Shown piece by piece: positions 1-64,000 of a DNA stretch of 64,000 bases. Under the pieces are notes generated by a model. It saw nothing but the letters and a program-made list of their open reading frames with translations, did no database searches and was not told where the DNA came from. The DNA lies in the NCBI RefSeq assembly GCF_037975245.1, contig NC_092572.1:2331501-2395500 (forward strand), given 5' to 3'. Each line of letters opens with the position of its first letter. The stretch's first letter is position 1. The translations under genes and the position numbers were made by a program. The DNA comes from Apostichopus japonicus. Taxonomy: Eukaryota > Echinodermata > Holothuroidea > Aspidochirotida > Stichopodidae.

Positions 1-1440
1 CAATCCTCAACGCCAAGTCCCGGAGACGGCTATCTAGTGACTAACAACACACAGACCGCCACACATCTGGAGAGATGGCGGTTTGGCAAGCCGACGGGCA
101 CACAGGAGCGGCATTGAACATAACACAGAGGGGCCGTTCAGCAGAACATCTGGCCCACCCTCCTCTTTGATTCTACGAAGTGAGTCACCAATCTGAGGAT
201 ACACCCTCGAAGGGCGTGTTGCCTTTGGCCGGTTATTGGAAAAGGATCCGGGCCAGTGGTGGCGATAAAGAAACCCACCCCAGTACCTAACAAAAAAAGG
301 CAAAGGGAATCGAAGGATTTCAAAACGCAACGAAAACATTTTTCAAAAGGAGAAAGCGCAGTTTAGATGGTAGGTGGACCAAACCAAGCCCACCGCTCAA
401 GGGGAATGTGACCTTTGATAAAGGCTTGAAGGAGGCGAGGTCCGACACAATACAAGTGACGTCATCAGCACAGTGCACGCTTGTAACTCTAGCCCCACCC
501 AGTACATTGAAGGGTCGAAAACCCAAGCGTCTGTCCAGCGAGGTACTTAGCGTTTCCCTAAAGAGAACATACAACAACGGGGAGAGGGGACAACCCTGAC
601 GGGATGGACTCTCCTTCGAACCTGGAAGGGACCAGAAATTAATCCATTAACAGTGACCATGCTTGTGACGTCCTTATATAGTAACGAGACCCAACGAACA
701 AACACTGAGTTCAATCTGAAGGACTCTACTGTAGGTTCTGAACAGAAAGTCACGACCAACCAAGTCAAAGGCCTTCTCCTGGTCCAAGGAGACTAGTGCA
801 CATGGCAAATCACGAACTTTAACAAACTCGATCAAGTCTCTCATTATCCAGAGGTTATGTTGAATACACTTGCCTTGCGCAGCACAAGTCTGGAGAGGAC
901 CTACAATATCCGGCATCACATCCGCTAAGCGATTTCCTAATGCTTTGGCCAGGATTTTGTAGCCCACATTTAACAGCGTTATTGGACGCCTATAAGGGTC
1001 CAAATGGTCTCCCGACTTTGGGGGGGGGGGGAGAACAATTTATTCAACCCGCTGTGTTTGGCTCATGTTATTTAACTGGAAAGAGGTAGCGAACACGTCT
1101 CTTAAGTCCCCACCGAGAAACTCCCAGGCGGTCTAAGAGAACTCAGCAGGGTGGCCATCGGGACCTAGGGACTTTCCCTTCTTCATCGCTGCTACCGCTA
1201 TCCAGAGCTCACCAACGGAGAGATTCGAACCCAAGCTATCGTTTTTTACTCTGAGGTCTTCCTGGAGATCCTCGCTAACAGCAGCCCTGGAGTACAGGTT
1301 TGAAAAGAACGACCTAAATACCTCGGATGACTAGTGACCTGACTTAGAGTGTTTGGTCGCACAATTGATGTGTGTTTATGAAGAGTGCACAATCGACAAT
1401 CGTACAAAATCTCCCAATGAGTCGGTATTCACATCTGGTC
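1..1440 (-). mobile_element. Decayed L1/Tx1-type LINE, reverse transcriptase part
   Basis: Three overlapping minus-strand frames read through a non-LTR retrotransposon reverse transcriptase. Upstream is a segment like KKGKSLGPDG (about 1150-1185). Next comes YRRPITLLNVGYKILAKAL and LDQEKAFDLVGRDFLF (674-1003), then SLLYKDVTSMVTVNGL (547-768), then a catalytic-box region reading CADDVTCIVSD where the family has Y-A-D-D (320-577). The frame shifts at least three times and there are in-frame stops near 1065 and 1130, so it is dead. It runs off the left edge. The clade (L1/Tx1) is inferred from the motifs around the RT core; superfamily certainty is high, clade certainty moderate. Confidence 0.85.
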
Positions 1441-1730
1441 GTTTTTCCCTCAAGTTACCCTATTATATTGTTGACTCAATGTAATCAGTCTTACATGACA
1501 CTCGTAACTCCCATAAAATAACTGGTTTTGCGACAGTGTCTATCCACGGTCGATCACACCTCAAAGTTCCCCAATAAGTCCTAAGTGGCTTCCTGAGCCA
1601 AATTGACACAATTAAAATACCAGCCATAACATGTAGCCAGGGTGCTAGCCCGGTTTCATTTACACGTTTGAGGACGGAAGGTTTGATGGTCCCGATCAGT
1701 AAAGGGCACAGGGGGTCTGGGGAATGAATC
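1441..1730. other. Unassigned sequence next to the LINE
   Basis: No convincing coding or structural signal. It could be the eroded 5' part of the LINE. Confidence 0.4.
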
Positions 1731-1955
1731 TATATGAAATTTCCTTTTTTTCCAGGCGGCCATCTTTTATTCTGGCCGCCATCTTGGAAGTGGGCTACCC
1801 AAGCAACATTCCATGATCATCATATGTTTCAGTGACCCCGGTAACACCTTAATTGACCCCTCATTGTTCATCTCCGATTTTTACAGCCAGTTATATGACA
1901 TTTCCTTTTTTTCTGGCGGCCATCTTGGATTTTGGCTCCATCTTGGAAATCGGAG
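1731..1955. repeat. Two copies of a 'GGCGGCCATCTTGG' repeat
   Basis: A segment of about 62 bases beginning TATATGAAATTTCC at 1731 recurs at about 1891 as TATATGACATTTCC. Both contain a T-run, GGCGGCCATCTT and a second CCATCTTGGAA. The copies are about 160 bases apart. Probably an interspersed repeat fragment; the family is not recognised. Confidence 0.5.
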
Positions 1956-2748
1956 CCGATCAAGAGGGTTCCACGGATAAAATCAATAGATAGGTCGAAA
2001 AGAAACTCTATGCCAAATTTGGTACTTTTTTTCCGGCCGGTAACGTTAATCCTAAAAATTGTTGCTAAGCCACCTGAATTCAATGGGCCCATTGTTCAAT
2101 AATGTAAAGCCTCAATGTCTTAAGACAGCACATTTGATAACATTGGAAACACAAACTACGCCTTGGTTATATCATTTTTATTTATGGTTAATTAATGAAG
2201 TGGGTCTTATAGACTGCCATAATGCTATGGCGGATACACCTTAAAAAATAATTCGATATGCTATGTTAAGGTTACTTTACTTCTTAAAATAACAATGAAT
2301 GAGATGATTACGGCTATATATGGTCAGTAATTAAATTTTATAAACCTTATGTATATTTTACTTCATTCTTCGTTATTCTTACAGCCCCGCCCCCTCCCAA
2401 CAAACAGCTTCGAATTCGACACAGGTAAGAGCTAACGTCAACTCAAAAGTACGTGACATGCACGGATTTAGGTTACGACTTAATTATGCATGCATAATGT
2501 TTTAACGATATTCCGCTTATAAGCAGTCATGCAATAAAAACTGATAATTATGGATAATGCATGCAGTAATTATATCAGTTTAGTGAACCACCTTCTCATC
2601 AATTTCGTTTTCATGGAAACCATAGCAAGTTAGCTGTGGATCAAAAATAGAAAATAAAAGTCGATTCAGAGTAGATGAAACTCATTTGGCTAAAGGTTTC
2701 AACAGTTGACACAATAAACATACATATGCAATACTTCATTGTACATGA
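1956..2748. other. AT-rich intergenic sequence
   Basis: No open frame, splice pattern or repeat structure that I can support. Confidence 0.5.
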
Positions 2749-3105
2749 AATATTACATTGAATGTGCATGACACAATATGTTAAAGGATACACAAAACCC
2801 AGCTATCATCAATGGTCTATGTGAACGGAAAAATGATAAATTAAATATTACATGGACTGTGCATGACACAATATGTTAAAGGATACTAAAAAATCAAGCT
2901 CTCAATGGTCTATGTGAACGGAAGAATTGTAAATGAAATATTACAATGACTGTGCATGACACAATATGTTAAAGGATACAAAAAACGAGCTATCACCAAT
3001 AGTCTGTGTGAACGGAAGAATTGTAAATGAAATATTACATTGACTCTGCATGACACAATATGTTAAAGGATACAAAAAAAAAGCTATCATCAATGTTCTA
3101 TCATT
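2749..3105. repeat. Minisatellite, about 94-bp unit, 3.8 copies
   Basis: Units start at 2749, 2844, 2937 and 3031 with AATATTACA and carry TGCATGACACAATATGTTAA, then GGATAC, a poly-A patch, AGCTATCA and GTGAACGGAA. Spacings are 95, 93 and 94. The last unit stops after about 75 bases. Copies differ by a few bases and small indels. Confidence 0.9.
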
Positions 3106-3828
3106 GTTATTTTCAATTCAAGCAACAAACCCTCACTTTTACTACATATGTCCCTAGCAATTTGTTGCACATGTGTAACCGTGTTGTATATTTCATACCA
3201 TCTTGATAAGATTTTTAGTTATCTCAAAACTGCTAATACACCATTGCTACTGTGCTTAACGCAAACCGTGGGTCAATTATCATACTATTTTTTCAGTTGT
3301 TTTTAAAGACTTTTTAACTTTGGTCAACATGGCACTGTGCAAAAGCATCAACGGGATTGACTATGGGTTGTAGTTTTTTTAAACCGGCAAACGGTGCGGT
3401 TAGCTGTCAATTAACAGTTAAGGGCCCTCTAGGCGGAAAATGCGTTTTACCTTCCCCAAGAAAACAGACTTCGTGCTTTCGTGTCAGAAGGTATTACGTC
3501 ATGAACCAAGCCAAACGTTTTTAATTAAAGTATAATTAATCTGTACTTTGACTTTGTCGAAAGAGGAATAATATTTGGTTATTTCATAAATCAAATGAAA
3601 ACATAATCTTGACAAGTTGAATACAAACTTGCTTTATTCTTTTGAAAGAAAATATTCAAAAATGGAAAAAATTTAAACAGAAAACGTTTAAATTTCTATA
3701 TTGAATTAAATGTATGGGTAAAATCTAAGTATGAATATTACAAAATTAAAGCAATAGAATGATTGTGAACTGACATATTTTTTACTGCAAGAGGTATCAA
3801 AAGGGTATGAAAATCTTTATATTTCTTC
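3106..3828. other. Downstream flank of the SMB gene
   Basis: AT-rich sequence without a supported gene. It lies beyond the presumed poly(A) site of the minus-strand somatomedin B gene. Confidence 0.4.
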
Positions 3829-3834
3829 TTTATT
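3829..3834 (-). terminator. Poly(A) signal AATAAA for the SMB gene
   Basis: TTTATT on the plus strand reads AATAAA on the minus strand, 105 bases after the TAA stop at 3939-3941. The spacing suits a short 3' UTR. It supports a gene that ends in the third exon. Confidence 0.5.
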
Positions 3835-3938
3835 CGAAATAATCTATTGATACAACAACACCTATTATACAACAAACATGGCTCCCCTAGTTTTCTGACG
3901 ACAGAACACAATCAGAAAGAATATTAGTGATTTTTGAC

Positions 3939-6900
3939 TTACTTGCATTTCCAGTAATCCCAGCAACATGCGTCTGATCCGGTACGCGATTTACAGCCAC
4001 GCTCACAACTGCACTGGCTCGATTCACCACAAGGGATGGAGCCACCACATTGAGCTGTGTGAAGGACATTATAATAATACACATGATAGTGATGCGTGAG
4101 GTGATGAACAACTCCCCCCACGTCGGATGTTCCACCAGCAATAAAATATTAACAATTTAGGCGTCAAATGGTGTATTCTGATATGTTTACAATATTAATT
4201 AGATGTTTAAGTCTTTGCTCAATGTCGTGCTAATAAATACTCTGTAAAGTTATTGGGAAAGTGAATGGCTCGTACCTGCTCCCAACTCATTTCGCGCTGC
4301 CCCTTATCCACGGATTCCCGTTTAAGCCAGGAGGAGCGGTCTTATTCTTCTGACCGAATGCATTTTATCCACGGACTAAGCGTATTTCTTACCCCGACTG
4401 ACAATGGACACGGTGGAATGTCTCCCTAGCTGTCACCAACCAACCCCATCCACCTACTCCCTTTTGCGAAGAGATAGGGCGATTCAATAAATACAGAGGG
4501 AGAGGCATAAACTCGACATAATTAGCAGCAAGCAAATATATGTATGTTGACGAATGCCAGCTGCCAAAGCAACCTCGAATGTAAAGCTTTTGAAAAGTAT
4601 CCTGATGACGAAATGGGGAACAAAATGTACAAATGGCTAATATATAGAAACTCTTTTATTCTAACGAGTTAGCAACAAAGCTGGGGTTACACTTGGTATT
4701 CAAAATACAAGATGTGTGTGGGTTTGGGGGTGGAGGGTTGGGACGGAAGGGCTTGATCAAATAGGATATAATTTAATAGTGGAAGCATTTATGTGTATTC
4801 TCATTTCCATACACCCTCTACAAACATATTCTAAACTGTGTCAGATTAATTCAAGACGGGTAGTCGGATATACAAGTTGAACACTGCATTTGCTAACAAT
4901 CGGGTATAGTTGCCGTTTAATTGTGAATGAATACATACCGTCTGCAACTGAACACATCAAGGCCAGGATTAGGCCGATGGTTAAAATGAGCTATAGGGAA
5001 AGAAAGGAGGCAGATTTAACTTTCTAACATTAACGACCATGTATAGAGATGAACTAGTAATAAGTGTGTTTTCCAAAGGTCACCCGCACACATGGATATC
5101 AGATTGATCACATTATCTTAAATTCGAAACTTTTTTCAGGGCGGGGGGGGGGGGCAAAGTTGACATAGCTCAATCCCTAAACAACACATGTTTCTTTGAT
5201 TAGTGTCTTTACATCTTCTTGTTCTTCAAAACAAAATGTAAGGTTAGACGCAAATATCGAAAATATTTGATGATCTTTTATGATTCGTACAAAGTTGAGA
5301 AAAAAATGAAACAAGAAGAAATTGGCAATTTCATGTTTACCATGCGCGAATTAGGTTGGAACTTTGCGACCTATTAATTTTTACCCTCTTTCCATTGTCA
5401 AATCTTATAATAATCACTAATCACTAAATAAGTGCAATTCATTTAATGAAAGCCTACTGTACACACAGGGGTACATGACTATCGCTCAATTCATTATACA
5501 TAGTGCCGACCCTCACATCGGTAAACTGATAAAACGCACTTTTGTAGGCTTAAATATAGCTAACGTCACTTTGTAATGAGGTCAAATATCTGGGAATGCG
5601 CTGTTTTGCTTGAAGTCATTTAAAGGTTTAGCTTATTATACACCCAGGAATATGAAAAACCGCATTGACTAGGATGAAAATTTCCCATTTTTTGTTTGTT
5701 TACATGATTTCAAAGATACCCGCACAGAGTAATATTCTACGTGCATGCTTGTTAATAATTAAAGCAATACTTGGGATAATAATGTGTCAGTGACAGGCCG
5801 AAAGTTTACCAAGCTAAATGAATCATAGCGTGGTTAGTCAAACTATAGTTTCAGTTTAACCCTTTTAATAATGACAGCGATTTATAACGCTCGCAAATCC
5901 ACCGGAAGGGAGCTCAAGGCCCGTGAGAGAAAGAGAAAAAAAGGAGAGCAAAAAATAAAGAAACTTATGTATGGCATATGGACAATTGGTAGAGAATATT
6001 TGGAGAAGACATTGTAACAATATATATATTCTTTATATTAAGTGTCTCGATACCCTCATTCACCATGGTGATCTATTTGTAAATATCTCGTGCCTAGTGC
6101 GCATGACCACGACTCTTCATTCTTCCTGCTAACGTCTAATTCTTTAATTTATACTCTATATTATAGTGTTTGTATTACTAGTTTACGATGTTAGATACAT
6201 TGCATTGAGGACATAATTGAAGGAATGAAAAGGGGTATCATAAATCTGATAATTATATGGATACATTAATTCGATTTTATAGGAGGGTGGGGGAGGTGTG
6301 GATAATTTAAAACTAATGGTAGGATCAAATATTGATATATCACGATTTATATTTGATATGGAGGAATTAAATCAAATGCACAGTTTCTTTTATCAATATA
6401 ATAGATACATTTTGTTTGTTTATATTTCAATTGACTAAATTTGATTAAGAATAGCAATGAATAAGTGAGAGAATACAATATGTTTACTTCAACCCAAGAA
6501 TCATAAATCGGATAAATATATGAATACGTTAATTCGAATTTATAGGAGGGTGGGTATAATTTCCCATCAATGGTAGGATCAAATATTGATAAATCACAAT
6601 TTATATTTGATATGGAGAAATTAACTCGTATATGCTATATGGTATCCTTTATCAATATAATAAACATAACTTGTTTGTTTATATTTTAATTGTCTGTACT
6701 GGATTTAGAATATAAATGAATGATCGAGAGAATACAATACAATATGTTTACTTCAATCCAAGAATCATCAATCGGATAATTATATGAATACGTTAATTCG
6801 ATTTTATAGGAGGGTATAATTTCAAATAATAGGTAGGATCAAATATTGATAAATCACAATTTATATTTGATATGGAGAAATTAACTCCAATATATCAATA

Positions 6901-7351
6901 TAATATACATAACTTGTTTGTGTATATTTTAATTGTCTATATTGGATTTAGAATATAAATGAATGAGTGAGAGAAACAATACAATATGTTAACTTCACTC
7001 CAATTTTTATTAAAATAAAGATTGGTGTAATCTGAATGTATCTAATTCATTCAACTCCCAACACCGAAGTCCTGTGGGTTAATTTTTATTTTAGTAAAAG
7101 TCTACATGAAATGATTTCGTGTGTACATAAACAGCTGCTGTAAACTGAATTTTGCAACCGTGTTGTCAGTTATGAAATCAAATTGACTTCTATTTACTCA
7201 TTCCACCAGCATTTGTTTGTAGCCTCACTTTATTGCCTTGTTTTGGTTTTATTACAGTAACATCTGTATTGGTGAACACATGACTGAATTTTCAAGTCTT
7301 TCGATTCAGGTAAACTAAAAAATAACTTACCATAATAGTCCCGTTGTTCAT
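3939..7351 (-). CDS. Small secreted single somatomedin B domain protein (3 exons, 62 aa)
   Basis: Exons (minus): 7331-7351, 4939-4990, 3939-4054, summing to 189 nt. Exon 1 encodes MNNGTIM and ends in a GTAAGT donor. Exon 2 starts after CCCTATAG, encodes LILTIGLILALMCSVAD plus one base, and ends at GTATGT. Exon 3 follows TTCACACAG; the split codon G|CT gives Ala. Phases join without a break. Residues 1-25 form a signal peptide. The remaining 37 residues hold exactly eight cysteines, in the somatomedin B order C-x5-C-x5-C-x-C-x3-C-x8-C-C-x-D-Y-x2-C, ending WKCK and TAA. The start is chosen because an in-frame TAA lies 15 nt upstream of the ATG. SMB domains are compact disulfide knots known from vitronectin, ENPP proteins and many invertebrate secreted proteins. 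A free-standing one is unusual. The stop overlaps a GTAAGT, so a longer spliced form is possible. Confidence 0.78.
4055..4938 (-). other. Intron 2 of the SMB gene
   Basis: About 0.9 kb with GT..AG ends on the minus strand (GTATGT donor, TTCACACAG acceptor). No other feature seen. Confidence 0.7.
4991..7330 (-). other. Intron 1 of the SMB gene
   Basis: About 2.3 kb with a GTAAGT donor and CCCTATAG acceptor on the minus strand. It holds a G-tract near 5141-5153 and the 263-bp minisatellite at 6225-7003. Confidence 0.7.
6225..7003. repeat. Minisatellite, about 263-bp unit, 3 copies
   Basis: The anchor TTCGA(A/T)TTTATAGGAGGG occurs near 6270, 6533 and 6797. Each copy then carries GGTAGGATCAAATATTGATA, ATTTATATTTGATATGGA, TATCAATATAAT and a GAGAGAATACAATATGTT-like end. 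It lies inside intron 1 of the SMB gene. Confidence 0.85.
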
Positions 7352-7440
7352 CTCGTCAATGAGTTACTGTTATTGGTAAAGTAGAAGTTATGACTTCGTG
7401 CTTATTCGAATCTTGTCTGATTTGGGTGTGGCAAATTGGA

Positions 7441-7468
7441 GTATTTATAAGTCTCAGAACATGCAAAT
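7441..7468 (-). promoter_or_regulatory. TATA box and octamer of the SMB gene
   Basis: On the minus strand the order is ATTTGCAT (7461-7468), ten bases, then TTATAAATAC (7441-7450), about 90 bases before the start codon at 7351. An octamer (POU-factor site) next to a TATA box is a known compact promoter arrangement. The assignment rests on position and motif match only. Confidence 0.55.
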
Positions 7469-7469
7469 T

Positions 7470-8487
7470 AGTCTAGTTGGCAATGCTTATGTAGACGGGG
7501 AATGGCGCCAAGAGGAATTTAATTTATGCTAATGAGAAAGTGTTTGGAACTACATCTGTCCTTGACGACATTTATAGCATATACGCTATGATGATTTACT
7601 GAAGCAAATTTAACCAGCATATTTACTTCTGCTACCCTTAATAACTATAGGAATACATCCAGGGATAATTTCGTGTGCCCTGGCTCTACGGTGTTTTACT
7701 CAACCATAAATTAAATGGCAAGTTCGAATATGATGATACTTGGTAGAACAGACTAACAAACATGTAAAAAATGTTAAAAAGTACAGTAACTTTAAGGCAC
7801 GTGAGTCTGTAAATTACAAATGTCTAGTGTTAACAGTCCAAGGAAATAGATATCTACCTGGCAATATGTTCATAACTAAGAGTAGCTGCAAGGAATGTAT
7901 TCATAACTAAGATTATTACTCCAGCTGCCGATGATCTGCTATCAGTGACGATAAAGCATGGTGGGGTTTAGCAGGGTCCTGGTTTTCAAACCATTTACTT
8001 TGTTCCTCTCTCCACCTCTCTCTTTCTTACCTAACCAACATTCAACTCAAATATCAACAAAACAAGTAAAAAAGCCATAATATCAGCAGCTAGATTCCTA
8101 TTTTCTGTTTGTGTAATTACAGCTTAGTGTTTGTTGCAGTTGTTGCAATCCTGTGACACTGTGACTATGCATCATGTGACACCATGTAGACCTGTTAAAA
8201 GACAAACCTAGTAACATGTAATTTATTGTATAAACAAACCTCGCACCCGAATCATATTTTTAGGCAAACGGTTAACAAATGAAGCATAATTCTATTATTA
8301 GACCAGCTTCATGTATGTTAGAACGTTCTCTGTACAGCATTAAATTGGCAATTATGATTAATAATAACTAAATGATTGTCTAACGTGTTTAGACGCCGTC
8401 TTGCTGGATCTTGTTCATTGATCTTATCAGATAAAAAAGAGGCCCATCGTAATTTCATTAAGTCTTACTATGACTTGTCAACACGTC

Positions 8488-8488
<1 letters not shown>
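7470..8488. other. Intergenic, upstream of the SMB gene
   Basis: No supported gene or repeat. Confidence 0.4.

Positions 8489-8566
<78 letters not shown>
8489..8566. repeat. (TA)n microsatellite
   Basis: About 39 uninterrupted TA units. The Tyr/Ile 'proteins' read across it are artefacts. Confidence 0.97.
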
Positions 8567-8567
<1 letters not shown>

Positions 8568-9627
8568 CAGCATACTGTGCCAACAACGGTTGTACAAATA
8601 TAGAACTTACGAAGCATTCCGGGGTAGCCATTTATATATCCACTGGTAGGGTGTTTTCTCTGAAGTATATGAGGCATTGTCTGTAATAAACTTTGTTTGA
8701 CTATGTTTTATTTTTACAATTTGAAATAAAAACTCTTGACTTTGGGAGGGGGACTGGGGGGGATGCTCAGTACATAGCAAAATTAATTTAAAAAAACGTT
8801 GTGTGTAATCTGCAGAGTTTCCTCTACACAATTAAATGTGGGTTACCGTTGTGCAGTTACCACAGTTACCGTGAACCGAGCTATGTAAACATGACGCTTG
8901 GTGCGCCATAACTATGAAACGATTAACTATGAACTTACAGGGGTATTGAAATTGTGACAATATTTATTCACACTACACCCAGAATTATAATTGTTCAGGT
9001 TAAGTCATGTGTAGTACAGCACGGGGCCCGTTCATCGCTGTGTGCATGCGTTAGTGTATAGCCTTCTACGTTCAACTTATTATTATAGCGTTAAAGACCG
9101 TTACAAGCTAGAAGTAAGTAAGAAGGAAATGCTCCGTTCTTTAACTACGAACTATCATAGCTGCAGTTAGACTCTCTTGACCCTGCAAAGATACAAGGCG
9201 AATATCATAAGAATCGGAAGTCATCTTAAGTTATTCAACCTCTGGCAAGTATAATGCTATTTGTTTTTTTTAAAGTTGGTTTAAAAGTGTTCTGAATGTT
9301 ATTATATAATTTTTGCTCTCTTTTAGATTCAAATTCTTTTGTTACTTTTTGTTCACATATCGAACATTAAATAAATACAGTAATAAGGTTACAGAATAAC
9401 ATACACTCAGTGTATACCCAAGGCATTTTCGTCTCACGATTTCCAGGCCTATTTAACGAATCATAATCTCACCCACTCATTCTAATAAAGAGGTGAGCAT
9501 ATTTCTGGCACTCATACAGTTAAGAAGCTCTCTGTCTTTTTAGCTCGAGACTCCACTCGAGCTGCAAATGTGGTGATCAGCTGCAATTGTGACAGAAACA
9601 TTCATTATTACTTTCTTTTTCTCTCTC
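8567..9627. other. Upstream region of the TRIM gene
   Basis: No CDS found. It should contain the promoter and at least one non-coding first exon of the TRIM gene, because a strong 3' splice site lies at 9628-9629. The first exon itself was not located. Confidence 0.4.
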
Positions 9628-9629
9628 AG
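9611..9629 (+). promoter_or_regulatory. 3' splice site in the TRIM 5' UTR
   Basis: CTTTCTTTTTCTCTCTCAG, a nearly pure pyrimidine tract ending in AG, 25 bases before the start codon. It implies a spliced 5' leader in front of an intronless coding exon. Confidence 0.65.
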
Positions 9630-9654
9630 CAGTAATTAAAATAAATCAACCGAA

Positions 9655-11340
9655 ATGGCAGAAAGCATACGAACATCCTGTACGCGTTGCCTGAAGAAAT
9701 ATCCAAGATACCTTCTTTCAATGCAAACGTCGTGTGATCATTTGCTTTGTAGTAAGTGTTCTACAGAAATACTTCACATTAGTTTCAGTTGCCCTAAATG
9801 CCGCCCACTAATTACATTACCAGGGCCTGCAACGGATGGAACCCATCAACCCCTTTGCTTAGATCACAACAGCAATGCAGAATTTTATTGCTATTCGTGT
9901 CAGGCATTCGTTTGTTCAAAGTGCCTTCTAAAGACTCACAAGATACCAGATCATGAGGTAGCAGTGTTAGATGATGATACTACAAGAAAGGTCAAAGCAA
10001 ACCTTTTAGAAACATTAAATCAATTCCAAAGAGAAATCGCAGACATTGCTCAAAGTATTGCACATGCAAAACGTGTTTGCAAAGAAGACAAGGAAAGGCT
10101 TGCGGAAACTATATCAACAAATCAGAAGCAAGCAGCTGCTATCATTCAGTGTTTAAATGAAAATCTCTTAGATGAGCTTCAAAGAAAGTTTCAAGAGACA
10201 TCAGATATATTCACGCTAATTGATCGTCAGTGTAAAAAGGCTGAAGAGGAAACTTCCAATACACTCGAAAGTATCAAGGCTGACAAAAGTGCAGATCTGG
10301 CACAAATCAAATGTAAATTTGAGGATATTAAAGCCAAATGTCACCAATTAAAACAGGTGAAGATTCCGAGTAATCTGAATTTGAAATTTGAAGATGAACT
10401 GCAGGCAATAGCTTTTGGCAACCTTGTACCATCCAGAGCAGATAACGAAGATTCTTCAGGCTATACCCGATTGATGACTCCATTACCAAAATGGATCTTG
10501 AAAGATACAACCGACATAAAGGGTTGTGAACTTGACTTCGCTAACATGATTTGTATCAATGAAGACTGGATTGTCCATCTAAGTAATCTTTACGGTTCAC
10601 TATGCATCTCAGTCAAGCACTTCAGTATTAAACAAGCATCTGAATTTCGACAACCTTTCATACTACCAATGCCAAGTTACAACTGGACTGTCGCTCGAAC
10701 GGCCGGACATGATCGTAGTATACTAATCGCATCCTGCCGTACAGTCACACTCATAAGTTTCCGTAGAGAAGATATGGAAGTTAAACACACTCTCGAAGTT
10801 TCGATTGATGTCGAAGCCATCTCATGGGACGAATACGGTATTGATTGCTACCTGCTAGCAAAGAATCTGCGAGATATTCACTGGTTATCGAGAAATGGGG
10901 AATTGAAGTTCCTTTGTACATTAGGCACTGCTCTGGACTCACCCGGTAGCATGCAAGTCTACAACCAAACGACGCTGGCGTTTCTAGACATATCTTCTCG
11001 AGAGGTTTATAGTCGTGACTTCATCACTAATGTTAAAGGAACCAAAACCCTATTAAAACAACCTCTTCCCAGAGAATGGAAACTGAAGACAGATACTTTT
11101 GTTCCTCGAGCTGTAGTTTGCATGCCAAGTCCAGGCTATCATCTCGTTCTCTTCCATGGCGGAGATTGCGTGGCTGTAGGCCAATATGATGAGAACTTTA
11201 GGTTTTTGGGCTGGATAGTTACTGTGAAATCTCCATCTGAAGAAGATTTCATGGATATTGCGGTACAAGGAGACAAAATATTTCTTCTCTTTGAAACTAA
11301 GCTACTGGTATACGGAAAGCAGCAAAGTACAAGGAAGTAA
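9655..11340 (+). CDS. TRIM-type RING / B-box / coiled-coil protein (561 aa)
   Basis: Single-exon CDS. A C3HC4 RING finger is formed by C9, C12, C27, H29, C32, C35, C46 and C49. A type-2 B-box follows: C68, H71, C79, C82, C87, C90, H95, H100. Residues about 105-240 are Lys/Glu/Gln-rich with heptad-like leucines, a coiled coil. This RING, B-box, coiled-coil order defines TRIM proteins, which are mostly ubiquitin E3 ligases acting as dimers. The C-terminal part (about 285-555) has repeated beta-strand-like stretches and could be a beta-propeller-type module. I see no SPRY, filamin or clear NHL signature, so the substrate-binding end is unassigned. The first in-frame ATG has A at -3. Invertebrate deuterostomes carry many intron-poor TRIM genes, and this fits that class. 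E3 activity is inferred from an intact RING. Confidence 0.92.
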   Translation: MAESIRTSCTRCLKKYPRYLLSMQTSCDHLLCSKCSTEILHISFSCPKCRPLITLPGPATDGTHQPLCLDHNSNAEFYCYSCQAFVCSKCLLKTHKIPDHEVAVLDDDTTRKVKANLLETLNQFQREIADIAQSIAHAKRVCKEDKERLAETISTNQKQAAAIIQCLNENLLDELQRKFQETSDIFTLIDRQCKKAEEETSNTLESIKADKSADLAQIKCKFEDIKAKCHQLKQVKIPSNLNLKFEDELQAIAFGNLVPSRADNEDSSGYTRLMTPLPKWILKDTTDIKGCELDFANMICINEDWIVHLSNLYGSLCISVKHFSIKQASEFRQPFILPMPSYNWTVARTAGHDRSILIASCRTVTLISFRREDMEVKHTLEVSIDVEAISWDEYGIDCYLLAKNLRDIHWLSRNGELKFLCTLGTALDSPGSMQVYNQTTLAFLDISSREVYSRDFITNVKGTKTLLKQPLPREWKLKTDTFVPRAVVCMPSPGYHLVLFHGGDCVAVGQYDENFRFLGWIVTVKSPSEEDFMDIAVQGDKIFLLFETKLLVYGKQQSTRK

Positions 11341-11934
11341 ATGCCTGTTATAATGAGTATGTTGACATTATAAAACATGTTTTTAGTTGAAAACTTTATG
11401 ACCAGGTATACTCAACGAGGAAAGCCAGGTCCTGTAGAACAACGAAGCGAACCTTTCAAGTATATGGAAACAAAGAGTTGGTATCTAGAGTGGCCAACAA
11501 GATGAATAATTAAGCATTTGGAGAACTTTGTATAGTTAGAAAGGTTAAATATTTAGAACAGTTATCAATGATATACCTATAAAGGTTTCTAGTAGGAATG
11601 ACGTCACGATGCCCTGATTTCAGACGAAGGGTTTTAAACTTTTCATATGTTGTTTTCATCAAGGTTCATCAAGAGACCAGCCAATCCTCACGTGACATTA
11701 TTTCTCAAGGAAATTGTTTTTAGACAGTTTAATATGTCGAGAAATGTCATCATGCATGATACAGCCCAATGAAAGACGTATATTGTGGACCGGAATACCC
11801 TATGGTTAGGGTTAACGCCTAGAGTAAACCCTAACCCGAGAAATACTGCATCACTTGTAATATTATGCAATACCGTACTTCTTGAGGCAATGGAGCTTGC
11901 CACATTATAACTTGTCTTGAGAGATGAAAATAAA
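11341..11934 (+). other. TRIM 3' UTR with AATAAA at 11929-11934
   Basis: About 590 bases after the stop, ending in an AATAAA hexamer. No other feature seen. Confidence 0.5.
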
Positions 11935-12084
11935 AAACTTGAAAATGAACTTCAGGTCTTGGTGACGTGTCTTACGCAAACCGCTGACGTTACAGTCAAA
12001 CCTTCGTGACCTGTTTTTTTCCCTTCCTTATATATTTTGACTGTAACCAATATTAAAAGCGAGTGAATAGTGTGTTAAGTGTTC

Positions 12085-12087
<3 letters not shown>

Positions 12088-12152
<65 letters not shown>
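12088..12152. repeat. (AT)n microsatellite
   Basis: About 32 AT units without interruption. Confidence 0.97.
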
Positions 12153-12155
<3 letters not shown>

Positions 12156-12361
12156 CAACAAGCGTTATGCAGCTGAGGAGGAACTTACAGAACTTCGTGG
12201 TTCTGCACTGTCACCACACATTTGGTTCCTTGCTGGGACTATGTAAATATTGACTGTATATCATGTTATGCATTATTTTTAGTTTTGCCAACCTTTATGC
12301 TTAACATCTCCTTGTGCGAAAATGGTTACTGAATGGTACCGTGTTTTGATAAAAACTATTA

Positions 12362-12476
<115 letters not shown>

Positions 12477-12509
12477 AATACACATGTATATATTTGTATA
12501 AATACACAT

Positions 12510-14041
12510 GCATTTTCCTGATCCCTGGTTAAATATCGTAGTTTACCAGCAGTGTAACAACCATAACTGGTCTATACCAAGTTAATACAAGATCTAAGGT
12601 CGTTGCAGTCTAACTTTACATGTTGAAAGAATGCAGAACCGAGAGTTACTTAGCAATGTTAATAGTACACAGCCTTAGTTTACAGAATGGTTTCTGTAAT
12701 ATTTTGCATACGACGATAATAACTGTCGTATCATATGGTGATAGTCACGAAGTAGCTTTATGTTTTTACGATACAGACACAAGTCATCTGCTTATCGGAA
12801 ATCCATTAATGACATAATCCTTTCATTATTTTATTCTGATTTATAGGTAATGAAGAATCATGTAAGGTGCATTCTGAAATGATATGATTCCCACAATATA
12901 TGTTAACAGGAATATATTTGCCTGCCATTTGCTGTTGCGGCTGATCCTATGCACAATACAATTAAATATACCCTTACACAATACGAGAAGTCGCAAGCTA
13001 TGTATACGTTTCAAAATATATATCAATGTAAATTTATTTATGGTTCTTTTGTTTGAAATGAAATTAAAACTAGTTTTTCCCTCTGCTGGACATATCGTGC
13101 AAGTTCTTGAATGGAATAGTTGTTCTTGAAATAGTTTTACGATCTATTGTCAATATGATATTTCTCGATAAACGGGAACACAATGCCTAACGATGGCTGT
13201 CTTTGTTCTTCAAGAAATTGAATTCTCTCGTACACATACAATTGTGTTTTGCCCTTGAAATCTGTTCGATTCTATTCAAAGCCATTTGTAATAGTTCCAT
13301 TCATTATCCTTAACTTTATTCGTAGATTCAATAAAGGGCAAGAGAGGTACATCTTTACATTACATGTGTCGTTTCATCTCTTGTTTGGTTTTTCAACAAA
13401 GTGTTGCTTTATTGAATGATTTATTGCCATCAACCTAGCAACACGTAGAACAAGTCATGTACGACGTTTATAACGTACTATTTAAATACATAAATTTTTA
13501 TTTCTGATTAATAGAAACATTTATGAAGTTGAAAAATACTTCATCGAAAGTATCTTAATTAATGACTGAGTTTTGAAGACTTTCCAAATATATCTGCAAT
13601 GTAATGTTTGCGAAACTGACGTGGAAAGGGGATTTGTAGCAAGTACAATACAAACAAACAACGAACAATGAAAGAGTAAGATTCGTGACGGTTTCTTTAA
13701 CCTTCAATCTATTTTGTCCCAATGAATAACAAAATGGTGACTCTTTGTCTTGCTTTAACGAATGTTTACATACCTAATGTACACTAAAACTCAATATGTA
13801 TGCTGTTTACTCTGTGTCGTTGCCACAGGTCAAACAGTTCATTATGTCGTGTGTTGGCTAGAATTCAAATGCTAGCGTAACGATGGTAGTATGTTAAAAT
13901 GTGTAGACACATTCACAAAAAAGTGAGTAACGCTATGTTTCTGTCTGAGAAATGTTGTTCACATTTATTTTCTTTGGTGAACGATGTGGCTGCAAGTTAC
14001 TATGATTTTTTTTTTTATAATACTCAACAATTCTTTGCTCA
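12510..14041. other. Intergenic, AT-rich
   Basis: Short open frames only, none with coding character. No repeat structure recognised. Confidence 0.45.
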
Positions 14042-14083
14042 TAGTTTCATGTGTAAAAGGACAGTATACTGACAAGCCACACT

Positions 14084-14152
<69 letters not shown>

Positions 14153-14196
14153 TTTGATGTGGTTTATCAGTATACTGTCCTTGAAACATAAAACTA
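14042..14196. repeat. Inverted repeat around a (CA)n(TA)n tract
   Basis: AAGGACAGTATACTGA at 14057 is matched in reverse complement by TCAGTATACTGTCCTT ending at 14182. Pairing extends imperfectly outward to about 14042 and 14196. Between the arms are about 8 CA units (14083-14099) and about 26 TA units (14100-14150). The whole segment can fold into one long hairpin, like a small foldback transposon. No clear target-site duplication was found. Confidence 0.7.
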
Positions 14197-14436
14197 ACAT
14201 TGTAGCTGTAGAAAGTCTTTCTTCCCTACACAATGAATGTTTCTATGGTTGTGCGCCTAACAATAAAGGAAACCATCCGATAATGAAAATGAAAATGGTC
14301 AGGAATGGTCACAAGATGTCATATCAGCCAATCAGACGTAAGAATGAAAATGAAAGATGAAGGGTTTGCAAACTTGTGGTTGTTGTCTAGTACAATACGC
14401 GTTCATAAAGAGTCATATCATACCTGGACGTCCATC

Positions 14437-17400
14437 ATGAAGCACAACTTCTTATTCCAAAATTTCTTTCTCTCTTACCTTTTGATAATGGTTTCTTTGA
14501 CAAGCCTACTGCGTGTAACGGGTAAGTTAATTTATTTATGATATGGCTGCACGTTTCCTTTGTCTTTCTTTTCAATTTTAGATTTAGAGCTAAATGCCGT
14601 TTGAAACAAACACAGAAGGACAACAAACAGCTTTAGAAAACCCGTTTGCTTCCGAGCCTTTCCTGAAATATAAAACTTGAAGAGAACCTCTGCGACATAT
14701 TTCTTTCCTTTATTATATTATATTATATTATAGTATTGTATTATAGAGTTCATAAAGTTTTTCTATAAACTGTTCTTTTTATTGTAGCGAAGTGTCAACA
14801 TTTCATAATAGATCATATCAATTAAACTTATATTTGGTTTCATAATTGCAAGTACAAATTATGAAAATCACGATCATTTCTTTCAATAAACCTAGACTTG
14901 ATGTATCGTATGTATATCTGTTTTGGAATACTGATAGATTGAAGTTTGACGTAGAACTTTACAAAGTCTTAAATAATGACTAGACATACTGAGCCCATAC
15001 TGCTTACGTTGAGGTTTTATTTCACATGGTTGTATAGATGATATGTTCTGAGTGTTTGTCAAAAAGAAATGTCAATTTTAGACGTCAAAGATATACTCAT
15101 CCGATAGATTAGGTTTATATTTATTCCAAAGCGAAAGATTTTGCTAATAGCTACTTTTCATTTCTGTATAGATGTAGTCGAAAAGTTTAGAACTCCCATC
15201 ATCTCCAGGATTCATACTTGTTGCTCTCACGGTAGACCTGCCACTCTATTTAGCTTGAAGCATGACTTTAGACAGGTGATGAAATGAGAAATTAGAAGGA
15301 TAATTATTTCCATTATTTCTTGGATGCTATTCGAGCACTCTTTTCCACTGTCTTCGTTTTTAAATTCGTCTTTCCCCCATTTCCACTGATTTCAACAGAG
15401 ATTTCAGTAACTACTGTTAATCTTTAAAAAAAGAAATACTACAGTAAAAATTAGATCGTGCTGATAAATATGATATAAATCGGTAGCATGTGCTATAAGG
15501 ATTACAGTAAGAACTGAGAATATCTATAATACCAACAACTGCATCAAGCTGGATTTGTTGGGATTGCACGTGTCCTCATTTTTTACTGTAACCATAATAG
15601 CACATTCTACTGATTTAAGCGCAATCAAGCCAGTTTTTACTCTGGTGCAAATATTTAAAATTTACAGTAGTAACCGTGTTCTCTGTCTGTATCGGGTGTC
15701 GTTTCTTTCTTTTTCACTCCAGCAGTATCGGGAGATCTTAGTGCCTCTCTTGGCGCTACCATCCAGATGCGTTGCACTTGGCGTGATACTCAAAAACCAT
15801 TGATGATAATTTGGCGGCACAATGGTACAGTCATATTAAGTCAATCCATTTCTCGCCTACAAGAAGAGACAGACAGATATCTAGCGACACTGCACGAGAA
15901 CTCGTCCGTTGCCTCTCTTTACATTCATGGTGTAAAGTCTGAGGATAAAGGAGGGTATTCTTGTCATCCCGTAAATTCAGAGTCGGAAAAAGATATCTGC
16001 AATGTTCTGGTGATAGGTACGTTGTATGATACCTGTATATTATAACTTCTATAGCTGATCTCAATAGTAGATAAGCGTATATAAAGCGCTTGAATGGAAC
16101 TCATGTTGTTAAAAATTTTAAATTTCAGATGTATGCATATTGATATTTTATGGCTGCAGTTAGGATTTCCGGGTAACGGAATAGTTACAATATTAGTTCA
16201 TTGTAATATCGATTTTCGTCCACAGAATATCCCCGCGGGAATCCTGATTTTAGCGATACAGACGACCTTGCTACACAGGATGAGTTTGAACCAAAAAGTA
16301 CATCTAGCACACATGTACTTATCAATCAAACGGAGGACTGCGCTGTAGTTGCAAACGTCAATGTATCATTTTTCACCAAATCGTCAGACTTTCCAGGTTA
16401 GTATGAATTATCATATATAATAAAAATACTCGAGTTGTAAAGCTTCGTGGAATTAAGTGATGGCGTTTCAGGGGGACTTCATTTCATATTTTTTTTTCAA
16501 TCTTAAAGAACATATTCAAGTTTTACACACAGTCAAAAGCATTCTATCCTATATAAGGAACACCAATGTGAAAGTCATTTCGAATATAGCACTTCAAACA
16601 GTTAATATTATTTATATACTGAAGTACACACTTGTGAACGAAATATTTAGTTTATACAGAATGATACTTAACTTGAGCTATCTGAAGCATCGATTAACTG
16701 AAACTGAGAAGTAAGAAACTGTCAAGTGTTTACATTTTGTGTATGACGTTAGCTTTGTAGACGATAAATTCATTAGTTCATTCAACGAGTGGTATTCGAC
16801 GAGTTTATACTTTTTAAAGCATTTGAATGAAAGAATTGCAATAGCTCCTGGAGCACATTTTCATTTCTGGTACTGTTATTATTGCAGTGAAAACGACGCA
16901 AGTAACTCCGAAAATGGTCACAGGTAGTCTCGGTTCACATGGATCAACTTCCACACTAAGCCCTAACTCAACCAGTGTACATTGGATCTTTATCGTGATC
17001 ATTCTGTGCATTCTCGCAATCGTGGTTGTTGCTATGATTATAGCAGTCGCACGAAAAATACGTAAGTTTCCAGACAATCTTTAGGGACGGAAAACTGATC
17101 GTATCTCCTTATATCTCTTGAATAAGAGGTTATAATCTCAAGATTTGCAACGTGAACCGCGAAATAACAGCAAATTAGATTTGTTAACACTCCCAAACAA
17201 AGCATTGGGCGACAATGCGAACTCCATTGACACCAAGGTTTTACTTCATCTTCAGTGATATAGTTATGCAAGTCCTCATTTACGTAATGATAATTAATAT
17301 TCCATGGTGATTTAAGGACTTTCATATAAAGAAGTGTATTAAACCATTTTAAGCTTATCATAACATTTCCCATAAATATTCCTGAGTGTTATTGTGTATT

Positions 17401-20400
17401 ATTTAATGTTTCGTCTCAGAGATATGGGTTCCTTCACAATGACCTAATATAAGGCTTTTACATATATGCATGTTCATTGCATGAAAGGTTTAGAAAAAAA
17501 ATGTAGAAACACTCAATTTATTGGTCTGGTGTCATTTAACATCACAAATTTCATTTTCAGTCCTATGTGGATTAAAGTTACTTAAAAGATTAAGCCATAT
17601 AAAGTAATGCTATGTGAGCTTTATCAAATCTCGATAATATTATAACAGGAAAGTACAATACAGAGAAAACAATACACATATGCTGTAAAATATCACATGA
17701 TCCAACTAGTTTGTGTTCATATCCTCAACACAAATGTTTTGATATCCATATGGTGCCATAGTAGTTGGGTAGTATTGGGAAATTAGCTATTAAAAAATAA
17801 CTTAGTAACAATTTCAATCTATCATTTCATCTTAACAGTAGTTTGAGATTATAAGATGTTTAAAAAGAATGGTCTCTTTCATGATGATAGGTAGGAATTA
17901 AGGGTTGATTTTTTGCTATTTGTTCTGTGCAATTATTGTTTATTACCAAACCGGAAAATTGTCCTGACTTAATGACTCATCATTTCATTTTATTTATTTC
18001 AACTGAGCAAATTCGGCATGTTATACAATGAACGAGATATCCCGCATAGTGTGCAAATTTCTACAAACGTCCTTGCTGTATACTCTTCAAACTTACTTAC
18101 GTTCTTACAATTATTTGGGAAATGTTTACTTGATATAGTAATAAACATATATCAGAAAATGATGGTCAAAAGTAACAAGAGATGTTTATCTTTATTTGTG
18201 TTATCGTAGTTATCCATCCCAAATTAGCATAATCATCATGTAAACGCCCATGTCGCAAGACTGACTGCTTCCCACCATAAACATTGGTCATACGTCAGCC
18301 AATCAAAGCAAAGTGAGTTATACTAATTCTGTAGAAAAAACAACGCGGAAATATCATCAGATTATTTTCAATGGTAAATTATTCACAAATTAGACCCTTT
18401 TAAGTTATATTTGAAAACAGGTGTATAGAATTAAGAAGTAATATAATAGAATGTCCTAGGATTACCGCCTTACATAATTTATGTTACACTACTTTCAGAC
18501 TGAAATCACAGCACACATCTATGGTTATGCGAAATGAAGTTATAAATGATGGGGAGAGTGGAAAATGAACACATCAGTTTCGTGAAAGAAAGAAATATGA
18601 AATTGTCCTTTTTAAGACATGTGAAACTGAAAACAATTGAGCAGAAGAGAAATCCTTAGTTTAAATTGCTTTCGTAGACCTGCTGACGTTGTTAAGCATT
18701 ACAATAAGTAATAACTTTATCTTTCACTTTTCCTTTGACAGGCTCTCCTGCGCAGTCACAGTCCTCAAATTTAATCACAATGTCGTAAGAATAAACAGTT
18801 TTCATTCCATTCATGTCCAGTTTTCAATAAGTTAAATCACACAATGGTATGAATAGACGGGACAAAATAGAAATTATTAATAACTTACAAAGGCAAATCA
18901 CAAAAGGAAGGAAAAAGTTATCACATTTGTAATGCACACTCTTCTCTGTTGGTACTTGATGCCTCTAACTTGTCGGGACAATATCAAAACTGTTGTTGGT
19001 GCGTTTCATGGAAATGCGTAAAAGGACACACATATCGTGGCATGAACCTTTTTGAACAGGCTATAGATGGATAAAAAATACATGAATAAGGTTTTGGTTG
19101 AAAGTTCGTTGAATGTGACTCCCATCTACGAATCCTATGTACGTGTGTTTGTGAGTGTTGGTTGGGGCCTTTCCCGAAAAACGAAACAAAGCTAGAGAAT
19201 AAATGGCGTATTCTAATGCAGATTAGACTATAATACAGGACTAAAAAACATCTAAACTCACGCTTTGCTAAAAAATAGTTTTGGATTCTGCAATAAAATC
19301 TTTCGGGCTTTTGCGCACGGAACTAAAAACATCAGCAAATTGCATCTTCGCGTTCGACTAAAACGCTGGTGGAACTCATTGCAATTTATATAACAAAAAC
19401 AAGTTTCTTTGGAAATCAAACAAATACAAACGCTTCATTATGGCACCCTTAGGAATACATGGCTCTGCTGATCATTTAGCCAAATGCACAAACAAATACC
19501 TATTTTCTTTTGTAATTTTGAAGAAACCGTTCGTTGCCCTCTGTCCCGGTCAAACTCATTCGTTCATCAACTTCGCGTTACTCTGGTGACCAAGGTAATG
19601 GCATTTTAAGAAGTTTAAGAAGTTTTGTATAACTTGATTCCCTTTTACTGAGAACCATATCAGAACAAACTACATTTTGTTATGTTACTATGTGCAGTAC
19701 CGTAACGTAAAGCAGTTCTCTCAAAATACTTCAACTATGATTAAAATCCTTTATCAATATCCAAGTTGAGAATCATCATCAGTTTTTTAAGCATTGTTAA
19801 ACTAGATTAGTCGCACTGATCTTGATAATTATGTCATGGTCATTTATGATACTTTAAATAAAGAGATAGAGGAGATACCTAATGTGCTTCAACGACTTAT
19901 ATAAACACACAGTTAAGAAAGCTTTGAAAATCCTCATTAGTTCAAGCAATAATTTTTACTTACTTAATTGGTTTCTTCACAAGCATATGTGAGGTTCTTA
20001 AATTCATATAGAGTTGTTTGTACCTTGCAGGTATTTACAATGCTATCCGAGAAAATGTCAAAAAGAATCACAAGACAACTATATTGGAGATAGCGCTTGA
20101 AGACATAACCTTCGATGTGCAAATCGGGAAAGGAGAAAAAGTTCAGTCTTGGCGAGGAACCTTCACTCACCCTAAGAATGGAGTAGTCACTGCAATGATC
20201 TCGTCAGCAAGTGGTAGCCTATATATTTCATATATTTTGTGTGTTTTGTGTTTATTCTGCTAGACTAACCTATCGAATACTGTATATCATAGTTTCCAAT
20301 GTCCGACATACAATGACATTTTAACATACAACCATACCAAAGGTGAGTTATTTCATTATATTTCAACTGCCACATATTGCTTAACATAGGTCGCGTAACT

Positions 20401-23400
20401 GACTATGCAATCAAAGAGAAACACTGTTGAAAAGATGATCAATTAGTTCACTTTACAGTAAGAAAACACAATCTAGAACTTTAGCGATATTTAAAACCTA
20501 TTGACATAAACATTTATATGGTTAATATAATTCTTATTTGTTAGTTACAACACCAATCTCACATTGGTATATGTTTAATTTCCAATGGAATGGATATGCC
20601 GTCGTCTTCAGTTTTTTGATGAGTTACATTACATTGCCTACATTACAATGTGTTACATTGAGTTACATTACCCTGCATACAGATTCGTCTAGTTTGATAG
20701 GGCACAAATGATGCAAAATGTTGCAAAAATATTGCAAAACTTAAATGCCACCACGCATAGTATTTCTATCATAAATTGGTAAATTTTGAATAACTTTTAT
20801 ATGCTCCTTTGAACTAAATAAACCTTCTAGGACAGAGGGAGGTTGCCCTAAGCAACAATCTATGTTTATCCAATCTCAATATTCCAGATACTAACGAGCT
20901 TCGTCTTTACACCGAGTGGTTCCGTTACGTCAGCAATATCGTTACGATACCTGCAGAGAGCGACAACATTGTGTTGATATACGGATTGTGCCTGGATATA
21001 GGTACGTCTAGAAGGAACGTTTTGATTGGTTTAACGTGGTAAAAGCTGTTTTATGTATTCATAATAAATCATTTTATACATTTACATTTGTTACGATGAG
21101 GTGTGATGAGAAAAGTACTTTACAATACATTTTCATTTCGCGTTTGGATTGGTGTAACAAATAAAACATTTATATTATCAAAGAGGAAGTAAAACCACGG
21201 GAACAAGTCAGCATAGCAGGAGAGTACATGAAGCTGTTGTTGGTTTGTGTCAACATACACTCGTTTAGAAAATTGATTGAAGACGAGACACTTCAGTAAA
21301 AGCATGAGACCGAATCGGGGGGGGAGGGGGTGGGTGGGTGAGGAGGGGGCTAACAACTCATTGTAACCTCGGAACAGAGTAAGAATAAAGTCTGTTAATC
21401 ACTCATATTCAGTACTTCCATTATACCTTTACACCCTTAATTATCTCATCATAAGTTTGCTCCATCCATTAAAAAGAGTTATAAGTTGTCGATACATGGT
21501 GATACGATTGTATGAACTAATTACGTCACATGGTACGACCAATATGAAACAACAATTCAAATTTTTCTTCTCCTTCTCTTTACCTTGAAAAGACAACATT
21601 TTTCTGGTCAAAGAATACTTGAGCTGTGGATCCCTGGCTGATCATCTTAATGCTGATCGCTCAATGAACATGAAATATACCGACTTGATGAAGGAGTCTA
21701 GGAGGTCAAAGTTCATTTCATTTACGATGGATATCATTCGTGGCATGAACTTTCTTAATTCTAACGGGGTGCGTTTTTTGTTGTGTGTTTTTTTTTTGTC
21801 GTTGAAGTATACAAACATAAATCTGGAATCAGTGTTGTAGGACTACAGCTAAATTGAACAATGGTATGAATAATCTGTCACTTATTCACACTTATATGGC
21901 GATAACACAGGACGGTACTAATTACAAATATATTAAATATATTACACTGTTGTTATTTCTCTTTTTTCAACACTGTTGTTCTATTGCGTTTATGTTGAGC
22001 TCATTTGGTTTACCATTGATGCATGTTAAGTGGTTGATGTGCTTCCTCTCAGTGATGTAAACATTACCATAGCACATCACATCAATAAATTATTTTAAGA
22101 ATTGGACACATGAAAAGTGCTGACCAGTACTCTATTTTACAATCGTAAACATCTGCTGCTATTTTAAGGTTTGTTTAACTTACCTTTCCTTCACCAACGT
22201 TTGAATCACCTTGCCATCATGCCTCTTATCATACTTTTTTTTTTTCAGTGGGCTCATCCGGGGCTGTGTTCTTCAAAAATATTATTAAGTGCCGACCAGA
22301 CGTGCAAGCTTTACGATTTTTGTACATTTGATGATGTGAAAACAAAAGTTTCGGCAATAATTGAAAAGGTTTGTACGTTTGAAGTTCTTTACTTTATAAA
22401 CTATAATGTTCAACAATTAAAAAAAAAACTAAAAGCTAAAAACGTAACACCGTAAGTTGTTTATTTGCCGAGAGAGTTGTAGACAAATCGCGCTGGTGTT
22501 GTGTTTGCAGTTTCTGACCCATTCAGGTATAGGTTTCGCATTTCACCGATACTGATTATTTATCATGATTACCAGTAAATGTTAACGCTAAAGGAAGATC
22601 TATATTGAGTAATAATTCTGATAAGCAATATTTAATAACCTTTCATATGAAATCAATTCTTATAACAGAGAGTGACAAAACTTGAGTGGATTGTGCCGCC
22701 GGAGACCTTGTGTTACAGAGAATACAACTACTATAGTGATGTATGGACAGTTGGTACAGTCATTTGGGAGATATTCTCAATGGGTGAATATTTTGAGTTA
22801 CATTAGAATAATAATAGTTCATTATATTAACAACTTGAATCAAAGTATAGATCATTCGTTTATAGACTACACGTTAATGTTCGTTTAGTTCCTTTAGTTC
22901 ACTGACGGGGATCTTCCATCTAAGGGAGGCCTACATTAGCGAATGTCGTTATTTAAAATTTGTTCAACGGTGTATCAGGATCTTACATACACAAACTTGA
23001 TTCTTAACATATAAACATAACCTTTTTGTTACAAATCATAACACAGGAATCCCGCCTGATGAGGTACAGCCTACTCTTTTAAACGCTTCTGCTGAGAAAG
23101 TCCCTTCCCGGATGTCATTTATGGGGAATACAAAAGATTTGCCACCAAAGCCTGCGCAGTGCCCGTATGTAGTGTGAGTATGACAGAATCGTTTTCGGGA
23201 AAGTGTTAACACTTTCACGACACTGAACAAGTTAACATGTGAAAGTTGAATTTGTCAAAAGGTGTTGAAAGGGTGGAGGATGGGTGGGGAATAGGGAAAC
23301 TTGTATATTAGGACATACAATCCGTAGGATAGATGACTTATTGAGAAATCATAGGTTTTCGGACATCTTTTAAGTTGATCTTTACTGTTAAGATTGATTT

Positions 23401-24291
23401 AATTTGATTTTCAAACAGATATAAGGCGATCACCCTTTGTTGGTCACGCGATCCTTTGACTCGTCCTTCCTTTCGAGATTTGACGGAATATCTGGAGAGC
23501 GCTCTATCAGTTCACAACCTAACCACACGTGTTGAAAAGGTAAGGGTTAGTTTACAAGCAAATAGCATACATGTGTAGTCGAGCAATGATCTTTATCAAA
23601 ACAGACAAACTAAAGAGACTGAATTCTTACTTATTCAAGTTTTTAATCATGTGAAGAACAGAATTAAATTCTGATTTTCTTTCCTCATAATATAAAATTA
23701 CATGTGTACAAGGATAATTTAAATGAACGTTAACTATCTCAACTTGGTGCAACAACTATTAACTGTGACAATACTAACGTTTTATCAAGACATAGGAAAT
23801 AACAACAGGCTCAACAAATGTTAATTCCATTATTGTAGATATTGTCACGTAATCATGTCCTGATTTTCCAACATTGTTATGTGGATATTACCAGTCATAT
23901 GTGATACGATTCATCTTTCTTCAGAATGGAGGGTAAACCGTCCATGCATAGAGATATTCATGGAAAAAAAGTCGACTTTCTTTCGTGATTACAACATACT
24001 AACAATTTGGATGAATCTAGAATAACAGAAGCATTTATTCATTTGTTATATTTTCATCGGGCCGAAGTCAATGCTATCAATCTTGATACTTGTAACATAA
24101 TATCACTTCTTATTAATATATTGGCCTACATTGATTTGATTTATCTCTTTTAACCCGGTTTAAATAATTTTCCACAGAAAACAGAAGAAAAATACCTATC
24201 TCCAGACGATCCGGTGTTAATTGACTGTTTGAGGAAAACCGATACAAAGTCTTCTGACGACTGTGCCTTCACAACCATGACAACTGTTTAA
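14437..24291 (+). CDS. Ig-domain receptor with a catalytically dead tyrosine-kinase fold (12 exons, 615 aa)
   Basis: Exons: 14437-14521, 15726-16016, 16226-16396, 16888-17061, 20031-20213, 20831-21001, 21593-21768, 22249-22368, 22669-22783, 23047-23173, 23419-23539, 24178-24291. They total 1848 nt, every junction has GT..AG and a matching phase, and no stop occurs before TAA. Residues 1-28 form a signal peptide. 29-125 is an Ig domain (C45, W58, D102-x-G-x-Y-x-C108). 126-214 is a Thr/Ser-rich stalk, 215-237 a membrane span, and about 258-575 a receptor-tyrosine-kinase fold with IGKG at 272-275, a hinge EYLSCGSL, GMNFL, SDVWTVGTVIWEIFSMG and CWSRDPLTRPSF. Catalytic residues are missing: the beta-3 Lys position is Met296, HRD reads HPG (420-422), the catalytic-loop Asn is Lys427, DFG reads DFC (440-442) and APE reads PPE. 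Predicted plasma-membrane pseudokinase receptor. Exon 2 could start 3 nt earlier. I saw no AATAAA within 430 nt of the stop. Confidence 0.88.
14700..14735. repeat. (TTATA)n microsatellite
   Basis: Short run of TTATATTA units in intron 1 of the pseudokinase receptor gene. Confidence 0.7.
15726..16016 (+). CDS. Exon 2: Ig domain of the pseudokinase receptor
   Basis: One exon carries a whole Ig domain with phase 1 at both ends. MRCTW gives the strand-B Cys45, IIWRHNG the core Trp58, and SEDKGGYSC the strand-F motif with Cys108. An extra C120 lies near the end. The acceptor tract is TTTCTTTTTCACTCCAG, followed by a second CAG that gives a one-residue alternative. Phase 1-1 symmetry is typical of extracellular modules that are shuffled between genes. 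Confidence 0.9.
16888..17061 (+). CDS. Exon 4: membrane span of the pseudokinase receptor
   Basis: After ATTATTGCAG the exon encodes a Ser/Thr-rich stalk end, then about 23 hydrophobic residues (Trp215 to Ala237) and the basic stop-transfer ARKI. The donor is GTAAGT. The next coding exon in phase is 3 kb away at 20031. Confidence 0.88.
17062..20030 (+). other. Intron 4 of the pseudokinase receptor gene
   Basis: About 3 kb between the membrane-span exon and the first kinase-fold exon. No further exon with splice sites and a compatible phase was recognised, and no mobile element. Confidence 0.6.
22249..22368 (+). CDS. Exon 8: degenerate catalytic loop and DFG region
   Basis: Forty codons after TTTTTTTTTTCAG. 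The reading WAHPGLCSSKILL aligns with the family's V-H-R-D-L-A-A-R-N-I-L-L, and CKLYDFC with the C-K-x-x-D-F-G segment. The proton-acceptor Asp, the Mg-binding Asn and the DFG Gly are replaced. The DFG Asp (D440) is kept. Confidence 0.88.
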
Positions 24292-25480
24292 AGTACACTG
24301 CGAAACGCAAAAGACTACTGTTTAACAAAACTGTAATACTTTTCTGATCAATTAGTTTACTAAATATGTAATTTACAATGACTGACCACCATCTGAGTAA
24401 CATGTGCGTGTTTGATGTCTACTAATGGAGCCATCAGTAATTATTGAAATACATGTAGATACATGCATTTCGATGCAGAGGATTGTGTACGCTTTGAAAG
24501 TGATGTAAGTTATGATATAGCGCTGTCTTTACCAATATATGAACGCCCCAAGGATACAACATCGCAAGTGTGAGCACCGATACTCGAAGAACGTTTTACT
24601 ACTTGCACAGAGTTCATGATTTGATGGTCTTAACCGTTACTTTTAATCCATTGTGAAGTCTTTAAATTGAAGTCAGACAAAAGTGGTAATTTTATTTGGA
24701 ATAATTACTTTTTCTTAGCTTATACATAAAAATATCATATTATTTACGTTTGCTTTATCTACTTCTTCTCTTATCTCAAAATGCACATGATATCGTCTTA
24801 ATAATTAAGATTTTGATTTTTTATTCACTTGAAGCAGTCAACAGGCGTTTAGTAATATGCAGAACACACTTTTAAGTATTGTTAATCTTTGCCATCTCTT
24901 TAAAGAGATAACAAAAAATTGAAAATTTGTGTAAAAAGACTAAGTATTCTCACCCTTGAGCTGAAAATCTCCTAATATCAGAAGCTTGAATACAATAGGG
25001 GATTCATTGATTTCATGAAAATGTTTTACATAAAAAGTATTTCTTTAATGGCAAAAATTTATTTCATTCTATGAATAACTGAATTATGACATCATTCACT
25101 CTGCGGTTGCCGAAAACATTTACAAAATTGCAGCAAATTTGAAAAATCATACCAACGTCATACAAAATGCTTAGAGGATGGGAATTGGTGATAAGTAGAC
25201 AGCAAATGTAAACAGCTATCCTTGAAATTTGATCAAGAGCTTCAAACTTGCTCGTGCATTTATTTCTATGATATAAAAGATTTAAAAATTAAGCGAAACT
25301 TCGCTTTCTTGATGATCACAGTTTAAACTTTAACGAAATTAATTCTAGAATTTAAAATATTACAAACGAGTACCTGGTTATCAATATATGATGAAACACT
25401 GATAAGTATGTCGTTCAAATTGATTGCCGCACGCAATAGTTGAGTTCATCCATACAGGAGTCGTATCGAATTTGTATAAC
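24292..25480. other. 3' flank of the pseudokinase receptor gene
   Basis: Very AT-rich; presumably 3' UTR then intergenic. A perfect 14-base palindrome TCTCTTTAAAGAGA lies near 24896. Nothing else recognised. Confidence 0.4.
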
Positions 25481-26100
25481 AAGCGAGGCTTGAGTCAACC
25501 GTTTAGTTACCCAAAAGAAGACATTCTTCAGCCCATTACTTTGCGCGTTAATCTTTGTGGTACACTGTTGACGAGATTAAACATGTAAGTGTCTTCGTCT
25601 ATCTATTTCTACAACAGAGGAAGTTTTCGTCAACACATTAGTGTGTGAGTTAATCTATCGAATTACACAAAAAAACCTAGTATGTCAACCTGTTAGTGTG
25701 TGCATTAACCTTTTTGTGTTACGATGAAATACATCAACCCCGTCAGCAACCTGTTTGCGTCAATCTGGTTGTGTACCACTGAATGCAGTTTTCAACCCAT
25801 TAGTTTGTTCATCCATCCACTTCTACAACAGACGAGGCTATCATAAACCAATTAATGTGTGGATTAACCAGCGTTTTGTTACACTGATGAAAAACATAAA
25901 CCCATAAAGTGTGTGCGTAAATTCATTTGCACTACAGACAACTTTTGCGCAAACCTTTCTGTGAAACAATATAAACATTTTGCTTAAACAACAGAAAGGG
26001 CTTTCATCAACCCATTAGAATGTGCTTCAACCCATTTGTGTTACACTATAAAAAAAAGTATGTAAACCCATTAGTATGTGAGTCCATCTGTTAGTCTTGT
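25480..26100 (+). repeat. Array of a diverged 'CAACCCATTAGTGTGTG' repeat
   Basis: About ten degenerate units built from TCAACCCATTAGTGTGTGCG, TTAACCTTTTTGTGTTACA and CATCTA-TTCTACAACAGA. Unit lengths vary around 50-70 bases. The same motif reappears at 29860-30115 in this orientation and at 33780-34430 in reverse orientation. Confidence 0.65.
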
Positions 26101-27000
26101 AAGCGAACTTGCGCAGTATTTAACCTTTGATATTCGTAACGATATTTGAATTGTGTTAGGCATGTAATAATGTTGCATTTTTTCCCGGGAAGTCCGCGTT
26201 ATCCTCGTTAGTTGTTCACTATGACGTAAGCAATCGCGCACCTAGCCTTTGCTCGAAGGGTTGAGCTTTCCGGTCTCCGGAAGTCTGGTGACCGTAACTA
26301 AAAGCCGGAATTCTTTGAAGTAATATATTCTCCCGCGCGTAAAGTTAGGCCAATGTTCAAGCCAGTACAAAAGAAGCTGATGGTAACGTACAACTGTGTT
26401 ACATTCCTTGACAAAATTTCATACAAGTTGAGATACAAGTCTACGTACGGTACGTTATCTTATCCTTTCTATCAACCAATTGGTATGTTTTTAAGACCAC
26501 TGCGTGCATGTCCAACTGTCCGTAATTGGTATCGTAATTGCTCAGAATATTATTTAATACTTTAACCGAACTTGCGTATTATTTTAACTTTTGAAAGCTA
26601 TTCTTTACGCTATATTAATTGTTTAAGATTGTAATAATGTTGCAATTCTTTGCCGGGAAATCCCCGTTATCCTCCGTAGTTGTTTACTATCGTGCACCTG
26701 GCCTTCTGGTCTCCGGAAGACTGGTGACCGCAACTCAGAGGCGGTATTCTTTGAAGTAGTACATTCTCGTGCGTAAACTTAAGCCAGTGTTCAGGCTAGT
26801 AAAAAGGGAGCCGATGGGAACGTGCAGCGTGACACGCTTTGACAAAAACTCATACACACGAGATAAACAAGAATTACTATTAACCAAGTTGGTATGTTTC
26901 TTATACCACCGCAAGGTGTCTAACTGTTCGTAGATATTGCAAGTGCTCAGAATATTATTTAATACATTATTGAGTTGTATGAATTGTTAGCAAATTGCGC
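26100..27000. repeat. Tandem duplication, about 467-bp period
   Basis: GTAATAATGTTGCA at 26164 recurs at 26631. Both copies then carry CCGGGAA, GTTATCCTC, a GGTCTCCGGAAG segment, TTCTTTGAAGTA, CTCATAC and end with GCTCAGAATATTATTTAATAC. Copies are roughly 80 percent alike by eye. Function unknown. Confidence 0.75.
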
Positions 27001-27734
27001 TATTGAACTAGGGATCTCTAGTTTACTCCCAGTTATTTAGGAGTAACGTACGTTATTGACCGATTGTTATCGTTTACGTCATTTAGTAGCGCTCTGAATT
27101 GCGTGACACTGTATATACTTTAGTAAGGATCAGTGTTCTGCTGCGGATGTATAACATTCAGTTAGTCCGTAATCAGGTGCGTATCCAGGGGGGGGCGTTG
27201 GGGGCGCGCGCCCCCCGGGTAAGAAAAAGAGGAGAGAAAAAAAAGAGAAGAAAAAAGGAAAAAAGAAGGGAAAAAAGAGGAGGAGGAGAGGAAGGAAGGG
27301 AAAAGAAAAAGAAGAAAGAGAGAAAAAGGAGAAAAGGAGGGAGTAAAAGAAAAACGCGAAGACACCGGGAAGAGAAAGAGGAACAGTGACATCATTACAG
27401 CGCTGAAGGGTAGCCAGTGACGGATCAATGATTTCGTAAAAGTGTGACTCACCCTACCCCTTACACCGACAACTCCATTTTTTGACGTTTCCATTTTCCC
27501 ATCTCACTAATGATCTATATATATACTATATATGGTCTATCATAACGCGTGTGTAGAATTGTGCTATGAAACCAACTGTGGCTGGTCTCGAACTCGACCG
27601 TGTCGTCGGGGAACATGACGCATTTTGGGATGGGGGCGACCGCCCGCCCCCCCCCCCATTCAGCATTTTTTTAAATGATATCGCTAAGTAGTTTCAAAAT
27701 AGAAAGTGCTTAGAGGCAACTTACAAGGCCTGGG

Positions 27735-29330
27735 AAGTGTCATTTCCAGCGATCTGGGAGACATTTTCGGCCAAAATTTGCTTGTATCGCTTCGCGCTAA
27801 CAAATGGTCCTGGCGGGTAGTGCCATTTCCAGCGATCTGGGAGGCATTTTCGGCCAAAATTTTCTTGTACGCTTCGCGCCAACCTATGGTGGCGCTACGC
27901 TTAGATAATTTGCCTACAGGCTTCGCCCCTCCCTTGGCAAATTCCTCGCTACGCGCCTGTTCGAGTTTGTAACGCAAACAGCAGATATCACATCATATCA
28001 GTGAGCATGAAAATGGCGTTCCAGGATGAAAAGCCTCAAAACTGTCCGACTTGCCTGAAAAAATAACTTAATATTTTCGCGCGCGTTCAACGTGTTCATG
28101 TCAATATCATATAAGCAAGCATCGGTTTTTACATCGCATGCCATCATGTACCGTACGGTCCGTTAAAATTGTGCAGTATACTGCGGGATGCTAATGTAAA
28201 CAACGACAGGTCTCATGTAAATGTATAAAAAGCACGGAGGTCCAATTATGTCAAAACTCTCTTTTACATTAGTAATGGCGAATTAGGGGCTGCACCCCCG
28301 CCGCGCAGTGGCGGAGCGTCAGGGGGGGGCGGATGCCCCCCTGACGGACTCAAATGGACTGTTGGCGCCTTTTTCAGCTCTTTACCACTTTTTACTTATT
28401 CTAGATTATTGACTTTTTATTGCGCTCTCATCTACTTATTGACATTTGTCACATTTTATTGGTGTAATTTGGCGATGACAACTTATTCTTCGTTTATCTG
28501 TAAATTAGCCAGGCCCGGAAAGGGTCATTTCCGGCGATCTAGGGAGTATCTTCACTCAAAAATTTTCTGTACGCTACGCGCCAACCGGTGGTGGCGCTCC
28601 GCTTAGATAGTGTCTAAAGCGCCCCTACAGACCATTCTCGCCACTCCTGACCAACACCCCTAGCTCCGCCACTGCCGCCGCGCCTCCTACGCCTATGTGT
28701 GTAGCGTTCGGTTTCGGAAATATCTGCTATTTTTTTCATTTCCCTCAACCAAGTTTTATAATAGCCGTTATAAGAGGTTTTAATATTTGTACACCAATAA
28801 ATTAACCGTGTCTGAATTTTCGAACATTTCTGACCAACATTCTGCATCACACTTCCCTCTACTCGTGCAATTTTGACCGGTCTGTTAGGGGTTGAAGGAA
28901 GTTTTTCTATATTGGTTGTCCATAGATGAAATTTAACATTGAACATTATGGGTATGTTTTGAAGTGAGTTTATTCTCGAGAAATGTGAATTTTCAAATTC
29001 TGAACAAATATGGGGCTTAAAACCTTGAAAAGTGGGTCTGACGGGTATTGTGGGCCGCGACGTAGAATCACCTACAAAAGCAAAGACCCACAGGAGATGC
29101 GATCAGGTCGAACATGATGTGTGCCGGGTTGACAATCTTCAAAAAGGTTATGGATGGAAAAAACTAAAAGGAAATACTTGGTTCTCAGGCAAAAAGTGTA
29201 CATCTGGTTGGTCATTTCAAGCCCGAGAAGTGCCGTTTCCGGTGATCTGGGGGGGGGGGGGGGGTTTCAAAACAAGAAATTTTCTTGTACGCTGCGCGCC
29301 AACCGATGGTGGCGCTCCGCTTAGATAGGT
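27735..29330 (+). repeat. Recurring about 90-bp module inside the TIR elements
   Basis: A module with CATTTCCAGCGATCTGGGAG, AAATTTTCTTGTACGCT, CGCGCCAAC and GGTGGCGCT(A/C)CGCTTAGATA occurs near 27736, 27815, 28525 and 29228. It recurs near 48538 and 49252 in the second element. It always points towards the right end of its element. Confidence 0.75.
28306..28674. mobile_element. Nested hAT MITE, perfect 8-bp TSD
   Basis: The left end CAGTGGCGGAGC and right end GCTCCGCCACTG are perfect 12-bp inverted repeats. CCGCCGCG flanks both ends (28298-28305, 28675-28682), an exact 8-bp duplication as made by hAT transposases. Length 369 bp, non-coding. It sits inside TIR element A and is absent from the related element at 47882-49380, so it inserted later. 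Confidence 0.88.
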
Positions 29331-29376
29331 ATTCGCGCCCCCCGGGTTGGAAAATCCTGGATACGCGCCTGGTAAT

Positions 29377-29860
29377 TCGCAACTTAGTGAAGCCTAGGTC
29401 AGCTACCACATAGATAAACTACTACCATTTAATCCATTTATTGTTTCCTAGTCTATTAAAATCCGCTAACGTTGACATCGTAAAGATAACTCTGTTGCCT
29501 TAGATCTGATTTCATATTTCTACGCTGAGTGTAGCGCCGCGTTGGGGGCTGCGTTTTACGTTGTGTGTAGAGTTCCACGCTGGACGCTGTGTTTAGCGCG
29601 GCGCGTTGTACGCCGTACATTGGAAGCACAATATTTCATGACCCTTGTATTTTAAATGAGGTGTGACTAAACGGTACCACTGTGCCACGAGAACTTGAAT
29701 ATATTTTCCATTGCCATATTTTATCGCGACTCTCTTTCGCCAACACCAGCTATAAAGATTGCCGCGACTGATAGGGAAGTACAGTTACAGTATAACATTC
29801 AAGAATGAAGAACAATTATTATGTGCAAAATTCTTTTTGTTCAAAAGAAAAGGCTTGCGT
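29377..29860. other. Unassigned flank
   Basis: A GC-rich patch at 29525-29620 repeats 'ACGCTG' and 'GCGCCGCG' words, like a very short satellite. Nothing else seen. Confidence 0.4.
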
Positions 29861-30115
29861 TAACCTGAAGAAAATTATCGAGTCATTTATGTGTGCGTCC
29901 ATCTACTTTTAAAGCATACGAGGATTGCATAAACTCATTAATGTGAGGGTCCACCCATTAGTGTGAGCGTTAGCCATTTTCTGTTAAGATGATGAAGTAC
30001 GTACGTCAACCAATTAGCATGTGCGTCAACCTTTTTGTGTATCACTGAAAGGAATTTTCCACCCATTAATGTGTGTTTGTCCATCTACTTGTACAACAGA
30101 CGAGGCTGTTGCAAA
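29860..30115 (+). repeat. Second array of the 'CCATTAGTGTG' repeat
   Basis: Same words as at 25480-26100 in the same orientation: CACCCATTAGTGTGAGCG, GTCAACCTTTTTGTGTATCA and CTACTTGTACAACAGACGAGG. Confidence 0.65.
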
Positions 30116-30126
30116 CCCCAAAACGC

Positions 30127-30836
30127 ACTGGTTTGGGTATTTACAAACGAGGATACTTACCTGTCTCCTACAACACTAACGCACATTTCCTAGTCTACTT
30201 ACACACCACTGGTATATATTTTAGCACTGCGCCCCGGTGACCTCTCCCTCAGGTCACCATGCACTCTCTCAGCCTTCCGGATTTACCCAATACTGATGCG
30301 GCCAAGATACCGCAGCGGGGAGGTATGAGTCGGATTGGAGACCCAAACTGAGAGGGAGTGTTAAAATCCACGTCGAAGTGCCCGTAGCCTGCCCGAGGGA
30401 TGAACAGTAATGTAAATCGAATTGAAAACAACGAGGAACAAGGCACTACCCTGGTGAAGGTTTGGTTGAGAGCGTAGATGGCGTGGTTCTTTCGGTGTTC
30501 GAACTGAATGGATATGTCCTGGTGGATATGTCCGGATGAGTATGTCCGGGCGGATGTGTCCGGATAAAGTGTCCGGTATATCCCGGCCTATCCGGCTGTG
30601 AGGATAAATACTATTGCCAATCTATGGGAGGATAAGATAAGTGGATCATACCCACAATCTAACAGTATCCATTGAACAGTATATTGACTTGTTGCTGGCG
30701 TTGTGTGGGGCTCGCGAGTCCTGTACGTCAGGTGGGAGGCGGGTGGGACAGGTAAGTATCGTCGTTCGTAAATACCCAAACCAGTTTTTGTGGTACTAAC
30801 TTCACTCCTGTCTTACCTGTATTCTACAACACTAAC
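30127..30836. repeat. Inverted and direct repeat pair at the DIRS-like relic end
   Basis: A 38-base segment at 30127-30164, with GGTTTGGGTATTTAC and GATACTTACCTGT, is repeated in reverse complement at 30748-30785 with about two mismatches in the best 33. CTTACCTGT-x4-TACAACACTAAC also occurs as a direct repeat at 30156-30180 and 30812-30836. The spacer carries a short tandem 'GGATATGTCCGG' repeat (30508-30590). Mixed inverted and direct terminal repeats occur in tyrosine-recombinase retrotransposons. Confidence 0.65.
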
Positions 30837-30909
30837 ACAGAGTGGCACTGGTGGGAGGCCTAACGGGCTTGACCTGCCCGTAGGAAAGCCAAACACTGCG
30901 CGAATGTAG

Positions 30910-31784
30910 ACTTTTAAGCCGGTTTGGTGAGACTGTACTCAGAATTCCAAGGGCAGAAGGTCCCACGTCGCCGCACAAAGCGATCGAGACTTCGTTCCTC
31001 TGTCTGTTGACGAATGCCACTATCGTCGTAATGTCGTGGTGACGGCATGGCCCGTAGGTGATACTCGAAGTAGTGGATGGCTCTGGATAGTACCTCCATC
31101 TCTAGCGCGTTGATATGGACAACCTCGCCCGCGACTCTTACGAAGACCCGCATTGAGGTCGAGAGGCCGGAGTGTAGCGACACGAACTTGTAGTTCCTTC
31201 CTTTGTAGGAGTATGCTAGGAATCGTTGTAACGCGACTTGGACGTACGCGTCTTGTGAGGTCGACGGATGATGCCCACATGCCCTTCGTGAGGTTCGAGA
31301 TGATTATCGCGAGAGTCTCCATGTGAAACCGAGTCGGAAGAAGCCCTTATTCAACGGATTTAGGTTGAGTATTGATCGCCATGACCCGTCCTTTTTTTTT
31401 GGGGGGGGGGGGGGGGGAACGGAGGAAGGACAAACGGAAGAGTAGTCTCTCCCCTTCCGTCGCCTCCACTATAGCCCTCTTTGTCAGTGACGCATGGAGC
31501 GCGTATCTCTGGCACAGGTCGGTGGGTACTGGGTGTCCTTTCCGCCTCCCCCCACCGGAGAAATCCGAAAGAACTCGATGGGGTATCCTCTCGAGATCAC
31601 CCGGGTCTATCTCTTTCCATACGTTCTGGAATAACTGGAGCCTCTCCCTACCGCCGGGTACGCTGTAACCGAGGAAGGGTAGGCACCCCTCGGGCCTGGG
31701 GCCTGAAAGACAACCTTGGTGGCTGGTAGTTCTGACGTGGTCGTGATCTTTCGTTTCGCGAGAGTCGGCCGTACCGATGTCCAC
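30910..31784 (-). pseudogene. DIRS-like reverse transcriptase, frameshifted
   Basis: Minus-strand frames read VPGGRERLQLF, NVWKEIDPGDL, GHPVPTDLCQRYALHASLTK and AIVEATEGE, then a G/C tract, KKKGRVMAINTQP, then RFHMETLAIIISNLTKGMW and SSVDLT, and after a frameshift LAYSYKGRNYKFVSLHSGLS and RVAGEVV. This block order matches the RT of DIRS-type retrotransposons. At least three frameshifts and a stop break it. RNase H, methyltransferase-like and tyrosine-recombinase parts were not found; the frame fades near 30910. Confidence 0.75.
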
Positions 31785-31929
31785 GTGGGAGGGTCTTGGC
31801 GACCTGTCGGATCTTCAACCCCTGTAAATCTTGGCGGTGATACCGCTGTTTCGTTTCCAGCAAGCGGGCCGTTGCGCCCTACCCCTCGGTGTTTTCGCTT
31901 GTTCTGGGCGTCGGTAAGGGCGCGATTGC

Positions 31930-33110
31930 CTATCGGCCTTGCGAGCGTCCGGGCGGGAGAAACCAGATTTTTGCTAGCGTGTTGCGTCGGTCCAGTTCCT
32001 GTCGGACTGTATCGCTTAACTGGTCATTGAATAGGTCCTCTCCCAGAATGGGGAGGGGTGCCAGTCTCTCTTTTGCTTTCCCCGCTGGCCAGCCTACTGC
32101 CGCCAGCAAGTGCTTCGGCGGGATTCCATCGACCGGATTGCGATTCTCGCAAACTGGTGATAGACAAGTCAGGCTAACGGGCCAAGAAGCCACAGTATTT
32201 GTGCGACCTCGTGGTATCTGGTCCGGGTCTTCTGGCAGCTGTTGGTGGTGTCGCACGAGGACTTCCGCTGCTAGAGGTAAGGTCGACGCAAACTTCATTC
32301 CCCACTCGGGATGATTGATCAAGCTCAAATAGTGTGTTATCCAAGCGCTTACGATGTGGATCTTCAAAGATAACACTTGTCAAGCCGTGTTCCGCCTGGA
32401 GACAGTCCGTCGCGTCCCTAGGGATCAGTGGAGGGCGGAAAAGACTCTTCCAAGTATCCTCGGGCATTCGGAGTGCCCTGTCCTGCTTTTCAGGGAGAGC
32501 CGTTCACCTCCGTTGTTTCTGAATCACCTCCACCCGTTCAAACAGAGTGGGTCCACAGGGATGAAGGTGGAATCGTCCTCTGGCGTTTCGTTTGTCGATC
32601 GCAGTTTGGAAGATGACATTGGGGATTAGGTCCCCGCTGGGGAGTCCTTGCGATAGAACCGATGTGAGCTGTGAGAGCAGCAACGCACAATCGGAAGAGA
32701 GAGGTCCCGTAGGCGGAGGCGGTGCCTCCGTTAACATACGGCGTTTGTGTTCCGCCGAAGATTCATCGGGGATCGGTGAAGGACAGCGCACCGGCGAGCG
32801 GCTACGTGCCCCGGTTCCTTTAGAACTGACGCAGACCTGCGTGTCTGTTCCTGAGCAGACCCAAGATTCCGCTCATAAGAGGCAGAGGGAACTTTAGAGG
32901 CTTCAGCAGTGGGAACGGCCCTACTCTTTGAAACCTAACTGGTTTTCGGTGCCTTCCCTTTGGCTCTGTTATAGGTCTTGGACTTGACCTTAGCCTTAGG
33001 GTTCGAACTATTCCCCGTTCTCGGGGCTGTCTCCGGGTCGGTTGTCCGCGGAGTTCGCGGCGTGTAATCTGCAGGTTTGGTTTGGACCGTGGACTGCGGA
33101 GCAAGCTGGG
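31930..33110 (-). pseudogene. DIRS-like Gag-type region, broken
   Basis: Overlapping minus-strand frames, GC-rich unlike the surroundings: a basic, Arg/Pro/Ser-rich N-terminal part (32820-33104), a segment with GPLSSDCALLLSQLTSVL (about 32640-32700), and a longer frame at 31930-32376 reading SLINHPEWGMKFASTLP and HLLAAVGWPAGKAKERLAPL. It lies directly upstream of the RT on the same strand. Assigned as Gag by position; broken by frameshifts. Confidence 0.6.
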
Positions 33111-33780
33111 TGGAAGGTGGTCCAGTTGAAGCTTTAACAGTTGACGTTTTGCTTCCAGCTAGGCTTCCGTTTCCTTCAAATTAGCCTGTGTGAAAGTGAC
33201 ACAGGTGGAACACGGTTCCCGTCGAGTGCAAGATCTACACTGCGGGCAAAGTGCGTGCTCGTCCCAAGCGCGCCCGAGCGAAAGAGCAAGCAGGTCGCAC
33301 ACTTAATCGTAACTTTCCCGTCCTAAGACATCCTGATTCCTAAAGGAGGAGGATAAGTCGGGAGAAGAAAAACAACACTGAAAAACCGCGAAAAACACGC
33401 GGCTCTAAAAGAATAAGGCCTACACAGTTCTTGAGTGAACAAAACTAGTAGAAGCTTGTTGTGGCCTAATCTCTACAGGAGGAGCTCCCGGGGGGCCAAA
33501 AAGCCCATAAAAACTTCCAATAGAGCCCCAAGAATTATACGAACACGGGAGAGTGAGACCTAAATAAGTATTAATCTGAATTTTTTATAGAACAAAACAA
33601 GGTCTTCACGGTACAACACGTAAGTGAAATGTGCTGCGACTCGCACAAATGATACACGTGTGAGGTACCGTAATACAAAAACGAGGCGATATCCTAATGT
33701 CAAGAAGAAGCAGAAAACTGCTTCAAACAAAAGGATACTTAGCAGAAACTTGATGAATCCTGTTGCAAACTCTGACGGGT
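33111..33780. other. Flank between the DIRS-like relic and the reverse array
   Basis: GC content falls from left to right. It may contain the 5' end of the DIRS-like element. No terminal repeat was identified with confidence. Confidence 0.35.
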
Positions 33781-34430
33781 TAACGCACATCCTCGTCGTA
33801 ACATAGAAAGATTGACGCACACACTAATGGGTTGACACGTTTGTTCTTTTGTGTAGGTCAAATGGGTTGACCCGTTAATAGGTTGAAATATACATCGTCT
33901 ATTGTAAAAATAACTAGACGCGCGCACTTATGTGGTTACGTTCTTCATCAGTGTAATACAAAATAGTAAACGGTCTCACTAATGGGTTGACGCTAGCCTA
34001 TTCTGTTGTACAAGTAGAAGGACTCTAACATTTTGGTTGGTAAACTTCTTCAGTCATACTCAAAAAGGTTTACGCAAGCCTAAAATGATGGGGTGACGTA
34101 CTTTTTTCTTAGTGTTACACAAATGGGCTGATCCACACACTATATGACGCAAGATTCATCTGTTGTTAAAGAATACCTCACTTCTATTAACAAACAGATG
34201 AAAGGCTTTCGTCAACCCTTTAGTGTGTGGTTCAGTTCATTCGCGTTACACGAAAGAATAAGTACGTCACTCCTTTAGAGTTTGCGTTCATCCATTACCA
34301 TCATATTGTAGAACTTCGAACCATTCATGTGCGTCAATATATTTTATCAGCATCTGAGGGTTACGTCAACCTTGTGTATCACCTTGTGTAAGATTGTCGA
34401 CCCATTATGGCGCATTAACACGACACGATT
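33780..34430 (-). repeat. Third array of the 'CCATTAGTGTG' repeat, reverse orientation
   Basis: Words such as GACGCACACACTAATGGGTT, TCACTAATGGGTTGACG and CTGTTGTACAAGTAGAAG are reverse complements of the words in the arrays at 25.5 and 29.9 kb. Toward 34200-34430 a few units turn back to the forward orientation. Confidence 0.6.
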
Positions 34431-35387
34431 TTCCTCAATATTTGTCGTGCACGATAGTCGTGCGCGACAAAATCGTGGCATGTGAATAGACCTGTCGTAG
34501 AAACTGAATCGTGAGCAACTTGGCGCGCAATGTAGAGCGTATTACAAGACGCCCGGAATCGCAGCGTGTAAATGAATTGTCTTGAGTCGAGAACGATTTA
34601 TCACTCACAATTAGAAAGTTATTCCATTTGAACAACTTGTCATTTGCACGACAAGACAGTCGTTTGTGATAAATATGTGTGCCATATAGACCTAGGCTAG
34701 GCTATACTCATATACATTATGTGCTACACATAAACATTTGTAGGATTAATAGAATCACTTCATTTACCATCCACGCGCAATTTTGTTATTAATTTTTTGG
34801 GGGATATTCAAGTATATAATTTAATTTTGTTATTCTGTTACCTTGGTCACAAGTAGTCTTCATAGTAGTTAAGAAAGCTCTTAACTCCCTTCAGCCTATC
34901 GTTTTTTATCGCACATTGTTTCACGTCCTTAGTTGCTAATTCAGCTATTTTGTTGTCACTGGTCGCTATGGGGTACCTGGTTAAACGCACAAGAATACGA
35001 CTGTAGGTGCATGTGAGGGGTAGCAGACGTTGGTATTAATATTAGTGGGGGATGTGTTACCAAGGACGCCAGTGATATACTGGTCGAAGCTCGCGAACAC
35101 TTTGGGAAGTTGTGTTGGGATTGCACAGAATGGATGAACAAGGTTCACCGGCATTTTACTATTGGACTCGCCGATGCACAGCCGACATGACAATCCAGCC
35201 GTATTGGCTGACTTTGACAGTCTTGATTTCATAGCATTAACGTTATTAATTCATTGGCAGCAACTTACTGTAATCACATCGCATCAAATCACGTCGTGTG
35301 CTTTGTGGCTATATGTCTTCTTATCATTCACCATTCCACATATTTCTAATCAAGAACTTGTAAATCTTTGTTTGACACTCAGCTTAC
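34431..35387. other. Unassigned, with a TCGTG-rich patch
   Basis: 34430-34680 is rich in 'GTCGTGC' and its reverse complement, suggesting a small mobile-element end. A minus-strand frame at 34981-35232 contains SCRLCIGESNSK, mildly reminiscent of the start of a ZAD-type zinc finger, but it is short and unsupported. Confidence 0.3.
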
Positions 35388-35448
35388 CATTTTCAGGTAA
35401 CCATGCCAAATTGGCCGCTTTCTTGTGTCTTTATATCGGCAGTAAAGT
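35388..35448 (-). other. Candidate small exon (basic juxtamembrane-like)
   Basis: A long pyrimidine-rich tract ending TTATTATTTTAG precedes 61 nt that end in a GTAAGC donor. In one frame it encodes LYCRYKDTRKRPIWHGYLKM, like a cytoplasmic stretch after a membrane span. In the frame entered from the Ig exon at 40172 it meets TGA after 18 codons. No membrane-span exon was found upstream. Low confidence. Confidence 0.25.
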
Positions 35449-36044
35449 CTAAAATAATAAGGAGGAAATGAAAGAAAACGACAACATGTAAATACAGATG
35501 AACCAGGCTTGCTACCGTAAGCATGCCGTCAATCTTGAAAACAGGTAGGTGTAATAATGATGTCTTGTTTATTGTTCGTCTCAATGCAATTATATATCTG
35601 ACAATTCCAACAAGCCAGTTCAAATTATTAAACTTAAAACTGTCACTCAAATGGAAACATTTTGGCCGTTTGTTGCATTAAACATTGCGCAATACGACAT
35701 TGATATAAAGACAACACATTTGTTTAAATGTGATTAAGATGACAGACAGTAGGCCAATGTGTTATGCATACTTCCATCGCTCTCACATCAATACAATTTG
35801 TACACACTCAAGCACTCGTGGCTATTCCGAATTATTTTCGTTTAGCGTTCAAAGTAAACTACAACAAGCGAGTTTATCGCAGGAATATGTTGACCACCAT
35901 GCTAGTACAACACTATGAATAAACTATAGGTAGATGCAGTAGGAGATCACAGCAAGCTTGCGCATGTCTAATCAGCACGTCTCTTGGAACTAAATCACAG
36001 AGGTAACTCGTTAATTTTTACCGTTAATATGAGAAAATACTTAC

Positions 36045-38385
36045 CTATACCCAAATTCCCACCAACCCCTTTCTCATTATGTCATCTATGCGGGGGAGGA
36101 GAAGGGACAGAATAAGGTTCAAGGTGGCGAGACACAACCTTCGATATGCAGTGGGTCATATGATAAGGACTTGAGTGCATTGCTACAAAAAGTTTCTCGA
36201 AAAAACTTCGACCACTTAAATAGATGCTCTGTGCATTAAATACCACAACTTCCAATGCTGTACTTAAGTTTTAATGAATAACAGACTGAGAACTTTTATT
36301 AAAATTTTCTGAAACTTTAAAGGATATGACACATTTTGAACGTATTTTGATCTACTTGATCTCTATCTCAAAATTATAGTGATGGGAAGACGAGGTGCAC
36401 GTGAACTCCTGCTCCACGGTTCATCCGCTCTGTGTCAATACCATTCCGAATTAACATGCTTTTTATCTCGATAAAATTGCATATGAAATTGATCATGATA
36501 GGGTAATACTCACCACCACATACGTAATGTACAACGTACGTTATGGTAGATCAAACATCAACGTATTCTTTATGAACCCTGCTGATGTAATTCCTTTGTG
36601 TGAATGGGTCTCAGTGGGTTGATTATCTTATTATATTAGAATTCCTTCATTTATTTTAAGTTTTTAAATTTGACAATTATATATCATAGGATAATTATTG
36701 CCAGTGTAAGAAAAATATGAAAGCATAATTCATTCTGTGTTGGTGGCATGATATATTATAAGAGAAAAACAATCTCTAATTAGAGGCCATGGTGAAATAA
36801 GTTTCGAATCAGAAAACTCCCTCTCATTAAGAGTGTTTTTTGAAATTAAAGTCGACAAAGCTCACCTTGATACTTTGTAGACAAATTCCTTGTAACGATA
36901 GTCATTGTCACGAATTCTTTGTAGGGAGCAGTCGACAAGGGTGCAAAGAAGGAAAGAGAGAGTATATGAGTTTTCAAGTGAAATATAATCATAGCAACAA
37001 AAACAAAACTAATTAAAATAGAATCATCTTTGTTTATATATTCTCTCGGCCTTATTAGGTGTCTTCCTTGAGCGTCGGCTTTCGGCCTTAGTATTAACGT
37101 TCTCTTTCTTTCTCGTTCAGCATGTATTTTTCATCCCCTTGCCTCTTTTGTCATGGTTTTCGATACGTTCGGTTTAAGCCCGAGAAAGAAATAGGAAAGA
37201 GCACGTGGCTATGCGGCACTTATGTACTGCTCGTGCCGAATTCCGATGCTCTGTTAACATTAATACATCATTATGTAATGCTTAAGGGTTCACAAAACCA
37301 TGGCTAAATAATCAGCATCCAATTAACTCAACAAGCCAAGCAATCAATACAACACTTTAGAGGGTTTTCTTAGATCGTGTTGTGACAGTTATAAACGAGT
37401 TATTGTCATTGTCGCCAGCGCATTTTTTTTTGCGTATATCGTAACATCAAAATTTAACTTAAAAGTACTTGCACAACCATTCTTCAAAATGTACACACAG
37501 TGGCCGCATAAAGAGTAGTTTATTTATGTAAAATCAGCGAATCAATTCATTTAATTTCTAGACAAACGATTGCATAGGCTATAAGGTCAATTTAATTGTA
37601 AAAAGATGTTAGATAATAATGAAAATGAACAACTGGCTTGTGGTATTCATTACCTTCCTTCACACTCACAGTTAGTTGTAAGGGTGACCGCATTTCATAT
37701 TAATAGTATCAACTGGTTTGAAACATCTTCTGACGGGGTTGAATTTAGAAACAAGCAACATGGTCATCTTCTACACATTCAATTTCCAACGAAATACAGG
37801 TGAACAAGCTCAAGTTTCCTTCAATATACATCTATTTCTATGCCAGGTGATAATCTTTCCGTTCCTATCTCCAAATGTTGTAATATCAGTTTCTCTGGAA
37901 CATAGAAAATACATGTTAATACATTACTTTACGCATATTACAAGACTTTATATCATATATAACTATTGTAGTCGGAGGAATGTATCGTTGACTCCCTTTT
38001 AGCTGAGTAACAATTTGTCGAAGAGGAAACAAAAACTCACTTTTAATATGATTAAGATCACGGACACTTGTTCTTAACTTAAAAAACAAACGTCTCAGTT
38101 TACGTCAACTCTCAAAATATTCATCGTACTTGCTTCGTGAGTTGGACTAAAATTGGTCATAATTTCCCCTTGAATTTCATGCGCAGTGTAGTCATCAATT
38201 ATCAAAGAAATGGACGTATTGTTTAGTATCAATTTAAACAACAAACAGAGACAACATTGTTATACTCATAAGCCACGTTATCGGTATTTATATTCCGTAG
38301 TTGTCAATTTTTTTGATGCTAGAAAGTAAAAAGAAAGAGAACGAAATGAAAAGAAACATGTCTTTAAAACTGAAATTAATCAATA

Positions 38386-38447
<62 letters not shown>

Positions 38448-41195
38448 ATTTCATACCGCACTTAGCGTTACTTTATTTGATCAATCGAGCAATATAAACC
38501 ATACGTCACGTTACATTATTTAATCAAAAAGAAGAGAATATAAAACAACAGAAAAACGACACATTTCTTTGGAACCAAGTGGATTGCGTTTGTCCAACAA
38601 GATAACATACATGCCTTCATATGCCCCCCCCCCCCAACCCCTCGCCTATTTACTCACACGCACACTATAGTCGGTTGCGGTTTAACAAAACTGAAACATA
38701 CTCCTTTTACGTGCAAATTTCTTCTAATATTTAACAACATGTTCAACCTTGGCAGGACTTAGCCCCTTGGACACACAGTAGATTTGAAATTGCATTCGTA
38801 TATGAAAATTGGTAATTTTACAATGTACTTATGTGGTTTAGTTACGATAGCAACAAGGGAGCTGTCTCATAGCACTGTAGTTTCCGGTTGTAGAATACCT
38901 TGTACAGAAATAAAAAAAGCCCTCTTTCTAACTTTTGGGCTTTAAAATTGCTACTAGAGGACAATAAATACCTCAAAACCAACAAATTCCAGGAACCCTG
39001 AAAAAGACTTTAAAATAATTTCAATGAAAGGTTCTCGTGAGGTGCACTTCATACAGGTGTGCTTCCAAAATGCCCCCCCCCCCCCATCATGTTTGTTTGC
39101 CAATACTCCTTATTGGCACCCATCTTTCCCCCTCACTTTGGACATTTTGGTGCCACCATTGATTGCGCGATAGCAAAAGCATTGTCTGTGTTGATCTCGC
39201 ATAAAACCAACTTAACCAGCCCCGTCAAAACTAGAATGAGAAGGTAATTTACGGTATATTGAAGCAGGAGCAATGTTAACCTTATAGAATATGACAACAA
39301 ATATGCGATTGACTTCCAATTTATATCGGTTGTCGTGTGTACTTCTCATGATGCACTATATGAAGACATTTCGGAGAGTTTTTTCTTGTTTAATGGCCCT
39401 AGTATTCCGTACGCACGCTGCCACTTTCATAGACACATATATGCACGTTTGAAAACAACGTACATACTTAAGAACAAATTAATCGGGCAACACCGACGTC
39501 ATGCTATGGTTGCTGAATTGTGCGCTCTTTCTATAATCCAAGAAATTTCCGTTCAGGACATTTTTTTACGAAACAAATAAACCACCGTGATGACTTGAAC
39601 ATTCTTACAGATTACTGTTACGAGATACTGAGGTTCTGTCGAAACTCCTGACACAGTGCCAGTCACAAATCACCCCCCTTCCCCAACACCCCCGTCGCTT
39701 GGGAACTTTTGGTGCCGCCATTAATTGCGCGATATCGTGAGATCCCGTTTAGAACCAACTCAACCAGCCCCGTCAAAAATAGAACGAGAAGGTAGTATAC
39801 GGAATCGAAGCGGGTGTAATAGTTACCCTTTAGAAGATGGATGGCAAAAAATATATGCGATTGACTTCAATTTAAGAAAGTAAATACATCGGTTGTAATT
39901 TGTAATTTGTAAAGACATTTCGGCGAGTTTTTTCTCGTTTAGTGTAGCCTAGTATCCCGTACTCACGCTGCTACGTTCATCGACACATATATGCACGTTT
40001 GAAAACAACATACATATTTAAAAATGCATTAATCGGGCAACACCGACGTCATGCTATGGCTGCTGAATTGTGCGCTCTTTCGCTATAGGCTTATTACACA
40101 ATATAAGATTTTCTATTCAGGCCGTTTTTTACGAAATAAATAAATCACCGTAATGACTTGAAGGTACTTACATATTACTGTTACGAGATACTGAGGTTCT
40201 TGCAAAACTCCTGATTTAAAACATTTATATTCACCGTCGTCGGTACTATCCACGTCTGTTATCGTAAAAATCGTGGTATTTTCGACTGCAGTGACGTTTA
40301 TGGGCTTTGATCTTTTGTTATATTTTGCTGCTCCCTCAATCCCAAAAATAACCTCATTGTTCTTATGTAACTTTATGAAGACAAAGCCATCTTTCTTTAA
40401 AGTAAATATGAGATCAATATTACTGCCTTCCTCAATGACCAGTTTGTTCGCCGCTGCCACTGCAAAAACACAAAAACAAAAATATTAATGATATGAACGC
40501 GAAAAAAAGAGTTTTGAAAATCTTTAGTTATGCTTCCTCGTCACAAATCGATAGACATTGAGAACCCACTCTGGACCACTAACAGTTGGAGTGGTTACGT
40601 TAAGGAATGTTTAAAAGTAGCTATCCTGGTTGCACTATTTGATTACATTTAGTCCGCTGCATAATTGTATAAATATTCTGATATTAAAGAGATATTCTAG
40701 TTGCAGACAATGCTACCTTTGGTCCATAATTATAACAATATCCTAAACACAAAGAGAACTCCATCTCAAATATTGTCCATAACTTAACATATAATTGATG
40801 AAATCAATTATATGTTAAGTAGCCCTAGCCCTTTGATGTTTCCCTGCAAAGTGACTTGTGTTATGATACCAGCGAAAACCGTTAAAAGGCTCTATATTCT
40901 TAATTTTATATTTTGGTTAATTCTATGATTCATTTGGAAGACTTCCATATTTAAAACTTGATCAAAATCTAACTTTTTTTTAGAAATATTGTTTCCCATC
41001 TTCATAGATGCAGAAATATGCAAGCAATGTCTTTTAATAAACACATATAGTGAGAATAAATGCCTGTTAAATTAACTAATGTTACGCAAACTTACCACAA
41101 CAGGGTGTTATCAAGAAGAGCTCAAACAACAGCAACACTCCGACGAAGGCCAATAGTAACTGACTTTGATTCTTACCTGTCTGAGCCGACGCCAT
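36045..41195 (-). CDS. Secreted or partial single-Ig protein (3 candidate exons, 142 aa)
   Basis: Exon 1 (41096-41195) encodes a signal peptide, starting MASAQTGKNQSQ and followed by about 18 hydrophobic residues to PCC; its donor is GTAAGT. Exon 2 (40172-40459) follows a T-rich tract ending TTTTTGCAG and encodes a 96-residue Ig domain, phase 1-1, with the motif DSTDDGEYKC. The usual strand-B cysteine is absent (DLIFTL) and so is the core Trp, so no canonical disulfide can form. The best next exon is 36045-36085: a strong pyrimidine tract ending CCCGCATAG, then 13 codons open to a TAG. Total 429 nt, in phase. Exons 1-2 are well supported. The third is tentative; a membrane-anchored form using other exons is possible. 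An AATAAA lies at 35568-35573 on this strand. Confidence 0.6.
36086..39095 (-). other. Probable intron / unassigned
   Basis: AT-rich, with a (TA)n tract at 38389-38442 and C-tracts near 38624 and 39074. No further exon could be supported. Confidence 0.4.
38389..38442. repeat. (AT)n microsatellite
   Basis: About 27 uninterrupted AT units. Confidence 0.97.
39100..40220. repeat. Tandem segmental duplication covering the end of the Ig exon
   Basis: 39100-39650 and about 39675-40220 are diverged copies. Shared words include ACCAGCCCCGTCAAAA, GACATTTCGG-GAGTTTTTTCT, ACACATATATGCACGTTTGA, ATCGGGCAACACCGACGTCA and GATACTGAGGTTCT. The left copy keeps the last about 30 bases of the Ig exon and its donor, then diverges. 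The Ig exon remnant in it (near 39611-39645) is a truncated pseudo-exon. Confidence 0.8.
40172..40459 (-). CDS. Ig exon of the 36-41 kb gene
   Basis: Symmetric phase 1-1 exon with acceptor TTTTTGCAG and donor GTAAGT. N-glycosylation-type sites NVT and NTT are present. Only one cysteine lies in the domain (YKC), so the fold would rely on its hydrophobic core. Confidence 0.82.
40782..40820. repeat. Perfect 18-bp inverted repeat with a 3-base loop
   Basis: ACTTAACATATAATTGAT, loop GAA, then the exact reverse complement. It lies in the intron between the signal-peptide and Ig exons of the 36-41 kb gene. Confidence 0.95.
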
Positions 41196-41484
41196 TAAAC
41201 AATTGAATCGAACCATGTTAACAATGTTAATCGATCGTCTATATAGACTAAAGAGATGATCATGTTAAAGAATTACAAAACCTACAGCTTGAAAACAAAA
41301 ATGATAATGAAACTAAGCTGCTTACGAAACAAACATTAGATTAACTATTACTGTTAAGTTGTTGATGAAGTAAAAGTTATTTGGTGTAGGTTACATCACT
41401 TTCACTGTTAAGAAAACACACAGTACAGGTTTAGATATACAAAGGGGAAAAAAAGGTGACAGAACACACTATCGTATGCACACA

Positions 41485-41487
<3 letters not shown>

Positions 41488-41533
<46 letters not shown>

Positions 41534-41539
41534 GTATAT

Positions 41540-41591
<52 letters not shown>
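41488..41591. repeat. Compound (TA)n microsatellite
   Basis: Two TA runs separated by TTTATATATGTATATACAC. Confidence 0.95.
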
Positions 41592-41593
<2 letters not shown>

Positions 41594-42530
41594 GATTGAC
41601 ACGTCTGTATATTCTAAACCCACTGACCGTCACACATATCTCCACTTTCATAGTTCACTCATCTCATATTAAAGAGTCAATTGTCTTTCAGCAAAATGCT
41701 TTGCTACAAACGCATCTGTTCTGATCCCCTACAGTTTCGTAGTCAATCAACCACCCAAATACGTCACTTCCTTGATTTTATTTATCCCTACAAATTATTG
41801 AAGAGAACCCTGAATAAGGTCTGTAGAATTCCCAGGGAGAATCTGCTTCAATGTCAGCATAGAGAAGTGAAAGAGCACCGTGTTCCATTTGTCGTTTCAC
41901 ACAGTAATCAGGTCGTTCCATTCATTAGGCTGGTAAAAATTAATGGAAGACGTTGAACTTGGGAGACGATATGGGTGACATTTTATCAACCCCCCCCCCC
42001 TGTAGTTGCTAGAAGACAACCTCCCTTCCTATGTAACATCCTTGTTAGGAGTCGTTTACCCTCCAACGACGCTCCCCAACCCAAGGGGAACATTAAATGT
42101 GGTAAATCCCGGTGTAAGGTTTGTCATCACATGATCACTGACCCTGACATTCAGCTCTCTCCTTCAGGGGTGTGTTTACATCCAGGTCCTTACAATTGTG
42201 ACACTCCCTTTGTGATATATCTTATCACTTGTGTTCTCTGTCCTGATATACAATACATTGGCCAAACCCCCACTCCCTTTCGTTTACGCCTTAATAATCA
42301 CAAAAACACATTCAGACTCAATAAAACCAGTTTTCCAGTGACTGAACATTTTAATCTTCCACAACACAATATCTACTGTCTTTAGTTTGCCACAACCCTG
42401 GGTAATTTGTCTGACCATAATAAAAGAAACTTGAAGGAAGTCGAATTGATCCTTAAAGTACGTTCACACTCTCATGGTCTCAATAGCGATATGGCTTTTC
42501 TTTCCGGGTTCAAGCACTTTTAGCAGTCTG
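41592..42530 (+). mobile_element. Penelope-like element relic: RT end and GIY-YIG domain
   Basis: Plus-strand frames read [13 protein letters not shown]-like sequence and RYKRICSDPLQF-type sequence (41600-41720), then KCGKSRCKVCHHM, VIYLITCVLC, IQYIGQTPTPFRLRLNNHK and FPVTEHFNLPQHN. The C-x-x-x-x-C-x2-C cluster followed by a Y-L-I / Y-I-G-Q-T endonuclease core is the hallmark of Penelope-type retroelements. It is 5'-truncated, has a C-tract at 41990 and frameshifts, and is dead. Confidence 0.8.
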
Positions 42531-42649
42531 GGGCTTACGGTAGACTAACGTGATTTCAATCACTCTTATTGCGCCTGACGAAGGACCAGGGTGTCGAAAA
42601 ATGTGTGTAGCGTGTAGTTATTTCTATTCTATTCAAAATATTATGTTGG

Positions 42650-42754
<105 letters not shown>

Positions 42755-42889
42755 AGATGGCATTAATTCCAGGTGAAGGGTGCTCAATAAACCTGGGTAC
42801 AGAGCTGGATAGATATAAATAATGTACACTCGTACAAAGTTTGCGCAATTACTCGAGTTTCATGCTTCTTCGCAATCGTCAGATAGCTA

Positions 42890-44600
42890 ATGATCAGGTT
42901 GTCTGTCTGTAGCGTGGTGCTGTTATTTTTCCGCTTTTTTTCTGTGTCGACACTTTGAATAAAGCTCAGTTCTTTTGTTCAGCAGATTTTGGTTTCTCAG
43001 CCGAAGTATTTCCACCTTCTCCTCAATGCAGAGATTACATTGATCCGATGTACGCATTTGTGTATTAGATTCTCGGATTATTTTCCACGTGATGCTAAAA
43101 TCTTTTCTTTGCTTTTTGAGCTCCCAAACGTATTTTGATAGTTCTGTTTCCTTCGCGTGTCTTTCGTGGTTGAGTGATTTTTTTGTGATTGTTGTACCTT
43201 AGTTTGAACGGCCCCCTGATAATCCAACGTAAGTCTTTTGTTCGCCCCCACGATGTTACGTCCGCTCTGTATATTACTGCCTCGGTCAGACATTTACCTT
43301 CGAGGGGGCAGGCCTGCTTGTCCTTGCAGTTGCATTTTCTTTCACTTGCGTCTGGTTTTTCGTTGCTGATAATCTTGCTGTTGCGTGATTTGATGATTGA
43401 TTTTATGTTCTTGGTGCAGCTCTAGCTTATCTTAAGCGTATTTTTATTGAAGATTTTCCGGAGTTTGTGTGTTGGGGGGAAATGCTTCTGTATAAGTCTT
43501 AGAAAAGTTGCTCCTATGTTTGTTCTCACTGCTTTGCTGAAGGGGGGGGGGGGGTTGAACCATATGATATTTCTTCCACGGTTTGGGTTTTTTCCGTGTT
43601 GTTTCGGTCGGTGTGAAATTGATGGGTTCTGAATAGCCGCTTCTTTTCAGGGCATCGCTGTAGAGTGGGGCGGCTTGGTCGAACGTATCTTTGTCTGATG
43701 ATAGTGATGAGATGCGTTTGCTGATGGAAGTGGGTATCTGTTTGGTGATTGAGGGCGGGTGGTTGGATTGCGCATTGATATATGTCGGCTCGTTGTTAGG
43801 CTTTCTGTATGGCTTGTACTTTCCGGTGTTGAGGTTTAGATTGACATGCAGGTAATTTACCGCTTTGAGGTTTGTTTCCACTGTTATTCGTAGGCCAAAA
43901 TTTCCGAAGATTTCTGTAAGCTGCTTCCTTACACGGTCTGCTTGTCTGCCGGAAAGACTTCGTAGCACAGCTAGGCCGTCGTCGCGGTAGAGACCGACAT
44001 TTTCGATGTGTAGTTTGCTTTGCAGGGTTCATAGTATGTACAGGCCAATAAGCGCGCATATTTCGGCCCCGTCATAGGAACCCATTGTGCTATCAAAGGC
44101 GTTGTTGGTGTCCTTTTTCAGCCATGGTCTTCCCGTGTTGTCATAGAGCAGCGATTTTCTGGCGTGTTTGATTTCTTCAAGCTTTGTCTCAGTTATCTTT
44201 GTAAACTGCTTAGCCCACGTGAGGGCTTCGTTTAGCAAAGTCTCGGAGATCGACGGGTAGAAGTCTATGATGTCAAAGGCTATGAAGGTTAGTTCGTGCT
44301 TGTTGGGTAGGTCCTTGAACCACTTAAGTACAGAGGTTGTATTGCGCCATTGGTTGACTTATGTGGCTTGCCTCAAGACCTGATTGATCCTGTCCATCAT
44401 GTGTTTGCTTACTTTCCCCATTTCAGTTTTTGAGGGGTTGATGAGTCGGCATTTGGGGTTATTCTCGAAATTTTCCTTGTGATCTTTCAAAGTGACAAAA
44501 GCAGGAGGTTTCTTTGTTTCGTTTTTCCTCCCACTGATTTTTAATTTCCTGGCGATAGTTTTGTAATTTGATATCAAACCAGTTTGTCTCTTTCGATTTC
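42890..44600 (-). mobile_element. Second Penelope-like element relic, opposite strand
   Basis: Minus-strand frames in order: PPAFVTLKDHKENFENNPKC and RLINPSKTEMGKVSKHMMD (44359-44577), LTWAKQFTKITETKL and TNNAFDSTMGSYDGAEICAL (44029-44238), then GRQADRVRKQL, LRITVETNLKAVNYL, TGKYKPYRKPNNEP and INAQSNHPPSITKQIP (43444-43968), then CKDKQACPLEGKCLTEAVIY and a GIY-YIG-like block (43080-43370). These are the RT, linker and endonuclease of a Penelope-like element. Several frameshifts; inactive. Confidence 0.82.
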
Positions 44601-45702
44601 TAAGTCTGATGACGGGTTATAGACCATAAATAATATAGCTGCAACGCAGACTTTTCAGGCAGAGCACTTCAAGGTGCGCCTTGAACGAGTGCAGTATTTG
44701 AGGTGTGTATGCTTCAGATTACCAGCGTTTGAGCGAAATCTTAAACGTCAATACACAACCTAAAATTCGTAGACCTAGAGGAATATCGAACTATCGCGCG
44801 TTACCTTCGATTGACTCCTCCATTGACTACAGCCACAGGACTGCAAAATGGTCGGCGCCACTGAAAATGTCTCATGCCTAAGATAACATCTGAAATGTTT
44901 ACTTCAGTAGTTCACAACAAGCCACTCATTTGCTATGATCCCATATTTAAGTTGTGCCCCTTGCAATGCGCTCTCTGCGTAGATAGTAGAGCGCCGAAAG
45001 GGCAATGCATTATGTTGTTTACTTCTGTCTATTATCATGTTGTTGTCTGTTTTGATGTTGTTGTCTCCTTCAACGTTGTTGTCTCCTACAATGTTGTGGT
45101 CTTCTTCCATGCTCTTGTCTCCCCTTGATGTTGTCTCCTTTAACGTTGTTGCCTCTTTTGTTATTGATGTGTCCTTTGATGTTGTCTCCTTTTATGCTGA
45201 CGGCGCTATTCAATTTTACGACGTCAAAATACGTAAACAAATGTAAAGAATTTAGTGCTTTCAGAGCTAGCCAAAATGTCCGGGAGAGACCGACTAGGCC
45301 ATCTTGAAGGGCTAGGTTATACGAACAAAATGATAGCAGAAATGTTATGAAATGAATCAGCCTCAGTCTAACCCGCTAACCCTTTGGGATGTACTGACAG
45401 TTGATATCGTGAAAAAAGAATTTGTTCAGACCATGCTAGAATCACTGTTCCACTTTCCAGCACCATCCTTCCTGTACACCACAGTTCTCGCCTACCTGTA
45501 ACAGCGTTCCTTTCATCTCACATTGGACACTCCAGTTAGTCCCTTTAAGAAATCGTTGCCGATGATAAAATCAGTTTGAATAGCGAAACACATGCGTAGA
45601 AAGAGTCAGTGCCCATACACGGGTGTAGTGAGTTCTTATCTGACTTACTCGTTTCGCTTTTAAGTTGCTCAAATTCTGTTAAGATCTCGTTTTAAAACAG
45701 AG
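44601..45702. other. Unassigned, with a short degenerate tandem repeat
   Basis: 45020-45200 repeats a unit of about 20-24 bases built on 'GTTGTTGTCTCCTT' and 'GATGTTGTCTCC'. Frames across it are repeat translations. No gene supported. Confidence 0.5.
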
Positions 45703-46395
45703 CAAGGGCGGCGGAACGGGGGGGGGGGGCACAGGAGGCACGTGCCCCCCACTTTTCCTCAGGTTAAAAATGTGCCCTTTTTCTACATAATGATTTAATG
45801 ATTAATAAAAAAAGAGTTAACAAAGCGAAACCCACGTCGAATGAAATATTTCGGGAATTTTAAATGTTTACTACCACAGACGTAGGAGCCCAATTTGGGG
45901 AGGGGGGGGGGGGCTGTAACGACTTGCCCGAAAAATATTACCAAAATTTTTCGCGCGCTACGCGCGCGTTCAACATGTTAACGTGCATATCATATAGGCA
46001 TGCGTTGGTTATTACATGGCATGCCAATAACAAACAATCATTTCCCGTGTTATAACCCTTCCAAATTGGTTATAATTATTTGGAAAGTCGTTACAATAAT
46101 GATAGTAATAGGGACTTGGACTTTATAATGATTTCACCTCATTTTATCTTTTTTCTTGTTTCCCAAATTTGCACATTAGATATTTCAGTGCTAATATGCA
46201 TTGTTTCCTTGAAGGGGGGGGGGGGGGGGGAGGCGTTGATGGAGTGATGTGTATACGCAAGTAAGATAATACAATAAGTGTTATAAAGGGTACTAAATAT
46301 CAGGCTGCATCAGTCCAATCGAATTTCTGCTAAGTGCCCTTCGACGTTGGTGCCCCCCCCCCCCCCCCAGATTGAAAGTGCTTCCGCCGCCCTTG
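45703..46395. mobile_element. TIR element C: hAT-like MITE, 8-bp TSD with one mismatch
   Basis: The left end CAAGGGCGGCGGAA and the right end TTCCGCCGCCCTTG are perfect 14-bp inverted repeats. Flanks are AAACAGAG (45695-45702) and GAACAGAG (46396-46403), 7 of 8 alike. Length 693 bp, non-coding, with three long G/C tracts. An inner block at 45919-46010 is shared with the elements at 27.2-29.4 and 47.9-49.4 kb. Confidence 0.82.
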
Positions 46396-46403
46396 GAACA
46401 GAG

Positions 46404-47876
46404 GTAATGAACATCCTTAACAGGCAGCTGGTTTGAACACCTTGTTGATGGTTACTCTCCGTTTATTGCATAGTGTGCATGTTCGTCCCCAACCACCGCC
46501 TTTCCCTCTCTCCCATCTTTTCTTACTATTTAAACGGCAAATACAAAATGGATACCAAACATGCAGAAAAGACATTTTAGGCATTCATAAACAAAAGGTA
46601 AGCAGAATGATTGCACGACAAGGGCTACAATTTACACTATTAGTGTAGCCCTTGGTTCCTTTTACCACACCATTTTAACCTCTAAAATTAACTTTAACAC
46701 CAGTAACTCTAAGATTGATAGGTGAAGTTTACTTTGCAATCAAATCTGAAAGGACACATAGTCAAGAGCTATATCACACATTTCTAGTGATGGGGTTTTG
46801 AACTTATAACAAATTGGATAGTGGTTAAAGAATAAGCTTAGGGTTAGTAAACATATTGAAATCATTTTGACATACCGAAACAGAACTCACATGAAGATGA
46901 AATAAAAATGGTTTAATTTCTATCATGAATGCTAAACCTGCATATGTACAGCCAAACACATTGATGTACAGATATAAGTCACTGACACATTTGTGTATTT
47001 CATTAACACAGTGGTTCAGCTGGTATTCTTTTTAATGAGCTGATGACAGAGATGTTGTCAGTTATGGTGGATATTTTCTGTTACTGAACCTGCTTTCTTC
47101 CCTGGGTCCCAGCTGTAACTGCCTGCATCCATTCAACTTTAGCCTACGCAATCATAGCTCTCCAGATTCGATGCTTCATTCAAATTTAAGCAAAAATTTG
47201 CCTTACTCCATATGTCCCACATTATCAGACTTTTTCCACTTCTTGCATGCAAATGATATTGTCCCTCAGGCAAAGTAAATTTTTCAGGTTGTCTTAAGAT
47301 TATTAAAAATGTCACTCTATTTCAATATATGTAGCGTGTGTATGTGAACTTTTCGGAAGCATAATATCTGATACAGTTAATCATTTTCAACATCCAACAA
47401 AGGTTGAGAGTTGGCTAAAAGCTTCACAGAGACTTGGCGGAAAGAGCTTTTTTAAAACAGTTGCACCTAGTTCTTACACTAACATTAATATAGGATAGTT
47501 ATTTCGTAATATAACAAACTATCTGTAATGTTTGTGTGAAGTTGAAAACGATGTGGAAATTCTACGTTAAAATCATGAAATATTGCTGATTGCATCATAA
47601 AATTGTATTTACCGAGCTACAATACTATAGACCCTATGCCTAGGTAAGAAAGTGAGACAGCAACTTGTTTTAGAACCAGACTACAGTGTAGGCGATACGA
47701 TTGGCTGTAGGATAAGATTGGCTGTAGGTTACTGTATGTTACTAGGCCTAGGTATAATGTCGCTCACCGACATCACATCGTCAACAGCATATTATTCCAG
47801 CTAGTAATAAGGACTTCAATAATTGTAAAGTTAGGCTTTGTTACTAACATAGCCTGGTTTCTCCTGAAATGTGGCT
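46404..47876. other. Intergenic, AT-rich
   Basis: No supported gene. A pyrimidine stretch near 46490 and 47090 is not followed by a usable coding exon. Confidence 0.4.
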
Positions 47877-47881
47877 ATATA

Positions 47882-49380
<1,499 letters not shown>

Positions 49381-49385
49381 ATATA

Positions 49386-52300
49386 CCAACTCATCCTACT
49401 TTATGTATTTGGCACATACCAATAAGAGCGTTCGTATAATATTACTTTCGTGCCGTTAAGGGTCTATACCTCACAAGTCACAGTGTTGGACTACATAACA
49501 ACGTATAGGCATGTTTTTCATAACGTTATTAGTCCTACTGCTTATCCTTTCGATCTTCATTCAGCTCTTCCCAATTTCATCTCCAAAGTCTCTCTTCTGT
49601 GCTTGTCACTTGGAAAGCAAATACTTCAGAAAACATGTTCAGTCCCGTCTCTGCACCCCATGCAACGTGTCACGGCATATTCGCTATGTTTGCAACATTT
49701 CTTCAAATTATCAGCAGTTCTCCCTAGTAGTAGCCGACACAAAGCAAATGCGGTTTGCTTAATTACTATAGTCCAGTTAGCCTACATTCGAAAGGAATTA
49801 AAATGGTGACCAGTGAGCGCTGAAATCTCTCGAACAATCAGAAATCGTTACGCAGTTGGCCAAACTATAATACGGCTCTGGAACTCAGCAGCGCCGTATA
49901 TAGAGGGCCATGGAAAGAGAGAGAACAGTTGCGACAAATCAGTTCCCAGCCATCTTGTATCTAATTGGAGATTTCGTGTTTTGCATACAAGTGGTAGTTC
50001 ACTACACTACGCTGGTAAATATACTATTAGCCTACTATAGTCAGTATCTTAACTCTGAAACTGATGAGAAACCGTCATGATGGGTGGCCGAGTATTCGAA
50101 TGACAGTAAATTGGATACTGGGTAGAATACCGTTCGTTGTGAATCAGTGGCGTGAGGGAAATGGGAGGGGGATGCCCACCTCCGATCGTCAGGCGGTAGA
50201 ATATGGTTCAATCGGGGATGTTTGCACTACTAGGAGTGGCCCTTCTCCTTTCTCCTTCACATAGTGTTTGTTAGCAAAAACTTGCTTTTTGGCCTATTTG
50301 AAATATTGTCAAATCATCACTTCAATTGATGTTCAAGATTATTATTGAAGATATATGTATGAGGGGATATTTATGTTCCACAGATTAAAAAACACAAACA
50401 TGCAAGAAGCTTCTTATGCATAAATAAATATAATTGACTGAAGATTCCATGGTCGTTACACCTTTATTTTCATTCAGCTGCAATTGAAAGTGAAGACAAA
50501 GGTATAAGATACAAACAAGTATGCGTGTTGTAAATTGCAAAATTCCCGAAACTAAGTGATAAAGTGTAGAAGATAACAACAACAAACCGTTCACTCTGGT
50601 GACTCTGTTACTGATAATGAGATGTTTCCATTTGTTTTACTTCTGACATTTTCCACATCAGTTTTATCTGATATAAAGTTGTCATTCTGTCTTCATGACA
50701 ATACAAAAATGAGATGTTTTTTTTTCACTTTTCATCATTCAGTTATATACTGGTTTAGAAATCTACATGGAACATATCAATTGAATGTTTGGCACTGTGC
50801 ATATTAAGATTTCAAGCAACTTATCCATACATAATCTATTAATGATATATTAGAAGCCATGCTCACACGTAACATACATTTGACTTACAAATGCTATTCT
50901 GTCTTTAAGCTATTACTGAATTAAAGTGACAGTTCTTACGGGCATGTTGTAATATACCAAACTTAATAAGGACTTGGTTAAACTGAAACTGTCTTTGGTT
51001 TAAGTTTGCTATCATTTGGTGGGGTCAATACATCTTTAAGTTAAGAATTGGAGAACTGAAGATGTATTGCACATATTTTATTTAGTTTTGTGTGGCAAGA
51101 TTGATATCTAACACTGGTAGGTATTTTGTTTACTATTAGAAATACATCTCACATTTATATACCTCTTAAATAAATTTAGGAAACAAGGAAAAGTGGTAAC
51201 TATGAAAACAAATTGGCAATATGCAGAAGAAAAAGTTAAATAAAATAAGATAAAATAAGATAAATAATACAAAAACATGAAGGAGGAACAAACCCAACCA
51301 TAGCGCATTATAAAGTGATGACACAAAAGTAGTTATTGCACAAAATTAAATACAGAAAAGTAATAATGTTTATCAAAGCTAGTGAACGTGAAACAAATGT
51401 GAACAGAAAGACAATGTCAATGAGGGAAACAAAGGCAAGGTAATAAGCACTAGATTGCACATCTTCAGTTAAGAAATGATAACTGATTATAAAAAAAAAT
51501 TAGATTCTTTTGAAAAGAATGAAGTGAAGCGCCCGATCGTACATGAAGAGCTCATATGGGTTGCAATAACTTCCTTTTTGACCTGACATCAACACAAAAA
51601 TGTTTTTATAATATATACCAGTACCACCACTGTCACGGCTTTCTGCAGGGACATGTGGGTTCAGAGATTTCCTTACAAACACTGGGGTGCTTACAATACC
51701 ACACACACAACACACACAATCAACAAATTACAATAACACGCTGTTAAAGTTAATGAACAATTATTGGACGTCTTATTGCACTAATTTTATGATCCAACTA
51801 CTTAACAACAAAATAAATGAATTATCTTATAATTAAATATTGGATATAATTTTGCACGTTACGTTATATTGCATCCTCTATTATATTGCCCCTCTTGTTT
51901 CAGTTTACAATCCTCTGCAACGTTAAACCATAATGTTCATACTATCGGTATGAATATAATATAATAATGTTCTATTTAAGTTTGAAAACTCAAAGAATGT
52001 AAATACATCGCATATGGTTACACCTGGGTCCACCAGTTACATGGGGCCATGTTCAGGTCTGTTCCTGGTAGGTCTTCGGGCCAAGATTACTTCCAATTAA
52101 TAGCAATGCATCACTCCGATTGTAATTGCTTCAGGTGTAATACATTAATATGTTAATATCTTTACTCAATGCATTCCACTACTCCGTTAAAATGTTTCAT
52201 TCACGTCTGTAGGACGGTCATGTAACTACACTTCTAGTAGTATTTCAATATCGGCATAATATCTCAATAACATATAAGTTTTAAATTAAAGAATGAAATC

Positions 52301-54684
52301 TTACCATACAAGATGGCGAACGGCGTCCAGAACACAGGCGTTGGTTTGCTTTCAAGAAAGATGCGTCATCCAAGTTCCAATTACATATAATATACAGGTT
52401 TACCAAAGTTGCAGTATAATTTTAAAAGTTCCTACTGCTTCCCCTATGACAGACGCCATGTGCTCTTATCTATAGCTTTGGAAGGTAGTCAAACTAATAG
52501 TAACATATAATATAATATTATATATATAATATTTCGCACTAGGCGTTATACCCTGCCCGTACCTAATAACACCTTCTACGTACAATTTTGATACCAGTTC
52601 TGGATCTCAAACCCGAATGCTATTGCACAATTCACTTATATACCTAGCACCACAGGTGTATAAACAATACCCTACCAAGTTGGACTTTATTTTACTTGTA
52701 TAACTCACTAGCTGACTCATCCTAACTTGTGACGTTTAGAAGTTCTGGGCATCTTACTTCATTGGCAATGTGCTAATAGGGACTATACCTGTAAAATTTA
52801 CTAACCCAAATGACCTACTAACCATTGGATAGATATATGCTCATTTAGCCTATGAACTAACGAAATATAAGGAAAACAAAATGGACCATTAAGGTTGTGG
52901 CTATTTCTAAATATTAAATGTTTCCTGTAACAACCACATCTGATTGAAGGTCAGACATAATCAAACTGATCATTAGATGTAATAATCTCGACCAGTGCAA
53001 GACATGCATTTATGTCTTTGAGTGGCTTCTAGTCATACAAAGTCTGAAAGCCCTGGTGTCTCTATCATAGAGTTTAATCAAGTTTTTTCATTTATGAAAG
53101 GTATGTACTTAACCTTTACTAGGGAAAAATGGATCACAGCTGGATGATTCATGGATAAGCAGACCTCTGATTTAAGTAAATGGATCAAGCCCCTCTCCAC
53201 ATGATTGTCTTCAAATTTGCGGCTGTAAAGTTTAAGCAGTATGCCAGGTTGCAACAGCCATGGTACACGGACGTAACCTAACTGAACTGATTGCTCATGC
53301 ACTCATCAGTGCACATTTTTTCAGTCTCAGGTCGTAGGTTACTTCCTCTCCAGTATAATCACTGGACTACTACTCTTCATTTGATTGCTCTTGCAACATC
53401 AGCAATCAATTCTCCGGCTTTAGGTCATAGGTCATTTCCACTGCTTTGAATAAGTACTTTTCCTCCACCTTTGAAACATTACCAACTCTCACCATCTTTA
53501 AAACCTGTTGAAAGATTGAGAATGGGAATCAATGTAAAAAACCTTTCACAAAACTTTGAAAAGCTGTTCAAGTTTAACTCAGATATTCAAAACATGTATT
53601 TCAAATCATTTGAATTTGAATTTGACCACCACTGAAACATCTCAATGCCTATTTACAAACATGGTGCCACTATCTGGAATAACTAAGATAATCTCATATA
53701 AAAAAGTAAGGTCAAATAAAGCGTAATCTTTTTTTGTGGCCCTGCTTCCCTTTTGCTTTGCAATTGGTCGGAAAATACTGTTTCAAAAGTGATTTGTACA
53801 TTATCTGAGCGTATCACCTGATAAATAGACGTAAAGACTACGTATAGATAAATACGAATAGACTAATTAACAAGGCAAAGTTCAAAATGCTAGAAACATA
53901 GAATATTTGGACTGCCATGAACACTATGAGAAAATAGAAGGTACTACTGTACTTTCCTTCTTTAAACAAAAAGGTTTGGATCAGCATGTTAGTCTTTAAC
54001 TATACCTAATACTTCACTGTCGTTCAAATGCAAAGTGAAATCGAATTTACTGAACAGCTGTTATCACTAGACTAGTTTCTTTGTTTGTTTCATCCCTTTG
54101 TCTGTTTATGACTTCCTTTTGGTTTTATTCATTCTTCTTTCTTACTAACTATTCATAAGCTTTATTAAGTGTGACGGCTCATTGAAGAAGTCTTGCTTGT
54201 TGGAGCGTTGTTTGAACCCTTTACATACAGTAATTTACCTACAAATGCTTTTTGCAGTAGATGAGCAGTTTGCTAACATTTTTGGTTTTGATGATTAATC
54301 GTGACCTTTGTAGCCATGCAGGCTGATGTGCTCTTGTGCTGATTGGGTGAGTGTGTGTATAACGCCTTGCTTGTAGATAAGCAAGCTTAAAGGTAAACCA
54401 ATATCATAACTGGTGTGTAGAGGTACCACATTGTGTAGAAGAAGCCAATCGTTTATATAGGTCATTGGAGATCACCAGAGGTTAGACTGTGAAAGCCTTG
54501 TCAACACGATATCTCAAGAAGAACTACAAGGTACCAGAGTTACAGATCTGATGTACTTTTACGATTTTCATTCTCAGTAATTCTCCACTTGCTTGACAAG
54601 ACACAGATATCTTGAATAAAGAATATGTACATTCCTTAACAGTTCTACATCTGAAATAAAGAATATTTCTAACTACTTCACTTA
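49386..54684. other. Long stretch downstream of the 54-59 kb gene
   Basis: No exon with good splice sites and coding character could be supported on either strand. Seen: small AAATAAGAT repeats near 51240, TA-rich words near 52500, and AATAAA on the minus strand at 54161-54166, about 520 bases after the TAG of the Ig receptor gene, a candidate poly(A) signal. Confidence 0.4.
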
Positions 54685-57600
54685 CTATGCTTTCAAGTCA
54701 TCATATATTTTCTGCAGCAAACAGGCCAAAACAACTGTAATAATCAGAAGCACAACAAGCAGTGTGCAAACTACAATGGACGCAGCAGGTGGCAGACCTG
54801 TTTGACTATCTGTACAAAAACAATTAACAATTGAATGGTTAAGTAGCAGCAGTTCACAATATTATATCAGGAGTGTTGCAGGCGCTGTGTAGAGAATTGG
54901 CCTTTCATGTGAGTATACTGCAGATCTTAAGTCTAGAATTTATTATCACAGCAAGTACAGTAGTCCTGGATACAAAGGTTCACTTGTTAAAGGTAACAAT
55001 TGTTACATCATGGAAGCTACAAAATGTGAAATATGCAAGCTGGGTACAATATTATTGTGCATCAAGGAGAATTTGTTTATCTTAAGTTGAATCCAATATA
55101 TAGCACATTCAATCGACTTAAGATGAGCAGCTCTACAGAATGCAAAGATGGATTGAGACCTTGGCCTACAGAGATATTCTGGTGACATACAATACTTAAT
55201 GAGAAAGATATTCCACATGGTAGTTGAAAACTAAATCTCAATATATTGTTACTAACTTAATTCATGGTTAATTAAATGTAACATTAACCCTACACCTGGC
55301 TTAAACTGTTCCTCCAAAGCTTCACCTGGCCTATCCATAAACTGTGGTACCGTTGGCCTATCCATAAACTGTGGTACGTTTGGAATATACATAAACTGTG
55401 GTACCTTTGGAATATTCATCAACTGTGGTTCTTTGGAATATTGCTTAGCTGTCCATTGTTCTCTGTGTTTCAAATTTTATCAAAATGCAAAGCTTTTACA
55501 TAGAAATAGTTTACAGTATTTATGTTGGATCATCATGATTACATCATTAATTCTCAAAGGATGACTTTTCCTCTTGTCTTACTGAAACTTTGTTGATATT
55601 GCATTCGACATTGTCAGAATATTTCGCATAGGTCTGTTTCAACATTTCAAGTTTCTTTGCAATCTAGCTCCTTTTAATATGCTAATAAAAACTACCTATC
55701 TAACAGAATGAACAAGTGTGAAAGGGAAGAAATATCAAGAAAGCAGCAGAAGCAAAACTTACCATGTTTTGTAACATTCATCTGTAAGTTGATCATCTCT
55801 CCTTCAGAATCAGTACATGAACAGGTAACATACTTGTATTCTTGATATACTAGCACACCAGACAGTGGTGTACAGGATACACTAAGGACACCATCTTCCA
55901 CATCCTTGCAGCATGGTGTGCTGTATGCATGAATTACACCTTTAGGTTCTTCGATGGCAATTGATGAGTATGTCTGACCCTCAAAGAATGGTCTGTTGTT
56001 TATTCCTACAACAATAAGAAAGGACAACATTTTGAATACTTTGCTACAAAGCACACCTGTATCAGTTACAATGCATCAGGAAAATTTCTCTTCAGTTTCA
56101 ACAGTGCTCAGTACTCCATTTTGGCCAGTGGTAGGTTGAGAGAGATGCTTGTTTGCCATGTTCTTAGAGACCTTGTCAACATCAGGAAAAAACATTACTA
56201 TCAAACAAAGTTAAATGATCAACTGAACTCAAATGATCAATGAATCTCTCAGCATGACAATTATGTCCTGCCCCATACCGCCCCCACCCCAACAACACCA
56301 CTTCCCTGAAAGACTTGTTTTGTGTGCCTCTTTTATAGTCTGATTGAATTGCCGATGGTGTATTGTAAAGCAAGAGAAGGGGTTGGTTGTCCACCCTAGA
56401 GAGGAAGTACTGATCTTGACACTCCATTTAAATACTTCCAGTAACTATCTGTATTTTCTTATCCTTATCCTTATCCTTATTGTTTCTTGTCCTTGTCTTA
56501 ATTTGTTTTGTTTTTAATTCAACCTTTTCCACTGGTCACAACCACGTCTTTTCCCAAATCTTATTTGCATGTGTAGAATATTCTGAGTTTAATTTTGAGT
56601 GAATTTATTTCTTTGAGGCCTATTTTCATTAGGAGTACTGGTAATAATATCTTTACATGAACAGCTTAAAATAGCTGCTAACAAAATGGCAAATGAGAAA
56701 GAAATTCAACTTGCTATCATTTCAATCATGTCTACAATTTCTTTGTTCGAGTTTTTAGTAAACAGATGGCGGTGTATATTTTCTATATATAGAAAGTGAG
56801 AAAATTGAAAAGCCAGAAAGTCAGTTGGCTTAGTTTTGCTTTGCCAAATGTTCAACGAGAAAATAAACAGTTAACACCTCAAACAAGATTCTTATGTGTT
56901 GTCCATTACTGACTTCAAGTGATCAAGCCAGATTGTTGGACAATTGTAGATGTACTGTACCTACCGAGTTAGATGTTCATCATCCAGGCTTTACTTGTTT
57001 CTATCATATCTACAAAGGTTTTAAGAATTCAGAATCAGTTCATGTACAGGTACTTATATTGTACAGGGACCTATGTAAAGTGACCTATATTAACCTAGAA
57101 TAAATTTCTAAAAGATATACCCTATTCAGTTATGAGGTGCATGCTTGCAAATGTTTACACACTATAACCTCTTTTGATCTTTAACTTTCAGTTGAGAATA
57201 GGGTTCTTGTAATCACCAACTTGGATCTATATTACAAGTATGAAGTTAATTTTTTTTATAGTTCTTGCATTAACAAAGTTTTCACACAATTATCTCTGTT
57301 GACCTCAAAACACATTTAACCATCACAAGAAATGGTTCTTGTACTCAATATATTGGATCAACATACCAAGTACAGAGTTAATCCACCATAAATTTTTTGA
57401 ATTATTGTGTTTACAAGCAGGTGTCACATACACACACAAACACGTACCCACACCATCTCATAGAATCCTATCACCTCCGACGATTGAATAATGAAGAAAC
57501 ATCAAGATAGCAACAGAAACAAAACTCACCATGTTTTGTTACATTCATCTGAAAGTTGCTCATCTCTCCTTCAGAATCAGTACATGAACAGGTAACATAC

Positions 57601-58828
57601 TTGTATTCTTGATATACTAACACACCAGACAGTGGCGTACAGGATACACTGAGGACACCATCTTCCACATCCTTGCAGCTTGGTGTGATGTATGCATAAA
57701 TTACACCTGTAGGTTCTTCAAAGGCAATTGATGAGTATGTCTGACCCTCAAAGAATGGTCTGTTGTTTATTCCTACAACAATAAGAAAGGACAACATTTT
57801 GAATACTTTGCTACAAAGCACTCCTGTATCAGTTACGATGAATCAGGAAAATTTCTCTTCAGTTTTTAACAGTGCTCAGTACTCTATTTTGGCCAGTGGT
57901 AGATTGAGAGAGATGCTTGTGTGCCACCTTCTTGTCAACATCAGGAAAAAAACTACCATCAAACAAAGTTAAATGATCAACTGAACTACAGTACCCTTGA
58001 ATGTCAAATGATCAATGAATCTCCTAGCGTGACAATCCCTCCCCCCCCCCCCACCACTTTGCTGAAATGGCCTGTTTGAACTGCTTATGGTTCATATTGC
58101 AAGAATTCAGACCTAAATCAACTTAAAGTGAACTTAAAAGGAGATAAATCTTTTAAGTTATAGAGTCCATGCTAACAAATATTCTAACAACTGGTCGTCT
58201 GCCGGACAATCTCCACAGCTGATGTTGGTTGTTTTGGGTGACAGGACCACCACTAAAATTTCGCCCGACAAATCATCCCCATTGCTGACCAACTATATAC
58301 ATAACAGGTGCTGTTGTTAAGAGTAAATCAACAAAGAGACAGTCCCAGCAACACTGGTCAACATAAACTGAGGTGTGAGCTGATAAAAAAGGGTGTTCAT
58401 GTCACTAATTCACCAGCCTTGAGAAAACACCAACTGAATGACTTACCTGATGAAACTGTTAGCAGATGGTCTGAGTAATATTTATATCCAGTTTCGTCAC
58501 CTAGCTGGCAGCGGTAGGTATTGCCACCATCCTCCATGGTAAGGTTCCTCAATGCAATGCTTCCATTAGGATAAAGAGTACAGTCATTGAGCTCTATATT
58601 GCAAAGTATGGTTCCATCAACATTAAATGCCAACTGAGCATCTTGGCCATTTGTTAATACATCCCATTTCAAGTTTCTTCCCCCTTCTGTGGTTTTGACT
58701 CCACAATCCAACGTCACACTCCCTCCTTCCTTTACAGATACTATTTGGACCCCATATGCAGTAATCACATTGCCTGATGATGTACAAAACAAAAACAAAA
58801 GTAGAAAAGATGCACAGATCCAGATCAT
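54685..58828 (-). CDS. Single-Ig membrane receptor with a duplicated extracellular exon
   Basis: Exons (minus): 58447-58828, 57530-57772, 55763-56005, 54685-54809. All junctions are GT..AG and phase 1. Exon 1 gives a signal peptide (ICASFLLLFLFC) and an Ig domain with SVTLDCGV, LKWDVL and EDGGNTYRCQ. The next two exons are near-identical 81-codon modules with four or five cysteines, for example VSCTPLSG and YVTCSCTD; their family is not recognised. The last encodes DSQTGLPPAAS, about 23 hydrophobic residues, then QKIYDDLKA and TAG. With both modules 330 residues, with one 249. Predicted type I surface protein with a very short tail. An AG inside the signal peptide (58774-58775) could instead be a splice acceptor joining the upstream candidate exon. 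The stop overlaps a GTAAGT, so a longer tail is conceivable. Confidence 0.75.
55763..56005 (-). CDS. Duplicated extracellular exon, copy 2
   Basis: 81 codons, phase 1-1, acceptor TTGTTGTAG and donor GTAAGT. It differs from the copy at 57530 by about 12 bases and 7 residues (for example Phe/Ile, Ser/Cys, Tyr/His). Both ORFs and both splice pairs are intact, so both can be used, together or as alternatives. Confidence 0.8.
57530..57772 (-). CDS. Duplicated extracellular exon, copy 1
   Basis: 81 codons, phase 1-1, donor GTGAGT. It reads INNRPFFEGQTYSSIA and later KDVEDGVLSVSCTPLSG and YQEYKYVTCSCTDSEGE. The copy distance is 1767 bases, and flanking intron sequence is part of the duplicated unit (about 55725-56310 and 57495-58070). 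Confidence 0.8.
58447..58828 (-). CDS. Signal peptide and Ig exon of the 54-59 kb receptor
   Basis: The frame is open from MIWICASF to the GTAAGT donor. The Ig domain has both cysteines (LDC and YRC), the core Trp (LKWDV) and N-x-T/S glycosylation sites; two more cysteines (LCNIELNDC) could pair in the C'-D region. Confidence 0.8.
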
Positions 58829-59034
58829 AAAATTGTGATGATTAAGTGATTTCTTTCATACTTATCAAAGGAGAGATCTTTTGAAACATATTTTCAAATT
58901 TAAATTCAGATTAAATGTTTAAAGCACCTTTAATACTGTTTCTTGAAAGCTCTTCTTTTGTTTCCAGTGAAAGTGCACGAGTTGAACCTTGAACTATATA
59001 ATCACAACGAATGTCTGCAATGCATTTCTTTCAC

Positions 59035-59172
59035 CTGATATGTTAATAGCATCCTTGTAAGCGCCTAAACACGATGCAAGAAATTTCTCACCATCGTTTT
59101 TTATTTTATATTCATTAATCTGCAAGGGGCATGGATTTTGCAAATTAGGAACTATATGACAGTGCTCACCCT
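59035..59172 (-). other. Candidate upstream extracellular exon
   Basis: 46 codons between a TGTTTCAACAG acceptor and a GTGAAAG donor, phase 1-1, reading GEHCHIVPNLQNPCPLQ and FLASCLGAYKDAINIS, with three cysteines. It would splice in frame to the internal acceptor at 58774 of the Ig exon. A further phase-1 donor at 59627-59628, after TLLCLAI, could be its upstream partner. Plausible but unproven. Confidence 0.35.
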
Positions 59173-60080
59173 CTGTTGAAACACTGGACAGCATTTTACC
59201 AGTAAAGGGTAGATTATGGGTCTAAATTGAGTGTATTGACTAATTTCTATTACAATGTTTCTCTGAATGCAGAGGAAACTAATGTAGAGGGACAAAACTC
59301 CCAATTCAACTTAAGCAATCTGTGAAATTCTTATATTGGATATTACAAGACTATTCTATTATTAAAACCAATGGGAAGAATGCACAAGTACTTAGTTACA
59401 GATGGGATACTTGCACAAGAGGGACTCAGTACTTAGATATAGGTGGACCTAGAAAGAATGTGAGTCTGTGAGACCAACATACATGTTATGTTTTGAAGTA
59501 GACTCACATACATGTATTAAACCTGTTCTACTAGAATTTAATGGTTTGAATATTATATAGGTTGGAAAAGCAATATGAAACGGGAAGTGTTCTTTTTAGT
59601 AAAACAAATAGTGAAACAACACTCACCGATAGCCAAACAGAGTAGTGTGTATCCTGTACCAATTTGTGATTGCAACCTCCTCCACCTACGAGTTATGAGG
59701 AAATGCAAGCAAGGGTAAGAACCATACATAGAAACAGAAACAGGAAAGATATATGCAAATGTTTGAACCTCATCCAAGCTTTCCTTTCGAGTTACCATGT
59801 TAAGTGTGGTTTCATCATATGGATTAATCTGTTGACCTCACATAACTTTACTTCACATGAGAAACTATTAGTTAGTTAGTGAGTTAAACTCCCTTTTACT
59901 TACCAAGGTGAAACCAAATATAGTATCGTTGCATATCTAATGCATACATCTTCCTGTTCACTAGGAACTTCTCAACCCAAGTCTATTGAATCAAAGCTGG
60001 ATTGCCTCATAAAGTGGGTGAAAATCCAAACCTAAATGAGCAATTGCTGTGGTCATCAGATTTGCATTCAGCCAATAACA
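59173..60080. other. Upstream of the Ig receptor gene
   Basis: Probably promoter or 5' exon region of the minus-strand gene. The frame at 59553-59798 ends at a GTGAGT donor but its start is unclear. Confidence 0.35.
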
Positions 60081-60330
60081 CCAATATATAGTTTACAATT
60101 ATGGGCTGGCATGACCCCAAAACGTGGCTGAGGTCATGAGCTAAGCCTTCAGCCACTCAAATCAATAGTTTACAATTATGGGCTGGCACGACCCTGAAAC
60201 GTGGCTGAGGTCATGAGCTAAGCCTTCAGCCACTCAAATCAATATAGCTCACAATTATGGGCTGGCATGACCCCCAAACGTGGCTGAGGTCATCAGCTAA
60301 GTCTTCAGCCACTCAAATCAATATAGTTTG
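60081..60330. repeat. Minisatellite, about 78-bp unit, 3.2 copies
   Basis: Units near 60091, 60168 and 60247 share ACAATTATGGGCTGGCA, CGTGGCTGAGGTCAT and GCTAAG(C/T)CTTCAGCCAC, then TCAAATCAATA. Confidence 0.9.
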
Positions 60331-61095
60331 TCTGACTGTGAATTGCAGTACATGCATACCTTAAAGCAGGCAACTGCCTAAGTTCCGCATTGAAACCACC
60401 TAATGCCCTCCCGTGATAACCACACAGCTATTTTCTACTTTCAACTTTGACCCTTAATGATGTCATTTAACTTAAAGGGGAAGCTCACGATAAAAACCAG
60501 ACAATTGTTTAGGGCGATTCCATGGTAACTTGCATTACACTTTTTGCTGTTTTTTTTATAATCCAAGTGCTGTGGCTTGAATATGGGTTAGTGTAACTCC
60601 TCAATTTTCTGTGGTGTTATATCCAACATTCATAGCTACAATATGAAATTATCAAGAATTATATTTATGTTCGCCTTAATGTATGGTGCGCTTCCAAATA
60701 TCGGTAACTCGCATTACGGGAAAAGGACACCTGAAAAATTGACACCGGTACAAAATGGCACCGTGCTCTAACAAAGAATGATTTCTTCAATTGCATACAT
60801 GTACAAGATATCTACCCTACTGATGTTTATATATCAGCAGTAGAAAATATGAAACAACTTCAGATGTGGTATGGAGGGGGAAAAAGTCAGTCATCCATTT
60901 TGCTCTTTATTCATCAAATTCTTTGAAAGAGATATGCTCCAAAGCCATTTTTGAAACACTTGGAAACTCTTAGAAACTGTAAAACTCTTTCCAAAACTTT
61001 TAACAACATTTTAACAACAATTTGCAAAACATCTTGACAATTATATCAATAATAATAATCGAAGCTGATTGAACCAAAAAATCAACTAAAGAATT
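60331..61095. other. Intergenic
   Basis: No gene seen. GGTAACT(C/T)GCATTAC motifs lie at 60535 and 60703. Confidence 0.4.
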
Positions 61096-61238
61096 GTTGA
61101 CTAACAAGATTGCATTGTACACTATTGAATTATCAATCCATATTTCCAATCAAGCTAATCCAAAATTGTTGACTAACAAGATTGCAATGTACACTCTTGA
61201 ATTATCAATCCAAATTTCCAATCAAGCTAATCCAAGCA
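61096..61238. repeat. Two tandem copies of a 72-bp unit
   Basis: GTTGACTAACAAGATTGCA begins each copy (61096, 61168); both continue TTGAATTATCAATCCA and TTTCCAATCAAGCTAATCCA. Only about 5 differences. Confidence 0.93.
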
Positions 61239-62998
61239 AACTGGTAGCGCTCCTCTTCCATTTTAATGTCTCAAAACATCTACTGAAAGTTAAACAGGTT
61301 CACAGCTTATAGTGAATTACAAGAAAAGTTTCTTTGGCATGTTAAATAGTGATTGGTCCTTTGAAAATTTGTATTTAGGGTTCTTAGGAAAAGCATGAAA
61401 CTAATAAAACAATCCTTGTTCCTAATTATATCAGTATAATAACATCATCGACAATAACACAATAGATGTTTCATTATGCGGTATGAGGGCATGGTGGTAG
61501 GCCATTCTAGATAACCTTGAATGGATGGTGTTTTGTATCAAATTAGAATTTTGATGCAAACTTGAATTGGCCACGACTATTAGCAATCAAAGGCGTTCCC
61601 AACTTCTTTATCATCTGGCTTCGTCGATAGAAAGTTGCTATCCCTGGGGTTCGGCCATTTCCAGTTATCGATCCTTCCCGTGAAATGTCCGGTGGCCTGC
61701 CTTATTTTGTGTAATTTTGGGATTTGAAATGCTTTGGAGTAAAGGTTGATTTTCACGTTGTACAGGTAGTGATAAGACACTCATATTGGGGAGAGGGGTT
61801 TGCACATCATGATATTTGGGGAACACACATTTGAATTGGTAAACCACACCAATCTATTCCAACTGACCAAGCCTCCACAATCCTGCCCCCTCCCCCCCCC
61901 CTAGAGGCCCCAATCCTCCCCTATGCAAACTACCCGTCCGCCCCATCGCCTCTACCCACTACAGTAATTCTGAAGTGCCCACACCCTTGGCAGCATCAGT
62001 TTTCATATCAAGACTAATTTCCATCAAGATGTTGGGAACATTATAATGGTCATGTTTTACAATATTTGCCCATCCTTGAACATACCAGATTACTATGTGA
62101 TAGGCTACAGACTAATATAGCCTAAGCTCTCACAATTTGTCCTAAATATTGTATTAAGCAATTAATATCCCATGAAAATGCTAATGTTAAAATGGAGAAA
62201 GAATATGCTAACTTTACTCATTTGATGATGTCACAGTTCAATGCAACTTGGAAGGTCCATGATTCCACAAAGGTCAGGTGATAAAATCATTAATGTCTGT
62301 TGAAACTGTCCTAAGGGTCACATGTGATGTAATGGAGGTTGCAGTGCATTCTGGGTACAGGAAGTGTACCTACTGTGCACACCTTACATAAGTATATAGT
62401 GCACTGTATTGTTTTGTTGATCAGTAGTACTGCAAGTTAGATTGGAAGAATATATGGTAACTCCCATTACAGCGGTAACTCGCAGTACTGGTAACTCGCA
62501 TTACAGTTTTCAATGGCTCTTTATATCTATATACTAGGTACATTTCTAATTCTTTCAACTATTGTTATACTCTTTACTTTGACTAGAAGCATAATATGGG
62601 ATGGCAGGAAATGATCTGCTCCGGTGAAAAAAAAAGTTAAAAACTTGGTCTCTCGGTAACTCGCATTAGGCTCTCAAATCAGCTCTGTGTCGTTACAGCC
62701 ATATATGCCTACAAACCAAAAATGTTTGGGGAAATTGTGATCAATATTTTAATATATCACTAATGGCACTACCAATACAGTACATATATAACAAATTTAT
62801 TTAGGGTGCTTTCAAATACGGAAATCTGAGACTTTGAAATATCCATACTATTTCCTCAAATATTCCCTCAAAAATCAACATTAGTAAGGTATTCACATTT
62901 TTTGATAGGAGAACATGGTAAAGTTGGAAAAAAAAGTACATAACCCAGACCCTAAATAAATCTAATTTTCTTTTGGATGGAAGGGAATTTCTATGGCC
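61239..62998. other. Intergenic with recurring GGTAACTCGCATTAC words
   Basis: No supported gene. The word and close variants occur at 62456, 62474, 62490 and 62655. Confidence 0.4.
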
Positions 62999-63223
62999 GT
63001 GGCTATTCTTACGACCAGGAGTAACAATTATTTATAAACTATTCTTACGACATCGGCGAATGCATGCGCAGTAAAGTAAATAAAGCAAATGCGCATGCAG
63101 TAGGGGTAACCCTAACCCTGACCGGAAATTATTGTTACTCCTGGTCGTAAAAATAGCCACGTTAAAGCAACTGCGCATGAGTAACCGGAAATTACTGTTA
63201 CTCCTAGTCGTAAAAATAGCCAC
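62999..63223. repeat. Foldback element with a duplicated right arm
   Basis: The left arm GTGGCTATTCTTACGACCAG (62999) pairs with CTGGTCGTAAAAATAGCCAC ending at 63160, and again with CTAGTCGTAAAAATAGCCAC ending at 63223. AAAGCAA(A/C)TGCGCATG before each right arm shows a tandem duplication of the right half. It is small and non-coding, MITE-like. Target-site duplication not clear. Confidence 0.75.
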
Positions 63224-63539
63224 TTTGAATTTCTCTCATACCGTTAATATACATGTATTAACATCATCACCTTTTCTGAGTTTACGTTGGATTAGGCCTC
63301 TATAATATAATGCCAGTGACATACAATTTTGAGCAAACTTGTGCTATACTTTGCTGACAAACAAAATAGTATTGTATCATTAGGCAGACCTAAGCTAGGG
63401 CTCCATAGGACAAACATCATACTATATCCTCCTGTATAGTAGAAAACAAATAGCTACAGCAGGTATAGGATAATAGGAAACAATTACAAGCAGTTACACC
63501 TGGTTACACCAAGTTCCAGTGCGGTTACTTAAATGGCTA

Positions 63540-63561
63540 GTACTACTACTACTACTACTAC
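63540..63561. repeat. (ACT)n microsatellite
   Basis: Seven ACT units. Confidence 0.9.
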
Positions 63562-63858
63562 TGTAGTCGGCTAGCCTATGCCTACACTGTAGACTAGCGG
63601 TGTTCGTGTCTGGCCGGCAAACGTATGTTTAAAAATGTTTGAATGTTTCTTTGTTACATGTATTACGCTGGATCACTTCGGACTAATCATTTGTATTTTA
63701 TGTTCGTTATTTTGCTTACATGACGTTGAGGTACCTGATCGGGAAGACGATTTGTTCCCCCCCCCCCCCAAACATCCTACTAGATCTAGTGAGCCGCACA
63801 TTCAGCCGTACATTCGAATCGTAATATAACGTAATTAAACCAGATTGGAGTTAGCATG

Positions 63859-63887
63859 CACGTTCAGCACCGCTGCTGCTGAACGTG
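63859..63887. repeat. Perfect 11-bp hairpin
   Basis: CACGTTCAGCA, a 7-base loop, then TGCTGAACGTG. Confidence 0.9.
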
Positions 63888-64000
63888 TCATCAGGGAATG
63901 CAGCTTTGAACTTCTCTCTACCTCAGGGTAGATAATGAATGACATGTAAATTGGTTGCGCCCACCCAAATAAACTTCTGAGAATCTTAATTGGTGTATCT

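Follow-up and report, generated by a model that had tools for sequence, protein, structure and literature searches.

What does an intact immunoglobulin (Ig) receptor gene do with a kinase fold that has lost its catalytic residues? The question is raised by a gene of the sea cucumber Apostichopus japonicus located in the window, the whole stretch of 64,000 nucleotides analysed here (C12:2331501-2395500), and the genome searches that bear on it covered 671,581,487 bases in 35 contigs. The mitochondrial COX1 of this genome reads through under genetic codes 9, 5 and 4 equally; where codes 5 and 4 yield Lys, code 9 yields Asn, for example in MNNMSFW, the conserved form of that segment, which makes the echinoderm code the best fit and supports an echinoderm origin. 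The spliced model built from genomic DNA starts at an ATG at 14437 on the + strand and ends with a stop codon whose last base is 24291, giving 14 exons and 654 residues with all junctions GT-AG and in phase, which upholds the claim of an earlier note that the reading frames and splice sites are intact. That note had counted 12 exons and 615 residues, a count that we replace; its 12-exon form (616 residues by recount) is retained as an in-frame skipping alternative, because the two exons absent from it, exon 5 (18742..18784, 43 nt, GT-AG and in phase) and exon 6 (19524..19594, 71 nt), sum to 114 nt. Both encode juxtamembrane sequence and are possibly a candidate cassette, included or skipped together. 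In random sequence of the same composition, 654 stop-free codons would have p ~1e-17, a value that excludes random sequence and does not exclude recent decay.

The first four exons run from the start codon to the transmembrane helix. Exon 1 (14437..14521, donor gtaagtta) contains the start codon and a signal peptide judged by eye, and exon 2 (15723..16016, phase 1-1) encodes the only Ig domain of the protein, at residues 34-113, for which the Ig_3 (3.6e-8), V-set (3.7e-6) and I-set (1e-5) matches each exceeded their own curated cut-off; an alternative acceptor 3 bases on, at 15726, would also preserve the frame. A linker (exon 3, 16226..16396) is followed by the stalk and a transmembrane helix at residues ~217-235 (exon 4, 16888..17061; hydropathy peak 3.75), and the ectodomain carries five N-glycosylation sequons. 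Pfam matched Ig and kinase families only, with neither Frizzled nor Kringle in the protein. Its signal peptide, transmembrane segment, kinase fold, missing catalytic residues and intact gene are those of a generic receptor pseudokinase.

The Pfam search that the earlier note had proposed also returned the kinase domain well above cut-off (PF07714, PK_Tyr_Ser-Thr; 4.7e-36, 124.9 bits against a cut-off of 23.1) at residues 383-602. This match covers profile positions 59-258 only, and placement of the N-lobe consequently rests on manual alignment; in one relative the N-lobe is matched by Pfam from profile position 5. Exon 7 (20031..20213, phase 1-1) encodes the tyrosine motif GIYNAI, a glycine loop that is partly kept (IGKGEKVQSWRG, with the third Gly changed to Val and the beta2 Val to Ser) and beta3, where alignment places Met335 at the lysine position of VAVK (VTAMI from residue 332). 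The alpha-C region (exon 8, 20831..21001, phase 1-1) and the hinge and alpha-D/E (exon 9, 21593..21768) precede the degenerate catalytic loop HPGLCSSKILL of exon 10 (22249..22368, phase 0-0), in which HPG replaces HRD at residues 459-461, Lys466 stands in place of the catalytic Asn, and KLYDFC at residues 476-481 has DFC where DFG is expected. Exon 11 (22669..22783) contributes PPE and SDVW-G (SDVW at residue 519), exon 12 (23047..23173) further C-lobe sequence, exon 13 (23419..23539) the motif CWSRDPLTRPSF at residue 584, and exon 14 (24178..24291) the C-terminal tail and stop.

Every degenerate motif listed by the earlier note was thus recovered in the 14-exon model. Its lysine-free stretch was confirmed between K328 and K404, with the end at 366 and not 364 in its own numbering (290-366), and its list of well-kept structural parts stood for SDVW-G, the C-lobe motif and the kinase fold, the glycine loop being kept only in part. 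With Met, Gly, Lys and DFC at the beta3 Lys, HRD Asp, Asn and DFG sites, the protein lacks what defines an active receptor tyrosine kinase; judged by these residues, its kinase part is a tyrosine-kinase fold without catalysis.

Several known receptors share parts of this layout. PTK7/CCK4 is likewise an Ig-domain receptor pseudokinase, but it carries seven Ig domains and the window protein one; identity with PTK7 was rejected on this count, and also because PTK7 was not among the 60 PDB matches listed and a PTK7-like gene exists elsewhere. The latter (L025, C8:28.49 Mb) has a very long open frame, reads HADLAARN and has inactive tyrosine-protein kinase 7 as its best PDB match (5.3e-58). ROR1 and ROR2 combine one Ig with Frizzled and Kringle, and neither HPG nor DFC is known as a motif of ROR kinases. 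The kinase domain of ROR1/ROR2 is called atypical in PMC4100928, a likeness to the window protein that extends to the single Ig. ROR identity was rejected because Pfam found no Frizzled or Kringle in the window protein. The best single-domain solved kinase among the PDB matches listed was FGFR2 (2.2e-22), outscored by a two-domain EGFR construct (8e-29). FGF receptors have an Ig ectodomain in common with the window protein, which lacks their catalytic residues, and membership was rejected for this reason and because the FGFR2 match is limited to residues 383-608. Second among the PDB matches listed was 7t6f ("Tyrosine-protein kinase"), with two kinase-like domains, of which the first, a weak match (28 bits) and presumably the JAK-family pseudokinase domain JH2, reads HGN at the site where the window protein has HPG and does not belong to a transmembrane Ig receptor.

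The earlier note had treated the gene as a one-off whose layout it could not name, a view overturned by the genome searches. A whole-protein search recovered the window gene, some canonical kinases and further exons, the last of these on C12, C16, C1, C2, C3, C20 and C21. Eleven of the loci found in this way, by similarity and not by motif, have a family exon 10 (L022-L024, L029, L030 and L033-L038), and HP together with a Lys at the Asn site occurs in all 11. HP is followed by Gly in seven, by Ala in three and by Asp in one (L036), and DFC or DFW occurs in 8/11 and NFC or SFC in 3/11. The canonical loci L001-L004 and L031 keep HRD, Asn and DFG. The pattern CK[LF]YDF[C/W] gave 94 exact matches in the genome including the window gene, against 1 in the control, and C12 and C16 together account for 63 of them; CK[LF]YDFG gave 0 genome matches (control 1), and CK[L/I/M/V/F]YDF with a next codon whose first base is A, C or G gave 66 against 26 in the control.

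We fetched 50 of the 94 pattern matches, the first 50 in contig order, and read two more (L030 and L035) from the similarity search. An exon 10 bounded by AG and GT in phase 0-0 was present at 49 of the 50 fetched loci, with the donor placed by hand at the relatives' position in three; the remaining locus, L063, is missing the beginning of that exon, so fragments may occur among the family members. These 49 exons and those of L022-L024 form a set of 52 that includes the window gene and not L036, and clustering at 80% identity sorts them into 30 groups. At the position of the HRD Asp they have Gly (41), Cys (6), Ala (4) or Val (1) and in no case Asp, and at that of the catalytic Asn they have Lys (48), Arg (3) or Asn (1). 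His and Pro of the HRD site are found in 50/52 and 51/52; the His, Pro and Lys counts are unbiased by the search pattern, which biases exon-10 positions 19 to 25. The window gene itself has HPGL..K.LL...CKLYDF[C/W] in an exon 10 of phase 0-0, the features by which we define the family. Some members depart in detail: exons 9 and 10 appear fused in L022-L024 (seen in the L022 gene), and L040, L059-L064, L088-L090 and L093 have DFW then Pro instead of DFC.

In the six lineages for which exon 7 was seen, the beta3 lysine site is occupied by Met, His, Ile, Val, Val and His in a gap-poor alignment. For the three Ile/Val lineages the loss depends on the alignment because a lysine sits two positions earlier, which is not so in the window gene. 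Exon 7 of the relatives is compatible with phases 1-1, which were imposed and so indicate compatibility only, and the exon-7 tyrosine motif is not present in the relative at C12:14.18 Mb. No convincing second family copy was found within the 64-kb window, using tblastn with the model and exon-10/11 HMMs, and no close paralogue of the window gene in the genome. On its sequence features, the window gene is a divergent member, present as a single copy, of a large family of Ig-receptor pseudokinases whose genes often lie in clusters.

These residue counts also bear on whether the domain could still bind nucleotide or be weakly or atypically active, for example with the lysine moved to the glycine loop (K313 or K316) and the DFx Asp kept, as WNK-like kinases have their lysine relocated to the glycine loop. 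The window protein does retain GxG and two loop lysines, the DFx Asp is retained in 49/52 family exons, and L036 (C16:45.85 Mb) has the catalytic Asp as HPD together with a Lys at the Asn site and DFC. Against this, the HRD Asp is missing from all 52 exons and the Asn from 51, and in our own alignment the other five exon-7 lineages carry Lys in place of the first loop Gly, and Arg-Trp in beta2. We regard residual nucleotide binding or activity as unlikely.

A tree placed 37 family rows apart from 4 canonical kinases on a 100/100 branch, with the window gene as a long isolated branch within the family; it rests on 70 columns and on rows picked because both exons were found, and it left many forks unresolved. 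The DFW members in it form one group of ten rows (99/96), with L092 (DFC) inside. When the kinase parts are aligned, the window protein shares 35% of its residues with one relative at C12:14.53 Mb, and 27% with a canonical kinase. The C12:14.53 Mb relative and another at C12:14.17 Mb each have four open ectodomain stretches of ~100 residues apiece. Six of these eight stretches matched an Ig-type Pfam family at <=0.1, one of them above the curated cut-off ("ig", 23.6 bits; the best Ig_3 match was 8e-6), one had no match and one a weak unrelated match. A C4 relative has one large open stretch with a signal, weak matches to Ig-type families that fall short of the cut-off, and a segment resembling a TM helix. 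The single Ig of the window gene looks like one variant among the ectodomains of the family.

The ectodomains of two C12 relatives are 98.9% identical over 1.3 kb and too alike for a selection test. Selection was measured on exon 10 and, where found, exon 11 of close copies. Eleven disjoint pairs were chosen from 39 computed so that each locus was used once, some being tandem and one pair lying across chromosomes; the window gene, without a close paralogue, is not among them. We obtained a dN/dS of 0.20 (bootstrap over pairs 0.11-0.37), with 28 nonsynonymous and 36 synonymous differences against 180 nonsynonymous expected from the intron rate of each pair. Synonymous changes in some pairs are fewer than their introns would lead one to expect, so gene conversion or misaligned introns may contribute; the pair L085/L086 (4 nonsynonymous and 2 synonymous differences) was excluded because its introns could not be aligned (53% different). 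These results indicated that recently duplicated family members are under purifying selection. The earlier note's argument for selection on a non-catalytic role over decay accordingly gains support from the replacements shared on many chromosomes and from the dN/dS, with the evidence coming from relatives and not from the window gene itself.

The same measurements weigh on the reading of the window gene as a decaying pseudogene of a formerly active receptor kinase, in favour of which one could cite the loss of several catalytic residues, the long isolated branch and the one fragmentary relative in 50 (L063). Given that 14/14 exons are open with GT-AG junctions, that nearly the same replacements recur across the family (Asp in 0/52, Lys in 48/52) and that duplicated members are constrained, we rejected this reading as highly improbable. 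An Ig ectodomain joined to a dead kinase would also suit a decoy or dominant-negative receptor, one that does not itself signal and whose sole effect is to sequester ligand or to dimerise with active Ig receptor kinases. A decoy, however, would need less conservation of the intracellular domain than is seen, with dN/dS at 0.20 in exons 10-11 of the relatives, and this leaves us doubtful of that role. Because nearly the same catalytic losses are shared and kept across the duplicated family, its members probably signal by means other than enzyme activity. We consider it quite probable that the window gene encodes an Ig receptor with a non-catalytic kinase fold, a divergent member of this large family that acts as a docking or allosteric partner. 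The Ig ectodomain would bind ligand, the pseudokinase domain, itself non-catalytic, would recruit an active kinase by docking or as an allosteric partner, and tyrosines such as Y282 (GIYNAI) and Y623 (KYLSP) may be targets of phosphorylation in trans.

Expansion into array-like groups points to a repertoire for recognition, perhaps an immune one, of which the receptors would most likely be non-catalytic docking or partner subunits. More tentatively, and with rather less than even confidence, we propose that a sea cucumber lineage built about 100 loci or more into a catalysis-free Ig-receptor repertoire with a shared HPG/Lys/DFC-DFW loop, used in immunity or allorecognition; echinoderm TLR or NLR arrays are comparable to it in scale. 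Plants have receptor-like pseudokinases, and they would find a parallel in a large, clustered family that shares a single non-catalytic signature and is held by purifying selection in animals, where receptor pseudokinases are usually few and old (PTK7, ROR, RYK and ErbB3). Such a family would also offer many natural variants for testing what a kinase fold does without catalysis.

The family would further change the reading of a reported receptor-kinase expansion. In the passages concerned, the 2017 A. japonicus genome paper (PMC5638244) names "tyrosine-protein kinase receptor" as one of the clustered families that have expanded, and ties this expansion to signal recognition and the nervous system, and an H. 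glaberrima preprint repeats the statement (PMC13228809). The expansion of PMC5638244 and the HPG/DFC family agree in species, in receptor kinase-like character and in their many clustered copies; those passages speak of kinase receptors, with no mention of pseudokinases. We infer that the two are the same, and if the repertoire proposal is true, part of the published expansion is not kinases. A literature search of main texts, among them the relevant parts of PMC8662651, PMC5638244 and PMC13228809, turned up no account of a receptor pseudokinase family in sea cucumbers or other echinoderms.

Other features of the window and genome are recorded here. Upstream of the receptor, a single ORF at 9655-11340 (+) encodes a 561-aa RING/B-box (TRIM-like) protein, with the B-box above cut-off and the RING match below. 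On the opposite strand, 58397-58828 (-) holds a signal peptide and a V-set Ig exon (8.3e-8) of a separate Ig gene, the ORFs at 57471-57821 and 55692-56054 (-) are very similar, have no Pfam match and look like a duplication, and 40113-40460 (-) is a weak I-set-like stretch (0.0011, below cut-off). A weak GIY-YIG match at 41975-42385 (+; 0.0029, below cut-off) is possibly a remnant of a Penelope-like element. Further tyrosine-kinase exon clusters lie on C17, C18, C19 and C21 (profile ~116-187) and on C4, C14, C19 and C20 (122-180), and these are apparently other expanded kinase families.
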